Positions 1-47,634 of a stretch of 47,634 nucleotides of DNA are shown here, piece by piece. The stretch's first letter is position 1. The number at the start of each line of letters is the position of its first letter. The position numbers and the translations under genes are program-made. Source of the stretch: Gammaproteobacteria bacterium. GTDB lineage: Bacteria > Pseudomonadota > Gammaproteobacteria > BMS3Bbin11. The notes beneath the pieces are model-generated. The model was not told where the DNA came from, ran no database searches, and worked only from the letters and a program-made list of their open reading frames with translations. The stretch covers positions 1 to 47,634 of the forward strand of contig JAADJE010000023.1 in NCBI GenBank assembly GCA_013150915.1, given 5' to 3'.

Positions 1-12
1 GTGTGCAAGCAC

Positions 13-38
13 AAAAAAAGCCGACCAATCGGTCGGCT
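13..38 (-). terminator. Rho-independent terminator of rpsT
   Basis: An 8-bp perfect inverted repeat (AGCCGACC with GGTCGGCT, 4-nt loop) at 19-38. On the minus strand it is followed by a run of seven T. It lies about 33 bp past the rpsT stop codon, which fits termination of that gene. Confidence 0.85.
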
Positions 39-70
39 CTTAAAAAATCCTTGATATTTCGATCAAACCC

Positions 71-334
71 TCAAACCATTGCCTTAATACGCGCATTCAT
101 GCGACTCTTCAGCCGAGCCGACTTGTTCTTATGTTGTAATCCACGTTTGGCATTGCGATCAATAATTGATACGGCAGAACGGTAAGTGGATAGCGCTTTA
201 TCCTTATCATTGCTTTCGATTGCGGCGTACACGCTCTTGATGTAGGTCCGCATCATGCTACGCATACTGTGATTCTGCGAACGTCGTGTGGTGTTTTGAC
301 GGGCACGTTTACGCGCCTGCGGTGAATTTGCCAA
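71..334 (-). CDS. rpsT: 30S ribosomal protein S20
   Basis: S20 is a small basic protein that binds 16S rRNA early in assembly of the small ribosomal subunit. The 87-residue product has the family's usual length, begins MANSPQARKRARQ and is rich in Lys and Arg throughout. The start codon is TTG, preceded by AGAGGA at a 7-nt spacing; no ATG or GTG fits the family start. The E. coli rpsT gene also starts with UUG, and this is linked to its autogenous translational control, so the rare start is probably conserved rather than an error. The gene is divergent from murJ, has its own sigma70-like promoter and ends at a clear terminator, so it looks monocistronic. Confidence 0.97.
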   Translation of the reverse strand: MANSPQARKRARQNTTRRSQNHSMRSMMRTYIKSVYAAIESNDKDKALSTYRSAVSIIDRNAKRGLQHKNKSARLKSRMNARIKAMV

Positions 335-378
335 TGTCTAATCCTCTGGGAACAGGGCTGAGTCTGAGAAAACGGCGC

Positions 379-407
379 AATATCCTTGTTTTTGGGTGAT
401 TTGTCAA
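379..407 (-). promoter_or_regulatory. Sigma70-type promoter of rpsT
   Basis: Read on the minus strand, a perfect -35 TTGACA (407-402) is followed by a 17-nt spacer and a -10 GATATT (384-379, four of six consensus bases). It lies about 45 bp upstream of the rpsT TTG start, giving a short leader. Confidence 0.6.
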
Positions 408-584
408 GTTTAAAGCGGATTTTAGCCGCGGATAAATGCTTCTCGATGACCCAATTATCCCCCCTCTTTTGCTATGTTCTGGTGACTGAGCAACAGTAAT
501 TTCTGTTCTGATCGATTCTTTCCTTCCCTTGCATACTGACATCAGGTAGCGTTACGCCATCATATCAAATGGACACACATAATC

Positions 585-2123
585 GTGACTGCCGGGCTTC
601 TTAGATCAACGCTGAATACGGGTTCGATGACCTTGATATCCCGTATTTCAGGGCTGATACGCGACGTTGTGCTGGCAACCTCATTCGGTGCAGGTCTGGC
701 GGCCGATGCTTTTTACGTGGCCTTTCGTATCCCCAATTTTTTTCGCAGAATTTTTGCTGAAGGGGCGTTTTCCCAGGCCTTTGTGCCGGTATTGAGTGAA
801 TACCGGAATCGAAGTGATGAGGCGTCGATTCGTGTTTTCATCAGTCATATGTCTGCATCGCTGGGCCTGATTCTATTGTTAGTTGTTGTGGGCGGGGTGC
901 TGGCATCCTCGGCGATAGTGACCGTGCTTGCACCGGGTTTTCTGGACGAACCCGAGAAGTTTGCGACCACGGTGAGCATGTTGCGGATAACCTTTCCCTA
1001 TCTACTTTTTATCTCGCTGGTCGCGATGTCGGGCGGCATTATGAATGCCTGTCATCATTTTACAATACCTGCATTTACACCTGTATTATTGAACCTGAGC
1101 ATGATCGCTGCCGCATTGTTACTCGCACCGCTAATGGATGGTTCTGCGATTGCTCTCGCGTGGGGGGTGTTGCTTGCCGGTTTTGTGCAGTTAGTCTTTC
1201 AGTTCCCTAAATTGCGTCAGATGAATCTACTGGTACTGCCTCGTATCAACTGGCAGGATGAGGGGGTACGCAAGGTCGGTAAATTGATGGTTCCGGCCAT
1301 CATCGGTAGCTCTGCGGCGCAGATTAATCTACTTATAAACACTATCCTGGCATCCTTTCTGGTGACGGGCAGTGTTACCTGGCTGTACTATTCAGACCGA
1401 TTGATGGAATTCCCATTAGGGATTTTCGGTATCGCCCTGGCTACGGTCATCCTGCCCGTGTTGTCCGATACCCATCATGCCAGAAGTAAAGAAGAATTTT
1501 CGGCATTACTGGACTGGGCTTTACGCTGGGCTGTGTTGATTGGTCTGCCTGCTTCCGTCGCCCTGGTTCTGTTATCAGAGGCACTGCTTGCGACTCTATT
1601 CCAGTATCGGGCATTCACCGCCTGGGATGTCGGCATGGCGAGCAAAAGCCTGATTGCCTTCTCTCTGGGACTGCCGGGCCTGATTTTTATTAAGGTGCTG
1701 GCTCCAGGTTTTTTTGCCCGCCAGGATACCCGAACGCCAGCCAGGATTGCGGTGATTTCGGTCGCTGTGAATATTGTTTTTAGTCTGCTACTGATAAAGC
1801 CGTTCGCCCACACAGGGCTGGCACTGGCATTGACAATTTCTGCCTACGTCAATTCCGGGCTGCTTTATTACACATTACGCCGACAGGGTGTGTTAGATCT
1901 ACAGCCTGGGTGGCTGCTTTTTCTGACTAAGGTATTTATTGCAAGCATTGGTATGGGGGCGGTTTTGTATTATGGAGCAGGGGATCTTCAGCTATGGACA
2001 AACGCCGGGATGCTTGAACGTATCAGCAGATTGACTATCCTTATTGTGACAGGCGCAGTGATTTATTTTTCACTGGCATTCATTTTTAAGATACCGATAA
2101 AAGAAATGGTAAAGTCAGGCTAA
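585..2123 (+). CDS. murJ: Lipid II flippase MurJ
   Basis: MurJ moves the peptidoglycan precursor lipid II across the inner membrane. The 512-residue product is almost entirely hydrophobic, consistent with the 14 membrane segments of the MOP superfamily. The N-terminus carries the family signature: SRISGLIRD at about 19-27 and NFFRRIFAEGAFSQAFVP at about 51-68. The arginines known to be needed in E. coli MurJ (R18, R24, R52) have counterparts at R20, R26 and R54. The start is GTG; the nearby ATG at 569 is out of frame and no strong ribosome-binding site is visible. It is followed after 15 bp by a DUF2203-like gene and is divergent from rpsT, as is common in this class. Confidence 0.96.
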   Translation: MTAGLLRSTLNTGSMTLISRISGLIRDVVLATSFGAGLAADAFYVAFRIPNFFRRIFAEGAFSQAFVPVLSEYRNRSDEASIRVFISHMSASLGLILLLVVVGGVLASSAIVTVLAPGFLDEPEKFATTVSMLRITFPYLLFISLVAMSGGIMNACHHFTIPAFTPVLLNLSMIAAALLLAPLMDGSAIALAWGVLLAGFVQLVFQFPKLRQMNLLVLPRINWQDEGVRKVGKLMVPAIIGSSAAQINLLINTILASFLVTGSVTWLYYSDRLMEFPLGIFGIALATVILPVLSDTHHARSKEEFSALLDWALRWAVLIGLPASVALVLLSEALLATLFQYRAFTAWDVGMASKSLIAFSLGLPGLIFIKVLAPGFFARQDTRTPARIAVISVAVNIVFSLLLIKPFAHTGLALALTISAYVNSGLLYYTLRRQGVLDLQPGWLLFLTKVFIASIGMGAVLYYGAGDLQLWTNAGMLERISRLTILIVTGAVIYFSLAFIFKIPIKEMVKSG

Positions 2124-2138
2124 TAAGAGTCTCCATAA

Positions 2139-2558
2139 ATGTACGAACTGGACAGCCCTTTTGTGGCGCAAATTTTTCCACTTAATGAGAGGAGAGTGTT
2201 CACACTTTCTGAAGCCAGAGCACTGATGCCCCTGATCGTAAAAATAACCGCGGCGGCGCATAAAAAGCTGGAGCCATTACGATCACAATTGCAAATGGCC
2301 ATTACTGAAAATGATAAATCAGCCAGCGCTGTAGAACAGGCCTATCGCAAAGTCGTGCAAGGATGGATAGACAAACTGCAACGCCTGGGTGTTACCGCCA
2401 GCAATCTCTGGGTGGTACATTTTGACACCGGCGATGGACATTTGTGCTGGCGCTTCCCGGAATTACGTCTGGCGAATTTTCATCTGTATGAGGATTGCGA
2501 GAAGGGGCGTCGTTCAGTGGAAGAGTATGTAGAATTGTTTCAGCCGGATTGGGGTTGA
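2139..2558 (+). CDS. DUF2203-like protein of unknown function
   Basis: This 139-residue protein resembles the DUF2203 family. FTLSEARALMPLI near residues 21-33 matches the family's N-terminal block, and the second half has the GHLCWRFPE and NFHLYEDCEKGRRSVEEY blocks seen where DUF2203 proteins have a CWR...H signature. Between them is a charged, helical, possibly coiled-coil stretch. It has no signal peptide or membrane segment, so it is probably cytoplasmic. It starts 15 bp after murJ and probably shares its transcript. The family has no established function that I know of, so none is proposed. The assignment rests on motif recall and would need a profile search. Confidence 0.6.
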   Translation: MYELDSPFVAQIFPLNERRVFTLSEARALMPLIVKITAAAHKKLEPLRSQLQMAITENDKSASAVEQAYRKVVQGWIDKLQRLGVTASNLWVVHFDTGDGHLCWRFPELRLANFHLYEDCEKGRRSVEEYVELFQPDWG

Positions 2559-2560
2559 AG

Positions 2561-2682
2561 CAGTTTAAAGTTGAAAGTTTAAAGTAAAAAAACTAAAAGT
2601 TTTAACCACAAAGGACGCAGAGGTGCGCAGAGGTTTTTGGTGCCCCAAAATCTTTTCACTTTCAGCTTTCAACTTTTCACTT
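2561..2682. repeat. Composite intergenic element A (7-bp arrays around a roughly 9/10-bp core)
   Basis: The whole gap between two convergent genes is repeat. On the left (2561-2588) are four degenerate 7-mers such as CAGTTTA and AAGTTGA. On the right (2655-2682, read on the minus strand) are four more such as AAGTGAA and AAGTTGA, so the arrays face each other; 10 bp are exactly inverted (2568-2577 with 2666-2675). Between them (about 2604-2635) is a core of repeated CAGAGG-containing units. The right array reaches into the stop codon of the OppA-type gene. It could act as a bidirectional transcript end, but no proper T-tract hairpin is seen. Confidence 0.75.
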
Positions 2683-4273
2683 AATCCCTATACAAATCCC
2701 GACTGTAATGATGATCCAGTGGATTCGCTCTGTATCCCTTGATGTCAGGTTTCACCAGATGCCGTGAGACATAGTGGTAGATCGGTATGATGACCTGGTC
2801 GTCGAGTAGCCGTTGTTCAGCCTGCCGGATCAGTTTTTCTCTTTTTGTTTTATCCATTGTTGATTCGATCTGTTTTATTAAATCGTCATACACTGGATTG
2901 GTATAGCCGGTATCGTTCCTGGCGTTGTTGCTGGTGAACAGGGTCAGGAAGCTGCTGGCATCGTTGTAGTCGGCTATCCATGACGCACGGTAGAGCTGTG
3001 TTTCTGTTTTACTTTTTCTTCTATTGAGGAATACTTTCCATTCTTCATTGATCAGTTCTACTTTTATACCGAGGTTTTTCTTCCACATGGCAGCGATGGC
3101 GATGGCGATGCGTTTGTTCTGATCGCTGGAGTTATAGTACAGAGTGGTGTGAAGCGGGTTGTCGCGACTGTAGCCGGCCCTGTTGTAGAGCTGCTTGGCC
3201 CGTTTCAGGTTTTGACCCATGTTGCTGGTAGATTGTTCGGGCGCGGACATGATCCCGGGTGGCAGCCATCGGTCTGCGGGATGCTCACCATTCCCCAGTA
3301 TCTTCTCTGTAATAAGCGTTCTGTCCATGGCCAGCGACAGGGCGCGACGCAGGTCGGTATTTCCCTTGAAGGGCTGGCGAGTCAGGTTGAAGCCGTAATA
3401 GTAGGTGCCGAGGTAAGGGCTGATAAAGGCCTCGCCGGGCAGGTTTTTTTTGATCCAGCCAAGCTTGTTCGGTGGGACGGTATCGGTCCAGTCTAATTCA
3501 CCGGCGCGATAACGGCTGAATTCGCTGTTGCTGCTTTCAATCGGATAATAGACCACCTGTTTAAAAAATAGTTTTTTCTGATTGTAGTAATGCGTGTTTC
3601 GCTTAAGCACCAGCTTTTCGTATGGAATCCATTGTTGTAGCGTCCAGGCACCATTTGATATCAGTTTTCCGGCACTGAAGGCTTTATCCTTGTCCTTTAT
3701 CAGGGACGCTGCATAGACAGGGAAGGCAATCGGCTGGCTTAATATTTGGAGAAACCAGGGGGTAGGATGTGCCAATTTTATGATAAGGCTGTGGGCATCC
3801 GGCATTTCGACACCCAGTTTTTCTACTGCCATGTCGCCATTCATGACCTCACGTGCATTCTTTATCGGTAGAAGCAGGCTTGCCATCGGTGCCGCAGTAT
3901 CTGGATCCAGTGCGTGCCGCAGGGAGAAGATAAAGTCGGCGGCCGATAGTGCCATACCGTTTGACCAGGTCAGGCAGGATCGCATCTTGAACGTATATGT
4001 TAGGCCATCTTCGCTGATAGACCATTTCTCTGATGCACCGGGGATAAGTTCGCCAGTCGCGTCTTCGGTCACCAGCCCCTCAAACAGGTCACGCAGAATA
4101 TTCCCGCTGGAGACATCTTCAGATTGGTGCGGGTCGAGTGTAACGGGCTCGGTGCTGTTGCCTCTATGGAGAATGTTTAATGCTTTCGTTTCTGTCGCCA
4201 GGCCAGGTGAAGCGAAAAAAAATAGCAGTAAAGAAAATAGCAGAAAAGTATGACGTTTTATTTGATATTTCAT
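2681..4273 (-). CDS. OppA/MppA-type periplasmic peptide-binding protein (orphan)
   Basis: A solute-binding protein of the SBP_bac_5 family, which captures oligopeptides in the periplasm for an ABC importer. The 530-residue product has a Sec signal peptide (KRH, then a Leu/Phe-rich core, ending near SPGLA at about 22-26). It then shows typical family blocks: EPVTLDPHQSEDVSSGNILRD, GLTYTFKMR, WSNG, ADFIFSLRHALDP and NTGYTNPVYDDLI. Length is normal for OppA. No permease or ATPase gene lies next to it, so it either serves a transporter encoded elsewhere or acts like MppA with a shared transporter. GGAG lies about 10 nt upstream of the ATG. It is flanked on both sides by intergenic repeats. Confidence 0.9.
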   Translation of the reverse strand: MKYQIKRHTFLLFSLLLFFFASPGLATETKALNILHRGNSTEPVTLDPHQSEDVSSGNILRDLFEGLVTEDATGELIPGASEKWSISEDGLTYTFKMRSCLTWSNGMALSAADFIFSLRHALDPDTAAPMASLLLPIKNAREVMNGDMAVEKLGVEMPDAHSLIIKLAHPTPWFLQILSQPIAFPVYAASLIKDKDKAFSAGKLISNGAWTLQQWIPYEKLVLKRNTHYYNQKKLFFKQVVYYPIESSNSEFSRYRAGELDWTDTVPPNKLGWIKKNLPGEAFISPYLGTYYYGFNLTRQPFKGNTDLRRALSLAMDRTLITEKILGNGEHPADRWLPPGIMSAPEQSTSNMGQNLKRAKQLYNRAGYSRDNPLHTTLYYNSSDQNKRIAIAIAAMWKKNLGIKVELINEEWKVFLNRRKSKTETQLYRASWIADYNDASSFLTLFTSNNARNDTGYTNPVYDDLIKQIESTMDKTKREKLIRQAEQRLLDDQVIIPIYHYVSRHLVKPDIKGYRANPLDHHYSRDLYRD

Positions 4274-4357
4274 TTTTTAGTCGCTCCTGACCAATAACAA
4301 TTCATAGCCATACCGACCCTGGTTAGGCACTGTGTAAAAACTGAAAAACACAATCTT

Positions 4358-4462
4358 GCAGAGTTCGCAGAGAACGCAGGGAAAGCAGAAAAACTCAATA
4401 ATGTTTTAGTTAAAAAAAAGATTTTGATCTCCCCGCGTTCTCTGCGAACCCCGCGAGAGAGA
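4358..4462. repeat. Composite intergenic element B (9-bp-period palindrome)
   Basis: A 9-bp-period array starts at 4358 (GCAGAGTTC, GCAGAGAAC, GCAGGGAAA and a decayed fourth unit). An inverted counterpart lies about 60 bp downstream: TTCGCAGAGAACGC at 4364-4377 is exactly inverted at 4435-4448. The spacer is AT-rich. It lies between the DUF1841 stop and the OppA-type start. Its core resembles the cores of elements A and C, but no 7-bp arrays are evident here. Confidence 0.7.
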
Positions 4463-4479
4463 ATAGACTTTAGGTTCTT

Positions 4480-4914
4480 TCATTTTTGGGCTTGTTCGGT
4501 AATGCAGGCGAGATAATCTTTCTCCAGATCGGCAGAATCATATTTCTGTGCTTTCCATATTGCTTCAGCCAGGCATTCAAGCAGGAGATGCAGCGCATCA
4601 TGTTTGTCGTGGCTTTGCTGCAGGGTCTGGAAGTGTTGGTGGATACCTGCCGGGTTATCCATTGACAGTTGTTCTTCAATGGTTACGTGCAGACTCATGT
4701 GAAGGAACGGGTTTCCCTGGCCCTGCTCGGGCGGGAAATCAAAATCCAGGTATTTATCCTGATTTTCAAGTATGGAGTGATATTCGGGGTGTAGCAGGAT
4801 AACGTCAATCAACAATGACTCAACCCCCTGTAGAGCCTGGGATTGTTTGTACTTCTGCCAGGTATTAAAAAATACCTGCCGCATTCCGCTGCGGTCTTTT
4901 CCATAGAGACTCAA
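4480..4914 (-). CDS. DUF1841 family protein
   Basis: An approximately 144-residue cytoplasmic protein of the DUF1841 family, function unknown. Recognisable blocks are RQVFFNTWQKYKQ near the N-terminus, ILLHPEYHSILEN, GNPFLHMSLHVTIEEQLSMDNP and ALHLLLECLAEAIWKAQ. The conserved His and Glu residues of the central block are present. I placed the start at TTG (4914), giving M-SLYGKDRSG, because family members begin this way and the codon lies 7 bp past the FIST stop. The longer ATG reading (4986) would run through the end of the FIST gene and adds residues foreign to the family. It is last in the apparent rnfB-nth-FIST-DUF1841 operon. Confidence 0.8.
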   Translation of the reverse strand: MSLYGKDRSGMRQVFFNTWQKYKQSQALQGVESLLIDVILLHPEYHSILENQDKYLDFDFPPEQGQGNPFLHMSLHVTIEEQLSMDNPAGIHQHFQTLQQSHDKHDALHLLLECLAEAIWKAQKYDSADLEKDYLACITEQAQK

Positions 4915-4921
4915 TGTATGT

Positions 4922-6019
4922 CTACTTTTTTCGGTTGATTTTGAACAGCCCCAGACTTGTCGAATACTGATAGGTGTAATTTCCATTTTTTAATGGTCCG
5001 ATTTCGCCGTTGCCATAGAAGCCGATAAACGGCATGCCGGGGTTCGTTTCTCTGAGTATTTCTATATCTCTGTCGCTGCCGCCATAGAATGAAGGGCCAC
5101 GTCCCAGACAGGGGAACATAAAGCCGAAATCTGCTTTGCCATGAAGTTTCCTTGTTGCGGTGTCGATAGCCTGTTTCATACCAAGCTCGGCCGCATAGGT
5201 ATCGCAGATAGCCAGGAACAGGTGCTCGCCAGGCTGAAGCTCCGAGGTCAGAGTGATTGAATGTCTTTCAGGGTTGGTCGAGATGATGTGGTCGAGGTGA
5301 AAGCGCCCTTCATTAATGGCATTATCAGTTTGGCCAAAGGTGACGCCGCCCAGCAGCAGGTGCAGCGGTAGCTCGCTTTTTTTCATCGATGGCGGCAGGG
5401 CATTTAGCAGGACATCCAGTGCCGGTGAGTCTTCAATACTGACCACATCCAGACCCTCGGCAGCGGCAATAACGCGTGGTTTAGTCAGTGTTTTAAAGCT
5501 TTGCGCGACAGCAAAGCCTGCCTCGACATTGTTGATGGCCAGTTCTACACAATTATCCGCCTTTATCCGGGCCCCCTGCCAGTGTTTGTAATTTCCCTGT
5601 CCCAGTGGGTCTGATGCAATGGCACCAATATGCGGTATTTCATCATGTAGCCAGTTCGGATCGAAACCCTGTGGTGTGCCAAAGGACAGAAAGGCTTTCG
5701 GCGTGTCAGGGCTGCGCGGAGAGATCGCTGTGCCTTTGCCAAAAACCATGGCGGCGATGCCTGGGCTGTCCAGTATCCAGTCATGATCCGTCAATATGCC
5801 ATAACCGATGCAGCCGGAAACTTGTAGACAGCGCGCCGTGCGGGCGGCCAGGCGAACGGCGGCCTCAGCCTCATCGGAAAATTCCGGTGTCATAAACAAC
5901 AGTACACTCTCAGCCTGAGTGATATCGGCCTTTTCTAAAGCGATTCTAACGGCTCTGGCAGCATGATCAATAATGGGATGCGTGCCGTAACTGAGGCCGG
6001 TTGCTATGGGGATGTTCAT
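4922..6019 (-). CDS. FIST domain protein
   Basis: A 365-residue protein with the FIST N- and C-terminal regions, a family proposed as small-ligand sensor domains. Visible features are the N-terminal VLLFMTPEFSDEAEAAVR segment, CIGYGILT, and the C-terminal HLFLAICDTYAAELGMKQAI and LGRGPSFYGGSDRDIEILRE followed by GMPFIGFYGNGEIGP, which is characteristic of the FIST C-terminal half. There is no signal peptide or membrane segment and no fused output domain, so it is a stand-alone cytoplasmic FIST protein. Its ATG overlaps the nth stop codon by 4 bases (ATGA), indicating translational coupling. No partner kinase or chemoreceptor is adjacent; what it senses cannot be read from the sequence. Confidence 0.88.
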   Translation of the reverse strand: MNIPIATGLSYGTHPIIDHAARAVRIALEKADITQAESVLLFMTPEFSDEAEAAVRLAARTARCLQVSGCIGYGILTDHDWILDSPGIAAMVFGKGTAISPRSPDTPKAFLSFGTPQGFDPNWLHDEIPHIGAIASDPLGQGNYKHWQGARIKADNCVELAINNVEAGFAVAQSFKTLTKPRVIAAAEGLDVVSIEDSPALDVLLNALPPSMKKSELPLHLLLGGVTFGQTDNAINEGRFHLDHIISTNPERHSITLTSELQPGEHLFLAICDTYAAELGMKQAIDTATRKLHGKADFGFMFPCLGRGPSFYGGSDRDIEILRETNPGMPFIGFYGNGEIGPLKNGNYTYQYSTSLGLFKINRKK

Positions 6020-6651
6020 GTTTCTGTTTTTGCTCTGTATTCACATAGATCATAGATTATACAGCTGTTACAGCGCGGTTTGCGTGCAATACAGGTATAC
6101 CGTCCATGCAGGATCAACCAGTGGTGGGCATCCCGTTTGTATCGTTTAGGCACCCATCGCAGGAGTTTGTCCTCAACTTCACGGACAGTCTTACCCTTTG
6201 CAATCCCGGTACGGTTGGCTACCCGATATATGTGAGTATCAACCGCTATGGTCGGTTCGCCAAAGGCTGTATTCAGGACGACATTGGCCGTTTTTCGACC
6301 TACCCCGGGCAATGCCTCGAGCCCCGCTCTTGTTGCAGGGATCTGCCCCCCGTACTCATTGACAAGAATAGCACAGGTTTTGATGATATTTTCTGCCTTG
6401 GTGTTATATAAGCCTATTGTCCGTATGTATTCTTTCAGACCATCAACACCCAGATCAAGAATAGCCTGGGCTGTTCTGGCGACAGGATAGAGCCTTGCAG
6501 TGGCCTTATTGACACTGATATCGGTGGCCTGGGCGGAGAGGATGACTGAGATCAATAACTCAAAATGTGAGCCGTGTCTGAGCTCAGTTTGTGGCCGGGG
6601 ATTCTCCTTTTTCAGCAACTCGAAGATCTGACTACGTTTGTCCCGGTTCAT
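6016..6651 (-). CDS. nth: Endonuclease III (DNA glycosylase/AP lyase)
   Basis: Removes oxidised pyrimidines from DNA and cleaves the abasic site in base excision repair. The 211-residue product matches E. coli Nth closely in numbering. The helix-hairpin-helix [13 protein letters not shown] contains catalytic Lys120, Asp138 lies in AVDTH, and the [4Fe-4S] cluster ligands are C187-X6-C194-X2-C197-X5-C203. Its ATG overlaps the upstream ferredoxin stop by 4 bases, and its own end overlaps the FIST start by 4 bases, so translation is coupled through this operon. In many Gammaproteobacteria nth closes the rnf operon; here it directly follows an rnfB-like gene. Confidence 0.98.
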
Positions 6652-7133
6652 GGTGTCTTTGGATTTTCAGAAAGGGTAGCTACCGGAATACCGCTGGTTT
6701 TATGTGTACGTATTTTTGCTTTTTTTGCTTTTACCCGGGCTACGGCGGCCCGGATTTCTTTTTTTCTGTCAGAACTTGTCATTGTCATCTTTGCCCTGGC
6801 GGCGTATTGCGCTTTTTTCTCTGCTCGTATCCGTTCAAGTCTTTCTATTCTTGCTTCGGTACGTAGGCGGGCACGATCCGCCTTGCGGATAGCCTGCTCT
6901 TTTTGCCATATTTCTGGTTTGCCAATGATCGGTTTTACAGGACGTATATCAATACAATCCACCGGGCAGGGGGGCAGGCAAAGTTCACACCCTGTGCATT
7001 CTTCCCCGATCACCGTATGCATCTGTTTCGCTGCACCAACAATGGCGTCAACCGGGCAGGCCTGAATGCATTTTGTACACCCAATGCAATGCTCTTCAAT
7101 GATCACTACCAGGCCTGTTACATACATGGGCAT
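6648..7133 (-). CDS. RnfB-like 2x[4Fe-4S] ferredoxin, N-terminally truncated
   Basis: The first about 65 residues match the C-terminal ferredoxin domain of RnfB. Two clusters are encoded, [14 protein letters not shown] and [14 protein letters not shown], followed by the RPVKP motif. A long basic helical tail rich in Arg/Lys follows ([18 protein letters not shown] and later), as in nth-linked RnfB proteins. What is missing is the RnfB N-terminus: no membrane anchor and no CxxCGY cluster domain, and the region up to metG is too short to hold one. The 161-residue reading starts at ATG 7133, just past the stop of the rnfA relic. A longer frame exists (to 7313) but its first 60 residues look like noise because they are read out of frame through the relic. 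It may be a soluble ferredoxin or a decaying gene. Confidence 0.75.
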
Positions 7134-7135
7134 AC

Positions 7136-7282
7136 TCAATAGGATAAGGGCAGAAGCACATCCTGTGCCTTCAGCGGAATGAGAATATGTTGATTGATCA
7201 AAGGGTTCAGCACGGTTGAGCGTATCGTGACAAAAGCCATTGCCAGGACAGTGCCCGATAAAATAGGTGCGTATTCTTTCAT
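7136..7282 (-). pseudogene. RnfA N-terminal relic / 48-residue hydrophobic ORF
   Basis: A 48-codon ORF starting [18 protein letters not shown], preceded by AAAAGGAC. The first 18 residues align without gaps to the RnfA N-terminus as I recall it (M-x-EY...L-x-GTVL...FV). The rest (RSTVLNPL and on) could be a later RnfA segment joined after an internal deletion, and the ORF then stops. RnfA is about 190 residues with six membrane segments, so this cannot be a working subunit. It sits between metG and the RnfB-like gene, where rnfA would be expected. It could instead be a real small membrane protein. Evidence is by eye only. Confidence 0.5.
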
Positions 7283-7336
7283 GTCCTTTTATTTCTTTGC
7301 TGTAATTCCCCAAGGCTTATTGTGATTGATATTTAT

Positions 7337-9397
7337 TTATTTTACCCGCATTCCCGGTTCTGCTCCTTCGTCAGGTTCAAGGATGAACAATTCGTTACCA
7401 CCGGGTCCGGCAGCCAGTACCATGCCTTCCGACAGACCAAAACGCATCTTACGTGGAGCAAGATTGGCAACCATCACCGTTAGTCGGCCTTCAAGATCTT
7501 CCGGCCTGTAGGCGGACTTAATGCCGGCAAAAACCTCGCGTGTTTCACCACCAAGATCCAGCGTCAGCTGCAGCAGCTTGTCAGCACCTTCTACATGTTG
7601 GGCCCTGACAATTTTTGCAATGCGAAGATCCAGTTTAACGAAGTCATCGAAGCTGATTTCATCACTGATCGGGTCTGTTGACAGAGGATTCTTCGTAATC
7701 GTTTCGGTTTCAGTCATCATTTCCTCTTCTGACATATTGTCTGTTTCAAGTGTGGCGGTTGATTCTTCGATAATGGCCTCGATGGCAGCAGTCTCGATAC
7801 GTGTCATTAACGGTTTGAATCGATTGATACTGTGTGATGTCAGGGCGTGCTGACTGTCCTGCCATGTTAAGGCTGAGATATTCAGGAAGCCCTCAGCCGA
7901 TGTGGCCATAGTGGGCAATACAGGTTTTAGATAAATGATCAGTATGCGGAATAAATTCAACCCCATGCTACAGATATCCTGCACATCCTGTTCGTGACCT
8001 TGCTCCCTGGCCAGTACCCAGGGTTTATTTTCATCGATGTACTGATTAGCTAAATCTGCCAATGCCATGATCTCTCGGATGGCCCGGCTAAATTCACGCG
8101 CCTCGTATAACGAGGCAATTTTGTTACTGGCTTCAGCAAATTGCTGCAGCAATTCGGGCTGATGGATTACAGCAGACAGCTCACCGGCAAATTTCTTACT
8201 GATAAAGCCGGCACAGCGACTGGCGATATTGACCACCTTGCCAACCAGATCGGAATTGACGCGTGCCTGAAAATCTTTCAGGTTTAAGTCTATGTCCTCC
8301 ACTCCAGAACCCAATTTTGCTGCATAGTAGTAGCGTAGATATTCGGGACGAAGGTGATTCAGATAGGTGCGAGCCATAATAAATGTGCCGCGCGATTTCG
8401 ACATCTTGTTGCCATTAACGGTCAGGAAGCCATGGACAAAGACATTGGTAGGTTTGCGGTAGCCTGCACCTTCCAGTATGGCCGGCCAGAATAGACAGTG
8501 GAAGTTGATAATGTCCTTACCGATAAAATGGTATAGCTCAGTAGTCGAATCGGCTTGCCAGAAATGATCGAAATCCAGTTCCGTTCTGTCACACAGGTTT
8601 TTGAAGCTGGCCATATAACCGACTGGGGCATCCAGCCAGACATAAAAATACTTACCGGGCTCATCCGGGATTTCAAAACCGAAATAAGGGGCATCGCGCG
8701 AAATATCCCAATCCTGTAAGCCCTGTTCCAGCCATTCATTAAGCTTGTTGGCAACGGATTCCTGCAGATGACCGGCATGGGTCCAGTCTTTCAAAAATCC
8801 ACTAAACTCACTGAGCTTGAAGAATAGATGTTCAGATTCTCTCTCAATGGGTGAGGCACCGGAGATCGTGGAGACTGGGTCGATCAGCTCAGTCGGTGAA
8901 TAGGTTGCACCACAGACCTCACAATTGTCACCGTACTGATCTTTTGCCCCGCAACGCGGACATTCACCCCTGATAAAACGGTCCGGTAAAAACATCTCCT
9001 TTTCTGGATCATAAGCCTGGGTAATCGTACGTCGGTCGATGTAACCGCTTTCGTTCAGTTTGCTGTAAATGGCAGTGGATAATTCACGGTTTTCATCGGA
9101 GTGAGTAGTATAAAAATTATCAAATTTAACCAGGAAATCAGCGAAGTCACGGTCATGCTCTTTATGCACTTGAGCGATCAGTTTTTCCGGTGATAGTCCA
9201 TCGGCCCGGGCACGCAGCATGATTGGTGTACCGTGGGCATCATTGGCACAGACATAGATACATTCATGTCCACGCATCTTCTGGAAACGTACCCATATGT
9301 CGGTTTGTAGATATTCAACCAGATGGCCAAGATGGATGGGTCCATTGGCATAGGGCAGAGCGCTGGTAACTAAAATTTGACGCTGTGATGAAGGCAT
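7337..9397 (-). CDS. metG: Methionyl-tRNA synthetase
   Basis: Charges initiator and elongator tRNA-Met with methionine in the cytoplasm. The 686-residue protein has the class I HIGH motif as HLGH (22-25) in [15 protein letters not shown] and the KMSKS loop in [12 protein letters not shown] at about 331-338. Two CxxC pairs of the zinc knuckle are present (CPRC and CEVC, about 145-161). A C-terminal EMAP/Trbp111-like tRNA-binding domain (about 583-686, starting [16 protein letters not shown]) follows an acidic linker and supports dimerisation. Length is standard for the long bacterial form. It is the first gene of a minus-strand group; metG and mrp lie near each other divergently in many Gammaproteobacteria, here separated by yqaA and a repeat. 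Confidence 0.98.
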
Positions 9398-9472
9398 AAT
9401 TTATTTTCTAGTCGGGAGATAAAGAAAAGAGGCGGAAAGGTAACAATTTTGGGCGTTTGATGCCAGTTTTTG

Positions 9473-9645
9473 AAGTTTCAGGTTCAAAGTTCCAGGTTGA
9501 AAAGATAAGGACCTAAAACAAAAATATTTTCCCACAGGGGACACGGAGGATACGGAGGTTTTTCTGAACCCAAAATCTTTCTTCTTTCCTCTGTGCTCTC
9601 TGTGGTGAAAAGTTTTTAGTGTTTTGACCCGGAACCTGGAACTTT
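9473..9645. repeat. Composite intergenic element C (7-bp arrays around a 9-bp-period core)
   Basis: Left arm (9473-9500): four 7-mers such as AAGTTTC and AAGTTCC. Right arm (9624-9644, minus strand): three such as AAGTTCC and AGGTTCC. Thirteen bases, AAAGTTCCAGGTT, are exactly inverted (9486-9498 with 9633-9645). The core holds two facing 9-bp-period arrays, CACAGGGGA/CACGGAGGA/TACGGAGGT at about 9532-9559 and, inverted, CACAGAGAG/CACAGAGGA at about 9587-9605. The right arm ends on the base before the yqaA stop codon. The gap to metG otherwise shows nothing coding. Confidence 0.75.
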
Positions 9646-10080
9646 CTAACTTAAAACCAACAAAATAACCCCATACCTTGCTGCTTTACCAACCGCGATA
9701 AAAAACAGGGCAGGCCAGAAATGAACCCTTAGCCAGCCTGCTGCCAGGCATAACGGGTCACCCACGACAGGCAACCATGATAGCAAAAGTATCGGACTGC
9801 CGTGTTTCTCCAGCCAGACAGCTGCCCTCAGATTTTCTGGTTTTTTTAACAGTTTCTCTGTCGGCCAGTAGTGAGCGATAAATAGACCAATCAGCCATGA
9901 GGACATGCCACCCAGTGTATTGCCAGCGGTGGCAGCTAGCAACAGGGGCAGTGGACCATGGGTGTTATTCAGAATCAGTGCAGCCAGAATAGCTTCAGAG
10001 CCGCCGGGTAGCAGGGTGGAAGAAATGAAGGCGCTGATAAACAGGCCCCACAGTCCCCATTCATTAATGATATCTGTCAT
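9646..10080 (-). CDS. YqaA/DedA-related (VTT domain) membrane protein
   Basis: A 144-residue inner-membrane protein of the YqaA branch of the DedA/VTT superfamily. The sequence shows the re-entrant-loop region SAFISSTLLPGGSEAILAAL at about 16-35, ATAGNTLGGMSSWLIG at about 50-65 and a later SWLPVVGDPLCLAAGWL motif at about 100-116, then a C-terminal membrane helix. DedA-family proteins are linked to lipid scrambling and membrane potential, but the role of YqaA is not settled. It lies between metG and mrp, apart from both by repeat DNA. Confidence 0.85.
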   Translation of the reverse strand: MTDIINEWGLWGLFISAFISSTLLPGGSEAILAALILNNTHGPLPLLLAATAGNTLGGMSSWLIGLFIAHYWPTEKLLKKPENLRAAVWLEKHGSPILLLSWLPVVGDPLCLAAGWLRVHFWPALFFIAVGKAARYGVILLVLS

Positions 10081-10171
10081 ATAGCAACGTTATTCTGGTA
10101 GCAAGCGAATACCTGACATAGATAATCGGGTATTCGCCTCACAATTGATGGTGGAATAAAGGCACCTCCAA

Positions 10172-10411
10172 GTGATTATCTCATGTTTCTGGTTCACAGG
10201 CTGGGCCACGATCAAGGCGCAACGTTGAAGGCATATCAAGTTATGGTAAAAAGTTACAACGCAGCGTGTGGCCCAGCCTGTGAACCCCGTAGGGCGTGAC
10301 TGAAGCGCACATCTACGGCGTTATGCTTCTTGCAAAGGAACCGAGCCATTTGCTGTGAAGCATGCCTTCTAGATGCACGCTTCAGCCGTCGTAGAAACAT
10401 GAGATAATTAC
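10172..10411. repeat. MITE-like palindromic element E (240 bp)
   Basis: The 434-bp gap between yqaA and mrp is filled mostly by this element. Its ends are 19-bp inverted repeats with one mismatch (GTGATTATCTCATGTTTCT at 10172-10190 against 10393-10411). Inside are a perfect 19-bp inverted repeat (GGTTCACAGGCTGGGCCAC, 10191-10209 with 10268-10286) and a second, imperfect stem in the right half (about 10298-10385). The sequences just outside are near-identical 12-mers, ATAAAGGCACCT and ATAAAGGGACCT, which resemble a target duplication although the left copy lies 4 bp away from the end. No ORF is present. About 100 bp on the right remain for the mrp promoter. Confidence 0.7.
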
Positions 10412-10514
10412 ATAAAGGGACCTAAATTTTAGCACTGTATGAAATGACTTTTCAGCTTTCTCAGCGTATGATTGGCGCCCTTTCGCAGACGTATGTAACA
10501 TTTGAGGTCAGGGT

Positions 10515-11606
10515 ATGAGTGAAGTAACAAAAGAACAGATTGAAGAGGCACTGAAACGGGTTGTTGATCCCTATACTGAAGAGGACCCGGTCAGTGGCAA
10601 AACACTCAAAAAGATCGACATCAATGACGGTAAGGTCGAGGTGAGTATCGTTGCCGGTTATCCTAACAAGGGTTTTGCCGATGAGTTTGCTGCCAGCCTG
10701 AAAGAAAAAATCATGGCGGTTGATGGGGTCACCGACGCTAATGTTAAGGTTTCATTCAAAATTGCTACACACGGCGTGCAGAAAGGCGTCACCATGCTGG
10801 ATGAGGTCAAGAACATTATCGCCGTTGCCTCAGGTAAAGGAGGGGTTGGTAAGTCCACCGTTGCAGTCAATCTGGCATTGGCACTGTCCGCTGAAGGGGC
10901 GACAGTGGGTATTCTCGATGCTGATATCTATGGTCCTTCACAGCCTCGTATGCTGGGTGTTTCTGCACAGCCAGAATCAAAAGACGGCAGTTCACTGGAG
11001 CCGATGACGTCCTACCATCTGCAGGCAATGTCGATTGGTTTTCTGATTGATGAAGAAACACCCATGATCTGGCGTGGCCCGATGGTGACTCAGGCACTGG
11101 AACAACTGCTTAAAGATACTCGCTGGAAAAAGCTTGATTATCTGATCATCGATTTACCGCCGGGGACCGGTGACACACAACTGACATTGGCACAGAAAGT
11201 GCCCGTGAGTGGTTCTATTATTGTTACTACGCCTCAGGATATTGCCCTGCTGGATGCTCGAAAAGCACTGAAAATGTTCGAGAAAGTTGAAATCCCGGTT
11301 CTGGGTGTGGTTGAGAACATGAGTACACATATCTGTTCAAAATGCGGTCATGAAGAACACATCTTCGGTGAAGGAGGGGGGTTGAGTATGGCAGAACAAT
11401 ATGATGTCGATTACCTGGGATCGATCCCTCTGGATATCGCTATTCGTGAGCACGTTGATGAAGGTAAGCCAACAGTTGTGGCTGATCCTGAAGGGCGTAT
11501 TGCAATGAACTATCGCGAAATCGCACGTCGTACTGCGGCCAAGTTATCGAAGAAGAAAAAGGATTTTACCGCAGCATTCCCGAATATTGTGATTGATAAC
11601 AGTTAA
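10515..11606 (+). CDS. mrp: Mrp/ApbC-family Fe-S cluster carrier ATPase
   Basis: A P-loop ATPase that binds and delivers [4Fe-4S] clusters. The 363-residue product has an N-terminal MIP18/DUF59-type domain (about 1-85), then the deviant Walker A GKGGVGKS (107-114), DADIYGPSQPRMLG and the IDLPPGTGD block. The cluster-binding CxxC (C274, C277) lies in ICSKCGHEEHIFGEGGG. The start ATG follows a GGTCAGGG stretch. It diverges from the yqaA/metG group and is closed by a strong terminator, so it is probably transcribed alone. Confidence 0.96.
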   Translation: MSEVTKEQIEEALKRVVDPYTEEDPVSGKTLKKIDINDGKVEVSIVAGYPNKGFADEFAASLKEKIMAVDGVTDANVKVSFKIATHGVQKGVTMLDEVKNIIAVASGKGGVGKSTVAVNLALALSAEGATVGILDADIYGPSQPRMLGVSAQPESKDGSSLEPMTSYHLQAMSIGFLIDEETPMIWRGPMVTQALEQLLKDTRWKKLDYLIIDLPPGTGDTQLTLAQKVPVSGSIIVTTPQDIALLDARKALKMFEKVEIPVLGVVENMSTHICSKCGHEEHIFGEGGGLSMAEQYDVDYLGSIPLDIAIREHVDEGKPTVVADPEGRIAMNYREIARRTAAKLSKKKKDFTAAFPNIVIDNS

Positions 11607-11628
11607 GTTCATAAGGTACGAAGTTACT

Positions 11629-11666
11629 AAAAGACCGGTATGGGAGATTCTCATGCCGGTCTTTTT
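11629..11666 (+). terminator. Rho-independent terminator after mrp
   Basis: AAAAGACCGGTATG pairs with CATGCCGGTCTTTT (one G-T) around a 9-nt loop, and the 3' arm runs into T5. It starts 23 bp after the mrp stop. Confidence 0.88.
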
Positions 11667-11715
11667 CGGCAATAATATGCGGCATTATAGAAATAATTTC
11701 TCAGGAGCAGTGTAG

Positions 11716-12285
11716 ATGGGCGTAAAGTCCGACAAATGGATTCGAAAAATGGCGCGGGAAGCAGGCATGATTGAGCCATTTGAAGCGGATCAGGTGCGCA
11801 AAAACGCAGCAGGCCACAAGCTGGTCTCCTATGGGACGTCCAGCTATGGTTATGACATCCGCTGTTCTGATGAATTCAAGATTTTTACCAATATCAACTC
11901 AGCACTGGTGGATCCAAAGAACTTCGATGAGAACAGCTTCGTTGATTTCAAGGGCGATGTCTGCATCATTCCACCCAACTCTTTTGCACTGGCAAGCACA
12001 GTTGAATACTTGCGCATTCCACGAAATGTGTTGACGATCTGCCTGGGTAAATCGACCTACGCGCGCTGTGGCATCATCGTTAATGTCACCCCTTTTGAAC
12101 CGGAGTGGGAAGGGCATGTCACACTGGAGTTTTCCAATACCACACCATTACCTGCCAAGATCTATGCCAACGAGGGTGTGGCACAGGTGATATTCTTTGA
12201 AGGCGATGAAGAGTGTGAAACCTCTTACAAGGATCGCGGCGGGAAATATCAGGGACAGACTGGCGTCACCCTGCCGAAAACCTGA
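11716..12285 (+). CDS. dcd: dCTP deaminase
   Basis: Converts dCTP to dUTP, the main route to thymidylate in many Gram-negative bacteria. The 189-residue homotrimeric enzyme family is recognised by [12 protein letters not shown] near residues 38-49, [11 protein letters not shown] at about 115-125 and [12 protein letters not shown], which carries the catalytic Glu. The C-terminus [15 protein letters not shown] is the family's nucleotide-closing lid. AGGAG lies 9 nt upstream of the ATG. It follows the mrp terminator and is the first gene of a compact run continuing through a conserved unknown, aroC and an MFS transporter. Confidence 0.98.
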
Positions 12286-12306
12286 AAGTAATAATGATAC
12301 ATAGCT

Positions 12307-12621
12307 ATGTATAAACCAACGAATCTGAACGAATTTCTTCGCTTAATCGACGATGCAGTCTTTGAAATGGAAGAGCTAATCTATTGTGCTGAGGAAGAAT
12401 TTGATCATGACATGGATGGCATGACCGAGTCTTTTCAGGCAATTCTGGCTGAATTAAAAAAGTTTCTGTCAGCGGTTAAAGCCGGTGATATCGTCCCGGG
12501 TGAGTTCAAAGGCGAAGGTTTTTTACCGCTGGTGGGAAAAATGCGGTCTGGCAGGCTCCCTATTCAGCATCTGTTGAAAGAACTTGATAGAATTGCTCGA
12601 CAGGGTCTCGATGAGGACTGA
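12307..12621 (+). CDS. Conserved hypothetical protein (104 aa)
   Basis: A small acidic cytoplasmic protein whose family I do not recognise. It begins MYKPTNLNEFLRLIDDAVFEMEEL. It has an acidic, helical first half with one Cys, a GEFKGEGFLPLVGKMRSGRLP turn-rich centre and a C-terminal amphipathic helix ending RQGLDED. There is no signal peptide, membrane segment or metal-binding cluster. Codon use and its tight position (21 bp after dcd, 15 bp before aroC) support a real gene in the same transcript. The neighbours do not suggest a specific function. Confidence 0.75.
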   Translation: MYKPTNLNEFLRLIDDAVFEMEELIYCAEEEFDHDMDGMTESFQAILAELKKFLSAVKAGDIVPGEFKGEGFLPLVGKMRSGRLPIQHLLKELDRIARQGLDED

Positions 12622-12636
12622 TGGTAAGATAAACTT

Positions 12637-13719
12637 ATGTCCGGCAATTCAATAGGCAAGCTTTTCACGGTCACCAGTTTTGGTGAAAGCCATGGTGCGG
12701 CCATTGGCTGTGTCATTGATGGTTGCCCTCCGGGTGTAGCGTTAAACGAAGCGGATATCCAGCACGATCTTGACCGGCGCAAACCCGGTACCTCGCGGCA
12801 TACCACGCAACGTCGTGAGCCTGACAAGGTTGAAATTCTTTCAGGTGTATTTGAAGGCATGACTACCGGTACACCCATCGGCCTGTTAATCCGTAATACC
12901 GATCAGCGTTCCAAAGACTATTCTGGTATTAAAGATGTTTTCAGACCGGGTCATGCTGATTTGACCTATGAGAGAAAATACGGGTTTCGTGACTATCGCG
13001 GTGGTGGACGGTCCTCTGCGCGTGAAACGGCCATGCGTGTTGCGGCCGGTGCGGTAGCAAAAAAATACCTGAACACCCGATATGACATCCGTATCCGTGC
13101 TTATCTGGCCCAGCTGGGACCGATCAAAATCGACAGACTGGACTGGGATGTTGTGGAACAAAATCCTTTCTTTTGCCCCGATGCGGGAAAAGTTGCTGAA
13201 CTGGAGTCCTATATGGATACCCTGCGTAAGGAGGGTAATTCGGTCGGTGCAAGGATCGATGTGGTTGCCACGGGTGTTCCTGTGGGTTTAGGTGAGCCGG
13301 TTTTTGATCGACTGGATGCCGATATCGCGCATGCACTAATGTGTATTAATGCTGCAAAGGGTGTCGAAATCGGTGCGGGTTTTGACTGCATTGAGCAGAA
13401 AGGTACTGAGCATCGTGACTTGATTACACCTGACGGTTTCAAGTCCAATAATGCGGGCGGTATTCTCGGTGGTATATCCAGTGGCCAGGAGATTCTCGCC
13501 AGTGTTGCTTTCAAACCAACCTCATCGCTGCGTCTTCCCGGACAGACTATCAACAAAAAAGGTGAATCTACTGAGGTTATTACCACCGGGCGGCACGACC
13601 CTTGTGTAGGAATTCGAGCGACACCGATCGTTGAGGCGATGTTGGCAATCGTGCTGATGGATCATGTTTTGCGGAATCGCGGCCAGAATGCCGATGTCAT
13701 TGCGGAGCCGTCATCGTAG
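12637..13719 (+). CDS. aroC: Chorismate synthase
   Basis: Catalyses the last step of the shikimate pathway, converting EPSP to chorismate with reduced FMN. The 360-residue length is typical. Signatures are [21 protein letters not shown] at about 10-30, [16 protein letters not shown] at about 48-63, the [23 protein letters not shown] block around 120-143 and [17 protein letters not shown] near 317-333, which contain the FMN- and substrate-binding residues. It begins 15 bp after the preceding unknown gene and is followed 14 bp later by an MFS transporter. Confidence 0.98.
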
Positions 13720-13733
13720 TTCCCGAGTAGTCT

Positions 13734-14879
13734 ATGCCTTATTGGCGCCTGTCATCCTTTTATTTCGTTTATTTTGCTACCCTGGGCGTGCTGCTACCGT
13801 ACTGGTCGCCGTATCTGGCATCGCTGGGCTTTTCTTTATCTGAAATTGGCAATTTGATGGCCATTATCATGGCCACCAAAATGATTGCCCCGAATATATG
13901 GGCCTGGCTGGCTGACCATAGTCGATCCAGTATGCGACTGGTGCGACTGGCGGCATTGCTGTCTGTCATCTTTTACATTGGTGTATTTTTCGGCAAGGGG
14001 TTCTGGTGGCTGGCGGGTGTGATGATGTTATTCACCTTCTTCTGGAACGCTGCACTGCCGCAGATGGAAGTCACGACCTTGAATCATCTGGGTGATGATG
14101 ACCAGCGCTATGGCAAGGTGCGCCTTTGGGGATCGATAGGCTTTATTGTCACATCCATGCTTTTAGGTTATGCGCTTGATAGTCACCCGGCTTCACTGGT
14201 GTTACCGGTAGTTTTGATACTCCTGACGGGTATTTTTATTTCTACATTGTTCATTCCCGAAGCGGGAAAGCCGGCCCACCCTGAGCAGGGTGGGATACTG
14301 AAGTATATACGTCAGTATCCCGAACTGATGAGTTTCCTTACAGTCTCCTTTTTACTGCAGGCCAGTCACGCACCGTATTACACCTTCTACACACTTTACC
14401 TGTCTGATTTCGGCTACAGTAAAACGGTGATCGGGATATTGTGGGCACTGGGGGTACTGTTTGAAGTCCTTCTGTTTCTCAATTTACACAAATTTCTCAG
14501 ACCTGTTCGTTTCCGGGCGTTGCTTATCTGGAGTAGTCTGATTACGGCGCTACGCTGGCTGATAATTGGAATGTTCCCTCAGTCGATTGTTCTGCTGATA
14601 GCTGCTCAAATACTGCATGCAGTGAGTTTTGGTTTATTTCACGGTGTGGCTGTATCGATGGTGTATCGTTATTTCACGGGCAGGCATCAGCATCGGGGAA
14701 TGGCGCTATACGGCAGCATCAGCTTTGGAGCGGGAGGTGCCGTGGGCAGTCTGGCCAGTGGCTATATGATGGGCTGGTTCGGTGCAAGTTTCACATTCGC
14801 GATTGCCAGTCTGACGGCACTCATTGCCGCAGCGCTGGTTTGGTTTAGAATTAAGGGGAATTTTGAAAAGGTAGCATGA
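13734..14879 (+). CDS. MFS transporter, HcaT/MFS_1-like family
   Basis: A 381-residue inner-membrane protein of the PF12832-type (HcaT, 3-phenylpropionate permease-like) branch of the major facilitator superfamily, with about 12 membrane segments. The N-terminus has FYFVYFATLGVLLPYWSPYLASLGFS, typical of this group, followed by MATKMIAPNIWAWLADHSR at the loop between helices 2 and 3. The second half has SFGLFHGVAVSMVYRYF. The substrate cannot be inferred: no aromatic-catabolism genes are near, and the start lies 14 bp after aroC, so it is probably co-transcribed with biosynthetic genes. Confidence 0.88.
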   Translation: MPYWRLSSFYFVYFATLGVLLPYWSPYLASLGFSLSEIGNLMAIIMATKMIAPNIWAWLADHSRSSMRLVRLAALLSVIFYIGVFFGKGFWWLAGVMMLFTFFWNAALPQMEVTTLNHLGDDDQRYGKVRLWGSIGFIVTSMLLGYALDSHPASLVLPVVLILLTGIFISTLFIPEAGKPAHPEQGGILKYIRQYPELMSFLTVSFLLQASHAPYYTFYTLYLSDFGYSKTVIGILWALGVLFEVLLFLNLHKFLRPVRFRALLIWSSLITALRWLIIGMFPQSIVLLIAAQILHAVSFGLFHGVAVSMVYRYFTGRHQHRGMALYGSISFGAGGAVGSLASGYMMGWFGASFTFAIASLTALIAAALVWFRIKGNFEKVA

Positions 14880-14934
14880 ATGCGAAGTAGCAATTGCTGC
14901 AGTAGGTCGTGGAAGTTAATTAAAGAGCGAGAAA

Positions 14935-16248
14935 ATGCCACAAACTGAACGAAAAGTGGAACTGTTATCACCAGCAGGTACGCTGAAGAGTCAACATTAT
15001 GCGATAGCCTTTGGTGCTGATGCCGTGTATGCCGGCCTGCCTCGCTACTCGCTGCGGGTGCGCAATAATGATTTTGATATCGAGAACCTGTCTGTCGGCA
15101 TTGAGGCGGCGCATACCCAGGGAAAACGTTTTTTTGTAGCCGTCAACATCATGCCGCATGGCAGTAAGTTGAAGACCTTTCTGGCTGACATGGCCATAAT
15201 TGTTGCGCTGAAACCGGATGCGCTGATTATGTCAGATCCGGGGCTGATTATGCTGATGAGGGAAAAATGGCCGGATATGCCGATCCATCTATCTGTACAG
15301 ATGAACACAGTCAATGCGGCAGCAGTAAAGTTCTGGCAAGGTGTCGGTATTGAGCGAATTATCCTCTCGCGTGAGCTTTCATTGGGTGAGGTGGAAGATG
15401 TTCGTCAGCAGTGTCCAGATATCGAACTCGAAGTCTTTGTCCATGGTTCACTCTGTATCGCCTACTCTGGCCGTTGTCTCCTGTCCGGCTACTTCAATCA
15501 TCGTGATCCCAACCAGGGTAGCTGTACGAATTCCTGTCGCTGGGATTATAGGGTGACTGGAAAGGAGACCGAGGCTGGCATTGGGTGGGGCAGTCAAGAT
15601 TTTCAGGCAGATAACCGGCATGAAAATGCGCGGCATGTGATGCTGCTGGAAGAATTTAATCGTCCCGGCGAGTTAATGCCTATCGAGGAAGATGAACACG
15701 GTACTTACATCATGAATTCCAAGGATCTGCGCGCCGTTGAACATGTTACACAGCTGGTGGAAATGGGCATTGATTGCCTGAAAATAGAAGGGCGCACAAA
15801 GTCCCATTATTATGCGGCCAGAACCAGCCAGATCTACCGCCAGGCGATAGACGATGCATTATCTGGCAGGGCATTCGACCCATCACTGATGGGGAAGCTG
15901 GAGTCGCTGGCCAATAGAGGATATACCGACGGATTTTTCGTTCGCCACCACAGCCAGGAGTTGCAGCGCTATCATGACAATGCGTCGACCTCACAACGGC
16001 AGATGTTTGTGGGTGAAGTGATCGAGCAGAATAATGATGGAATGTCACTGATTGATGTCAAAAACAAGTTCCTGGTGGGCGATTCACTGGAGTTATTGAC
16101 ACCACTTGGGAACACCTCTTTCAAACTCAACACAATGCAGGACCAGGACGGCAAACCATTGGAGGTGGCACCGGGAAGTGGGTGGAAGGTTAGGATTCCA
16201 TTGCCGACTGAGGCGGGAGAGTTTGGGTTATTGGTTAGGAATTTGTAA
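14935..16248 (+). CDS. trhP: tRNA hydroxylation protein TrhP (YegQ, U32 family)
   Basis: A U32-family protein which in E. coli makes 5-hydroxyuridine at the tRNA wobble position using prephenate. The 437-residue sequence tracks E. coli YegQ closely: ELLSPAGTLKSQHYAIAFGADAVY, PRYSLRVRNNDF, DALIMSDPGLIMLMREKWP, and the cysteine-rich EVFVHGSLCIAYSGRCLLSGY and DPNQGSCTNSCRWDY. It also has the SKDLRAVEHV and DCLKIEGRTKSHYYAA blocks. A C-terminal beta-rich domain is present. It lies 55 bp after the MFS gene. Prephenate derives from chorismate, so lying in the same run as aroC is notable, though possibly chance. Confidence 0.94.
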   Translation: MPQTERKVELLSPAGTLKSQHYAIAFGADAVYAGLPRYSLRVRNNDFDIENLSVGIEAAHTQGKRFFVAVNIMPHGSKLKTFLADMAIIVALKPDALIMSDPGLIMLMREKWPDMPIHLSVQMNTVNAAAVKFWQGVGIERIILSRELSLGEVEDVRQQCPDIELEVFVHGSLCIAYSGRCLLSGYFNHRDPNQGSCTNSCRWDYRVTGKETEAGIGWGSQDFQADNRHENARHVMLLEEFNRPGELMPIEEDEHGTYIMNSKDLRAVEHVTQLVEMGIDCLKIEGRTKSHYYAARTSQIYRQAIDDALSGRAFDPSLMGKLESLANRGYTDGFFVRHHSQELQRYHDNASTSQRQMFVGEVIEQNNDGMSLIDVKNKFLVGDSLELLTPLGNTSFKLNTMQDQDGKPLEVAPGSGWKVRIPLPTEAGEFGLLVRNL

Positions 16249-16250
16249 AA

Positions 16251-16480
16251 TCAGTTTTCAGTGTTCGGTTTTCAGTTTTCAGTAAAAAACTATTGATGTC
16301 CCATTTGACTTAGGCAAAAGTACTCGATGAATTATTCATTTGTAGGGGGTGCTGAAGAATGAAGCCCAACGAAGGTTTGTGCAAATAGACTGCTGTTGGG
16401 TTTCGAGCCTCAGCAGCAACCTACGACAGTAACAGTATTTGCTGAAAACTGAAAACTGAAAACCGAACACTGAAAACTGA
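16251..16480. repeat. Composite intergenic element D (33-bp perfect inverted arms)
   Basis: The whole gap between convergent trhP and the deacetylase gene. The arms are exact 33-bp inverted repeats (16251-16283 and 16448-16480), each made of 7-mers such as CAGTTTT, CAGTGTT and CGGTTTT. Inside, 16342-16424 is a separate imperfect hairpin beginning GTAGG and ending CCTAC, with AAGCCCAAC against GTTGGGTTT. The arms begin 2 bp after one stop codon and end 3 bp before the other. Confidence 0.85.
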
Positions 16481-16483
16481 TCC

Positions 16484-17422
16484 TCAATCCAACAACGCTT
16501 TAAGCACCGCCGTCCAGGCCTTCGCAATATTCCTACGGTTATACCCTCCTCCTCCGGTTACGAGCAGTCTTCCCCGGCAGTGTTCATCGGCAATCTGGCA
16601 TAATTGTCGAGTTGCGTGCGCATGGGCATCCGGGGTCAATGCCATGTGTGTGATGGGGTCTCCAAGTACACTGTCTGCACCGGTCTGCAGGATAATGAAC
16701 TCAGGTTTTACAGTGGCCAGGAAATCTTCAATTTTCCCCCACGCATTATAAAAATCCTTATCCTGCACATTGGGAGGGGAGAGTGGAAGGTTCAGTTTGC
16801 TTCCTTTTGCGGCGCCGGTGCCAGTTTCTGAGCTGAAGCCGGTTCCAGGGTAAAGATAATGGCCATCTTCATGGATGTCCGCGATGTAAATATTCGGGTC
16901 ACTCTCATATTCATAGAACACACCGTCGCCATGATGGGCATCGATATCGATATAGGCAATGCGTAGAATTTTATGATTTCTGCGTAATTCCTCAATCAAT
17001 ATTCCGATATCGTTTATGGCACAGAAACCGGCGGCAGTGTCACGACGTGCGTGATGCAGTCCGGCTATCGGTACGAATACCCTTTTTGTCCTGCCAGACA
17101 TGATTCGTCGCGCGCCATCAAGTACGCTGCCAGCAACGACAGAGGCTGATTGATAGATACCCGGAAAGGCAGGGGTGTCACCACAATCCAGCGTACCTGA
17201 TCCCCTGGCAGATAGCCTGATTAGTTTTTCAATGTAGGTATGGGTATGAAAGTATTCCAGTTCATCTTTACTGGCGCTTACAGGCTTAGCAACAGTGACC
17301 TGCTTATTGAGATTTTGTTTGCAAGCATGTTTCCAGAAGGCATCCAGTCGATCCGGGCCAAATGGGTGGCCCTCTCCAAAGCCATAGGCGGCCAGTTCTT
17401 CTCCATAGTAGACTGTTATCAT
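16484..17422 (-). CDS. Histone-deacetylase-family amidohydrolase (AcuC-like)
   Basis: A zinc-dependent deacetylase-fold enzyme. Bacterial members act on acetylated proteins, polyamines or other acetyl amides. The 312-residue protein shows the tandem-His motif in AGLHHARRDTAAGFCAIND at about 123-141, the zinc ligands in YIDIDAHHGDGVFYEY, HEDGHYLYPGTG, QTGADSVLGDP and the glycine-rich VTGGGGYN near 296-303. All catalytic positions I can place are present. There is no signal peptide, so it is cytoplasmic. It is divergent from the binding-protein/GGDEF-EAL pair with about 100 bp between starts. The substrate is not evident; class assignment is firm, function is not. Confidence 0.9.
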   Translation of the reverse strand: MITVYYGEELAAYGFGEGHPFGPDRLDAFWKHACKQNLNKQVTVAKPVSASKDELEYFHTHTYIEKLIRLSARGSGTLDCGDTPAFPGIYQSASVVAGSVLDGARRIMSGRTKRVFVPIAGLHHARRDTAAGFCAINDIGILIEELRRNHKILRIAYIDIDAHHGDGVFYEYESDPNIYIADIHEDGHYLYPGTGFSSETGTGAAKGSKLNLPLSPPNVQDKDFYNAWGKIEDFLATVKPEFIILQTGADSVLGDPITHMALTPDAHAHATRQLCQIADEHCRGRLLVTGGGGYNRRNIAKAWTAVLKALLD

Positions 17423-17524
17423 ATCAATGTCAGAGGCTCCCTGATTATGAAAGCTGGCATGTATCGGATATTGTCATGATTTACGGGAAGATTGTAATAT
17501 GCAGGGATATAATTATTTAAAAAT

Positions 17525-18557
17525 ATGAAAAGCATAAATAAAAGAAAACCGCCAGACAACAGGCTACCCAGGAAAGTTAACGTTCTACTCCAGGGAGCCC
17601 TCGTGCTGATAATGATATTCGGTGTCACGTATAAAGCTTTTGCGTGGACATGTGTCTATGTCTCTTCCTATCACAAAGGTTACGCGTGGTCTGATGGTAT
17701 TGAACGTGCTTTACGTGACGAACTGGAAGGGCACTGTGATCTGATTCAGTTCAATATGGATACCAAACGGAATAAGGACGAGCTTTATAAAATAAAAAAA
17801 TCGAGAGAAATAGCGCACAAAATTAAGCAAATAAAACCGGACGTGTTGATCGTTTCGGATGATAATGCAGCAAAGTATCTTATCGTTCCCTATTTTAGAG
17901 GAGGGAAAATACCGGTAGTCTTTTCCGGTATAAACTGGACGGTTAAAGAATACGGCTTTCCAGCCAGTAATGTAACAGGGATGATAGAGGTAGCCCCGGT
18001 CAGTCCAATGTTGGAGTGGGCGCGTAAATTGACACAACAGGGAAAAAAGGGATTATATATTGGCGCAAATACGCTTACCGAAACAAAGTTCCTGAAACAG
18101 GTAGTGAAAGTATCGGCTGGTATCGGCTGGTATGGATATGATCGTAGACGGTATGCTGGTCGATACAATGGAAGCCTGGCAAAAAGCCTTCCGACAGGCA
18201 ACAGATGTTGATTTCATTATTTTAGGCAGTCCATCAGGTATTGTGGACTGGGACATAAGTTTGGCTGAAGAAATCGTAAGAAAGTCAGCCGGTAAACTTA
18301 CGCTGACAAACTATGACTGGATGATGTCTATTGCAATGCTTGGTTTCGTCGAAATTCCTGAGGAACATGGAAGATGGTCTGCAAAAGTATCGATTGCTAT
18401 CCAGGGAGGGCTGCCGATACAGCGGATACCGATAATTCCCAGTCGAAGATGGGAGGTATATGAGAACCCACAGTTGTTAAAGCTTTCAGGTATCGAGGTT
18501 TCAGAGGCTTTGCGTGCCAGGGCAAAAAAATTCAGTCAGGGTGTGAGATGGCAGTAA
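17525..18557 (+). pseudogene. ABC-type substrate-binding protein (ABC_sub_bind), frameshifted
   Basis: The gene reads as a periplasmic binding protein of the PF04392 type, but in two frames. The first (17525-18211) has an N-terminal hydrophobic signal (VLLQGALVLIMIFGVTYKAFA), then VYVSSYHKGYAWSDGIERAL, KPDVLIVSDDNAAKYL, PVVFSGINW and VTGMIEV, then turns to nonsense. The second (18132-18557) continues the family with VDGMLVDTMEAWQKAF, DFIILGSPSG and MLGFVEIPEEHG. The break is a 10-bp tandem duplication (TATCGGCTGG at 18111-18120 and 18121-18130). Removing one copy restores a single frame of about 340 residues, normal for the family. The end overlaps the GGDEF-EAL gene by 10 bp, so the pair was an operon in which the binding protein probably served the sensor. 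It could be recent inactivation, a slippage switch or an assembly error. Confidence 0.85.
18111..18130. repeat. 10-bp tandem duplication causing a frameshift
   Basis: TATCGGCTGG occurs twice head to tail inside the substrate-binding protein gene. Because 10 is not a multiple of 3, the second copy shifts the frame; deleting either copy joins VKVSAG directly to MDMIVDGM. Confidence 0.95.
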
Positions 18558-21322
18558 GTAAAAAGCTGTTGAAGCACTCCCGTCTACAAGGTCTTTTCTT
18601 TGCCGCACTTGTTCTTCTTGGTGGCGTGATTGTCATGCTTGCTGATTTACAAACAGAGAAAAAGAAGTTTCTGAATTATTCTGATCTCATCTATCAAGGA
18701 CTTGCTCAGCGCTTACTGACAGCAGAAGGGGTCATTACTGCCCTGGTCACATTCGGTCAGGATGATGATATTGATGGCAATAGTGCAGACAGTGCGCTTC
18801 AAGAATTGGTGCAAACTTATCCATATATTTACGCACTGACAAAACTCGACTGGGTCCGCTATCACGAACGCAGAGCCTATGAAAAAACCATGCAGGAAAA
18901 TGGCATGGCGGGCATGTTGATTCGCGAACATGATCAGGATAAGGATATTTTTATTAAGGCCAGAAGGAGAAATGCCTACCTGGTAACCAGTCTGGTGGTT
19001 CCTATGGAGCCCGTGACATCTCAATTGCTTGGCCTGGATCTGCTGGTGAATAATGAGGTTGAAGAAGCTGTTTATCTTGCGATGAAAAATAGTACGGTTT
19101 CTTTGATCAATAGTCCTAAATTTCTCAATGGCCGACCGGGCCTGGTCATGCTAAAAAATACCTACTTTGGCCGTTTACACCCTGAATCCCTGCTGGAAAG
19201 TAAGCGCCAGATTAATGGTGCCGTTATGCTCTATATCGATCAGAAGAATATGCTCTCTTCTATAATAAAGAATTTTCCTAATATTGATATCGGGGTGACA
19301 TTATTGGATATAAATTTGTCTGAATCAGATAAAAAAGTAGTGGCTGAAAATCAGGAGAATGTTCAAAAAATCTTACCGACTATGGTTACATTTACTCAGC
19401 AACGAGTAATTAGGGTAGCAAACCGTGATGTCCTGTTAAATGTGACCGGAAAGTATTCTCCCGGTTTAATGCAGATGATCATTGCAGTCGCTGTTATGCT
19501 GTTGATTGCCATTGCATTAAGAATGTGGAGTTCATCCCGTAAACAACAGATGATTGCATCAGTCAATCAGGAAAAAGCCTTTCAGGACTTGTTCAGTGAG
19601 CGTGAAAGGGCTGAAGTGACTTTAAGTTCTATCACAGATGCCGTGATTACCACAGATGACCATGACAAAATCACATTTCTGAACCCGGTTGCCGAAAAAT
19701 TTATGGGCGTCTCCAATGATGATGCCTTTGGTAAGCCAATTAATGATGTACTCCAGTTGGTTGATGAGCAGAGCAAGGAAGGTCTTGGTAACCCGCTGGA
19801 GTATTGCTTGGAAAAAATCGCAGCCAGCCCGGGTGGGAAGTCTACCCATATTCTCGCTATGCCTGATGAGCAGTCTCCTTTATCCGTTGATCTTTCATGT
19901 TCAAAATTAAAAGACATTCATGGAAATGAGATGGGTTCGGTTATCGTAATGCGAGACGTTACCCATGAAAGAGAGCTGAAAAATCAATTATCATACCAGG
20001 CCAGCCATGATTCCCTGACCGGTTTGGTGAACAGGGCAAAGTTTGAAGATGAGTTGAAAAAAGCGATTCTCACCTGTAATGAAGATGCCCCCGGCCATGT
20101 TCTGTGCTACATGGATCTTGATCAGTTTAAAGTAGTCAATGATACATGTGGGCATATAGCAGGAGATGCCCTGCTGAAGCAGTTGAGTCAGTTGCTGTGT
20201 AAACGAACTCGTGACAGCGATGTGCTGGCACGGCTCGGGGGTGATGAGTTTGGTTTGTTGTTGAGTAACTGTAATCTTGAGAACGCCATGCCAATCGCCA
20301 ACGCCCTACGGCTTTCTGTAAGGCAATTTATTTTTCGCTGGGATGGGCGTGCGTTTGAAGTGCGTATCAGCATTGGTGTTGTGGCTATCAATGACCCAAA
20401 CAGTACACATGCCGAATTGATGAGCGCCGCCGACGTTGCCTGCTACATTGCAAAAGAATCGGGCAGGGACTTTGTGCATGCCTACAAGCCGGAGGAAGAG
20501 TCTGTTACACAACACCATGAGCTTATGCAATGGTCACAAAAGATCCAGGATGCTCTGCGTACCGACAAGTTCCATTTAATGTTACAGACCATGGCGCCGC
20601 TACTTTCTGCGCAAGCCGACATCCAGGTACAGGAATTCCTGTTACGCATACGTATGGATGATGGCAGTATTGCTACACCCGCAACATTTATTCCCGCTGC
20701 AGAACGCTATGGGTTGATGCGTGATGTAGACATGTGGGTGATAGAACATTGCTTTGATATTATTCATGATATCAGGAATGACACAGATTCATCCGTCACA
20801 TATCTTTATAGTATTAATCTTTCTGGACAGTCGGTGGGTGATCCTGAAATCAGCGAATTCATTACCAGGAAGATCAAAGAGTATGATATTGATCCAAGCC
20901 AGATTATGCTGGAAATTACAGAGACGGCCGCCATTACAAATTTTCAGACAGCACTGGATTTTATTGACAGGCTCAGTGACATTGGCTGCCGTTTTGCGCT
21001 GGATGATTTTGGGGCGGGCCTGAGTTCGTTTGGTTACCTGAAACGAATGAAGGTTGACTTTTTGAAAATTGACGGACAGTTCGTCAAAGGTATGGCAGAA
21101 GACCCGATTGATCGTATGATGGTTAATAATATTACCCACCTGGCCTATGGGCTGGGTCTCTTTGTCATTGCGGAATCAGTCGAAGATGCAATATTGCTTG
21201 AAATGCTTCGTGATATAGGCGTTCATTTTGCCCAGGGTTATCATATTCAACGCCCTACCAGTATAGAAGAATGGAAGAAGGAAAATATGTTGAAGACAAT
21301 TTTTATGCGGACAGTACATTGA
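18548..21322 (+). CDS. Membrane sensor with PAS-GGDEF-EAL domains (c-di-GMP turnover)
   Basis: A 924-residue inner-membrane protein for cyclic di-GMP signalling. A first membrane helix (about 14-33) and a second (about 309-327) enclose a periplasmic sensor region of about 275 residues. Then come a PAS domain (about 352-470), a GGDEF domain with intact RLGGDEF (562-568) and an RxxD inhibitory site five residues before it, and an EAL-type domain. The EAL motif itself is EFL (E696), keeping the metal-binding Glu. LEITETAAI, the DDFGAG pair (D819, D820), KIDGQFV, AESVED and QGYHIQRP are all present, so phosphodiesterase activity is likely. The start overlaps the end of the upstream binding-protein gene. 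With that gene broken, the receptor may lack its ligand-binding partner. Confidence 0.92.
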   Translation: MAVSKKLLKHSRLQGLFFAALVLLGGVIVMLADLQTEKKKFLNYSDLIYQGLAQRLLTAEGVITALVTFGQDDDIDGNSADSALQELVQTYPYIYALTKLDWVRYHERRAYEKTMQENGMAGMLIREHDQDKDIFIKARRRNAYLVTSLVVPMEPVTSQLLGLDLLVNNEVEEAVYLAMKNSTVSLINSPKFLNGRPGLVMLKNTYFGRLHPESLLESKRQINGAVMLYIDQKNMLSSIIKNFPNIDIGVTLLDINLSESDKKVVAENQENVQKILPTMVTFTQQRVIRVANRDVLLNVTGKYSPGLMQMIIAVAVMLLIAIALRMWSSSRKQQMIASVNQEKAFQDLFSERERAEVTLSSITDAVITTDDHDKITFLNPVAEKFMGVSNDDAFGKPINDVLQLVDEQSKEGLGNPLEYCLEKIAASPGGKSTHILAMPDEQSPLSVDLSCSKLKDIHGNEMGSVIVMRDVTHERELKNQLSYQASHDSLTGLVNRAKFEDELKKAILTCNEDAPGHVLCYMDLDQFKVVNDTCGHIAGDALLKQLSQLLCKRTRDSDVLARLGGDEFGLLLSNCNLENAMPIANALRLSVRQFIFRWDGRAFEVRISIGVVAINDPNSTHAELMSAADVACYIAKESGRDFVHAYKPEEESVTQHHELMQWSQKIQDALRTDKFHLMLQTMAPLLSAQADIQVQEFLLRIRMDDGSIATPATFIPAAERYGLMRDVDMWVIEHCFDIIHDIRNDTDSSVTYLYSINLSGQSVGDPEISEFITRKIKEYDIDPSQIMLEITETAAITNFQTALDFIDRLSDIGCRFALDDFGAGLSSFGYLKRMKVDFLKIDGQFVKGMAEDPIDRMMVNNITHLAYGLGLFVIAESVEDAILLEMLRDIGVHFAQGYHIQRPTSIEEWKKENMLKTIFMRTVH

Positions 21323-21403
21323 TTATTTTTGTTTGTGCTGGCGCACAGCGGGGTCTCGGTGCGCCTACATGTGTCTCAGATTTTCGCTTTCTTCTTTCCC
21401 ATT

Positions 21404-21670
21404 TTAAAACTCTTCAGGGGTATAAGCCCTAATACTCAAGGCATGAATTTCAGATTTCATGGCATCGCCGAGGGCCGCATAAATAGCCCGATGACGTTGT
21501 ACGGTATTCATACCGTTAAAGGCTTCCGTGACAATGATTACATCAAAATGACCACCCCCCGCTTTGGCTCCTTCATGCCCGACATGTTCGTGCGAGCGGT
21601 CAATTATTTCCAGATTTTCCGGTGACAGGGATACGGTTAATTTTTCACGAATCATCTCTATGCGGTTCAT
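21404..21670 (-). CDS. BolA family protein
   Basis: An 88-residue BolA-type protein. These proteins pair with monothiol glutaredoxins to handle [2Fe-2S] clusters, and E. coli BolA also affects cell shape genes. [21 protein letters not shown] and [29 protein letters not shown] match the class, with the helix-turn-helix-like KH-type fold. I placed the start at ATG 21670, which overlaps the yciI stop (ATGA); an upstream in-frame start (21751) would add 27 residues unlike the family. yciI-bolA adjacency is common in Gammaproteobacteria. Confidence 0.93.
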
Positions 21671-21969
21671 TGTGGGAAGACCTTTTTGTAGGGTTTTACA
21701 GAAACAGCTGAATAAACACCTGCTTTGATGTAGGGGTCGCTCTCGGCCCATTGCTGAGCTGCAGATAATGAACTGAACTCGGCAACAATCAGACTACCGA
21801 TAAACCCTGCCGGGCCAGGGTCTTCCGAATCAATACCCGGAAAGGGGCCAGCAGTGAGCAGGCGCCCTTCATCTTGTAACTGTTCAAGTCGTGACAGGTG
21901 TTCCTGCCTTACTGATAAGCGCCTGTCAAGGCTCTCAGGGACATCGGTTCCAATTATGACGTAATACAT
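21667..21969 (-). CDS. yciI: YciI family protein
   Basis: A 100-residue YCII-domain protein (ferredoxin-like fold, dimeric; biochemical role unclear, possibly enzyme-like through a conserved His/Asp pair). It begins [28 protein letters not shown] and includes [13 protein letters not shown] and [20 protein letters not shown] followed by [16 protein letters not shown]. The start at ATG 21969 gives the normal family length; the longer frame to 22059 adds 30 residues not seen in YciI proteins. It is translationally coupled to bolA by a 4-base overlap. Confidence 0.93.
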
Positions 21970-22159
21970 TTGTTCGCTCTGAAAAAAATGGCCCTTGTAT
22001 TGTCGCATCGTCTCTGAGTATTTTCCAATCCATGAAGGCATCTGAAGGGAGGAGACCAAAATTGTCTCTCAGTCGGTTTTCAGGGCCTGTATTCGGGCCA
22101 TTCCATATCAGCTATAATGTGCGGCTTGATGATATTTTTATCTGCTACAGCACACACAT

Positions 22160-22780
22160 ATGGCCCAATATTTCGAAATCCACCCTGAAAATCCTCAGCA
22201 ACGTTTGATTTATCAGGCTGTAGAAATTTTGAACCAGGGTGGCGTCATCGCCTATCCAACCGATTCCAGTTATGCGCTGGGTTGTCACATTGGTGACAAA
22301 CAGGCGCTGGATAGAATTCGCACCATCCGGCGAGTAGATGCCACGCATAATTTCACTCTGGTCTGCCGTGACTTATCCGAGTTGTCGACCTATGCAAAAG
22401 TTGAAAATAACGTTTATCGATTATTAAAGCACTACACCCCCGGACCCTATACCTTCATTCTAAAAGCAACGGGCGAGGTGCCGCGCCGTCTGCAGAATCC
22501 TAAACGCAAGACCATCGGCCTCCGGGTACCGGATAACAATATTACCCTGGCCCTACTGGAACAGTTACAACAGCCCATAATGAGCAGTACACTCATTCTG
22601 CCGCATGAAAATCTGCCTCTGAGTAACCCGGATGACATCCGCGAGCAGCTGGAGCATCAAGTTGATCTGGTTATCGATGGTGGGTTCTGTGGGCTGGAAG
22701 CCACGACAGTGGTCGATATGGTCAATGGCGTGCCAGAGATTATCAGACGGGGGAAGGGGGATCCGGAGCCTTTTGAATAA
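22160..22780 (+). CDS. yciO: YciO family protein (Sua5/YrdC fold)
   Basis: A 206-residue protein, exactly the length of E. coli YciO and very similar from the first residues (IHPENPQQRLIYQAVEI). It has the YrdC-fold signatures GGVIAYPTDSSYALGC, HNFTLVCRDLSELSTYA, TPGPYTFILKAT, NPKRKTIGLRVPDN and VDLVIDGG. Related TsaC/Sua5 enzymes make threonylcarbamoyl-adenylate for tRNA t6A. YciO is a paralogue with weaker or unclear participation, so I do not call it TsaC. It is divergent from yciI-bolA. Confidence 0.93.
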   Translation: MAQYFEIHPENPQQRLIYQAVEILNQGGVIAYPTDSSYALGCHIGDKQALDRIRTIRRVDATHNFTLVCRDLSELSTYAKVENNVYRLLKHYTPGPYTFILKATGEVPRRLQNPKRKTIGLRVPDNNITLALLEQLQQPIMSSTLILPHENLPLSNPDDIREQLEHQVDLVIDGGFCGLEATTVVDMVNGVPEIIRRGKGDPEPFE

Positions 22781-22786
22781 CAACAG

Positions 22787-22814
22787 AAGTTTTACGTGTT
22801 ACGTTTTACGTAAA
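22787..22814 (+). repeat. Single 7-bp-period array after yciO
   Basis: Four head-to-tail 7-mers (AAGTTTT, ACGTGTT, ACGTTTT, ACGTAAA) start 7 bp after the yciO stop. GT sits at positions 3-4 of every unit, the same phase as the arms of elements A, C and D, but there is no partner array or core here. Confidence 0.65.
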
Positions 22815-22864
22815 CCATAAACTGTAATAGGTTCATTTCAACTGAAACCAGTTATAATCTACCC

Positions 22865-23539
22865 ATGCAAGAGCTCTCATTAATTCAAAAATTAGTCACC
22901 TGGGCTGTTCCCGTGTTGTTTGCTATCACGGTGCATGAGGTGGCACATGGTTGGGTGGCGCTTCGTTTCGGGGACAGTACGGCCAAGATGGCCGGTCGCC
23001 TTACTCTAAATCCTCTCAAACATGTGGACCTTGTTGGAACAGTGTTGGTTCCTGGTCTGCTCTTATTATTGGGCGGTTTTCTCTTCGGCTGGGCAAAGCC
23101 TGTGCCGGTCAATTTTTCCGCTCTTAACAATCCGAAGCGGGACATGATTTTTGTTGCACTTGCCGGACCCGGAGCGAATCTGGTGATGGCTTTTTTCTGG
23201 GGATTGGTTGGCCTGATCGCGCAGTACCTGCCGGGCTATGCTGCTTTACCGCTACTGTTTATGTCTGTCGCGGGGCTTTACATCAACGCCATTCTGATGC
23301 TGCTCAACCTGATACCTGTGCCGCCGCTGGATGGCGGCAGGGTGGCGGTTGGATTACTGCCAATATCTTTGGCAAGACCCTATAGCAAGTTGGAGCCCTA
23401 TGGTCTGTTTATCATCCTGGGTCTTCTGGCAACGGGCATGCTGGGAAAGATTCTGATTTTACCCCTTATTACGTTCCTTTTATTTATGGCATCATTGTTC
23501 TCTATTGATGTATTTGAATTATATAAATATATAACCTGA
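22865..23539 (+). CDS. Site-2 protease family (M50) membrane metalloprotease
   Basis: A 224-residue integral membrane zinc protease of the M50/S2P family lacking PDZ domains. The HExxH zinc motif is H24-E25-x-x-H28 in ITVHEVAHGWVALRFGD, and the third ligand region is PPLDGG (153-158) in NLIPVPPLDGGRVAVGLLP. About five or six hydrophobic segments surround these. Substrates of this short class are generally unknown. It lies 13 bp upstream of trpS at the head of the trpS-scpA-scpB-rluB group, a common gammaproteobacterial arrangement. Confidence 0.93.
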   Translation: MQELSLIQKLVTWAVPVLFAITVHEVAHGWVALRFGDSTAKMAGRLTLNPLKHVDLVGTVLVPGLLLLLGGFLFGWAKPVPVNFSALNNPKRDMIFVALAGPGANLVMAFFWGLVGLIAQYLPGYAALPLLFMSVAGLYINAILMLLNLIPVPPLDGGRVAVGLLPISLARPYSKLEPYGLFIILGLLATGMLGKILILPLITFLLFMASLFSIDVFELYKYIT

Positions 23540-23552
23540 CACGGAGTCTAGA

Positions 23553-24770
23553 TTGATAACAACCTCTGGCAGACCGGAAAGAGTGGTTTCCGGCATGCGT
23601 CCCACAGGTCGTCTACACCTTGGGCATTATCATGGCGTGTTGAAAAACTGGGTGAGTCTGCAGCATGAATATGACTGTTTTTTCTTTGTCGCAGACTGGC
23701 ATGCCCTGACGACCCATTATGAAGAGCCAAATGTCATCTCCGAGAGTATTCAGGATATGGTGATTGACTGGTTGGCGGCGGGTATCGATCCCGGAAATGC
23801 GACGTTGTTTATTCAGTCTCGAGTGCCGGAACATGCTGAGTTATCACTGTTATTATCCATGTTTATGCCGTTGGGCCGGCTGGAACGGGTGCCAAGTTTC
23901 AAAGATCAACAGGCGAAACTGCGTGAACGTGATCTGGCCACGCTGGGTTTTCTCGGCTATCCCTTACTGCAGGCCGCTGATATTCTGATCTACCACGCGG
24001 GTCTGGTTCCGGTCGGCGAAGACCAGGTGCCGCATATCGAGTTAACCCGAGAAATCGCTCGTCGCTTTAACCATTTATATGGACGGGAACCCGGTTTTGA
24101 AGAAAAAGCCGAAGCCGCAGTTGACAAAATGGGTAAGAAGCCAGCGAAAATGTACAGAAGTTTGCGCACGGCCTACACAGAACGGGGTGATCATGAGGCA
24201 CTGGCACGAGCACATGCCCTGCTGGATGATCAGAAGAACCTTACGCTAGGTGATAAGGAGCGCCTTTTTGGTTACCTGGAAGGGGGCGGTCGCGTGATTC
24301 TTGTCGAGCCTGAAGCCAGACTGACCAAGGCCTCCAGGGTACCCGGTCTTGATGGCCAGAAGATGTCAAAATCCTACAACAACACTATCAAACTGCGCGA
24401 GGATCCTGTGAAGCTGGAAAAAACCCTGCGGGCAATGCCAACAGACCCGGCACGCGTACGTCGCACCGACCCCGGCGAACCCGGTAAATGCCCGGTCTGG
24501 CAGTTCCACCTGATCTACTCCAGTGATGAAGTTCGTCGTTGGGTAGAAGAAGGCTGTACCACTGCAGGCATAGGTTGTCTGGATTGTAAAAAGCCACTCA
24601 TCGATGCTTTGTTGGAAGAACAAGGCAAGTTAAGCGAACGTGCCAAGCCGTATATTAATGACCCCAGTCTGGTGCGGAATATTATTTCGGACGGTTGTGA
24701 GCGGGCACGAGAAGTTGCAGAAGAGACTATGCGCGAAGTGCGTGAGAATATGGGCCTGGACTGGAATTAG
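23553..24770 (+). CDS. trpS: Tryptophanyl-tRNA synthetase
   Basis: Charges tRNA-Trp. The 405-residue protein has the HIGH motif as HLGH in RPTGRLHLGHYHGVL and the KMSKS loop in LDGQKMSKSYNNTIKLREDP. ADWHALTTHYEEP, FIQSRVPEH and GEDQVPHIELTREIARRFN match the class Ic active site. It is longer than E. coli TrpS (about 334) because of an insert of roughly 70 residues before KMSKS, as in the long forms of several Gammaproteobacteria. The start is TTG, chosen because ACGGAG lies 6 nt upstream and the frame begins there. Confidence 0.96.
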   Translation: MITTSGRPERVVSGMRPTGRLHLGHYHGVLKNWVSLQHEYDCFFFVADWHALTTHYEEPNVISESIQDMVIDWLAAGIDPGNATLFIQSRVPEHAELSLLLSMFMPLGRLERVPSFKDQQAKLRERDLATLGFLGYPLLQAADILIYHAGLVPVGEDQVPHIELTREIARRFNHLYGREPGFEEKAEAAVDKMGKKPAKMYRSLRTAYTERGDHEALARAHALLDDQKNLTLGDKERLFGYLEGGGRVILVEPEARLTKASRVPGLDGQKMSKSYNNTIKLREDPVKLEKTLRAMPTDPARVRRTDPGEPGKCPVWQFHLIYSSDEVRRWVEEGCTTAGIGCLDCKKPLIDALLEEQGKLSERAKPYINDPSLVRNIISDGCERAREVAEETMREVRENMGLDWN

Positions 24771-24783
24771 CTGGAGATATTCA

Positions 24784-25578
24784 ATGACACAGGAAAGTAT
24801 CCAGAAGGAAATGCCCTTCGCAATGGTGCGCGGTGAAATTGTGACTGAACTACCGAAAGATCTTTATATCCCCCCTGAAGCGATGGAGGTCTTTCTGGAT
24901 ACTTTTGAAGGACCGCTGGACTTATTGCTGTATCTAATTCGCAAGCAGAACCTGGATATTCTGGATATTCCTGTTGCTGAAATTACCCGCCAGTATATGG
25001 GCTATATTGACCTTATGCAGATGATGAACCTGGATCTTGCCTCCGAGTATATGGTCATGGCAGCCATGCTGGCCGAGATAAAATCCCGCATGTTATTACC
25101 CCGCCTGGAACCTGAAGCTGAGGATGAGGAAGACCCTCGTGCTTTACTGGTTTGTCGGCTACAGGAATATGAGCGTTATCGGCAGGCGGCACTGGACATT
25201 GAAAAGTTACCGCGGGTGGGGCGGGATATCTATCTGTCAAATCCTGTGCGAGACCATATAAAAATGAAGAGGAATGACCCACATGTTGAGATTCATGATT
25301 TACTGATGGCATTTTCACAAGTAATGAAACGGGTTGATGAGATGAAAAGTTTTAATATCAATCGTGAGATCCTGTCGATCAGGGAGCGTATGAGTATAGT
25401 TCTTGATCAGGTCAATAACAGGGACTTCATTGCTTTCGAGTCTTTATTCGAAAAGGAGGAAGGAAAAATGGGCATGGTGGTTACCTTCATGGCTATTCTC
25501 GAACTATTGAAAGAGAACCTGATACTGATCATTCAGAATGAACAGTTTGCATCGATCCATGTGAAAGCGGTGGCGTAG
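24784..25578 (+). CDS. scpA: Segregation and condensation protein A
   Basis: Kleisin subunit that bridges the SMC dimer heads in chromosome condensation. The 264-residue product contains the family's N-terminal block VFLDTFEGPLDLLLYLIRKQNLDI with PVAEITRQYMGYI and SEYMVMAAMLAEIKSRMLLP. The C-terminal winged-helix part is at about 200-264. ATG 24784, with GGAG about 8 nt upstream, is the start; an in-frame upstream start (24640) lies inside trpS and adds non-family residues. No smc gene is in the window. Confidence 0.95.
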   Translation: MTQESIQKEMPFAMVRGEIVTELPKDLYIPPEAMEVFLDTFEGPLDLLLYLIRKQNLDILDIPVAEITRQYMGYIDLMQMMNLDLASEYMVMAAMLAEIKSRMLLPRLEPEAEDEEDPRALLVCRLQEYERYRQAALDIEKLPRVGRDIYLSNPVRDHIKMKRNDPHVEIHDLLMAFSQVMKRVDEMKSFNINREILSIRERMSIVLDQVNNRDFIAFESLFEKEEGKMGMVVTFMAILELLKENLILIIQNEQFASIHVKAVA

Positions 25579-26363
25579 TGGTGAATACCAATATTGATAT
25601 GAGCAGACATAACGAATCGAGGTTTAGCTCGGATCAACCAGATGAACTGAAGAATATTATCGAAGCGGCAATCATGGTCAGTGAGGAACCGATTACTGTT
25701 GAGCGCATACTTGGAATGTTTACCGATGCAACAAAACCGGAACGTGCAACAGTAAAAGAACTATTGCTTGAGTTAGAGCAGGATTATGCAAAGCGTGGTT
25801 TTGAACTCAGGTGTATCGATAAGGCTTATCGACTACAGACCCGTGAAGAATACTCTCCCTGGCTGGCCCGTTTAAGTGTCGGCAGACCACAGCGCTACTC
25901 GCGTGCCATGCTCGAAACCCTGGCCATCATCGCCTACAGGCAACCGGTTACACGTGGTGAAATCGAGGAAATACGGGGTGTTGCTGTCAGTACCGACATT
26001 ATACGAACCCTACAGGAAAGGGAGTGGATACGTCAGCTTGGAGTCCGCGATGTACCGGGGAAACCTGCCCTGTTTGGGACCACAAAAGGCTTTCTTGAAT
26101 ACTTTAGTCTTGAGGGGCTGGCTCAGTTGCCAACGCTACAGGATATTCGTGATATGGATACTATCGCTGCCGAACTTAACATGAACTTGCCGCTTGAGGA
26201 TAAGGCAATAGATAGACCCGATGACGAAAATGATAATGACGATGAAAGCACGGCTGAAAACGATACGGAGACTAATCCACAAGCCGACAGGCCGGAAAAT
26301 ACGCAGGCGACTGACAGCAATACAGAAAAGCCCGGGTTGAAGTCAAGGCTTCATGAAACCTGA
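25578..26363 (+). CDS. scpB: Segregation and condensation protein B
   Basis: Partner of ScpA, a dimeric double winged-helix protein of the SMC complex. The 261-residue product has the first winged helix (ELKNIIEAAIMVSEEPITVERIL), then RYSRAMLETLAIIAYRQPVTRGEIEEIRGV and DVPGKPALFGTTKGFLEYFSL, which are diagnostic. The last about 65 residues are an acidic, low-complexity tail (Asp/Glu/Asn-rich) typical of proteobacterial ScpB. The GTG start overlaps the scpA stop by one base; an alternative ATG is at 25599. The end overlaps rluB by 11 bp. Confidence 0.95.
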   Translation: MVNTNIDMSRHNESRFSSDQPDELKNIIEAAIMVSEEPITVERILGMFTDATKPERATVKELLLELEQDYAKRGFELRCIDKAYRLQTREEYSPWLARLSVGRPQRYSRAMLETLAIIAYRQPVTRGEIEEIRGVAVSTDIIRTLQEREWIRQLGVRDVPGKPALFGTTKGFLEYFSLEGLAQLPTLQDIRDMDTIAAELNMNLPLEDKAIDRPDDENDNDDESTAENDTETNPQADRPENTQATDSNTEKPGLKSRLHET

Positions 26364-27273
26364 GCGTATCCAGAAGCTTATGGCACAGGCCGGTGTCGGC
26401 TCACGCCGGCAGATAGAATCATGGATCAGGGAAGGCAGAATTACCGTCGATGGCAAGCCGGCCGAGATTGGCCAGTTGATTACCCGCGAACAGCATTTCA
26501 CTCTCAATAGAAAGCCACTGAGATTAAGGCAGAAAGCACCAACGCGCGTTCTTATCCTAAACAAACCGGAAGGCACGATCTGTTCAAGAAACGATCCAGA
26601 AGACAGAAAGACTGTTTTTGAATTATTACCACGCACCAAACACGAGCGCTGGGTACTGGTGGGTCGATTAGACATAAATACCGCCGGCTTGCTGTTGGTA
26701 ACCAATAACGGTGAACTGGCCAATCGCCTGATGCACCCTTCATCTGAGATAGAGCGCGAATACGCCGTGCGCGTACTGGGTGAGGCGACACCCGAACAAT
26801 TACAGCAATTGCTGGACGGTATAGAACTTGAGGATGGGCCTGCATCCTTCCTCAGCATCGGTGAAAGTGAAGGGTCTGGTAGCAATCACTGGTACCACGT
26901 GGTTTTGAAAGAAGGCAGGAACCGTGAAGTCCGTCGTCTGTGGGAGGCAGTAGGTTTGAAAGTCAGCCGCTTGATTCGTATCCGTTATGGCATGATAGCT
27001 CTGCCGCGATTGTTGCGAGGCCAGCACAAAGATCTCCCCGAAAAACAGGTGACCGCACTGATGCAGTCAGTGGGTATGCGGAATAAGCCTGAAAAAAAGA
27101 TACCAGAAAAAAACAGACCGGGAAAAAAGGCAGGGGTCGGTCAGAAAAAAAGACAAAAGAAGGATGCCCATAAAGAAGCAAGCAGAGATGACTCCCGGGA
27201 TTCTCTTTACGGAAAGCATAGAAGAAGTAAAAAGACCGATCGCCAACCGGTACGACGTCGTACTCGTCGATGA
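26353..27273 (+). CDS. rluB: 23S rRNA pseudouridine synthase RluB
   Basis: Makes pseudouridine at position 2605 (E. coli numbering) of 23S rRNA. The 306-residue protein has an N-terminal S4 RNA-binding domain (about 1-60, RIQKLMAQAGVGSRRQIESWI) and the RsuA-family catalytic motif GRLDINTAGLLLVTNNGEL with Asp107. EGRNREVRRLWEAVGLKVSRLIR follows. After about residue 235 comes a Lys/Arg-rich tail, as in other RluB proteins. Position in the scpAB operon matches the usual order. Confidence 0.95.
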   Translation: MKPERIQKLMAQAGVGSRRQIESWIREGRITVDGKPAEIGQLITREQHFTLNRKPLRLRQKAPTRVLILNKPEGTICSRNDPEDRKTVFELLPRTKHERWVLVGRLDINTAGLLLVTNNGELANRLMHPSSEIEREYAVRVLGEATPEQLQQLLDGIELEDGPASFLSIGESEGSGSNHWYHVVLKEGRNREVRRLWEAVGLKVSRLIRIRYGMIALPRLLRGQHKDLPEKQVTALMQSVGMRNKPEKKIPEKNRPGKKAGVGQKKRQKKDAHKEASRDDSRDSLYGKHRRSKKTDRQPVRRRTRR

Positions 27274-27917
27274 GTAAAGAGAACCGATTAGTACACATAT
27301 ACGAACTACTCGATACACACTATGGCCCACAAAACTGGTGGCCGGCCGATACGCCCTTTGAGGTGATGGTCGGTGCGGTACTGGTACAAAATACAACATG
27401 GAGAAACGCTAGTGCAGCAATCACCTGTCTGAAAAAGGCCAGATTAATGTCTCCATCTGCCATCAGAAATACACCCATTAATGACCTTGCTGACTTTATC
27501 GTCAGTAGCGGCTATTTCAATATTAAAGCACAGCGATTAATGGCACTGTGTGAATGGCTGGAAGAAAGTGGCGGTATTGATCAAATTCAACGACAATCAT
27601 TAAAGCCATTACGCAGGAACCTTCTTAGTGTGCATGGCATTGGACCAGAAACGGCGGATGATATTTTACTCTATGCATTGGGAAAGCCGGTTTTTGTAAT
27701 CGATGCTTATACGCGTCGCTTGTTTTCCCGTCTGGGTTTGCTTCGGGCAAATGAAACCTACGAAAATTTACGCTTGAGTTTTGAGTCGGTATTGCGCCCA
27801 AATGTGGGAATGTTTAATCAATACCATGCCTTGATCGTGGTACACGGCAAGAATATTTGTAAGAGGCAAGCTGAGTGTGCTGAGTGCTGTTTAGCCGAGT
27901 TGTGTGACGGGGTCTAG
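27270..27917 (+). CDS. Endonuclease III-related glycosylase (MagIII-like), Fe-S cluster
   Basis: A 215-residue helix-hairpin-helix DNA glycosylase distinct from the true Nth at 6016. The HhH reads VHGIGPETADDILLYAL, with Glu127 where endonuclease III has its lyase Lys. The catalytic Asp145 is in VIDAYTRRLF. The [4Fe-4S] ligands are C197, C203, C206 and C212, spaced X5-X2-X5. This Lys-less pattern is that of Helicobacter MagIII, a monofunctional 3-methyladenine glycosylase, so an alkylation-repair role without strand cleavage is likely but inferred. The ATG overlaps the rluB stop by 4 bases. Confidence 0.88.
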   Translation: MSKENRLVHIYELLDTHYGPQNWWPADTPFEVMVGAVLVQNTTWRNASAAITCLKKARLMSPSAIRNTPINDLADFIVSSGYFNIKAQRLMALCEWLEESGGIDQIQRQSLKPLRRNLLSVHGIGPETADDILLYALGKPVFVIDAYTRRLFSRLGLLRANETYENLRLSFESVLRPNVGMFNQYHALIVVHGKNICKRQAECAECCLAELCDGV

Positions 27918-28003
27918 AAAAATATTTTATACTGTTGCCAAGATTGAACTTAACCAGAGGCTCCCTGAAAACAAAATGGGGCAGTCGAAACGTGGAATTA
28001 TAA

Positions 28004-29107
28004 ATGGATACATTAGTAAATACTAAAAACTGGCTAATTAACTTTTTTGGTACTGAGACCTGGGTGATACAGGTCTTCGTCGTGGTTCTTGCAGTCCTGA
28101 TCTTTGATTTCATTCAAAAAAGAATGGTAAAAAAACTGCTTACCAGAACAGAGAAAACAAAAAATCCCTGGGATGACGCCTTAGTAATCTCAATCCGTAA
28201 ACCTTTGAGCCTGTTAATCTGGGTTCTGGGAATTACCTTCGCTGCAGATATTATCCAGGGTCATACGGATGCAACGATCTTTGATGCCGTCCCTCTCGTA
28301 CGTAATGTCGGTATTATTTCATCCATTATCTGGTTTATGCTTCGACTTGTTCGCCAGATCGAGCAGAACAGCATTTGTGGCCGTAGCGATGAAGATGATG
28401 CCATCGATGCTACAACAGTTATTGCAATAGCCAAGTTGGTACGACTGTCTGTGATTATTACCGGTGCTCTGGTGATTTTGCAGACACTGGGCATTAGCAT
28501 CTCGGGGGCACTGGCTTTTGGCGGTATTGGCGGGATCGCCATAGGGTTTGCTGCAAAGGATCTGCTTGCCAATTTCTTTGGGGGTTTGATGATCTATCTG
28601 GACAGGCCCTTTAGTGTGGGTGACTGGATCAGGTCATCCGATAAAGAAATTGAAGGAACGGTGGAATATATAGGCTGGCGCCTGACACGAATACGTACCT
28701 TTGACAAACGTCCTCTGTATGTGCCGAATTCTGTGTTTGCCAACATTGCCGTTGAAAACCCGACACGTATGACTAATCGCAGAATTAAGGAAACGATTGG
28801 TATCCGATATGACGATGCAGATAAGATGGATGCCATTGTCAGTGATGTAAAAGAGATGCTCAATAATCATCAGGAAATTGATGCGTCTATGACGCTGATA
28901 GTAAATTTCGATACCTTTGCTGCTTCGTCGCTGAATTTTTTTATCTATACGTTTACAAAAACAACAGAGTGGGTGCGCTTCCACGAAATAAAACAGGATG
29001 TTCTGTTGAGAGTTTTGAAAATTATTGAATCACATGGGGCAGAGTGTGCATTTCCCACGACAACACTGCATGTTGCTAGCATTGAGAATGCAGCTGAAAA
29101 TCAATGA
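28004..29107 (+). CDS. MscS-family mechanosensitive ion channel
   Basis: A 367-residue inner-membrane channel that opens under membrane tension to release solutes. There are about four to five membrane helices. The pore-lining helix is in GALAFGGIGGIAIGFAAKDLLANFFGG at about 166-192, followed by the MscS beta-domain hallmark LDRPFSVGDWIRSSDKEIEGTVEYIGWRLTRIR and the PNSVFANIAVENPTR loop. A cytoplasmic alpha/beta vestibule domain ends the protein. Its end may overlap the next gene if that starts upstream. A modest intergenic region (86 bp) separates it from the glycosylase gene. Confidence 0.94.
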   Translation: MDTLVNTKNWLINFFGTETWVIQVFVVVLAVLIFDFIQKRMVKKLLTRTEKTKNPWDDALVISIRKPLSLLIWVLGITFAADIIQGHTDATIFDAVPLVRNVGIISSIIWFMLRLVRQIEQNSICGRSDEDDAIDATTVIAIAKLVRLSVIITGALVILQTLGISISGALAFGGIGGIAIGFAAKDLLANFFGGLMIYLDRPFSVGDWIRSSDKEIEGTVEYIGWRLTRIRTFDKRPLYVPNSVFANIAVENPTRMTNRRIKETIGIRYDDADKMDAIVSDVKEMLNNHQEIDASMTLIVNFDTFAASSLNFFIYTFTKTTEWVRFHEIKQDVLLRVLKIIESHGAECAFPTTTLHVASIENAAENQ

Positions 29108-29126
29108 AAATCAGCCTGTTAAATTT

Positions 29127-30158
29127 ATGGTGAATGAAATGAATCAAGTTTTAAAAAATACAAATCTACTGATAGTATTTATAGCGATATTGATTGCAGT
29201 AAGCCCAGCAACAGCAACGGTAGCCGATGAAATTGTGGTGTACAGCGCACGCAAGGAGCACCTTGTGAAACCACTATTTGATGCCTATACGACGAAAACC
29301 GGTATCAAGATAAAATATATCACGGATAAGGCCGCCCCTCTATTGGCTCGTTTGCAGGCTGAAGGAAAGAATTCCCCGGCGGATATGCTGATCACGGTTG
29401 ATGCCGGTAATTTATGGCAGGCTGCAGAGAAAGGTGTGCTGTCACCGGTGAAGTCAAAAATACTGGAGAAGAATATTCCAGCACGTCTACGTGATCCTGA
29501 AGGGCGCTGGTTTGGTTTATCCGTCAGAGCACGCACCATTGTTTATGCTACGGACCGTGTCAAATCAAATGAACTGAGTACCTATGAAGACCTGGCTGAC
29601 CCCCGATGGAAAGGCCGCCTGTGTTTGCGTACGTCGAAGAAAGTCTATAATCAATCGCTGGTTGCAATGATGATAGCGCAGAAAGGTGAGGAAGAAGTCG
29701 AAGCCCTGGTCAAGGGTTGGGTAAAAAATCTGGCTACGGCACCTTTTTCAAATGACACCAGGGTGATGAAGGCGATTGCTGCAGGTCAGTGTGATGTTGG
29801 CATTGTAAATACTTACTATTATGGTCGGTTATTAAAAAAAGAACCCGATATCAAACTGGCTCTTTTCTGGCCCAATCAGAATGATCGTGGCGTACATGTA
29901 AATATATCGGGGGCAGGGATTACCAGGAATGCAAAAAATCGTGAACAGGCCATTAAACTACTTGAATGGTTGTCCGGCAGAGAGGCACAAAATATCTTTG
30001 CCAGCCTGAATATGGAATATCCCGCTAACCCGGCAGTAAAACCCGATGCCATTGTATCGGCCTGGGGAGAGTTCAAACAGGATATGTTGAATGTAACAAA
30101 GGCCGGGGAGCTACAGGCCAGATCGGTGATGCTAATGGATCGGGCTGGATACAGGTAA
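29127..30158 (+). CDS. Fe(III)-type ABC transporter periplasmic binding protein
   Basis: A ferric-ion binding protein of the FbpA/FutA type. The 343-residue product has a signal peptide (core LLIVFIAILIAVSPATA), then EIVVYSARKEHLVKPLFDAYTTKTGI, the family's opening strand. DMLITVDAGNLWQAAEKGVL, YEDLADPRWKGRLC and NTYYYGRLLKK follow; the tyrosine cluster in the last supplies Fe(III) ligands in the family. I used ATG 29127; ATG 29139 is equally possible, while the in-frame start at 29025 would overlap mscS and precede the signal peptide. Permease and ATPase genes follow, completing the importer. The substrate (ferric iron) is inferred from family resemblance. Confidence 0.88.
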   Translation: MVNEMNQVLKNTNLLIVFIAILIAVSPATATVADEIVVYSARKEHLVKPLFDAYTTKTGIKIKYITDKAAPLLARLQAEGKNSPADMLITVDAGNLWQAAEKGVLSPVKSKILEKNIPARLRDPEGRWFGLSVRARTIVYATDRVKSNELSTYEDLADPRWKGRLCLRTSKKVYNQSLVAMMIAQKGEEEVEALVKGWVKNLATAPFSNDTRVMKAIAAGQCDVGIVNTYYYGRLLKKEPDIKLALFWPNQNDRGVHVNISGAGITRNAKNREQAIKLLEWLSGREAQNIFASLNMEYPANPAVKPDAIVSAWGEFKQDMLNVTKAGELQARSVMLMDRAGYR

Positions 30159-30258
30159 GTCTGAATTCTCTCTGAAATATTATGGCGTTAAAATCCTGAC
30201 GGAAAGTTTTTCATGCACCGTTGCGTCATCACACAAGCTTTGATTCAACTTTCAAACA

Positions 30259-31887
30259 ATGGCCAGAGTTAATCTCCCGATCCTTAAAATTACGACGGTC
30301 ATGCTTGCAATGGTTGTGGTGCTCCCATTACTGGTCGTGTTCTCCGGCTGGATGCAGAGTGAGAATCTGGTCTGGGAACATCTATTACGGACGGTTCTGG
30401 GTGATCTACTGAAAAACACGGCGTGGCTATTATTGGGCGTCGGTATTGGTGTAACGATTCTTGGCGTGGGCCTGGCCTGGTTGACAACCCGCTGTGAATT
30501 TCCCTGTCGCCGGATTTTTGACTGGGCCTTGATGCTTCCATTAGCGGTACCCGCTTATGTCATGGCATTCGTGGCACTTGGTTTACTGGATTATACCGGG
30601 CCGGTACAAACCGGCTTACGTGAGACACTGGGCAGTAATAATTTCTGGTTTCCTGAAGTACGTTCTACGGGTGGCGTGATCACCGTAATGACTCTTGTGC
30701 TTTATCCTTATGTTTATATGTTGGCACGTTCATCATTTATAACTCAGGGAAACAGTACGGTAGAAGCCGCTCGTAGTCTCGGTCTGAGTGCCTGGGGCGC
30801 TTTTTTTCGTGTCAGTATCCCCACCGCGCGTCCGGCCATTGTTGCGGGCGTATCGCTGGCCTTAATGGAAGCACTGGCAGACTTTGGTGCCGTCGCTATC
30901 TTTAACTATGACACATTTACCACTGCAATTTATAAGGCCTGGTTCGGCCTGTTTAACCTTCAGGCGGCATCACAGCTGGCCTCTTTTCTGTTGATACTTG
31001 CGGTTATAGCATTAACAGCAGAAAGGCAGTTGCGCGGAAAGGCGAAATATCATGAGGCGACGCGCAGCACAAATGTATACCGTTATCATCTGGCTGGCTG
31101 GCATCGTTGGGGCGCGCTGTTCATTGTAAGCCTGATATCTCTGCTGGCATTTATTGTACCGATTATACAGTTGAGTATATGGGCGTGGGGAGTCCTGTCT
31201 GAAGATATGGATGGACGCTATATCGGCCTATTGCTGCATACACTGATGCTTGGTGGAATGGCGGCCGGTTTAACGGTTATCAGTGCCATGGTATTGGCCT
31301 TTACCCGCCGCACACACAGTGACTTTCTGGTACGGGGTTCAGTTAACATTGCAACACTAGGGTATGCGCTGCCCGGATCGGTGTTGGCGGTTGGCGTCAT
31401 GCTGACTTTCACCAGCATAGATAATGTACTGACAACCATGGCCACATTGATTGGCTGGCAGTCACCGGGGCAGATACTAACCGGCAGCGTTTTCGCCCTG
31501 GTAATGGCCTATATGGTGCGTTTCCTGGCCGTTGCCTACGGGCCGATAGAAAGTGGCCTGTGTCGCATACGTGTCGGTATTGCTGAAGCGGCACGTGGTC
31601 TGGGTGATAGCCCACTTTTCACCCTGTGGCGTGTCTATCTTCCCTTGTTACGCCCGGGCTTGTTCACGGCCGGCTTGCTGGTACTTGTTGATGTAATGAA
31701 AGAAATGCCCGCGACCATGTTGCTACGCCCCTTTGGCTGGGACACACTGGCGGTACGGATTTATGAGATGACGTCAGAAGGCGAATGGGAACGCGCGGCC
31801 TTACCCGCGATCACCTTGATACTCGTTGGTCTCATTCCTGTTATTGTACTGGTCAGGCGTTCGGCAATATACCAGGGCAGGAACTAG
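30259..31887 (+). CDS. Fe(III)-type ABC transporter permease (fused two-domain)
   Basis: A 542-residue inner-membrane permease of the FbpB/SfuB type, in which two permease modules are fused in one chain. Each half has an EAA loop: VEAARSLGLSAWGAFFRVSIPTARPAI at about 168-194 and IAEAARGLGDSPLFTLWRVYLPLLRPG in the second half. About 12 hydrophobic helices are visible. ATG 30259 starts 100 bp after the binding-protein gene; no strong ribosome-binding site is evident. The stop codon overlaps the left arm of a palindromic element that separates it from the ATPase gene. Confidence 0.92.
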   Translation: MARVNLPILKITTVMLAMVVVLPLLVVFSGWMQSENLVWEHLLRTVLGDLLKNTAWLLLGVGIGVTILGVGLAWLTTRCEFPCRRIFDWALMLPLAVPAYVMAFVALGLLDYTGPVQTGLRETLGSNNFWFPEVRSTGGVITVMTLVLYPYVYMLARSSFITQGNSTVEAARSLGLSAWGAFFRVSIPTARPAIVAGVSLALMEALADFGAVAIFNYDTFTTAIYKAWFGLFNLQAASQLASFLLILAVIALTAERQLRGKAKYHEATRSTNVYRYHLAGWHRWGALFIVSLISLLAFIVPIIQLSIWAWGVLSEDMDGRYIGLLLHTLMLGGMAAGLTVISAMVLAFTRRTHSDFLVRGSVNIATLGYALPGSVLAVGVMLTFTSIDNVLTTMATLIGWQSPGQILTGSVFALVMAYMVRFLAVAYGPIESGLCRIRVGIAEAARGLGDSPLFTLWRVYLPLLRPGLFTAGLLVLVDVMKEMPATMLLRPFGWDTLAVRIYEMTSEGEWERAALPAITLILVGLIPVIVLVRRSAIYQGRN

Positions 31888-32035
31888 TGCCCCTTCAAGG
31901 TGATAATTCGGGGGGTCAGCGTTCATGGCTGCGTTGCACCTCTTGCAACGGACTGTGGCCATTCGCTGCGAGGTGCGCCTTACCGTGAATGCTGACAGAC
32001 CAACTGAACCCTGAATTATCACCCTGAAGGAGCAC
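31887..32035 (+). repeat. Intra-operon palindromic element F that includes the ATPase RBS
   Basis: Outer arms of 27 nt (31887-31913 and 32009-32035) pair at 25 positions in RNA. Next inward, 31915-31928 and 31983-31996 pair fully if G-U is allowed. A small GTTGCA/TGCAAC hairpin lies near 31933-31949. The right outer arm contains GAAGGAG, the ribosome-binding site of the ATPase gene (spacer 7 nt to ATG 32040), and the left arm begins on the last base of the permease stop codon. Confidence 0.85.
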
Positions 32036-32039
32036 CAGC

Positions 32040-33083
32040 ATGTCAGAAATACTGGAAATTAAATCGATACGGTGTGGTTATGAAGGGACCATTGTCGTCA
32101 ATGATTTCACCTTAAGCCTTGCTGATACCACACAGAGTTGCTTACTGGGACCCAGCGGTTGTGGCAAAACAACGGTACTTCGGGCCATTGCGGGATTCGA
32201 GCGGATTACCCGCGGTGAAATCATTCTCAATGGCAGGGTAATTTCATCAAAAGATACCCAGATTCCCCCTGAACATAGGGGCATCGGAATGGTCTTTCAG
32301 GACTATGCTTTATTTCCCCATCTGAGCGTGGCAGATAATGTGGCTTTCGGTCTGCGTAAACAGGGAAAGATGAAGCAGCGAAAAGTGGCCGAGGAGATGC
32401 TGGAGCTGGTGGGTCTGGAAGACCACGCGGGACACTATCCACATGAATTATCCGGTGGTCAACAGCAACGTGTCGCTGTGGCACGCGCATTGGCACCAAA
32501 ACCGCCCTTGCTGTTGATGGATGAGCCTTTCTCGAATCTTGATAGTGATTTGCGTGAACGGCTACTGCTGGATATACATGAGATATTACGTCAGCGGCAG
32601 ACGACTACCTTATTTGTCACCCACGATCAGGAAGAGGCTTTTATTATTGGTGATCATATTGCGGTGATGAATGATGGTTATATTAAACAATGGGATACAC
32701 CGTATAACCTCTATCATGAGCCAACAAACAGGTTTGTAGCCGACTTTATCGGACAGGGGCGCCTGATCGGAGGTGTCCTTGCCAGCCATGAGTCGGTGCA
32801 GACCTCATTAGGCTTACTGGCAGGAAACCGCTCCTATGAATGGCCGCCCGAAACACGAGTCGATGTTTTATTGCGCCCGGACGATGTCCTGCTTGGTGTT
32901 GATGAAGGTGTGGAGTGTCTGATTACTGACCGACATTTTAAAGGTGCTCAGATTATGTACACCCTGCGTACTCCGGGTGGTGATGAATTACTATCACTGG
33001 TACCCAGTCACTTTGATATCGATATCGGACAGAAGGTAAAAGCGGCGGTGGATGCAGAGCATCTGGTTATTTTTAGGCAGTAG
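32040..33083 (+). CDS. Fe(III)-type ABC transporter ATPase
   Basis: A 347-residue nucleotide-binding subunit of the FbpC/PotA kind that powers the importer. Walker A is GPSGCGKTT (37-45), the Q-loop is in VFQDYALFPH, the signature is LSGGQQQRVAVARAL, Walker B is LLLMDEPFSNLD and the switch His is in VTHDQEEAF. The C-terminal about 110 residues form an OB-like regulatory domain (DVLLRPDDVLL, HFKGAQIMYTL) as in FbpC. Its ribosome-binding site AAGGAG is part of a long palindrome, so its translation may depend on RNA structure or on ribosomes leaving the permease gene. Confidence 0.94.
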   Translation: MSEILEIKSIRCGYEGTIVVNDFTLSLADTTQSCLLGPSGCGKTTVLRAIAGFERITRGEIILNGRVISSKDTQIPPEHRGIGMVFQDYALFPHLSVADNVAFGLRKQGKMKQRKVAEEMLELVGLEDHAGHYPHELSGGQQQRVAVARALAPKPPLLLMDEPFSNLDSDLRERLLLDIHEILRQRQTTTLFVTHDQEEAFIIGDHIAVMNDGYIKQWDTPYNLYHEPTNRFVADFIGQGRLIGGVLASHESVQTSLGLLAGNRSYEWPPETRVDVLLRPDDVLLGVDEGVECLITDRHFKGAQIMYTLRTPGGDELLSLVPSHFDIDIGQKVKAAVDAEHLVIFRQ

Positions 33084-33166
33084 GGTGGGGGCATTTTTTG
33101 TACGCCAGTACAAAAGAAGAAAACTGTACTTGCAGTCCCAGGCACATAAAGGCATTCTCCCTCGCC

Positions 33167-34975
33167 ATGGAAAAGGCACTGGAAATCTTACGCAAAACCT
33201 TTGGTTATGATGAATTCCGCCACAATCAGGCCGGTGTTATTCAAGCCCTATTAGAGGGTAATGATGCGTTGGCCCTGATGCCTACCGGTGGTGGGAAATC
33301 CTTGTGTTATCAGATTCCGGCCATCTGTAGACCCGGCACCGGCATTGTAATTTCACCGTTGATTGCACTGATGCAGGATCAGGTCGATGCATTGAAACAG
33401 CTGGGTATTGCCTGTGCATTTATCAATTCCACCCTTGACCGGGCCAGCCAGCGAGAGATTGAAACCGACCTGGTTAATAATAAGCTGGATTTGTTGTATA
33501 TCGCGCCGGAACGCTTACTGAATGAATATACACTCCGCCTGTTAGAGCGCTGTCAGATAGCGCTATTTGCTATTGATGAGGCACATTGTGTCTCGCAATG
33601 GGGACATGACTTTCGTCCGGAATATCAACGATTATCTCTGTTGCATCAGCGTTTTAAAAACGTACCGCGCATTGCACTCACGGCTACGGCAGATGACGTG
33701 ACCCGTAATGAAATCAAAAGTCAGCTGGATTTATACCAGGCCAATACCTTCATCAGCAGTTTCGATCGAAAAAATATCTGTTACCGAATTGTTGAGGGGA
33801 AGAATGGCCGGGATCAATTATGGCAGTTCCTCGAAAAAGAACATCCTCACGATTCAGGTATCATTTATTGTCTATCGCGTAAGAAGGTAGAAAAAACAGC
33901 GGAATGGTTGATGGCAAGAGGGCGTACAGCACTGCCGTATCACGCGGGTCTCAGTGACAGTCTGCGTCAACATCACCAGAACCGCTTCTTGCGAGATGAC
34001 GAGATAATTATTGTCGCGACAATTGCCTTTGGTATGGGTATCGACAAGCCCGATGTCCGTTTTGTCGCCCATCTGAGCCTGCCGAAGAGTATTGAAGCCT
34101 ATTATCAGGAAACCGGTCGCGCCGGACGGGACGGCCTGCCGGCAAATACCTGGATGAACTATGGACTGCAGGATGTCATTTCGCTGCGCCAGATGGTCCA
34201 GTCCAGCGAGGCAGCTGAAACATTTAAACGTATTTCTATACAAAAGCTTGAAGCCATGTTGGGTCTCTGTGAATCCGTATTATGTCGACGCCAAACACTG
34301 CTTGCTTACTTTAGCGAAATACTGAGTGAACCCTGCGGCAATTGCGATAACTGTTTGACACCCCCCGAACTATGGGACGCCAGTCAAGCCGCACAAAAAG
34401 CACTGTCCTGTGTCTATCGAAGTGGCCAAAGATTCGGTGTTAATTATCTGATCAATATCCTGCGTGGCAAGCAGGATGAGCGAATTCAGGCTAATGGGCA
34501 TGATACGCTGTCTACCTTCGGTATTGGTGCTGACGACAGTGTTCAATACTGGCGGACGCTGTACCGCCAACTCATCGCACTGGGTTATCTCGAAGTGGAC
34601 CCCGAAGGTTATGGGGCATTGCGCCTGACGGAAAAATGCCGGCCACTATTACGGGGTGAGACAGGACTTAAACTTAGACGGCAACGCATAGCGGATAAGC
34701 TCTCTAACCGAAGAAAAAAACGCCAACTCACTGAGATATTGGATGAAGATCAAGCGCTGTTTTCTGATTTACGTAGCTTACGCAAAGGGTTCGCCGATGC
34801 TCAGGGGGTCCCCCCCTATGTTATTTTCCATGATGCCACACTGGTGTCCATCGCACAGCATCGTCCCGAGGACTTGGCCTCACTACTGAATATCCCCGGA
34901 ATTGGGCAGCACAAACTGGCGCACTATGGTAAACGTGTAATTGAAGTAGTCCGTGAACATATAATGTCATCGTGA
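33167..34975 (+). CDS. recQ: ATP-dependent DNA helicase RecQ
   Basis: A 3'-5' DNA helicase of recombination and replication-fork repair. The 602-residue product starts MEKALEILRKTFGYDEFR. It has Walker A TGGGKS (about 40-45), the DEAH box in AIDEAHCVSQWGHDFRPEY, ALTATA, the motif VI block YYQETGRAGRDGLP, the zinc-binding cysteines (ending EPCGNCDNC), a winged-helix RQC region and a C-terminal HRDC domain (about 520-602). Length is close to E. coli RecQ. A TTG start at 33098 would add 23 residues of non-family character, so ATG 33167 is used, though its ribosome-binding site is weak. Confidence 0.96.
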   Translation: MEKALEILRKTFGYDEFRHNQAGVIQALLEGNDALALMPTGGGKSLCYQIPAICRPGTGIVISPLIALMQDQVDALKQLGIACAFINSTLDRASQREIETDLVNNKLDLLYIAPERLLNEYTLRLLERCQIALFAIDEAHCVSQWGHDFRPEYQRLSLLHQRFKNVPRIALTATADDVTRNEIKSQLDLYQANTFISSFDRKNICYRIVEGKNGRDQLWQFLEKEHPHDSGIIYCLSRKKVEKTAEWLMARGRTALPYHAGLSDSLRQHHQNRFLRDDEIIIVATIAFGMGIDKPDVRFVAHLSLPKSIEAYYQETGRAGRDGLPANTWMNYGLQDVISLRQMVQSSEAAETFKRISIQKLEAMLGLCESVLCRRQTLLAYFSEILSEPCGNCDNCLTPPELWDASQAAQKALSCVYRSGQRFGVNYLINILRGKQDERIQANGHDTLSTFGIGADDSVQYWRTLYRQLIALGYLEVDPEGYGALRLTEKCRPLLRGETGLKLRRQRIADKLSNRRKKRQLTEILDEDQALFSDLRSLRKGFADAQGVPPYVIFHDATLVSIAQHRPEDLASLLNIPGIGQHKLAHYGKRVIEVVREHIMSS

Positions 34976-34996
34976 TATCGACAGTTATCAACTCCC

Positions 34997-35043
34997 TATA
35001 ATTATGGGGACCTATATTGGTTCATAAATTAATGTAGATCCCC
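34997..35043 (+). promoter_or_regulatory. Possible promoter and 5' hairpin ahead of the glycan region
   Basis: A perfect TATAAT (34997-35002) is followed a few bases later by an imperfect 13-bp inverted repeat (GGGGACCTATATT at 35006 against AATGTAGATCCCC ending at 35043). A matching -35 box at 17 bp is not convincing. If transcription starts near 35009, the flippase mRNA would begin inside the hairpin. Confidence 0.4.
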
Positions 35044-35110
35044 ATTGCCTATGAATAGCCTGTGCTTTGCTCTAACGCGTAATTTTGATGATGCTATGCC
35101 GAGGGATAAT

Positions 35111-36484
35111 ATGAAATCTATCAGTCAACGTCTGCTGCGTGGTGGCATTACTGCCGTTGTCGGCCGCAGTGCCGTGGCTGTTGGTGTGGTGTTGGTCAAT
35201 GCGCTTGTGGCACGTCTGTTGTCACCTGAGGATACCGGACTATTCATGCTGGCCTTAAGCATGGTTACCGTCGCTGCAGTTTTTGCAGACTTTGGTTTTG
35301 GAAAAACATTGTTACGTATCATTCCTGATGCGATAGCAAGCGGGGATAACGTGCGTGCTCAGTCACATATCCAACGTGTTTTCCTTGCGGGTATCCTGAC
35401 TATTTTTGCCACCGCACTGCTTCTTGTCAGTCCCTTTGGCGTCTGGATAGCCGGGAAACTGTCGCATGGCTCGTCGCTGGGGGAGCTGATGCCGCTGGTT
35501 GCCCTGTGGTTGATCGTTACGGTGGTGATTAGTTTGTTGGCTGAAACCTGTCGAGGCTTTCATCATATTGCCGCCGCAATTTTTTACGGCGGTGCGCTGA
35601 CAGGCCTGGGTAATATTCTAATCGTATCATTTGTACTCGGTATTACATGGTATACCTCAGCAACAATAACGCTCAAGCAAGTGATTAGTCTGTTTATACT
35701 TGCGGGTTTTTTCCTGGCAGTCCTTGCACTATTTGGGCTGCTTAAATGGCTAAGAACTCGGGGTGTAAGCACCGATCGTTCGATTAAACAACTTTTTATA
35801 ATGGCCTGGCCATTCTGGATATCGAGCCTGGCATTGATACTACTGACACATGCAGAAATATGGATTCTGGGTTATCTACGATCGCCAGAAGAAGTGGCTA
35901 TTTTTGCGCTTGTCGCCAAGCTTGCACTGTTGGTCAGTTTCCCGCTGGTCATTGTAAACAGTGTGCTGCCCCCCTTAATATCTGAGTTGTACGCGAAGGA
36001 AAACATTAAAAAGATGGAACGCATGTTACGTATCTCAGCGGGCTTAACCACCCTGTGCTCGTCGGTTATTTTTCTTATACTGCTGATATTTGGTAACGGG
36101 CTGTTATCGTTTCTGTTTGGTGATTATTATGCCGGTAACCGGAACATGATGATGATCCTTGCCGTTGGCTGGTTATTTCATGTCTGGGCAGGTTCTGGTG
36201 GATTTGTATTAAATATGACGGATAATCAGAGAAGTGCGATGATCATTAACCTTGTGGCCGGTTTTTTAACCTTGTTAGCGGGCTTATGGCTGACCAGCCT
36301 GTATGGTGGGCTGGGCATGGCCATTGCTTCATCATCTGGGCTGATACTTGTCAATGTATTCATGCTACTGGTTATTCGATATAAACTAAATATTCGTATT
36401 TATGCGGGGTTGTCAGGCCTGCATGATTTAAAGGAGGAATTGATCAAACGACGACAGGCCCGGCAGCAGCGTGCAACAGATTAG
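35111..36484 (+). CDS. Polysaccharide/oligosaccharide flippase (MOP superfamily, Wzx-like)
   Basis: A 457-residue inner-membrane protein with about 12-14 hydrophobic helices, resembling RfbX/Wzx and oligosaccharide flippase domains. The N-terminus LLRGGITAVVGRSAVAVGVVLVNALVARLLSPEDTGLFMLALSMV is characteristic: an amphipathic start followed by the LxPEDxGLF block. It probably moves an undecaprenyl-linked glycan across the membrane. ATG 35111 is preferred because GAGG lies 6 nt upstream; longer starts (35096, 35051) exist. The downstream sulfotransferase, methyltransferase and glycosyltransferase genes suggest the cargo is a decorated surface glycan. Confidence 0.85.
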   Translation: MKSISQRLLRGGITAVVGRSAVAVGVVLVNALVARLLSPEDTGLFMLALSMVTVAAVFADFGFGKTLLRIIPDAIASGDNVRAQSHIQRVFLAGILTIFATALLLVSPFGVWIAGKLSHGSSLGELMPLVALWLIVTVVISLLAETCRGFHHIAAAIFYGGALTGLGNILIVSFVLGITWYTSATITLKQVISLFILAGFFLAVLALFGLLKWLRTRGVSTDRSIKQLFIMAWPFWISSLALILLTHAEIWILGYLRSPEEVAIFALVAKLALLVSFPLVIVNSVLPPLISELYAKENIKKMERMLRISAGLTTLCSSVIFLILLIFGNGLLSFLFGDYYAGNRNMMMILAVGWLFHVWAGSGGFVLNMTDNQRSAMIINLVAGFLTLLAGLWLTSLYGGLGMAIASSSGLILVNVFMLLVIRYKLNIRIYAGLSGLHDLKEELIKRRQARQQRATD

Positions 36485-36488
36485 AAGA

Positions 36489-37199
36489 ATGAAATTTCTT
36501 GTCACCTGGTTCAGGAATAGACGTTTTCGTGTTCGTCAGTACACGGCCAGATATCCCTGGATGTTTTATACTCTCTATCAGTTAAGCCCTGGCAACAGAA
36601 AGCTGATGGTGACACGCAACACCCGAATCACCATAGAAGGCTATCCCCGTTCAGCAAATACCTATGCAGTGTATGCCTTCAAGCATGTCAACGCGATAAG
36701 GTGGAATGAAATTGCGCACCATTTACATGTGCAGGCACAGATAATTCGTTCCATTAAATATAAAATACCGGTGATTCTATTAATTCGTCACCCATTGGAG
36801 GCCGTTCGTTCTCTTGTTGTACGGCATGATTTTATTCCGGTCAATGAAGCACTTGAAGACTATTGCCGATTTCATAATGATCTGTACCCATTAAAAGATG
36901 GTTTTGTGGTCGCAGACTTCGATATGGTTACAAAACACTATGGTGAAATTATCGAGCAGGTAAATAAGAAATTTTCCAGCGAGTTTAATCTTTATCCGGA
37001 AGAGGACGATGAAATGAACGCCACTGTTTTGAATGAAATAGATCGCCGAAATAAACAGCTGGACAAAGGTAAAGTAACCCACCTGTATCGACCGGATAAA
37101 GATAAAGAAGTGCTTAAGAACCTGGTGGATTTAGAGGAAAATAGTGAACTCTTCCAAAAGGCGCTAGCGGTTTATCAGAAATTTACAGAGATAAATTGA
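36489..37199 (+). CDS. Sulfotransferase-fold protein
   Basis: A 236-residue protein with the PAPS-binding signatures of sulfotransferases. The 5'-phosphosulfate loop is EGYPRSANTY (about 50-59) and the 3'-phosphate-binding block is LIRHPLEAVRSLVVRHD (about 98-114). It likely transfers sulfate to a surface sugar, but no acceptor can be read from sequence. An in-frame GTG (36471) overlapping the flippase gene would add six residues; ATG 36489 lies 4 bp after the flippase stop. It is followed closely by an FkbM methyltransferase and a GT2, a context of glycan assembly. Confidence 0.75.
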   Translation: MKFLVTWFRNRRFRVRQYTARYPWMFYTLYQLSPGNRKLMVTRNTRITIEGYPRSANTYAVYAFKHVNAIRWNEIAHHLHVQAQIIRSIKYKIPVILLIRHPLEAVRSLVVRHDFIPVNEALEDYCRFHNDLYPLKDGFVVADFDMVTKHYGEIIEQVNKKFSSEFNLYPEEDDEMNATVLNEIDRRNKQLDKGKVTHLYRPDKDKEVLKNLVDLEENSELFQKALAVYQKFTEIN

Positions 37200-37211
37200 A
37201 GAAGAAAATTG

Positions 37212-38018
37212 ATGACGGGAAATATTCATAAATTTGATAACGGTGTATTTGTATACGATGATCAGCTGATGCCGGCACAACGTCAGCGTTACCGGATTAA
37301 AAATGTTCACGAGGCAGACGAGGAGGCTCTATTCATCAAGATCATCTCATCGATTCCTGACGGTGGTTGTTTCGTCAACATCGGTGCAGCAATCGGTTAT
37401 TATGCAATCCTGGCGAAAAAAATTTCACCACAACTGCATGTCCACGCCGTTGAACCACTGGAGTCATTTCGTCGTTATTTCCTTGACAATATAAAGCTCA
37501 ACAATTTATCTATTCAAGATTTTGTTGTTCATCCGATAGCGGTAGCTGCAACGGATGGGCGGGATAGTTTTCTTGAAAAGGGCTACGAGAGTCAACTGCT
37601 GGTGAGTAATGCACAACGGGGTCTGTTAGGTCGGATACCCATGAAGATAAAAAATTTGATTAAGGCCGGTTTAGGCCATTTGGGCATGAAGCGCTATGCA
37701 GCAGGCATGGGCAGGAAGTCAGAAGTTGATACCGTAACATTAGAGTCACTTATCAAACGAGTGGGGCGGCAGGTTGATGTAATGTCAATGGATGTACAGG
37801 GACTGGAAGTGGCTATATTAATGGGAGGAAATTCAGTCCTCGAGCAGGCAGACGTAAAGACATTTATTATTGGTACACACGGCAATATTATTCACCGACG
37901 CTGTATCGAGATACTGTCTGGGAAGGATTATATCATTGAACATGATGAGCCTGACACGCCACATCAGCCTGATGGCATTATCGTCGCAAGTAAGGGTGTT
38001 CAGTGGCTAAATGCCTAA
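37212..38018 (+). CDS. FkbM family methyltransferase (first copy)
   Basis: A 268-residue SAM-dependent O-methyltransferase of the FkbM type. The SAM-binding start is PDGGCFVNIGAAIGYYAILAKK (about 49-70), then HAVEPLESFRRYFLDNIKLNN and, in the later half, VDTVTLESLI and VDVMSMDVQGLEVAILMGG, the conserved acidic DxQG element. Such enzymes methylate sugars or other acceptors. A region of about 40 residues (KNLIKAGLGHLGMKRYAAGMG) is inserted between these blocks. The TTG at 37209 directly before ATG is not needed. Confidence 0.85.
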   Translation: MTGNIHKFDNGVFVYDDQLMPAQRQRYRIKNVHEADEEALFIKIISSIPDGGCFVNIGAAIGYYAILAKKISPQLHVHAVEPLESFRRYFLDNIKLNNLSIQDFVVHPIAVAATDGRDSFLEKGYESQLLVSNAQRGLLGRIPMKIKNLIKAGLGHLGMKRYAAGMGRKSEVDTVTLESLIKRVGRQVDVMSMDVQGLEVAILMGGNSVLEQADVKTFIIGTHGNIIHRRCIEILSGKDYIIEHDEPDTPHQPDGIIVASKGVQWLNA

Positions 38019-38030
38019 GCATATATTCCA

Positions 38031-38798
38031 ATGAAAGTTTCTGTAATTACCGTTGTCTTTAATGCCGTCGATACTGTAGAAGATACGATTAAATCTGTTA
38101 TTGATCAGGATCATGAAGATATTGAACACATCATCATTGATGGTGGATCAACGGATGGCACTGTGGATGTCGTGGATCGTTATAGAGATAAGCTGGCAGT
38201 TATCGTTTCTGAACCCGATAACGGGATTTATGATGCCATGAATAAGGGTATTGATTTTGCTACCGGTACGGTGGTTGGAATCCTTAATTCCGATGACTGG
38301 TATGAAAATAATAGTGTCATCAGTCGTGTCGTCGCTGCCTTCGAAAACGATATTGATCTCGATGCCGTCTATGGCGATATTGTCTTTGTGACAAAGGACA
38401 AACCACATGTCCCGGTTCGTTACTGGGAGTCACAGCCATACAGGGAGGGCCTGTTTGAAAAAGGCTGGATGCCGGCACACCCGTCTTTTTTTGTAAAAAG
38501 AGATTGTTATTCCCGTTTTGGAAAATTTGATCTTGATCTAAAAATACAGTCAGACTTTGATTTGACCATGCGTTTTATGCTGGTTAAAAAAATTAAAACG
38601 CAATACCTTCCCGGTGTTATGGTAATAATGCGTATGGGTGGCGTGACGAATAATCGTATCAGTAATGTAATTAAAGGCAATCTTGAGGCATATAGTGCCT
38701 GTAAAAAAAATGGCCTGTCAGTGACACCCTTATTTATGCTCAGGAAAGTTTTGTCGCGATTACCCCAGTTCTTCCACAAGTCACGATACCGAAATTAA
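38031..38798 (+). CDS. Glycosyltransferase family 2
   Basis: A 255-residue GT-A fold transferase, probably at the inner face of the membrane, adding a sugar to a lipid-linked or nascent glycan. It starts MKVSVITVVFNAVDTVEDTIKSV, then HIIIDGGSTDGTVDVV, EPDNGIYDAMNKGI and LNSDDWYENN with the DDW-type metal-binding motif. It ends with a basic tail (RLPQFFHKSRYRN). It is most like WcaA-type GT2 enzymes by eye. It lies 12 bp after the first FkbM gene. Confidence 0.9.
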   Translation: MKVSVITVVFNAVDTVEDTIKSVIDQDHEDIEHIIIDGGSTDGTVDVVDRYRDKLAVIVSEPDNGIYDAMNKGIDFATGTVVGILNSDDWYENNSVISRVVAAFENDIDLDAVYGDIVFVTKDKPHVPVRYWESQPYREGLFEKGWMPAHPSFFVKRDCYSRFGKFDLDLKIQSDFDLTMRFMLVKKIKTQYLPGVMVIMRMGGVTNNRISNVIKGNLEAYSACKKNGLSVTPLFMLRKVLSRLPQFFHKSRYRN

Positions 38799-38832
38799 TC
38801 AGAGGCTCCTCCATCTATTTTTTGGATCAGAA

Positions 38833-39624
38833 ATGAAATCACGGATAAAACATTTTACGAAATATATTCTGAACTCTTTTGGTATGGAACTGCGTAGAAC
38901 GCGACCGGCAGCAGGAAGATTCCCCACTGATCCCTTCTACGCACAGAAAGAATTTACCAACAGGATGGGTGTTTCGCAGCCGGTGATATTTGATGTGGGT
39001 GCCCACAAAGGAGAGACAGTGGCTCGTTACAGGGCACTGTTTCCTGATTCAAGCATATATTGTTTTGAGCCTTTCCCGGATAATGTAAAAATTCTTCATT
39101 CAAGATTCTCATCAGACCCATCGATACACGTCTACGAATGTGCTGTCTCTGATGTAAACGGCAAGAAGAATTTTTACGTGAATGAAAACGATGCGACCAG
39201 TTCATTATTACCGAGAACGAAGCGTGAAAGAAGGTATTACAGCAAGGCAGCTGATTCCCAATGTACCGTAGAAGTGGATACCCTGACGATTGATAATATC
39301 CTGCAGCAAAACGGTATCGAGCACATAGATATATTGAAATTTGATATACAGGGCGGTGAGTTGATGGCCCTGGTGGGGGCAGAAAAAGCCTTGCAGGAAA
39401 GCAGGGTGTCTGTGATTTATACTGAAACTTTGTTTGTTTCTCACTATGAAGAGAATCCCCTATTGATAGATTTATGGAAGTATCTGGATCAATATGCCTA
39501 TACATTTTTTGATATTTATAATTTATACCGCGCGATAAACGGACAACTGCGCTTTGCCGATACCCTGTTCATCAACAAAGATGTAAGAAGCCGGGTACTG
39601 GACAGTTATAAAGAGGAACCATAA
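38833..39624 (+). CDS. FkbM family methyltransferase (second copy)
   Basis: A 263-residue SAM-dependent methyltransferase, related to but clearly different from the copy at 37212. It has FDVGAHKGETVARYRALFPDSSIYCFEPFPDN, then CAVSDVNGKKNFYVNENDATSSLL, VDTLTIDNIL and DILKFDIQGGELMALVGAEKAL. Two FkbM enzymes on either side of a GT2 suggest two methylated positions in the same glycan, which is inference. Confidence 0.88.
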   Translation: MKSRIKHFTKYILNSFGMELRRTRPAAGRFPTDPFYAQKEFTNRMGVSQPVIFDVGAHKGETVARYRALFPDSSIYCFEPFPDNVKILHSRFSSDPSIHVYECAVSDVNGKKNFYVNENDATSSLLPRTKRERRYYSKAADSQCTVEVDTLTIDNILQQNGIEHIDILKFDIQGGELMALVGAEKALQESRVSVIYTETLFVSHYEENPLLIDLWKYLDQYAYTFFDIYNLYRAINGQLRFADTLFINKDVRSRVLDSYKEEP

Positions 39625-39761
39625 TGACATGTCTCTCTTTGTTGGCGGGATAACCTGTCAGGTAGATTTTACGCCAAATGAGAATAGTGAGAAGATAGCG
39701 GTATGAGTGTGACCATTCCTTAAGTCTGACAAGTTCCCAGGAGAGATGTTGACCTATTATT

Positions 39762-40211
39762 GTGGATGCTAAAAAAATGACCGCAATGGCTGAAAAACGG
39801 GATTTTACCCGGGATCAGATACGTAAGCTGCTTGATGAAAGGCAGGAGATGATAGTGCTGTTTTGTCAGCTGGCAGACCTTGATCCATGTCAGTCAAATG
39901 ACCCGGTAGACCTTAAGCTTAGAGTCTTCTGTCAGAAGATGATCGACTATATAGCGGCTGGGCATTTTGCAATCTATGATCGTATTATGAATGGTGGTGA
40001 ACGTCGTAAACAAGTCCTTAGGGTTGCGGCAAGGGTTTATGCCTCGATAGAAGACACCACTGATATCGCAGTAGCTTTTAATGACAAATATGATGAGCAT
40101 GACCATCCTCTTGATTCTACAAACCTGCAGAATGACCTCGCTATGTTGGGTGAAGCCATGAGTAACCGCGCAGATTATGAAGACCAGTTGATCGACTCAC
40201 TGCTTTCTTAA
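39762..40211 (+). CDS. rsd: Rsd/AlgQ-family anti-sigma70 regulator
   Basis: Rsd binds the housekeeping sigma factor in stationary phase, while AlgQ controls exopolysaccharide and other genes in Pseudomonas. The 149-residue helical protein matches at FCQKMIDYIAAGHFAIYDRIMNGGE, with YDEHDHPLDSTNLQNDLAMLGEAMSNRADYEDQLIDSLL at the end. Start is uncertain: GTG 39762 or ATG 39777; neither has a good ribosome-binding site. An AGGAGAG at about 39739 instead precedes a short ORF (39746-39772, eight codons) that ends just before ATG 39777. It sits within surface-glycan genes, separated by 137 and 48 bp. Confidence 0.82.
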   Translation: MDAKKMTAMAEKRDFTRDQIRKLLDERQEMIVLFCQLADLDPCQSNDPVDLKLRVFCQKMIDYIAAGHFAIYDRIMNGGERRKQVLRVAARVYASIEDTTDIAVAFNDKYDEHDHPLDSTNLQNDLAMLGEAMSNRADYEDQLIDSLLS

Positions 40212-40259
40212 CACGCCCATCGAGCACCTGTGCAATTGGGCCAGCCTTAGACTTTTCGT

Positions 40260-41936
40260 ATGACACTACCCAGACCATCTATACTGGCACTGTTCTTATT
40301 CCTGTTGGCGGTTGCTGTTTTATTGCCTGGCATCACGGACGTTACCGGCGTAACAGGTAAGGATGAGTATTTGCTTAGTCTGCGTACACCCATGCACATG
40401 ATTGAGGGAGGGCATGGGTGGTTACCCTGGCTGGATGGTGAGCCACGCCTGAAAAAGCCGCCTCTTATTTACTGGCTAGGCAAGATCAGCTACGAGACTC
40501 TTGGAGTCTCTCTCTTTTCCGGACGCATAATAGGGGTGTTATTCACGGCATTATTCTCTGTTGTTGTCGGTTTATTGGCATGGTCTTTGTTCAAAAATAA
40601 AAGGGTCATGCTTTTTTCGGGCCTCATCATTCTGGGCAGCCTGGGTGTCATGATTGATGGGCGGCGGTTGATGCTGGATATACCGGTTGCTGCATTGTCC
40701 GGGCTGGCTATTTTGTTTCTGGTCTACTGGCGAGCCCATGGTCGGGCGGCCGATATCATTATTTCTGGTGCGGTGCTTGGACTGGCTTTCCTGCTTAAAG
40801 GGCCGGTGGCATTTTTCTTTTATTTTGCTGCGTTTGCCGCCCTGATTATAGCAACTCCCGGGTCCAGTTCATTCATTCGTCGATCATGGCTAGCCGGGTT
40901 GGCGGGAGTACTGGTTTTTTTACTGGTTGCCGTTCCCTGGTTTGCCTATCTTGCGCTACAGTATCCTGAGTTGTTGTCGAAGATCTTTGCATCTGAAGTC
41001 GCTGAGCGCGAGCTGTTTAATTTCTCTTTCAGTCCACTATTAAGTCTATTTATCATGGCGTTGCCATGGTCACCAATGCTGCTGGCCATCTTCTGGTACA
41101 AACAGACGCAGGCGCCGATATTCAATGACAGAGTCAGTGACAAAATCAACAGAAAAAAATTTCTGATTATCTGGTTGATCCTTTCCATTCTTCCTTTCTT
41201 CTTCTTTAAGAGCTTTAGTCGTTACCTGTATGGCTGCATGATCCCACTTTCATTGCTGGTAAGTATGCTAATAATTGAGCAGCAGAAACTGCAGAAATAT
41301 CGAATCTGGTTAAGGTTGGGCGGGGTGTTATCACTCCTTGTCGGTGCTTTACTTATCACTCTTGTCATCTGGTTCAGAGGCTGGCAGCTTTTTCTGATTG
41401 TCCCAATATTGTTTATGTTTGCGTTTGTTTTTTACTGGTGGCGCGCAAATAATTTATTGCAGATGTCGTTTATATCTATACTTTTCTGGGTAGGCATAGT
41501 CGGCATGGTTTATCCAGCACTGGGTATAAACAGGATTCCAGACGGGCTGGTAGAAAAAGTGAAAGGGGAGTACGTAGTTCTGTTTGCGGGCCCACAACCA
41601 GCTATGCTGCCGATTGTGGCAGGAAAGGGGATGCGGGATACATCGCACCTCTGGTCATTGCCTGCGAAACAGCGTGATAGTTGTAAGGGGATCCTAATAT
41701 TCAGTCCGGTTAAGCACTTTATTACAGCCAGGATGCAACTGGATAAACTCAATCACAGCTGGACAGAACTTGGCCGCTATCGTGTGCTTTCCTCACGTGG
41801 TTCCTGGATACGCATTGCACGCGAAGATGCTACGAAAGAAGACTGGAAACGTGCTTTTTTTAAACGGGATCTGGATTCTCTTGCTACCGAAATCATCCTG
41901 GTAAGGTCTACGGCCAGACAATGTCTACCAGAATGA
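40260..41936 (+). CDS. ArnT-like glycosyltransferase family 39 membrane protein
   Basis: A 558-residue membrane glycosyltransferase (GT39/PMT_2 type) that uses a polyprenyl-phosphate sugar donor on the periplasmic side. About 11 or 12 hydrophobic helices are visible. The first periplasmic loop carries TGKDEYLLSLRTPMHMIEGG and GEPRLKKPPLIYWLGKISYE, which matches the family's acidic catalytic residue and the EKPPLxYW block of ArnT. The soluble C-terminal domain (about 410-558) is consistent with ArnT. The end overlaps the next gene by 16 bp, so three genes form a coupled unit. Acceptor unknown; lipid A or another surface lipid is possible. Confidence 0.85.
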   Translation: MTLPRPSILALFLFLLAVAVLLPGITDVTGVTGKDEYLLSLRTPMHMIEGGHGWLPWLDGEPRLKKPPLIYWLGKISYETLGVSLFSGRIIGVLFTALFSVVVGLLAWSLFKNKRVMLFSGLIILGSLGVMIDGRRLMLDIPVAALSGLAILFLVYWRAHGRAADIIISGAVLGLAFLLKGPVAFFFYFAAFAALIIATPGSSSFIRRSWLAGLAGVLVFLLVAVPWFAYLALQYPELLSKIFASEVAERELFNFSFSPLLSLFIMALPWSPMLLAIFWYKQTQAPIFNDRVSDKINRKKFLIIWLILSILPFFFFKSFSRYLYGCMIPLSLLVSMLIIEQQKLQKYRIWLRLGGVLSLLVGALLITLVIWFRGWQLFLIVPILFMFAFVFYWWRANNLLQMSFISILFWVGIVGMVYPALGINRIPDGLVEKVKGEYVVLFAGPQPAMLPIVAGKGMRDTSHLWSLPAKQRDSCKGILIFSPVKHFITARMQLDKLNHSWTELGRYRVLSSRGSWIRIAREDATKEDWKRAFFKRDLDSLATEIILVRSTARQCLPE

Positions 41937-43066
41937 GGTCACTGCTTTTCTTTTCTGCCGTGGCAACGCTTGCCATCATAGCGATATGGCAATTCTGGTC
42001 AGGGCGAATCGACTGGTCGGTGATGATTGACGAAATTCCTGTTGAAGCGGCTCAGGTGCCGAAGTTCTCAAAATCGTTTATTTTTGAACAGGGGGCAGTC
42101 GCCAGTGTTCATGCTTCTGCAATAGTCTCTGTATCAGGCAATAAGTTACTGGCGGTCTGGTACGGTGGTTCACGTGAAGGTTCAGGGGATGTGGCCATCT
42201 ACAGTTCAAGAAAGGGTGCAGAGTCAGACTGGAGCAAGCCCGGGGTGTTGATAAACCGTGCAAAGCTTGCACAGGACACGGATCGCCATATCAAAAAACT
42301 CGGCAACCCGGTGTTGCTGTCTGATGGTGGAAAGAATGTGTGGATGTTTTTTGTCAGCACCTCAATCGGGGGGTGGTCAACCAGTGCTATCAATCTTGTT
42401 ATTTCACATGATGCTGGTCAGACATGGGGCAGGGCAAAACGCCTCATCACATCACCATTTCTAAACCTCAGTACATTGGTAAAAGGCCGCCCATTTTTCT
42501 ATCAGGACGGTACTATAGGCTTGCCTGCCTACCATGAACTGGCGGGTAAATTTGCAGAATTAATACGTGTCTCACAAGACGGTGCCGTGCTGGATAAAAC
42601 CCGCATCACCCATGGTCGTTACACCCTCCAGCCATCCATAGTTTCTTTGGGCGGCGGGCGTCTGATCGCACTGATGCGAAACGCTAATACAACCAGGAAT
42701 ATAGTACGTGCATACGGGAAACAGGGTGGAAAGGCGTGGTCAAAACCCACTTACACAGATTTGCCCAATCCGAACTCAGCAATATCTATGGCGGGTGATA
42801 AAGATATTTTAGCGGTTGTATATAACGATTTAAAACACGATCGAAATCAACTCGCACTGGCCGTATCAAGGGACAAAGGCCTTAGCTGGAACAAACGTTT
42901 TCAGCTGGAATCATCCGGACCAGATGAAGCTGGAAATAAATCGGAATTTTCCTACCCATATTTGTATCGCGCAAAAAATGGCGAATTTAATCTGGTTTAT
43001 ACCTGGCAGCGAAAACGCATTGCCTATGTCCATTTTAACCGGGCCTGGCTGGAGCAGCTGCCATGA
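41921..43066 (+). CDS. Membrane-anchored sialidase-like (BNR repeat) protein
   Basis: A 381-residue protein with an N-terminal signal anchor (LLFFSAVATLAIIAIWQFW, about 8-26) and a six-bladed propeller of the sialidase/BNR_2 type. Visible are LAVWYGGSREGSGDVAIYSSR, two Asp-boxes (SHDAGQTW and SRDKGLSW) and GRYTLQPSIVSLGGGRLIALMRN. The family includes exo-alpha-sialidases and other glycan hydrolases; the sialidase arginine triad cannot be assigned by eye, so the substrate is open. It overlaps the GT39 gene by 16 bp and the next membrane gene by 4 bp, suggesting coordinated action on a periplasmic glycan. Confidence 0.82.
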   Translation: MSTRMRSLLFFSAVATLAIIAIWQFWSGRIDWSVMIDEIPVEAAQVPKFSKSFIFEQGAVASVHASAIVSVSGNKLLAVWYGGSREGSGDVAIYSSRKGAESDWSKPGVLINRAKLAQDTDRHIKKLGNPVLLSDGGKNVWMFFVSTSIGGWSTSAINLVISHDAGQTWGRAKRLITSPFLNLSTLVKGRPFFYQDGTIGLPAYHELAGKFAELIRVSQDGAVLDKTRITHGRYTLQPSIVSLGGGRLIALMRNANTTRNIVRAYGKQGGKAWSKPTYTDLPNPNSAISMAGDKDILAVVYNDLKHDRNQLALAVSRDKGLSWNKRFQLESSGPDEAGNKSEFSYPYLYRAKNGEFNLVYTWQRKRIAYVHFNRAWLEQLP

Positions 43067-43671
43067 GTAGTCTGATGATGAATATAAGTACTGGATTCAT
43101 TCTTCTTGCTCTGGGGGCGTGGTTTTCTACTCTAATTACCCGCCAATATATCGGGCGCAGGCTGTTTGTGACAGCCGTTCTGATAGTGTCACTGATCGTA
43201 CCTGTCGTTGATGGCAACCTGTGGTTATGGATAAACGGAGCCGTGGGTGAGCTGAGTATCATGAGCATGATATTACTGGCAGGCTTTATTCTTCGAAGCC
43301 TGGCAGGCCGAGGTTTTCTTTTACCGTCTACACGGCGGCATCTTTATTTTTTCATTCTGCTGACAGGAGCCCTCCTGTTTCCTGCAACTCTCGGGTTAAC
43401 GCAATTTGATCCCTACGTATTGGGATACGGCTTTGAGATATCGCTACTGCTGCTGTCGTTTTCGATTCTCTACTGGATATTTAAACAGCGACAACTGGCC
43501 ATGATTTTATGGGTAGTCGTTGCTGCGGGCGAAGCAGGTATCTTATTCTCACAAAACACCTGGGATTATTTGATTGACCCTCTGTTATGGCTGGTTTCAC
43601 CTTTTTTGTTGCTTGCTTTGTTGCTGGACAAGCGGAAGGCGAACTCGTCATCCAGGGTAGAGAATTTATAG
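43063..43671 (+). CDS. Hypothetical membrane protein (202 aa)
   Basis: No family recognised. The product has about six hydrophobic segments (for example GFILLALGAWFSTLI, LFVTAVLIVSLIVPVV, LLLLSFSILYWIF and WLVSPFLLLALLL) and a short basic C-terminus. The ATG overlaps the stop of the sialidase-like gene (ATGA), so it is translationally coupled to that gene. Its fixed place behind the GT39 and sialidase-like genes suggests a role as a partner, but no motif supports any specific function. Confidence 0.75.
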   Translation: MSSLMMNISTGFILLALGAWFSTLITRQYIGRRLFVTAVLIVSLIVPVVDGNLWLWINGAVGELSIMSMILLAGFILRSLAGRGFLLPSTRRHLYFFILLTGALLFPATLGLTQFDPYVLGYGFEISLLLLSFSILYWIFKQRQLAMILWVVVAAGEAGILFSQNTWDYLIDPLLWLVSPFLLLALLLDKRKANSSSRVENL

Positions 43672-43680
43672 CTTTTTTAT

Positions 43681-43710
43681 CACTGCTGTCCCGTTAACGG
43701 GACAGCAGTG
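43681..43710. repeat. 30-bp perfect palindrome between convergent genes
   Basis: CACTGCTGTCCCGTT is followed immediately by its exact complement, with the right end touching the lpxL-like stop codon at 43711. On neither strand is there a T-run after the hairpin (the T6 lies before it on the plus strand), so it is not a textbook terminator. It could stop transcription from both sides as a strong hairpin or bind a dimeric protein. Confidence 0.8.
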
Positions 43711-44592
43711 CTACCGATCATAAAAGTGCTCACCATTTTTTTGAAACCGCTTATATACCCACAGGTATTGATCTGGCGCCATTCGAATACATTTTTCTAC
43801 CTGCGCGTTTATGCGTGCTGCTGATTCTTCCAGTGCGGTGCTTGAAATGAGTTCATCGGGGGGAAGAAACTGTATTTTAAAGCCACGTGACCAGGGAAGT
43901 CGCTCAGCAAAGACGAAAATGACCGTTGCATCCGTTTCCCCGGAAAGTTTGCTAAGCAGGCTTATGGTCAGAGCGGGTTTGTCAAAAAATGGGGCGATGA
44001 CTCCGCCCTGTGACGGAACCTGATCAGGCAGCAGGCCAACCATCTCGCCCTTGCGAAGTGCCTTCAGCATGGCCCTGATGCCGCTATTGTCAGCTGGAAC
44101 ATAATTGCCTCCACTTCCCTCGCGGCCGTCTTTGATAAGTTTGCTCAGTCCTTTTAGCGGGGGCTTCTGATACATCGTTGTCAGTGGGTATCTGGAAGAA
44201 ACATAGCTTCCTGCCAGTTCCCATGAGCCCATGTGTGGTGCTGCCAGAATGACCCCTCTTCCTTCTTCCAGGCACTTTGTAATATGTTCTTCACCTGAAA
44301 CTGATTTAATCATAGCCAGATTCTTCTCTGCTGGCTGAAGCCAGAGTCTGCCAACTTCCATAAGTCCTTTGCTTATCTGGCGAAGACTTTGTCTCACCAG
44401 GCGCCTTTGACTGTTACGGGAAAGTTCAGGAAAACAGCTCTCGATATTCGTTCTGCAGGTTGCGACACGTTTTCCCGGAAGAATCAAAAGCAGGCTGCCA
44501 AATATATTCCCGATAGTATGTAATACAGATAATGGCAGGCGGGCATTGGTTCGTAGAACCGTTTCGGCTATTCTGTCTGTTCGGGTACTCAT
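43711..44592 (-). CDS. LpxL/HtrB-family lipid A acyltransferase
   Basis: A 293-residue inner-membrane acyltransferase that adds secondary acyl chains to lipid A precursors. The catalytic HX4E motif is H120-M-G-S-W-E125 in ILAAPHMGSWELAG. TMYQKPPLKGLSKLIKDGREG and GLLPDQVPSQGGVIAPFFDKPAL are further hallmarks, and WVYKRFQ near the end is typical. Whether it is lauroyl or another chain-length type cannot be told. The gene is convergent with the GT39 unit and its start is only 34 bp from the divergent methyltransferase-like gene. Confidence 0.9.
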   Translation of the reverse strand: MSTRTDRIAETVLRTNARLPLSVLHTIGNIFGSLLLILPGKRVATCRTNIESCFPELSRNSQRRLVRQSLRQISKGLMEVGRLWLQPAEKNLAMIKSVSGEEHITKCLEEGRGVILAAPHMGSWELAGSYVSSRYPLTTMYQKPPLKGLSKLIKDGREGSGGNYVPADNSGIRAMLKALRKGEMVGLLPDQVPSQGGVIAPFFDKPALTISLLSKLSGETDATVIFVFAERLPWSRGFKIQFLPPDELISSTALEESAARINAQVEKCIRMAPDQYLWVYKRFQKNGEHFYDR

Positions 44593-44626
44593 TTTTTTAT
44601 TAACAGGGCTAGTCTCGAAAAATTCT

Positions 44627-45280
44627 ATGACATTACTGGATATAATAAACAGTCAACAACTCCTGATTATACTGTGGTTGTTGTATTTCTCCATTCATTC
44701 ATTGTCCGCATCGCTCTGGCTTAAACAACGTGTCGCAGATCGCTTCCCGAATTTTATGCCCGGATACCGGCTCTCTTTCAATGTTATTGCATTGCTGGCG
44801 CTAGTGCCGCCTCTCTATCTTATGTATCGCTATCCCGGGGAGAATCTGTGGCAGTGGTCAGGCGGCTGGCAATATTTGTCTTATCTTGCTTCAATAATTG
44901 CACTCGGTGGATTTTTGTGGTCGCTAAGATATTATAAAATCAGCGAATTTCTTGGTACAAGCCAGCTAAAGGAGGGGAGAAAAGATATACTTGAGCAAGA
45001 ACAATTTTACCTGTCACCGTTACATCATTATGTCCGCCACCCCTGGTATTCCCTTGCATTGCTGTATATTTGGAGCAGAGATATGAATGAGTCGTTCTTT
45101 GTTACAGCCAGTTTAATCAGCATTTACTTTATTATTGGTTCACGACTAGAGGAAACAAAACTAATTGCTTATCATGGCCAACAATATCGCCTATACCGGC
45201 AACAGGTTGCTGCGTTGATCCCCCTGCCCTGGCGAATACTGAGCAAAAAACAGGCAGAAAAAATTACCGGCATGACCTGA
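44627..45280 (+). CDS. Isoprenylcysteine/phospholipid methyltransferase-like membrane protein
   Basis: A 217-residue membrane protein with about five hydrophobic segments. Its C-terminal half carries the ICMT/PEMT signature HHYVRHPWYSLALLYIW, then GSRLEETKLIAYHGQQYRLYRQQVAALIP with the conserved EE and YxxY spacing that binds SAM in this family. Bacterial members methylate varied lipids or are uncharacterised, and NnrU-type proteins share the fold. Start is ATG 44627; an in-frame GTG-type start upstream (44546) overlaps the acyltransferase gene. The divergent promoter space to lpxL is only 34 bp, so one promoter must lie inside a coding region. Confidence 0.8.
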   Translation: MTLLDIINSQQLLIILWLLYFSIHSLSASLWLKQRVADRFPNFMPGYRLSFNVIALLALVPPLYLMYRYPGENLWQWSGGWQYLSYLASIIALGGFLWSLRYYKISEFLGTSQLKEGRKDILEQEQFYLSPLHHYVRHPWYSLALLYIWSRDMNESFFVTASLISIYFIIGSRLEETKLIAYHGQQYRLYRQQVAALIPLPWRILSKKQAEKITGMT

Positions 45281-45325
45281 CAGGTGAAGCAATGAATGAC
45301 TTGTGAGAACTCATTTGCTGGAGAC

Positions 45326-45349
45326 AGGTCTGAGAACGGTAACAGACCT
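45326..45349 (+). terminator. Weak candidate terminator
   Basis: AGGTCTG and CAGACCT form a 7-bp stem with a 10-nt loop, followed by TTATAT. It lies about 45 bp after the methyltransferase-like gene. The T-tract is poor, so this is tentative. Confidence 0.35.
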
Positions 45350-45434
45350 TTATATAAACCTGCCCGGATTGGAATAGGATGGCAGTCGATTTGACAGGGG
45401 TTTTCCAATATGTGGCTGAAGATCCCCGTTAGTA

Positions 45435-45463
45435 TTGATAATATAAGTAAATAGTAATATACT
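45435..45463 (+). promoter_or_regulatory. Sigma70-type promoter of the sulfur globule gene
   Basis: TTGATA (45435-45440), a 17-nt spacer and TATACT (45458-45463), each five of six consensus bases. It is about 30 bp upstream of the ATG, and GGAGG at 45483-45487 precedes the start by 5 nt. Together these suggest strong expression, fitting an abundant structural protein. Confidence 0.7.
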
Positions 45464-45492
45464 AAATCTCCAATATATGAACGGAGGTTGCT

Positions 45493-45912
45493 ATGAAGAA
45501 GGTTTTCTCAATTACAATGGGGGCGTTGCTGCTGGCAGCATCTCTGAGTGCAAGTGCTTTCTGGGGTAATAATGGCTGGGGCAATAACGGTTGGGGTGGC
45601 AATGGCAATGGCTACAATGACTGGCCAGTATTTACACCAATGTACTGGATGGAAGAAATGTCCAATTCCTGGGACAACAACGACTATTATGGTGGTCCTG
45701 GAAACGGTTACGGTGGTAACTATGGCGTTCCTTACGGTAGGGGTTATGGTGCTCCTAATGGTTACGGCGCACCTTATGGCGGTGGGTATGGTGTTCCTTA
45801 TGCTGGTGGTTATGGCGCACCTTATGGTGGTGGTTATGGCGCTCCTTCTGGTGGATATGTTCCGGCCTATCCTACCTATCCGGTTGCACCAGTTCCTGTA
45901 CCAGTACAGTAG
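45493..45912 (+). CDS. Sulfur globule protein (Sgp-like envelope protein)
   Basis: A 139-residue secreted, Gly/Tyr/Asn/Pro-rich protein. The signal peptide MKKVFSITMGALLLAASLSASA ends near residue 22. Next are NGWG-type repeats and the block DWPVFTPMYWMEEM (43-56), which I associate with sulfur globule proteins. Residues about 77-121 contain imperfect octapeptides such as GYGAPYGG and GYGVPYAG. Sgp proteins form the thin coat around sulfur globules stored in the cell envelope of purple sulfur and other sulfur-oxidising bacteria. The gene has its own promoter and terminator, so it is monocistronic. No sulfur-oxidation genes (sox, dsr) are in the window, so the role rests on composition and the central block. 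Confidence 0.82.
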   Translation: MKKVFSITMGALLLAASLSASAFWGNNGWGNNGWGGNGNGYNDWPVFTPMYWMEEMSNSWDNNDYYGGPGNGYGGNYGVPYGRGYGAPNGYGAPYGGGYGVPYAGGYGAPYGGGYGAPSGGYVPAYPTYPVAPVPVPVQ

Positions 45913-45949
45913 TTCTTTCAGAAAGATTGCAGTTTAATCTGCGGTAAAG

Positions 45950-45973
45950 AGGAGGCCATTGGCCTCCTTTTTT
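45950..45973 (+). terminator. Rho-independent terminator of the sulfur globule gene
   Basis: AGGAGGCC and GGCCTCCT pair over a 3-nt loop and are followed by T5. It starts 38 bp past the stop codon. Confidence 0.92.
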
Positions 45974-46370
45974 GTGCTGGCGCACGGCTAGCTTGTCTGT
46001 TGTGGTTTTCTTTTTTATTCGTTTTCCTGTGTTTATCCGTGTTTTTCGCCTTTTATAGGTTTTATAGGCGAGTTACTTATCTTTGCTTGCCCAAAGATAA
46101 GTAACCAACAGAAAGGGCACCCGCATGCTTGCCCATAATAAAAACCATTATGGGTTCCCTGCGATGCTCGGATAAGCTGGCGGGGTGTGAACTCGGGCTA
46201 TGCCCTCACAGACAGGCACACCCCGAAACCCCAGCTCATCCTGTGCTTCTCGGCAAGCCTGAAGGGGTTTTAAGATCAACACCAGAATCAAAAACACATT
46301 GTAGGAGCGCCGCCTCGGCGCGATTCTCTTTCACCCGTGTTCAACAACCCAAAAAGAGATTGTGAGTCAA
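45974..46370. repeat. Repeat-rich noncoding region
   Basis: No convincing gene in 45974-46567. In order it holds GTGCTGGCGCAC (45974-45985, also at 21335-21346), TTTATAGG-containing direct repeats, a perfect 13-bp hairpin (GTTACTTATCTTT at 46072-46084 with its inverse at 46093-46105), a CATAAT/ATTATG hairpin at about 46134-46152 and a REP-like GTAGGAGCGCCGCCTCGGCGCG (46301-46322). The first hairpin and the REP-like unit look like dispersed families I recall from other Gammaproteobacteria. From 46371 to 46567 I see nothing definable. Confidence 0.65.
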
Positions 46371-46567
46371 AGCAGATATTGAAACCTTTACCTGTTGAAA
46401 ATTAAGACGCTAGACTGCTTATATTTCCTCTAAGGGGGCATTTTTTATGGAAAGCCTGAAACATAGGTGTCGACAGCTATCGATCACATATACTTCAATC
46501 ACGCCTGACCCCGCTGGTTGTCCTAGCCCGGCAACATGGTATTAACTTATTATTCTAACGCCGTCCC

Positions 46568-46858
46568 CTATACGCATTTTCTTTCTTCTGCTTTGCTGTA
46601 TACCAAACCACGCTCTCTCTTTCCTACCGCAATTACAAATATAACAATTTCAGTATCACTTACTTCATAAACCAACCGATATCCCACTGACCGAAGTTTA
46701 ATTTTATAAACATCTTTAAAGCCTCGTAATTGGCTGGCTTTATAACGTGGGTTAGCCGATCTTTCTTCTAGCTTCTTCTTAAATTGCTTTTGAATGGGTG
46801 GGGCAAGTTTTTTCCATTCTTTAAGCGCACTAGGAAGAAATTTTATTCTATAATTCAT
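46568..46858 (-). CDS. RelE/StbE-like toxin
   Basis: A 96-residue RelE/ParE-superfamily toxin; RelE relatives cut mRNA on the ribosome. It reads FLPSALKEWKKLAPPIQKQFKKKLEERSANPR and YKIKLRSVGYRLVYEV, then IVIFVIAVGKRERGLVYSKA, the layout of StbE/RelE with conserved Lys, Arg and Tyr residues on the active face. Its start overlaps the antitoxin by 11 bp, the usual antitoxin-first operon. It is intact by length. Confidence 0.93.
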   Translation of the reverse strand: MNYRIKFLPSALKEWKKLAPPIQKQFKKKLEERSANPRYKASQLRGFKDVYKIKLRSVGYRLVYEVSDTEIVIFVIAVGKRERGLVYSKAEERKCV

Positions 46859-47099
46859 TAAGATCTACTTCTATAGCACTATTTTTTTCATGCATCCGAT
46901 CAGTGACAATTTGTGCTAATTCTGCATCTTCTAATTTATCCATAAGCCATTCGTATGTTTCGGCAGGGATTAAATATGCGGTAGGAACATTGTGATTGAG
47001 AATAGCAATAGGAGAACCCTCTGCTTCATTTAGAAGTGCAGTAGGATTTTTCTTTAGTTCTGAAATGCTTGCAGAGCAGCTTGATAGGACTTGTTTCAT
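46848..47099 (-). CDS. StbD/Phd-YefM-type antitoxin
   Basis: An 83-residue antitoxin that should neutralise the adjoining toxin and repress the operon. MKQVLSSCSASISELKKNPTALLNEAEG is the DNA-binding N-terminal fold of the Phd/YefM group, and IAILNHNVPTAYLIPAETYEWLMDKLED closely resembles StbD. I chose ATG 47099 because GAGG lies 7 nt upstream; the in-frame ATG at 47120 has no such site and would overlap the promoter leader. Confidence 0.92.
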   Translation of the reverse strand: MKQVLSSCSASISELKKNPTALLNEAEGSPIAILNHNVPTAYLIPAETYEWLMDKLEDAELAQIVTDRMHEKNSAIEVDLNEL

Positions 47100-47130
47100 G
47101 GTAATACCTCGATATTTCATAAAAGAACCT

Positions 47131-47172
47131 AAATACAGACCAAAATATAGACCTTTTTATGGTGCTTTGCAA
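47131..47172 (-). promoter_or_regulatory. Promoter and likely operator of the toxin-antitoxin operon
   Basis: On the minus strand TTGCAA (47172-47167), a 17-nt spacer and TATATT (47149-47144) form a promoter about 45 bp upstream of the antitoxin. Two 11-bp direct repeats differing by one base (AAATACAGACC at 47131-47141 and AAATATAGACC at 47143-47153) overlap the -10 box, a likely site for antitoxin binding. Confidence 0.6.
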
Positions 47173-47216
47173 GTATGGAGGGATTTTGGGTTTTATTGGG
47201 CATAACGGTTGAACTC

Positions 47217-47242
47217 AGCCGCCGACGTAGGAGGTCGGCTGG
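47217..47242. repeat. REP-like hairpin
   Basis: GCCGAC and GTCGGC pair over GTAGGAG, extended by partly matching CAGCC/GGCTG. It lies directly before the transposase remnant. Confidence 0.45.
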
Positions 47243-47250
47243 AGTGATTG

Positions 47251-47433
47251 CTTATTCGGCGACGGAAAAGGGAGGGGTGGGATATGGATCGTCTATGCAG
47301 CCACGTCTGTAGAATATTTTCTATCGAACCTGATGAGATATTGAGAAAAGGCAGGGCGAATGATGTATCAGGGGCAAAGAATTTAATTTCCTTTTGGGCA
47401 AGTGTCCTTTGTCATATACAGGGTCATTTTTAA
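47251..47433 (+). pseudogene. C-terminal remnant of a REP-associated (Y1) transposase
   Basis: About 60 codons reading RRRKREGWDMDRLCSHVCRIF, then IEPDEILRKGRANDVSGAKNLISFWAS, which resemble the DnaA-like helical C-terminal domain found in some RAYT/IS200-like transposases of Gammaproteobacteria. The catalytic HUH and Tyr parts are absent upstream and the reading ends soon after WAS, so it is a fragment. It lies beside REP-like hairpins, as such transposases often do. The assignment is by motif memory. Confidence 0.5.
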
Positions 47434-47493
47434 ATGTAACTAATCTGGCTAAATTGATCACTTTTTGATGTAAGTAACGAATTGATGAATTAA

Positions 47494-47527
47494 TTTACTA
47501 TTATTTGTAATTGGGCTACAATGTAGC
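47494..47527 (+). promoter_or_regulatory. Promoter with palindromic operator of the RelB/DinJ-type gene
   Basis: TTTACT (47494-47499), a 17-nt spacer and TACAAT (47517-47522) form a promoter. A perfect 13-bp palindrome, GCTACAATGTAGC (47515-47527), covers the -10 box, as expected for autorepression by a ribbon-helix-helix antitoxin. Confidence 0.65.
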
Positions 47528-47545
47528 TCATAAAATAAGGTGAAT

Positions 47546-47634
47546 ATGATGAGTGAAAATGCAGTTGTTCGTGCTCGTATTAACGAGAAGATTAAAGAGG
47601 AAGCAGCAACGGTACTGGCAACAATGGGCTTGAC
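47546..47634 (+). CDS. RelB/DinJ-family antitoxin (5' part, cut by window end)
   Basis: The first 29 codons read MMSENAVVRARINEKIKEEAATVLATMGL, matching the ribbon-helix-helix start of RelB/DinJ antitoxins (NAVVRARIDEKLKEEA). AAGG lies about 5 nt before the first ATG; the second ATG (47549) may be the real start. The rest, and a probable RelE/YafQ-like toxin, lie beyond the window. This would be a second toxin-antitoxin system within 1 kb of the first. Confidence 0.85.
   Translation, partial: MMSENAVVRARINEKIKEEAATVLATMGL

Follow-up and report, generated by a model that had tools for sequence, protein, structure and literature searches.

A small IS630/Tc1-type inverted-repeat element at a permease-ATPase stop/start junction, and its probable contribution of a stop codon and a ribosome-binding site

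Elements of the IS630-Tc1-mariner group are known to duplicate a TA dinucleotide, as described for ISY100 (PMC2170065), and a preference for CTAG was reported for IS630 (Tenzen and Ohtsubo 1991, as cited in PMC2170065). RUP, a small non-coding MITE of the IS630-Spn1 type with inverted ends and a TA target, for which an IS630-type transposase has been proposed (PMC2229807, PMC3049150), is intergenic, is often located near IS elements, and carries no structure or function signature beyond its ends (PMC2229807). The pneumococcal BOX element supplies the stop codon of the upstream gene in 36 cases (PMC3049150), while ERIC, YPAL and Correia/NEMIS are small hairpin-forming mobile sequences that are co-transcribed with host genes, some of them affecting expression (PMC2229807). 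With respect to translation, coupling by RNA unfolding involves a Shine-Dalgarno (SD) sequence which is hidden in a structure and opened by the upstream ribosome (reviewed in PMC12548453), and a stable structure placed directly after a stop codon can insulate genes as a ribosome termination structure (PMC7518266).

In the current work, a palindrome located between an ABC permease gene and an ATPase gene was analyzed within a 47,634-nt stretch of gammaproteobacterial DNA (contig JAADJE010000023.1, hereafter "the window"). The element family to which it is assigned resembles IS630 and ISY100 in its TA duplication and CTAG preference, yet the window copy is without a transposase, and a matching end was found only on a 3' relic in another genome. 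It is similar to RUP in being small and non-coding, with inverted ends and a TA target; its sequence and host are different, its relatives being gammaproteobacterial and its full unit a double hairpin of ~266 nt as opposed to the 107-bp RUP (PMC3049150), and no stop codon or SD role is reported for RUP in PMC2229807. Like BOX, it can supply an upstream stop codon, but BOX is modular and is not known from PMC3049150 to supply a downstream SD. The ends of ERIC, YPAL and Correia/NEMIS are unrelated, and the effects of these sequences concern mRNA cleavage or co-translation rather than a stop codon/SD junction. As in coupling by RNA unfolding, the SD is predicted to be sequestered in a fold that the ribosome terminating upstream could reach, although here this structure would be built from two transposon ends and would bridge ~150 nt. 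No precedent for a MITE that supplies an SD was found in the open-access literature; subscription journals may hold one.

The palindrome as a copy of a MITE family

The earlier note on this DNA had described 25 of 27 outer positions as paired, a second inner stem, GAAGGAG within the right arm, and a left arm beginning on the permease stop codon. Recomputation gave the same pairing (24 Watson-Crick pairs and one G-U), the inner hairpin was recovered in the RNA fold, and the coordinates of both landmarks agree (Table 1), the first base of the left arm being the G of the permease TAG. A mechanical repeat finder delimited arms of 30 nt (31884-31913/32009-32038; 87% complementary). The fold of 31870-32060 reached -89.2 kcal/mol (z -6.9), whereas 200 dinucleotide-shuffled sequences averaged -58.2 +/- 4.5 and none of them matched the native energy; Rfam covariance models run against the window gave zero matches at gathering scores.

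Table 1 Features of the window relevant to the element (positions in the 47,634-nt stretch)
Feature	Position	Strand	Basis
ABC transporter permease; closest to PhnU2 (TIGR03262) but scoring far under the curated cut-off	30259-31887	+	
Putative pre-insertion SD, AGGA in the permease tail; joined flanks GGCAGGAAC-(TA)-GCATG, -7.3 kcal/mol	31879-31882	+	inference, joined flanks
Left target TA copy; with the element's first G forms the permease stop TAG (31885-31887)	31885-31886	+	sequence; TA duplication at uninterrupted sites of relatives
MITE copy of 149 nt, flanking dinucleotides excluded; internally deleted form of a ~266-nt two-hairpin element	31887-32035	.	comparison with other copies
Left terminal inverted repeat	31887-31913	+	repeat finder, arm pairing
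Inner hairpin, corresponding to "hairpin 2" of the full element, with covariation of its paired columns among copies	31914-32000	+	fold, covariation
Weak promoter-like site within the element, CTGACA-16-AATTAT, 9/12	31992-32019	+	consensus match only; 0.4 expected by chance
Right terminal inverted repeat	32009-32035	+	repeat finder, arm pairing
Probable ATPase SD GAAGGAG, from the element end	32026-32032	+	sequence; anti-SD duplex -8.0 kcal/mol
CA in the expected place of the second duplicated TA; one base changed	32036-32037	+	comparison with other copies
ABC transporter ATPase, ATG at 32040; closest to PhnT2 (TIGR03265), scoring under the curated cut-off	32040-33083	+	
scpA-scpB junction without element, GCGGTGGCG-TA-GTGG; TAG stop overlaps GTG start; that very TA is occupied by the element in G001 and G005	25567-25589	+	

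Used as a query, the window sequence matched only itself in its own genome (G000) and up to 15 places in relatives within the genus. A single-copy structure, suggested at first by this self-match, was overturned with a full-length query from another genome: a pattern scan of public genomes revealed the core in MAGs labelled Gammaproteobacteria and Chromatiales, and the complete 266-nt element of one such MAG, employed for the family search, matched in 10 of the 13 gammaproteobacterial genomes searched, including four further places in G000 (C32, C80, C114 and C85). The occurrence elsewhere in the genome, which the earlier note had proposed to look for, was thereby established, and its reading of a repeat residing inside an operon holds, the repeat being a mobile-element copy. 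Such places, devoid of coding capacity, amount to five in G000 and more than ten in G001. Plasmid records returned no match.

The full element carries two hairpins between its ends, only the second of which is retained in the window copy, and the latter is 83-86% identical to G001 and G005 copies over its right part. The same terminal inverted repeats recur in other copies, for example as outward-facing end pairs TTGAAGGAGCAC-TA in G001 with a spacing of 43 or about 268 nt. Copies are bordered by TA, mostly as C-TA ... TA-G, the window copy having TA on its left and CA on its right. Compensatory changes in the inner hairpin were observed among 35 copies, inside and outside operons alike, and this covariation is therefore a property of the element. 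Taken together, the sequence comparisons identify the palindrome as one copy of a previously undescribed MITE of the IS630/Tc1 type, whose terminal inverted repeats form the arms.

A possible link to a transposase comes from G012, where the 3' relic of an IS630-family transposase gene (NF033545, 52 residues matched at E 5e-9, which is under the curated cut-off) is followed by CCATCAATACTAAGTTGTTAGACCAC-TA-G, a 28-nt terminus shared with MITEs of G012; the relic thus appears to tie the family to an IS630 transposase. An intact IS630-family partner with the window's own end type (GTGCTCCTTCAACC) was not found in the genomes examined, and the sole DDE_3 transposase gene of the window genome (L076) was ruled out as it possesses other ends.

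Several further observations concern related or additional repeats. G013 (HyVt-540 MAG) contains dozens of matches to the element, many at contig ends, so that the family fragments this assembly, where recent activity is probable. A second double-hairpin family with ends GGAACCTCTGATYAATTATGCCATG (L030-L038 in G001, L025 in G005) shares a GCAAAGGAC..GGCCATTCGCTGCGA core with the window element, and a small unit, CGCCTAAAGCGCCTACTGTTGGTGCG, recurs within hairpin 2 of several copies (L141, L143, L080, L086, L087) as if a smaller element had inserted or spread. Loci L121, L158, L164 and L165 display the end type CACATGGATAGAGCAC-TA, which in some copies includes an ATG that reads in frame into the next gene and would add MDRAL to its protein. 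Within the window, perfectly complementary 34-nt arms separated by 164 nt (16250-16283/16448-16481; ATCAGTTTTCAGTGTTCGG...), composed of a motif resembling TTTTCAGT, probably belong to another small mobile element, and further long imperfect inverted repeats are located at 10155-10190/10393-10428 (36 nt) and 4354-4390/4422-4458 (37 nt).

Insertion sites and their position at stop/start junctions

For eight filled sites, the flanks were joined, used to search the relatives and then aligned across the junctions, all genomes being draft assemblies with genes called by open reading frames. Filled and uninterrupted sites differed by the element plus exactly one TA at pilB-pilC (uninterrupted in G003), lepA-lepB (G001, G000 and G006), the glycosyltransferase-like gene on C9 of G001 (versus G000 and G006), scpA-scpB (the window) and fdx-iscX (G000). 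For instance, pilB-pilC reads ...GTGACAAATAAC-TA-GTGGCTACA... in G003, where the TAG stop of pilB overlaps the GTG start of pilC, and ...GTGACAAACAAC-TA-[GTGTTC...GGAGCAC]-TA-GTGGCTAAA... in G001. The urtD-urtE alignment has this 2-nt gap as well, reading TA in G003 and TG in G000, and C32 of G000 holds an ispA-dxs site without element, the counterpart of a G001 insertion. These alignments support the view that the target is a single TA, usually in CTAG, which is duplicated on insertion. An exact uninterrupted counterpart of the window permease-ATPase junction was not found in the relatives. Their element-free permease-ATPase junctions, with 5 (G003), 12 (G005) and 6 nt (G007) from stop to start, are nevertheless compatible with insertion, as is the ispA-dxs site. 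As the atpF-atpH spacer is ~28 nt in both G002 and G003, the pre-insertion state of that junction can only be inferred.

In the genus, the element was encountered in the transporter operon of the window, in atpF-atpH, pilB-pilC and tatB-tatC (these three in G000 and G001), and in ispA-dxs (G001), scpA-scpB (G001, G005), urtD-urtE (G001), lepA-lepB (G004) and fdx-iscX (G001), the junction genes being named by reading their translations and the window genes by TIGR matches. In every named pair the TA adjoining the element belongs to the upstream TAG stop, and in most of them the downstream start follows 1 to 5 nt past the TA (about 11 nt for iscX). Under strict automated calling with both ends intact, both junction features were present at 7 of 14 distinct genus sites, as compared to 2 of 66 CTAG sites in 389 kb of sampled G000/G001 sequence, sites inside genes being excluded (Fisher p 3e-5), and to none of the 24 copies that five other genomes contributed (p 3e-4). 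These statistics were computed without L119, which was rejected as a gene-pair junction because it lies between the divergent bamD and rluD genes and its 95-codon "stop" is spurious. Because junction enrichment is absent from the genomes whose copies are near-identical, survival of insertions at junctions appears likelier than targeting.

The three insertions common to G000 and G001 (atpF-atpH, pilB-pilC and tatB-tatC) have eroded differently in their interiors, with lengths in G000 versus G001 of 108 versus 43 nt for atpF-atpH and 145 versus 268 nt for pilB-pilC, while the stop-side and start-side termini were kept. The G001 atpF-atpH and fdx-iscX copies are 43-nt remnants that have lost the hairpins and conserve only the ends. 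At scpA-scpB, the G001 (L125) and G005 (L136) elements occupy the same junction in opposite orientation, reflecting either an inversion or two independent insertions.

Ribosome-binding site supply and the possible role of the stem

The only evident SD of the ATPase gene lies in the element, 7 nt before the start codon, and the element end very likely acts as the ATPase ribosome-binding site. Its anti-SD duplex (-8.0 kcal/mol) compares with -7.3 kcal/mol for the AGGA that the permease tail presents in the joined flanks, indicating that a site of similar strength was replaced. Comparable replacements are seen at urtE, lepB and the C9 gene; their flanks, once joined, bear strong sites (-9.5 to -10.7). 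At junctions the start-side end, GAAGGAG-CAC-TA, places the SD 5-8 nt ahead of the downstream start. About half of the junction copies harbor strong element-borne sites (-7.7 to -8.4) and others have weak ends (GAAAGAG -2.4, GGATAGAG -3.1); SD supply is therefore not universal. Among strong-type junction copies, 10 of 10 start-side ends but 2 of 8 stop-side ends keep GGAG (p 0.0015). The counts were made by eye and are not independent of shared ancestry, which together with orientation may account for part of the contrast; the retention is suggestive of selection.

The reading that best accommodates these data, and which is held with good confidence, is that an IS630/Tc1-type MITE inserted into the TA of a C-TA-G permease/ATPase stop/start junction, so that its ends now constitute the stop codon and the ribosome-binding site. 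The first base of the element completes the permease stop, and the ATPase would now be translated from the GAAGGAG of the element in place of the older site in the permease tail. Transposon insertions within operons are normally expected to be polar; this one may have been retained because neither gene becomes unreadable with these ends in place, while their loss would harm the downstream gene.

Whether the stem also regulates is a separate matter. Transposons need matching ends, and arm pairing, which is present in copies inside and outside operons, is therefore by itself no evidence of regulation. In the window, CCCCUUC of the left arm (31890-31896) pairs with the SD except for one C-A mismatch, and because this arm begins within the stop codon itself, termination would place a ribosome over ~15 nt including this sequence. 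With the foot of the stem covered in this way, SD openness is modelled to increase from 0.12 to 0.57, and an increase is predicted at most other junctions as well. From this geometry it is plausible that the stem would block ATPase translation until opened by the permease-terminating ribosome. The paired ends would bring stop and start together, and that they and the terminating ribosome let translational coupling survive the 152-nt gap is a possibility we regard as tentative.

The alternative with the strongest claim, assessed as falling a little short of an even chance, is that the element inserted by chance at a tolerable place and is carried along neutrally, its SD being incidental, its stem being without regulatory effect, and the enrichment at junctions reflecting loss of insertions elsewhere. 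This would agree with the arm pairing of copies inside and outside operons, with the weak SDs at some junctions, and with the absence from junctions of the near-identical, presumably younger copies of the five other genomes, which fits survival over targeting. It accounts poorly for the three shared insertions, where retention of the ends while the interiors eroded suggests some importance of the ends, whether or not the stem has any.

An outward promoter in the element, combined with the SD, could generate a separate ATPase RNA that lacks the left arm and would never be sequestered; a promoter placed after the left arm is also what the earlier note had named as counting against its own reading. 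The promoter-like site of the window lies just upstream of the SD, G001 copies carry TTGACA-16-CATTAT at the same place (by eye), and in 8 of the 12 copies with an orientation it is the promoter side that points toward the downstream gene; the window site is nevertheless a single weak match where 0.4 would be expected by chance, the orientation bias at junctions is not significant (p 0.39), and the inner repeat is constrained for other reasons, rendering this alternative improbable. The hairpin could also act mainly on the mRNA, through RNase III/RNase E processing or as a barrier stabilizing the upstream permease message, as would suit the strong fold, the co-varying inner hairpin, and the transcript cleavage that ERIC and Correia elements can trigger (PMC3049150, PMC2229807). 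The hairpin is conserved outside operons too, however, and is missing from the 43-nt remnants of G001, so that a low probability is assigned to such a role. That the stable intergenic stem-loop terminates or attenuates transcription is scarcely credible, no terminator-like site having been detected and a T-run being absent after the stem.

Implications for the operons of the genus

Extending the preferred reading of stop codon and SD supply, the MITE ends could represent a translationally silent landing module, in which TA plus G provides the stop, the left arm masks the SD and the right arm carries that SD at the correct spacing, leaving both proteins intact and still coupled, whereby the element would spread through operons of essential genes and become indispensable; this more ambitious proposal is considered unlikely. 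The before and after sites present a mobile element between co-translated genes, with ends that apparently serve as stop codon and ribosome-binding site, and several of the host gene pairs are probably essential (ATP synthase, Tat, pilus, chromosome segregation). The family offers a natural, testable case of a selfish element turning into a required translation signal, and would also test whether translational coupling can bridge a hairpin of ~150-270 nt.
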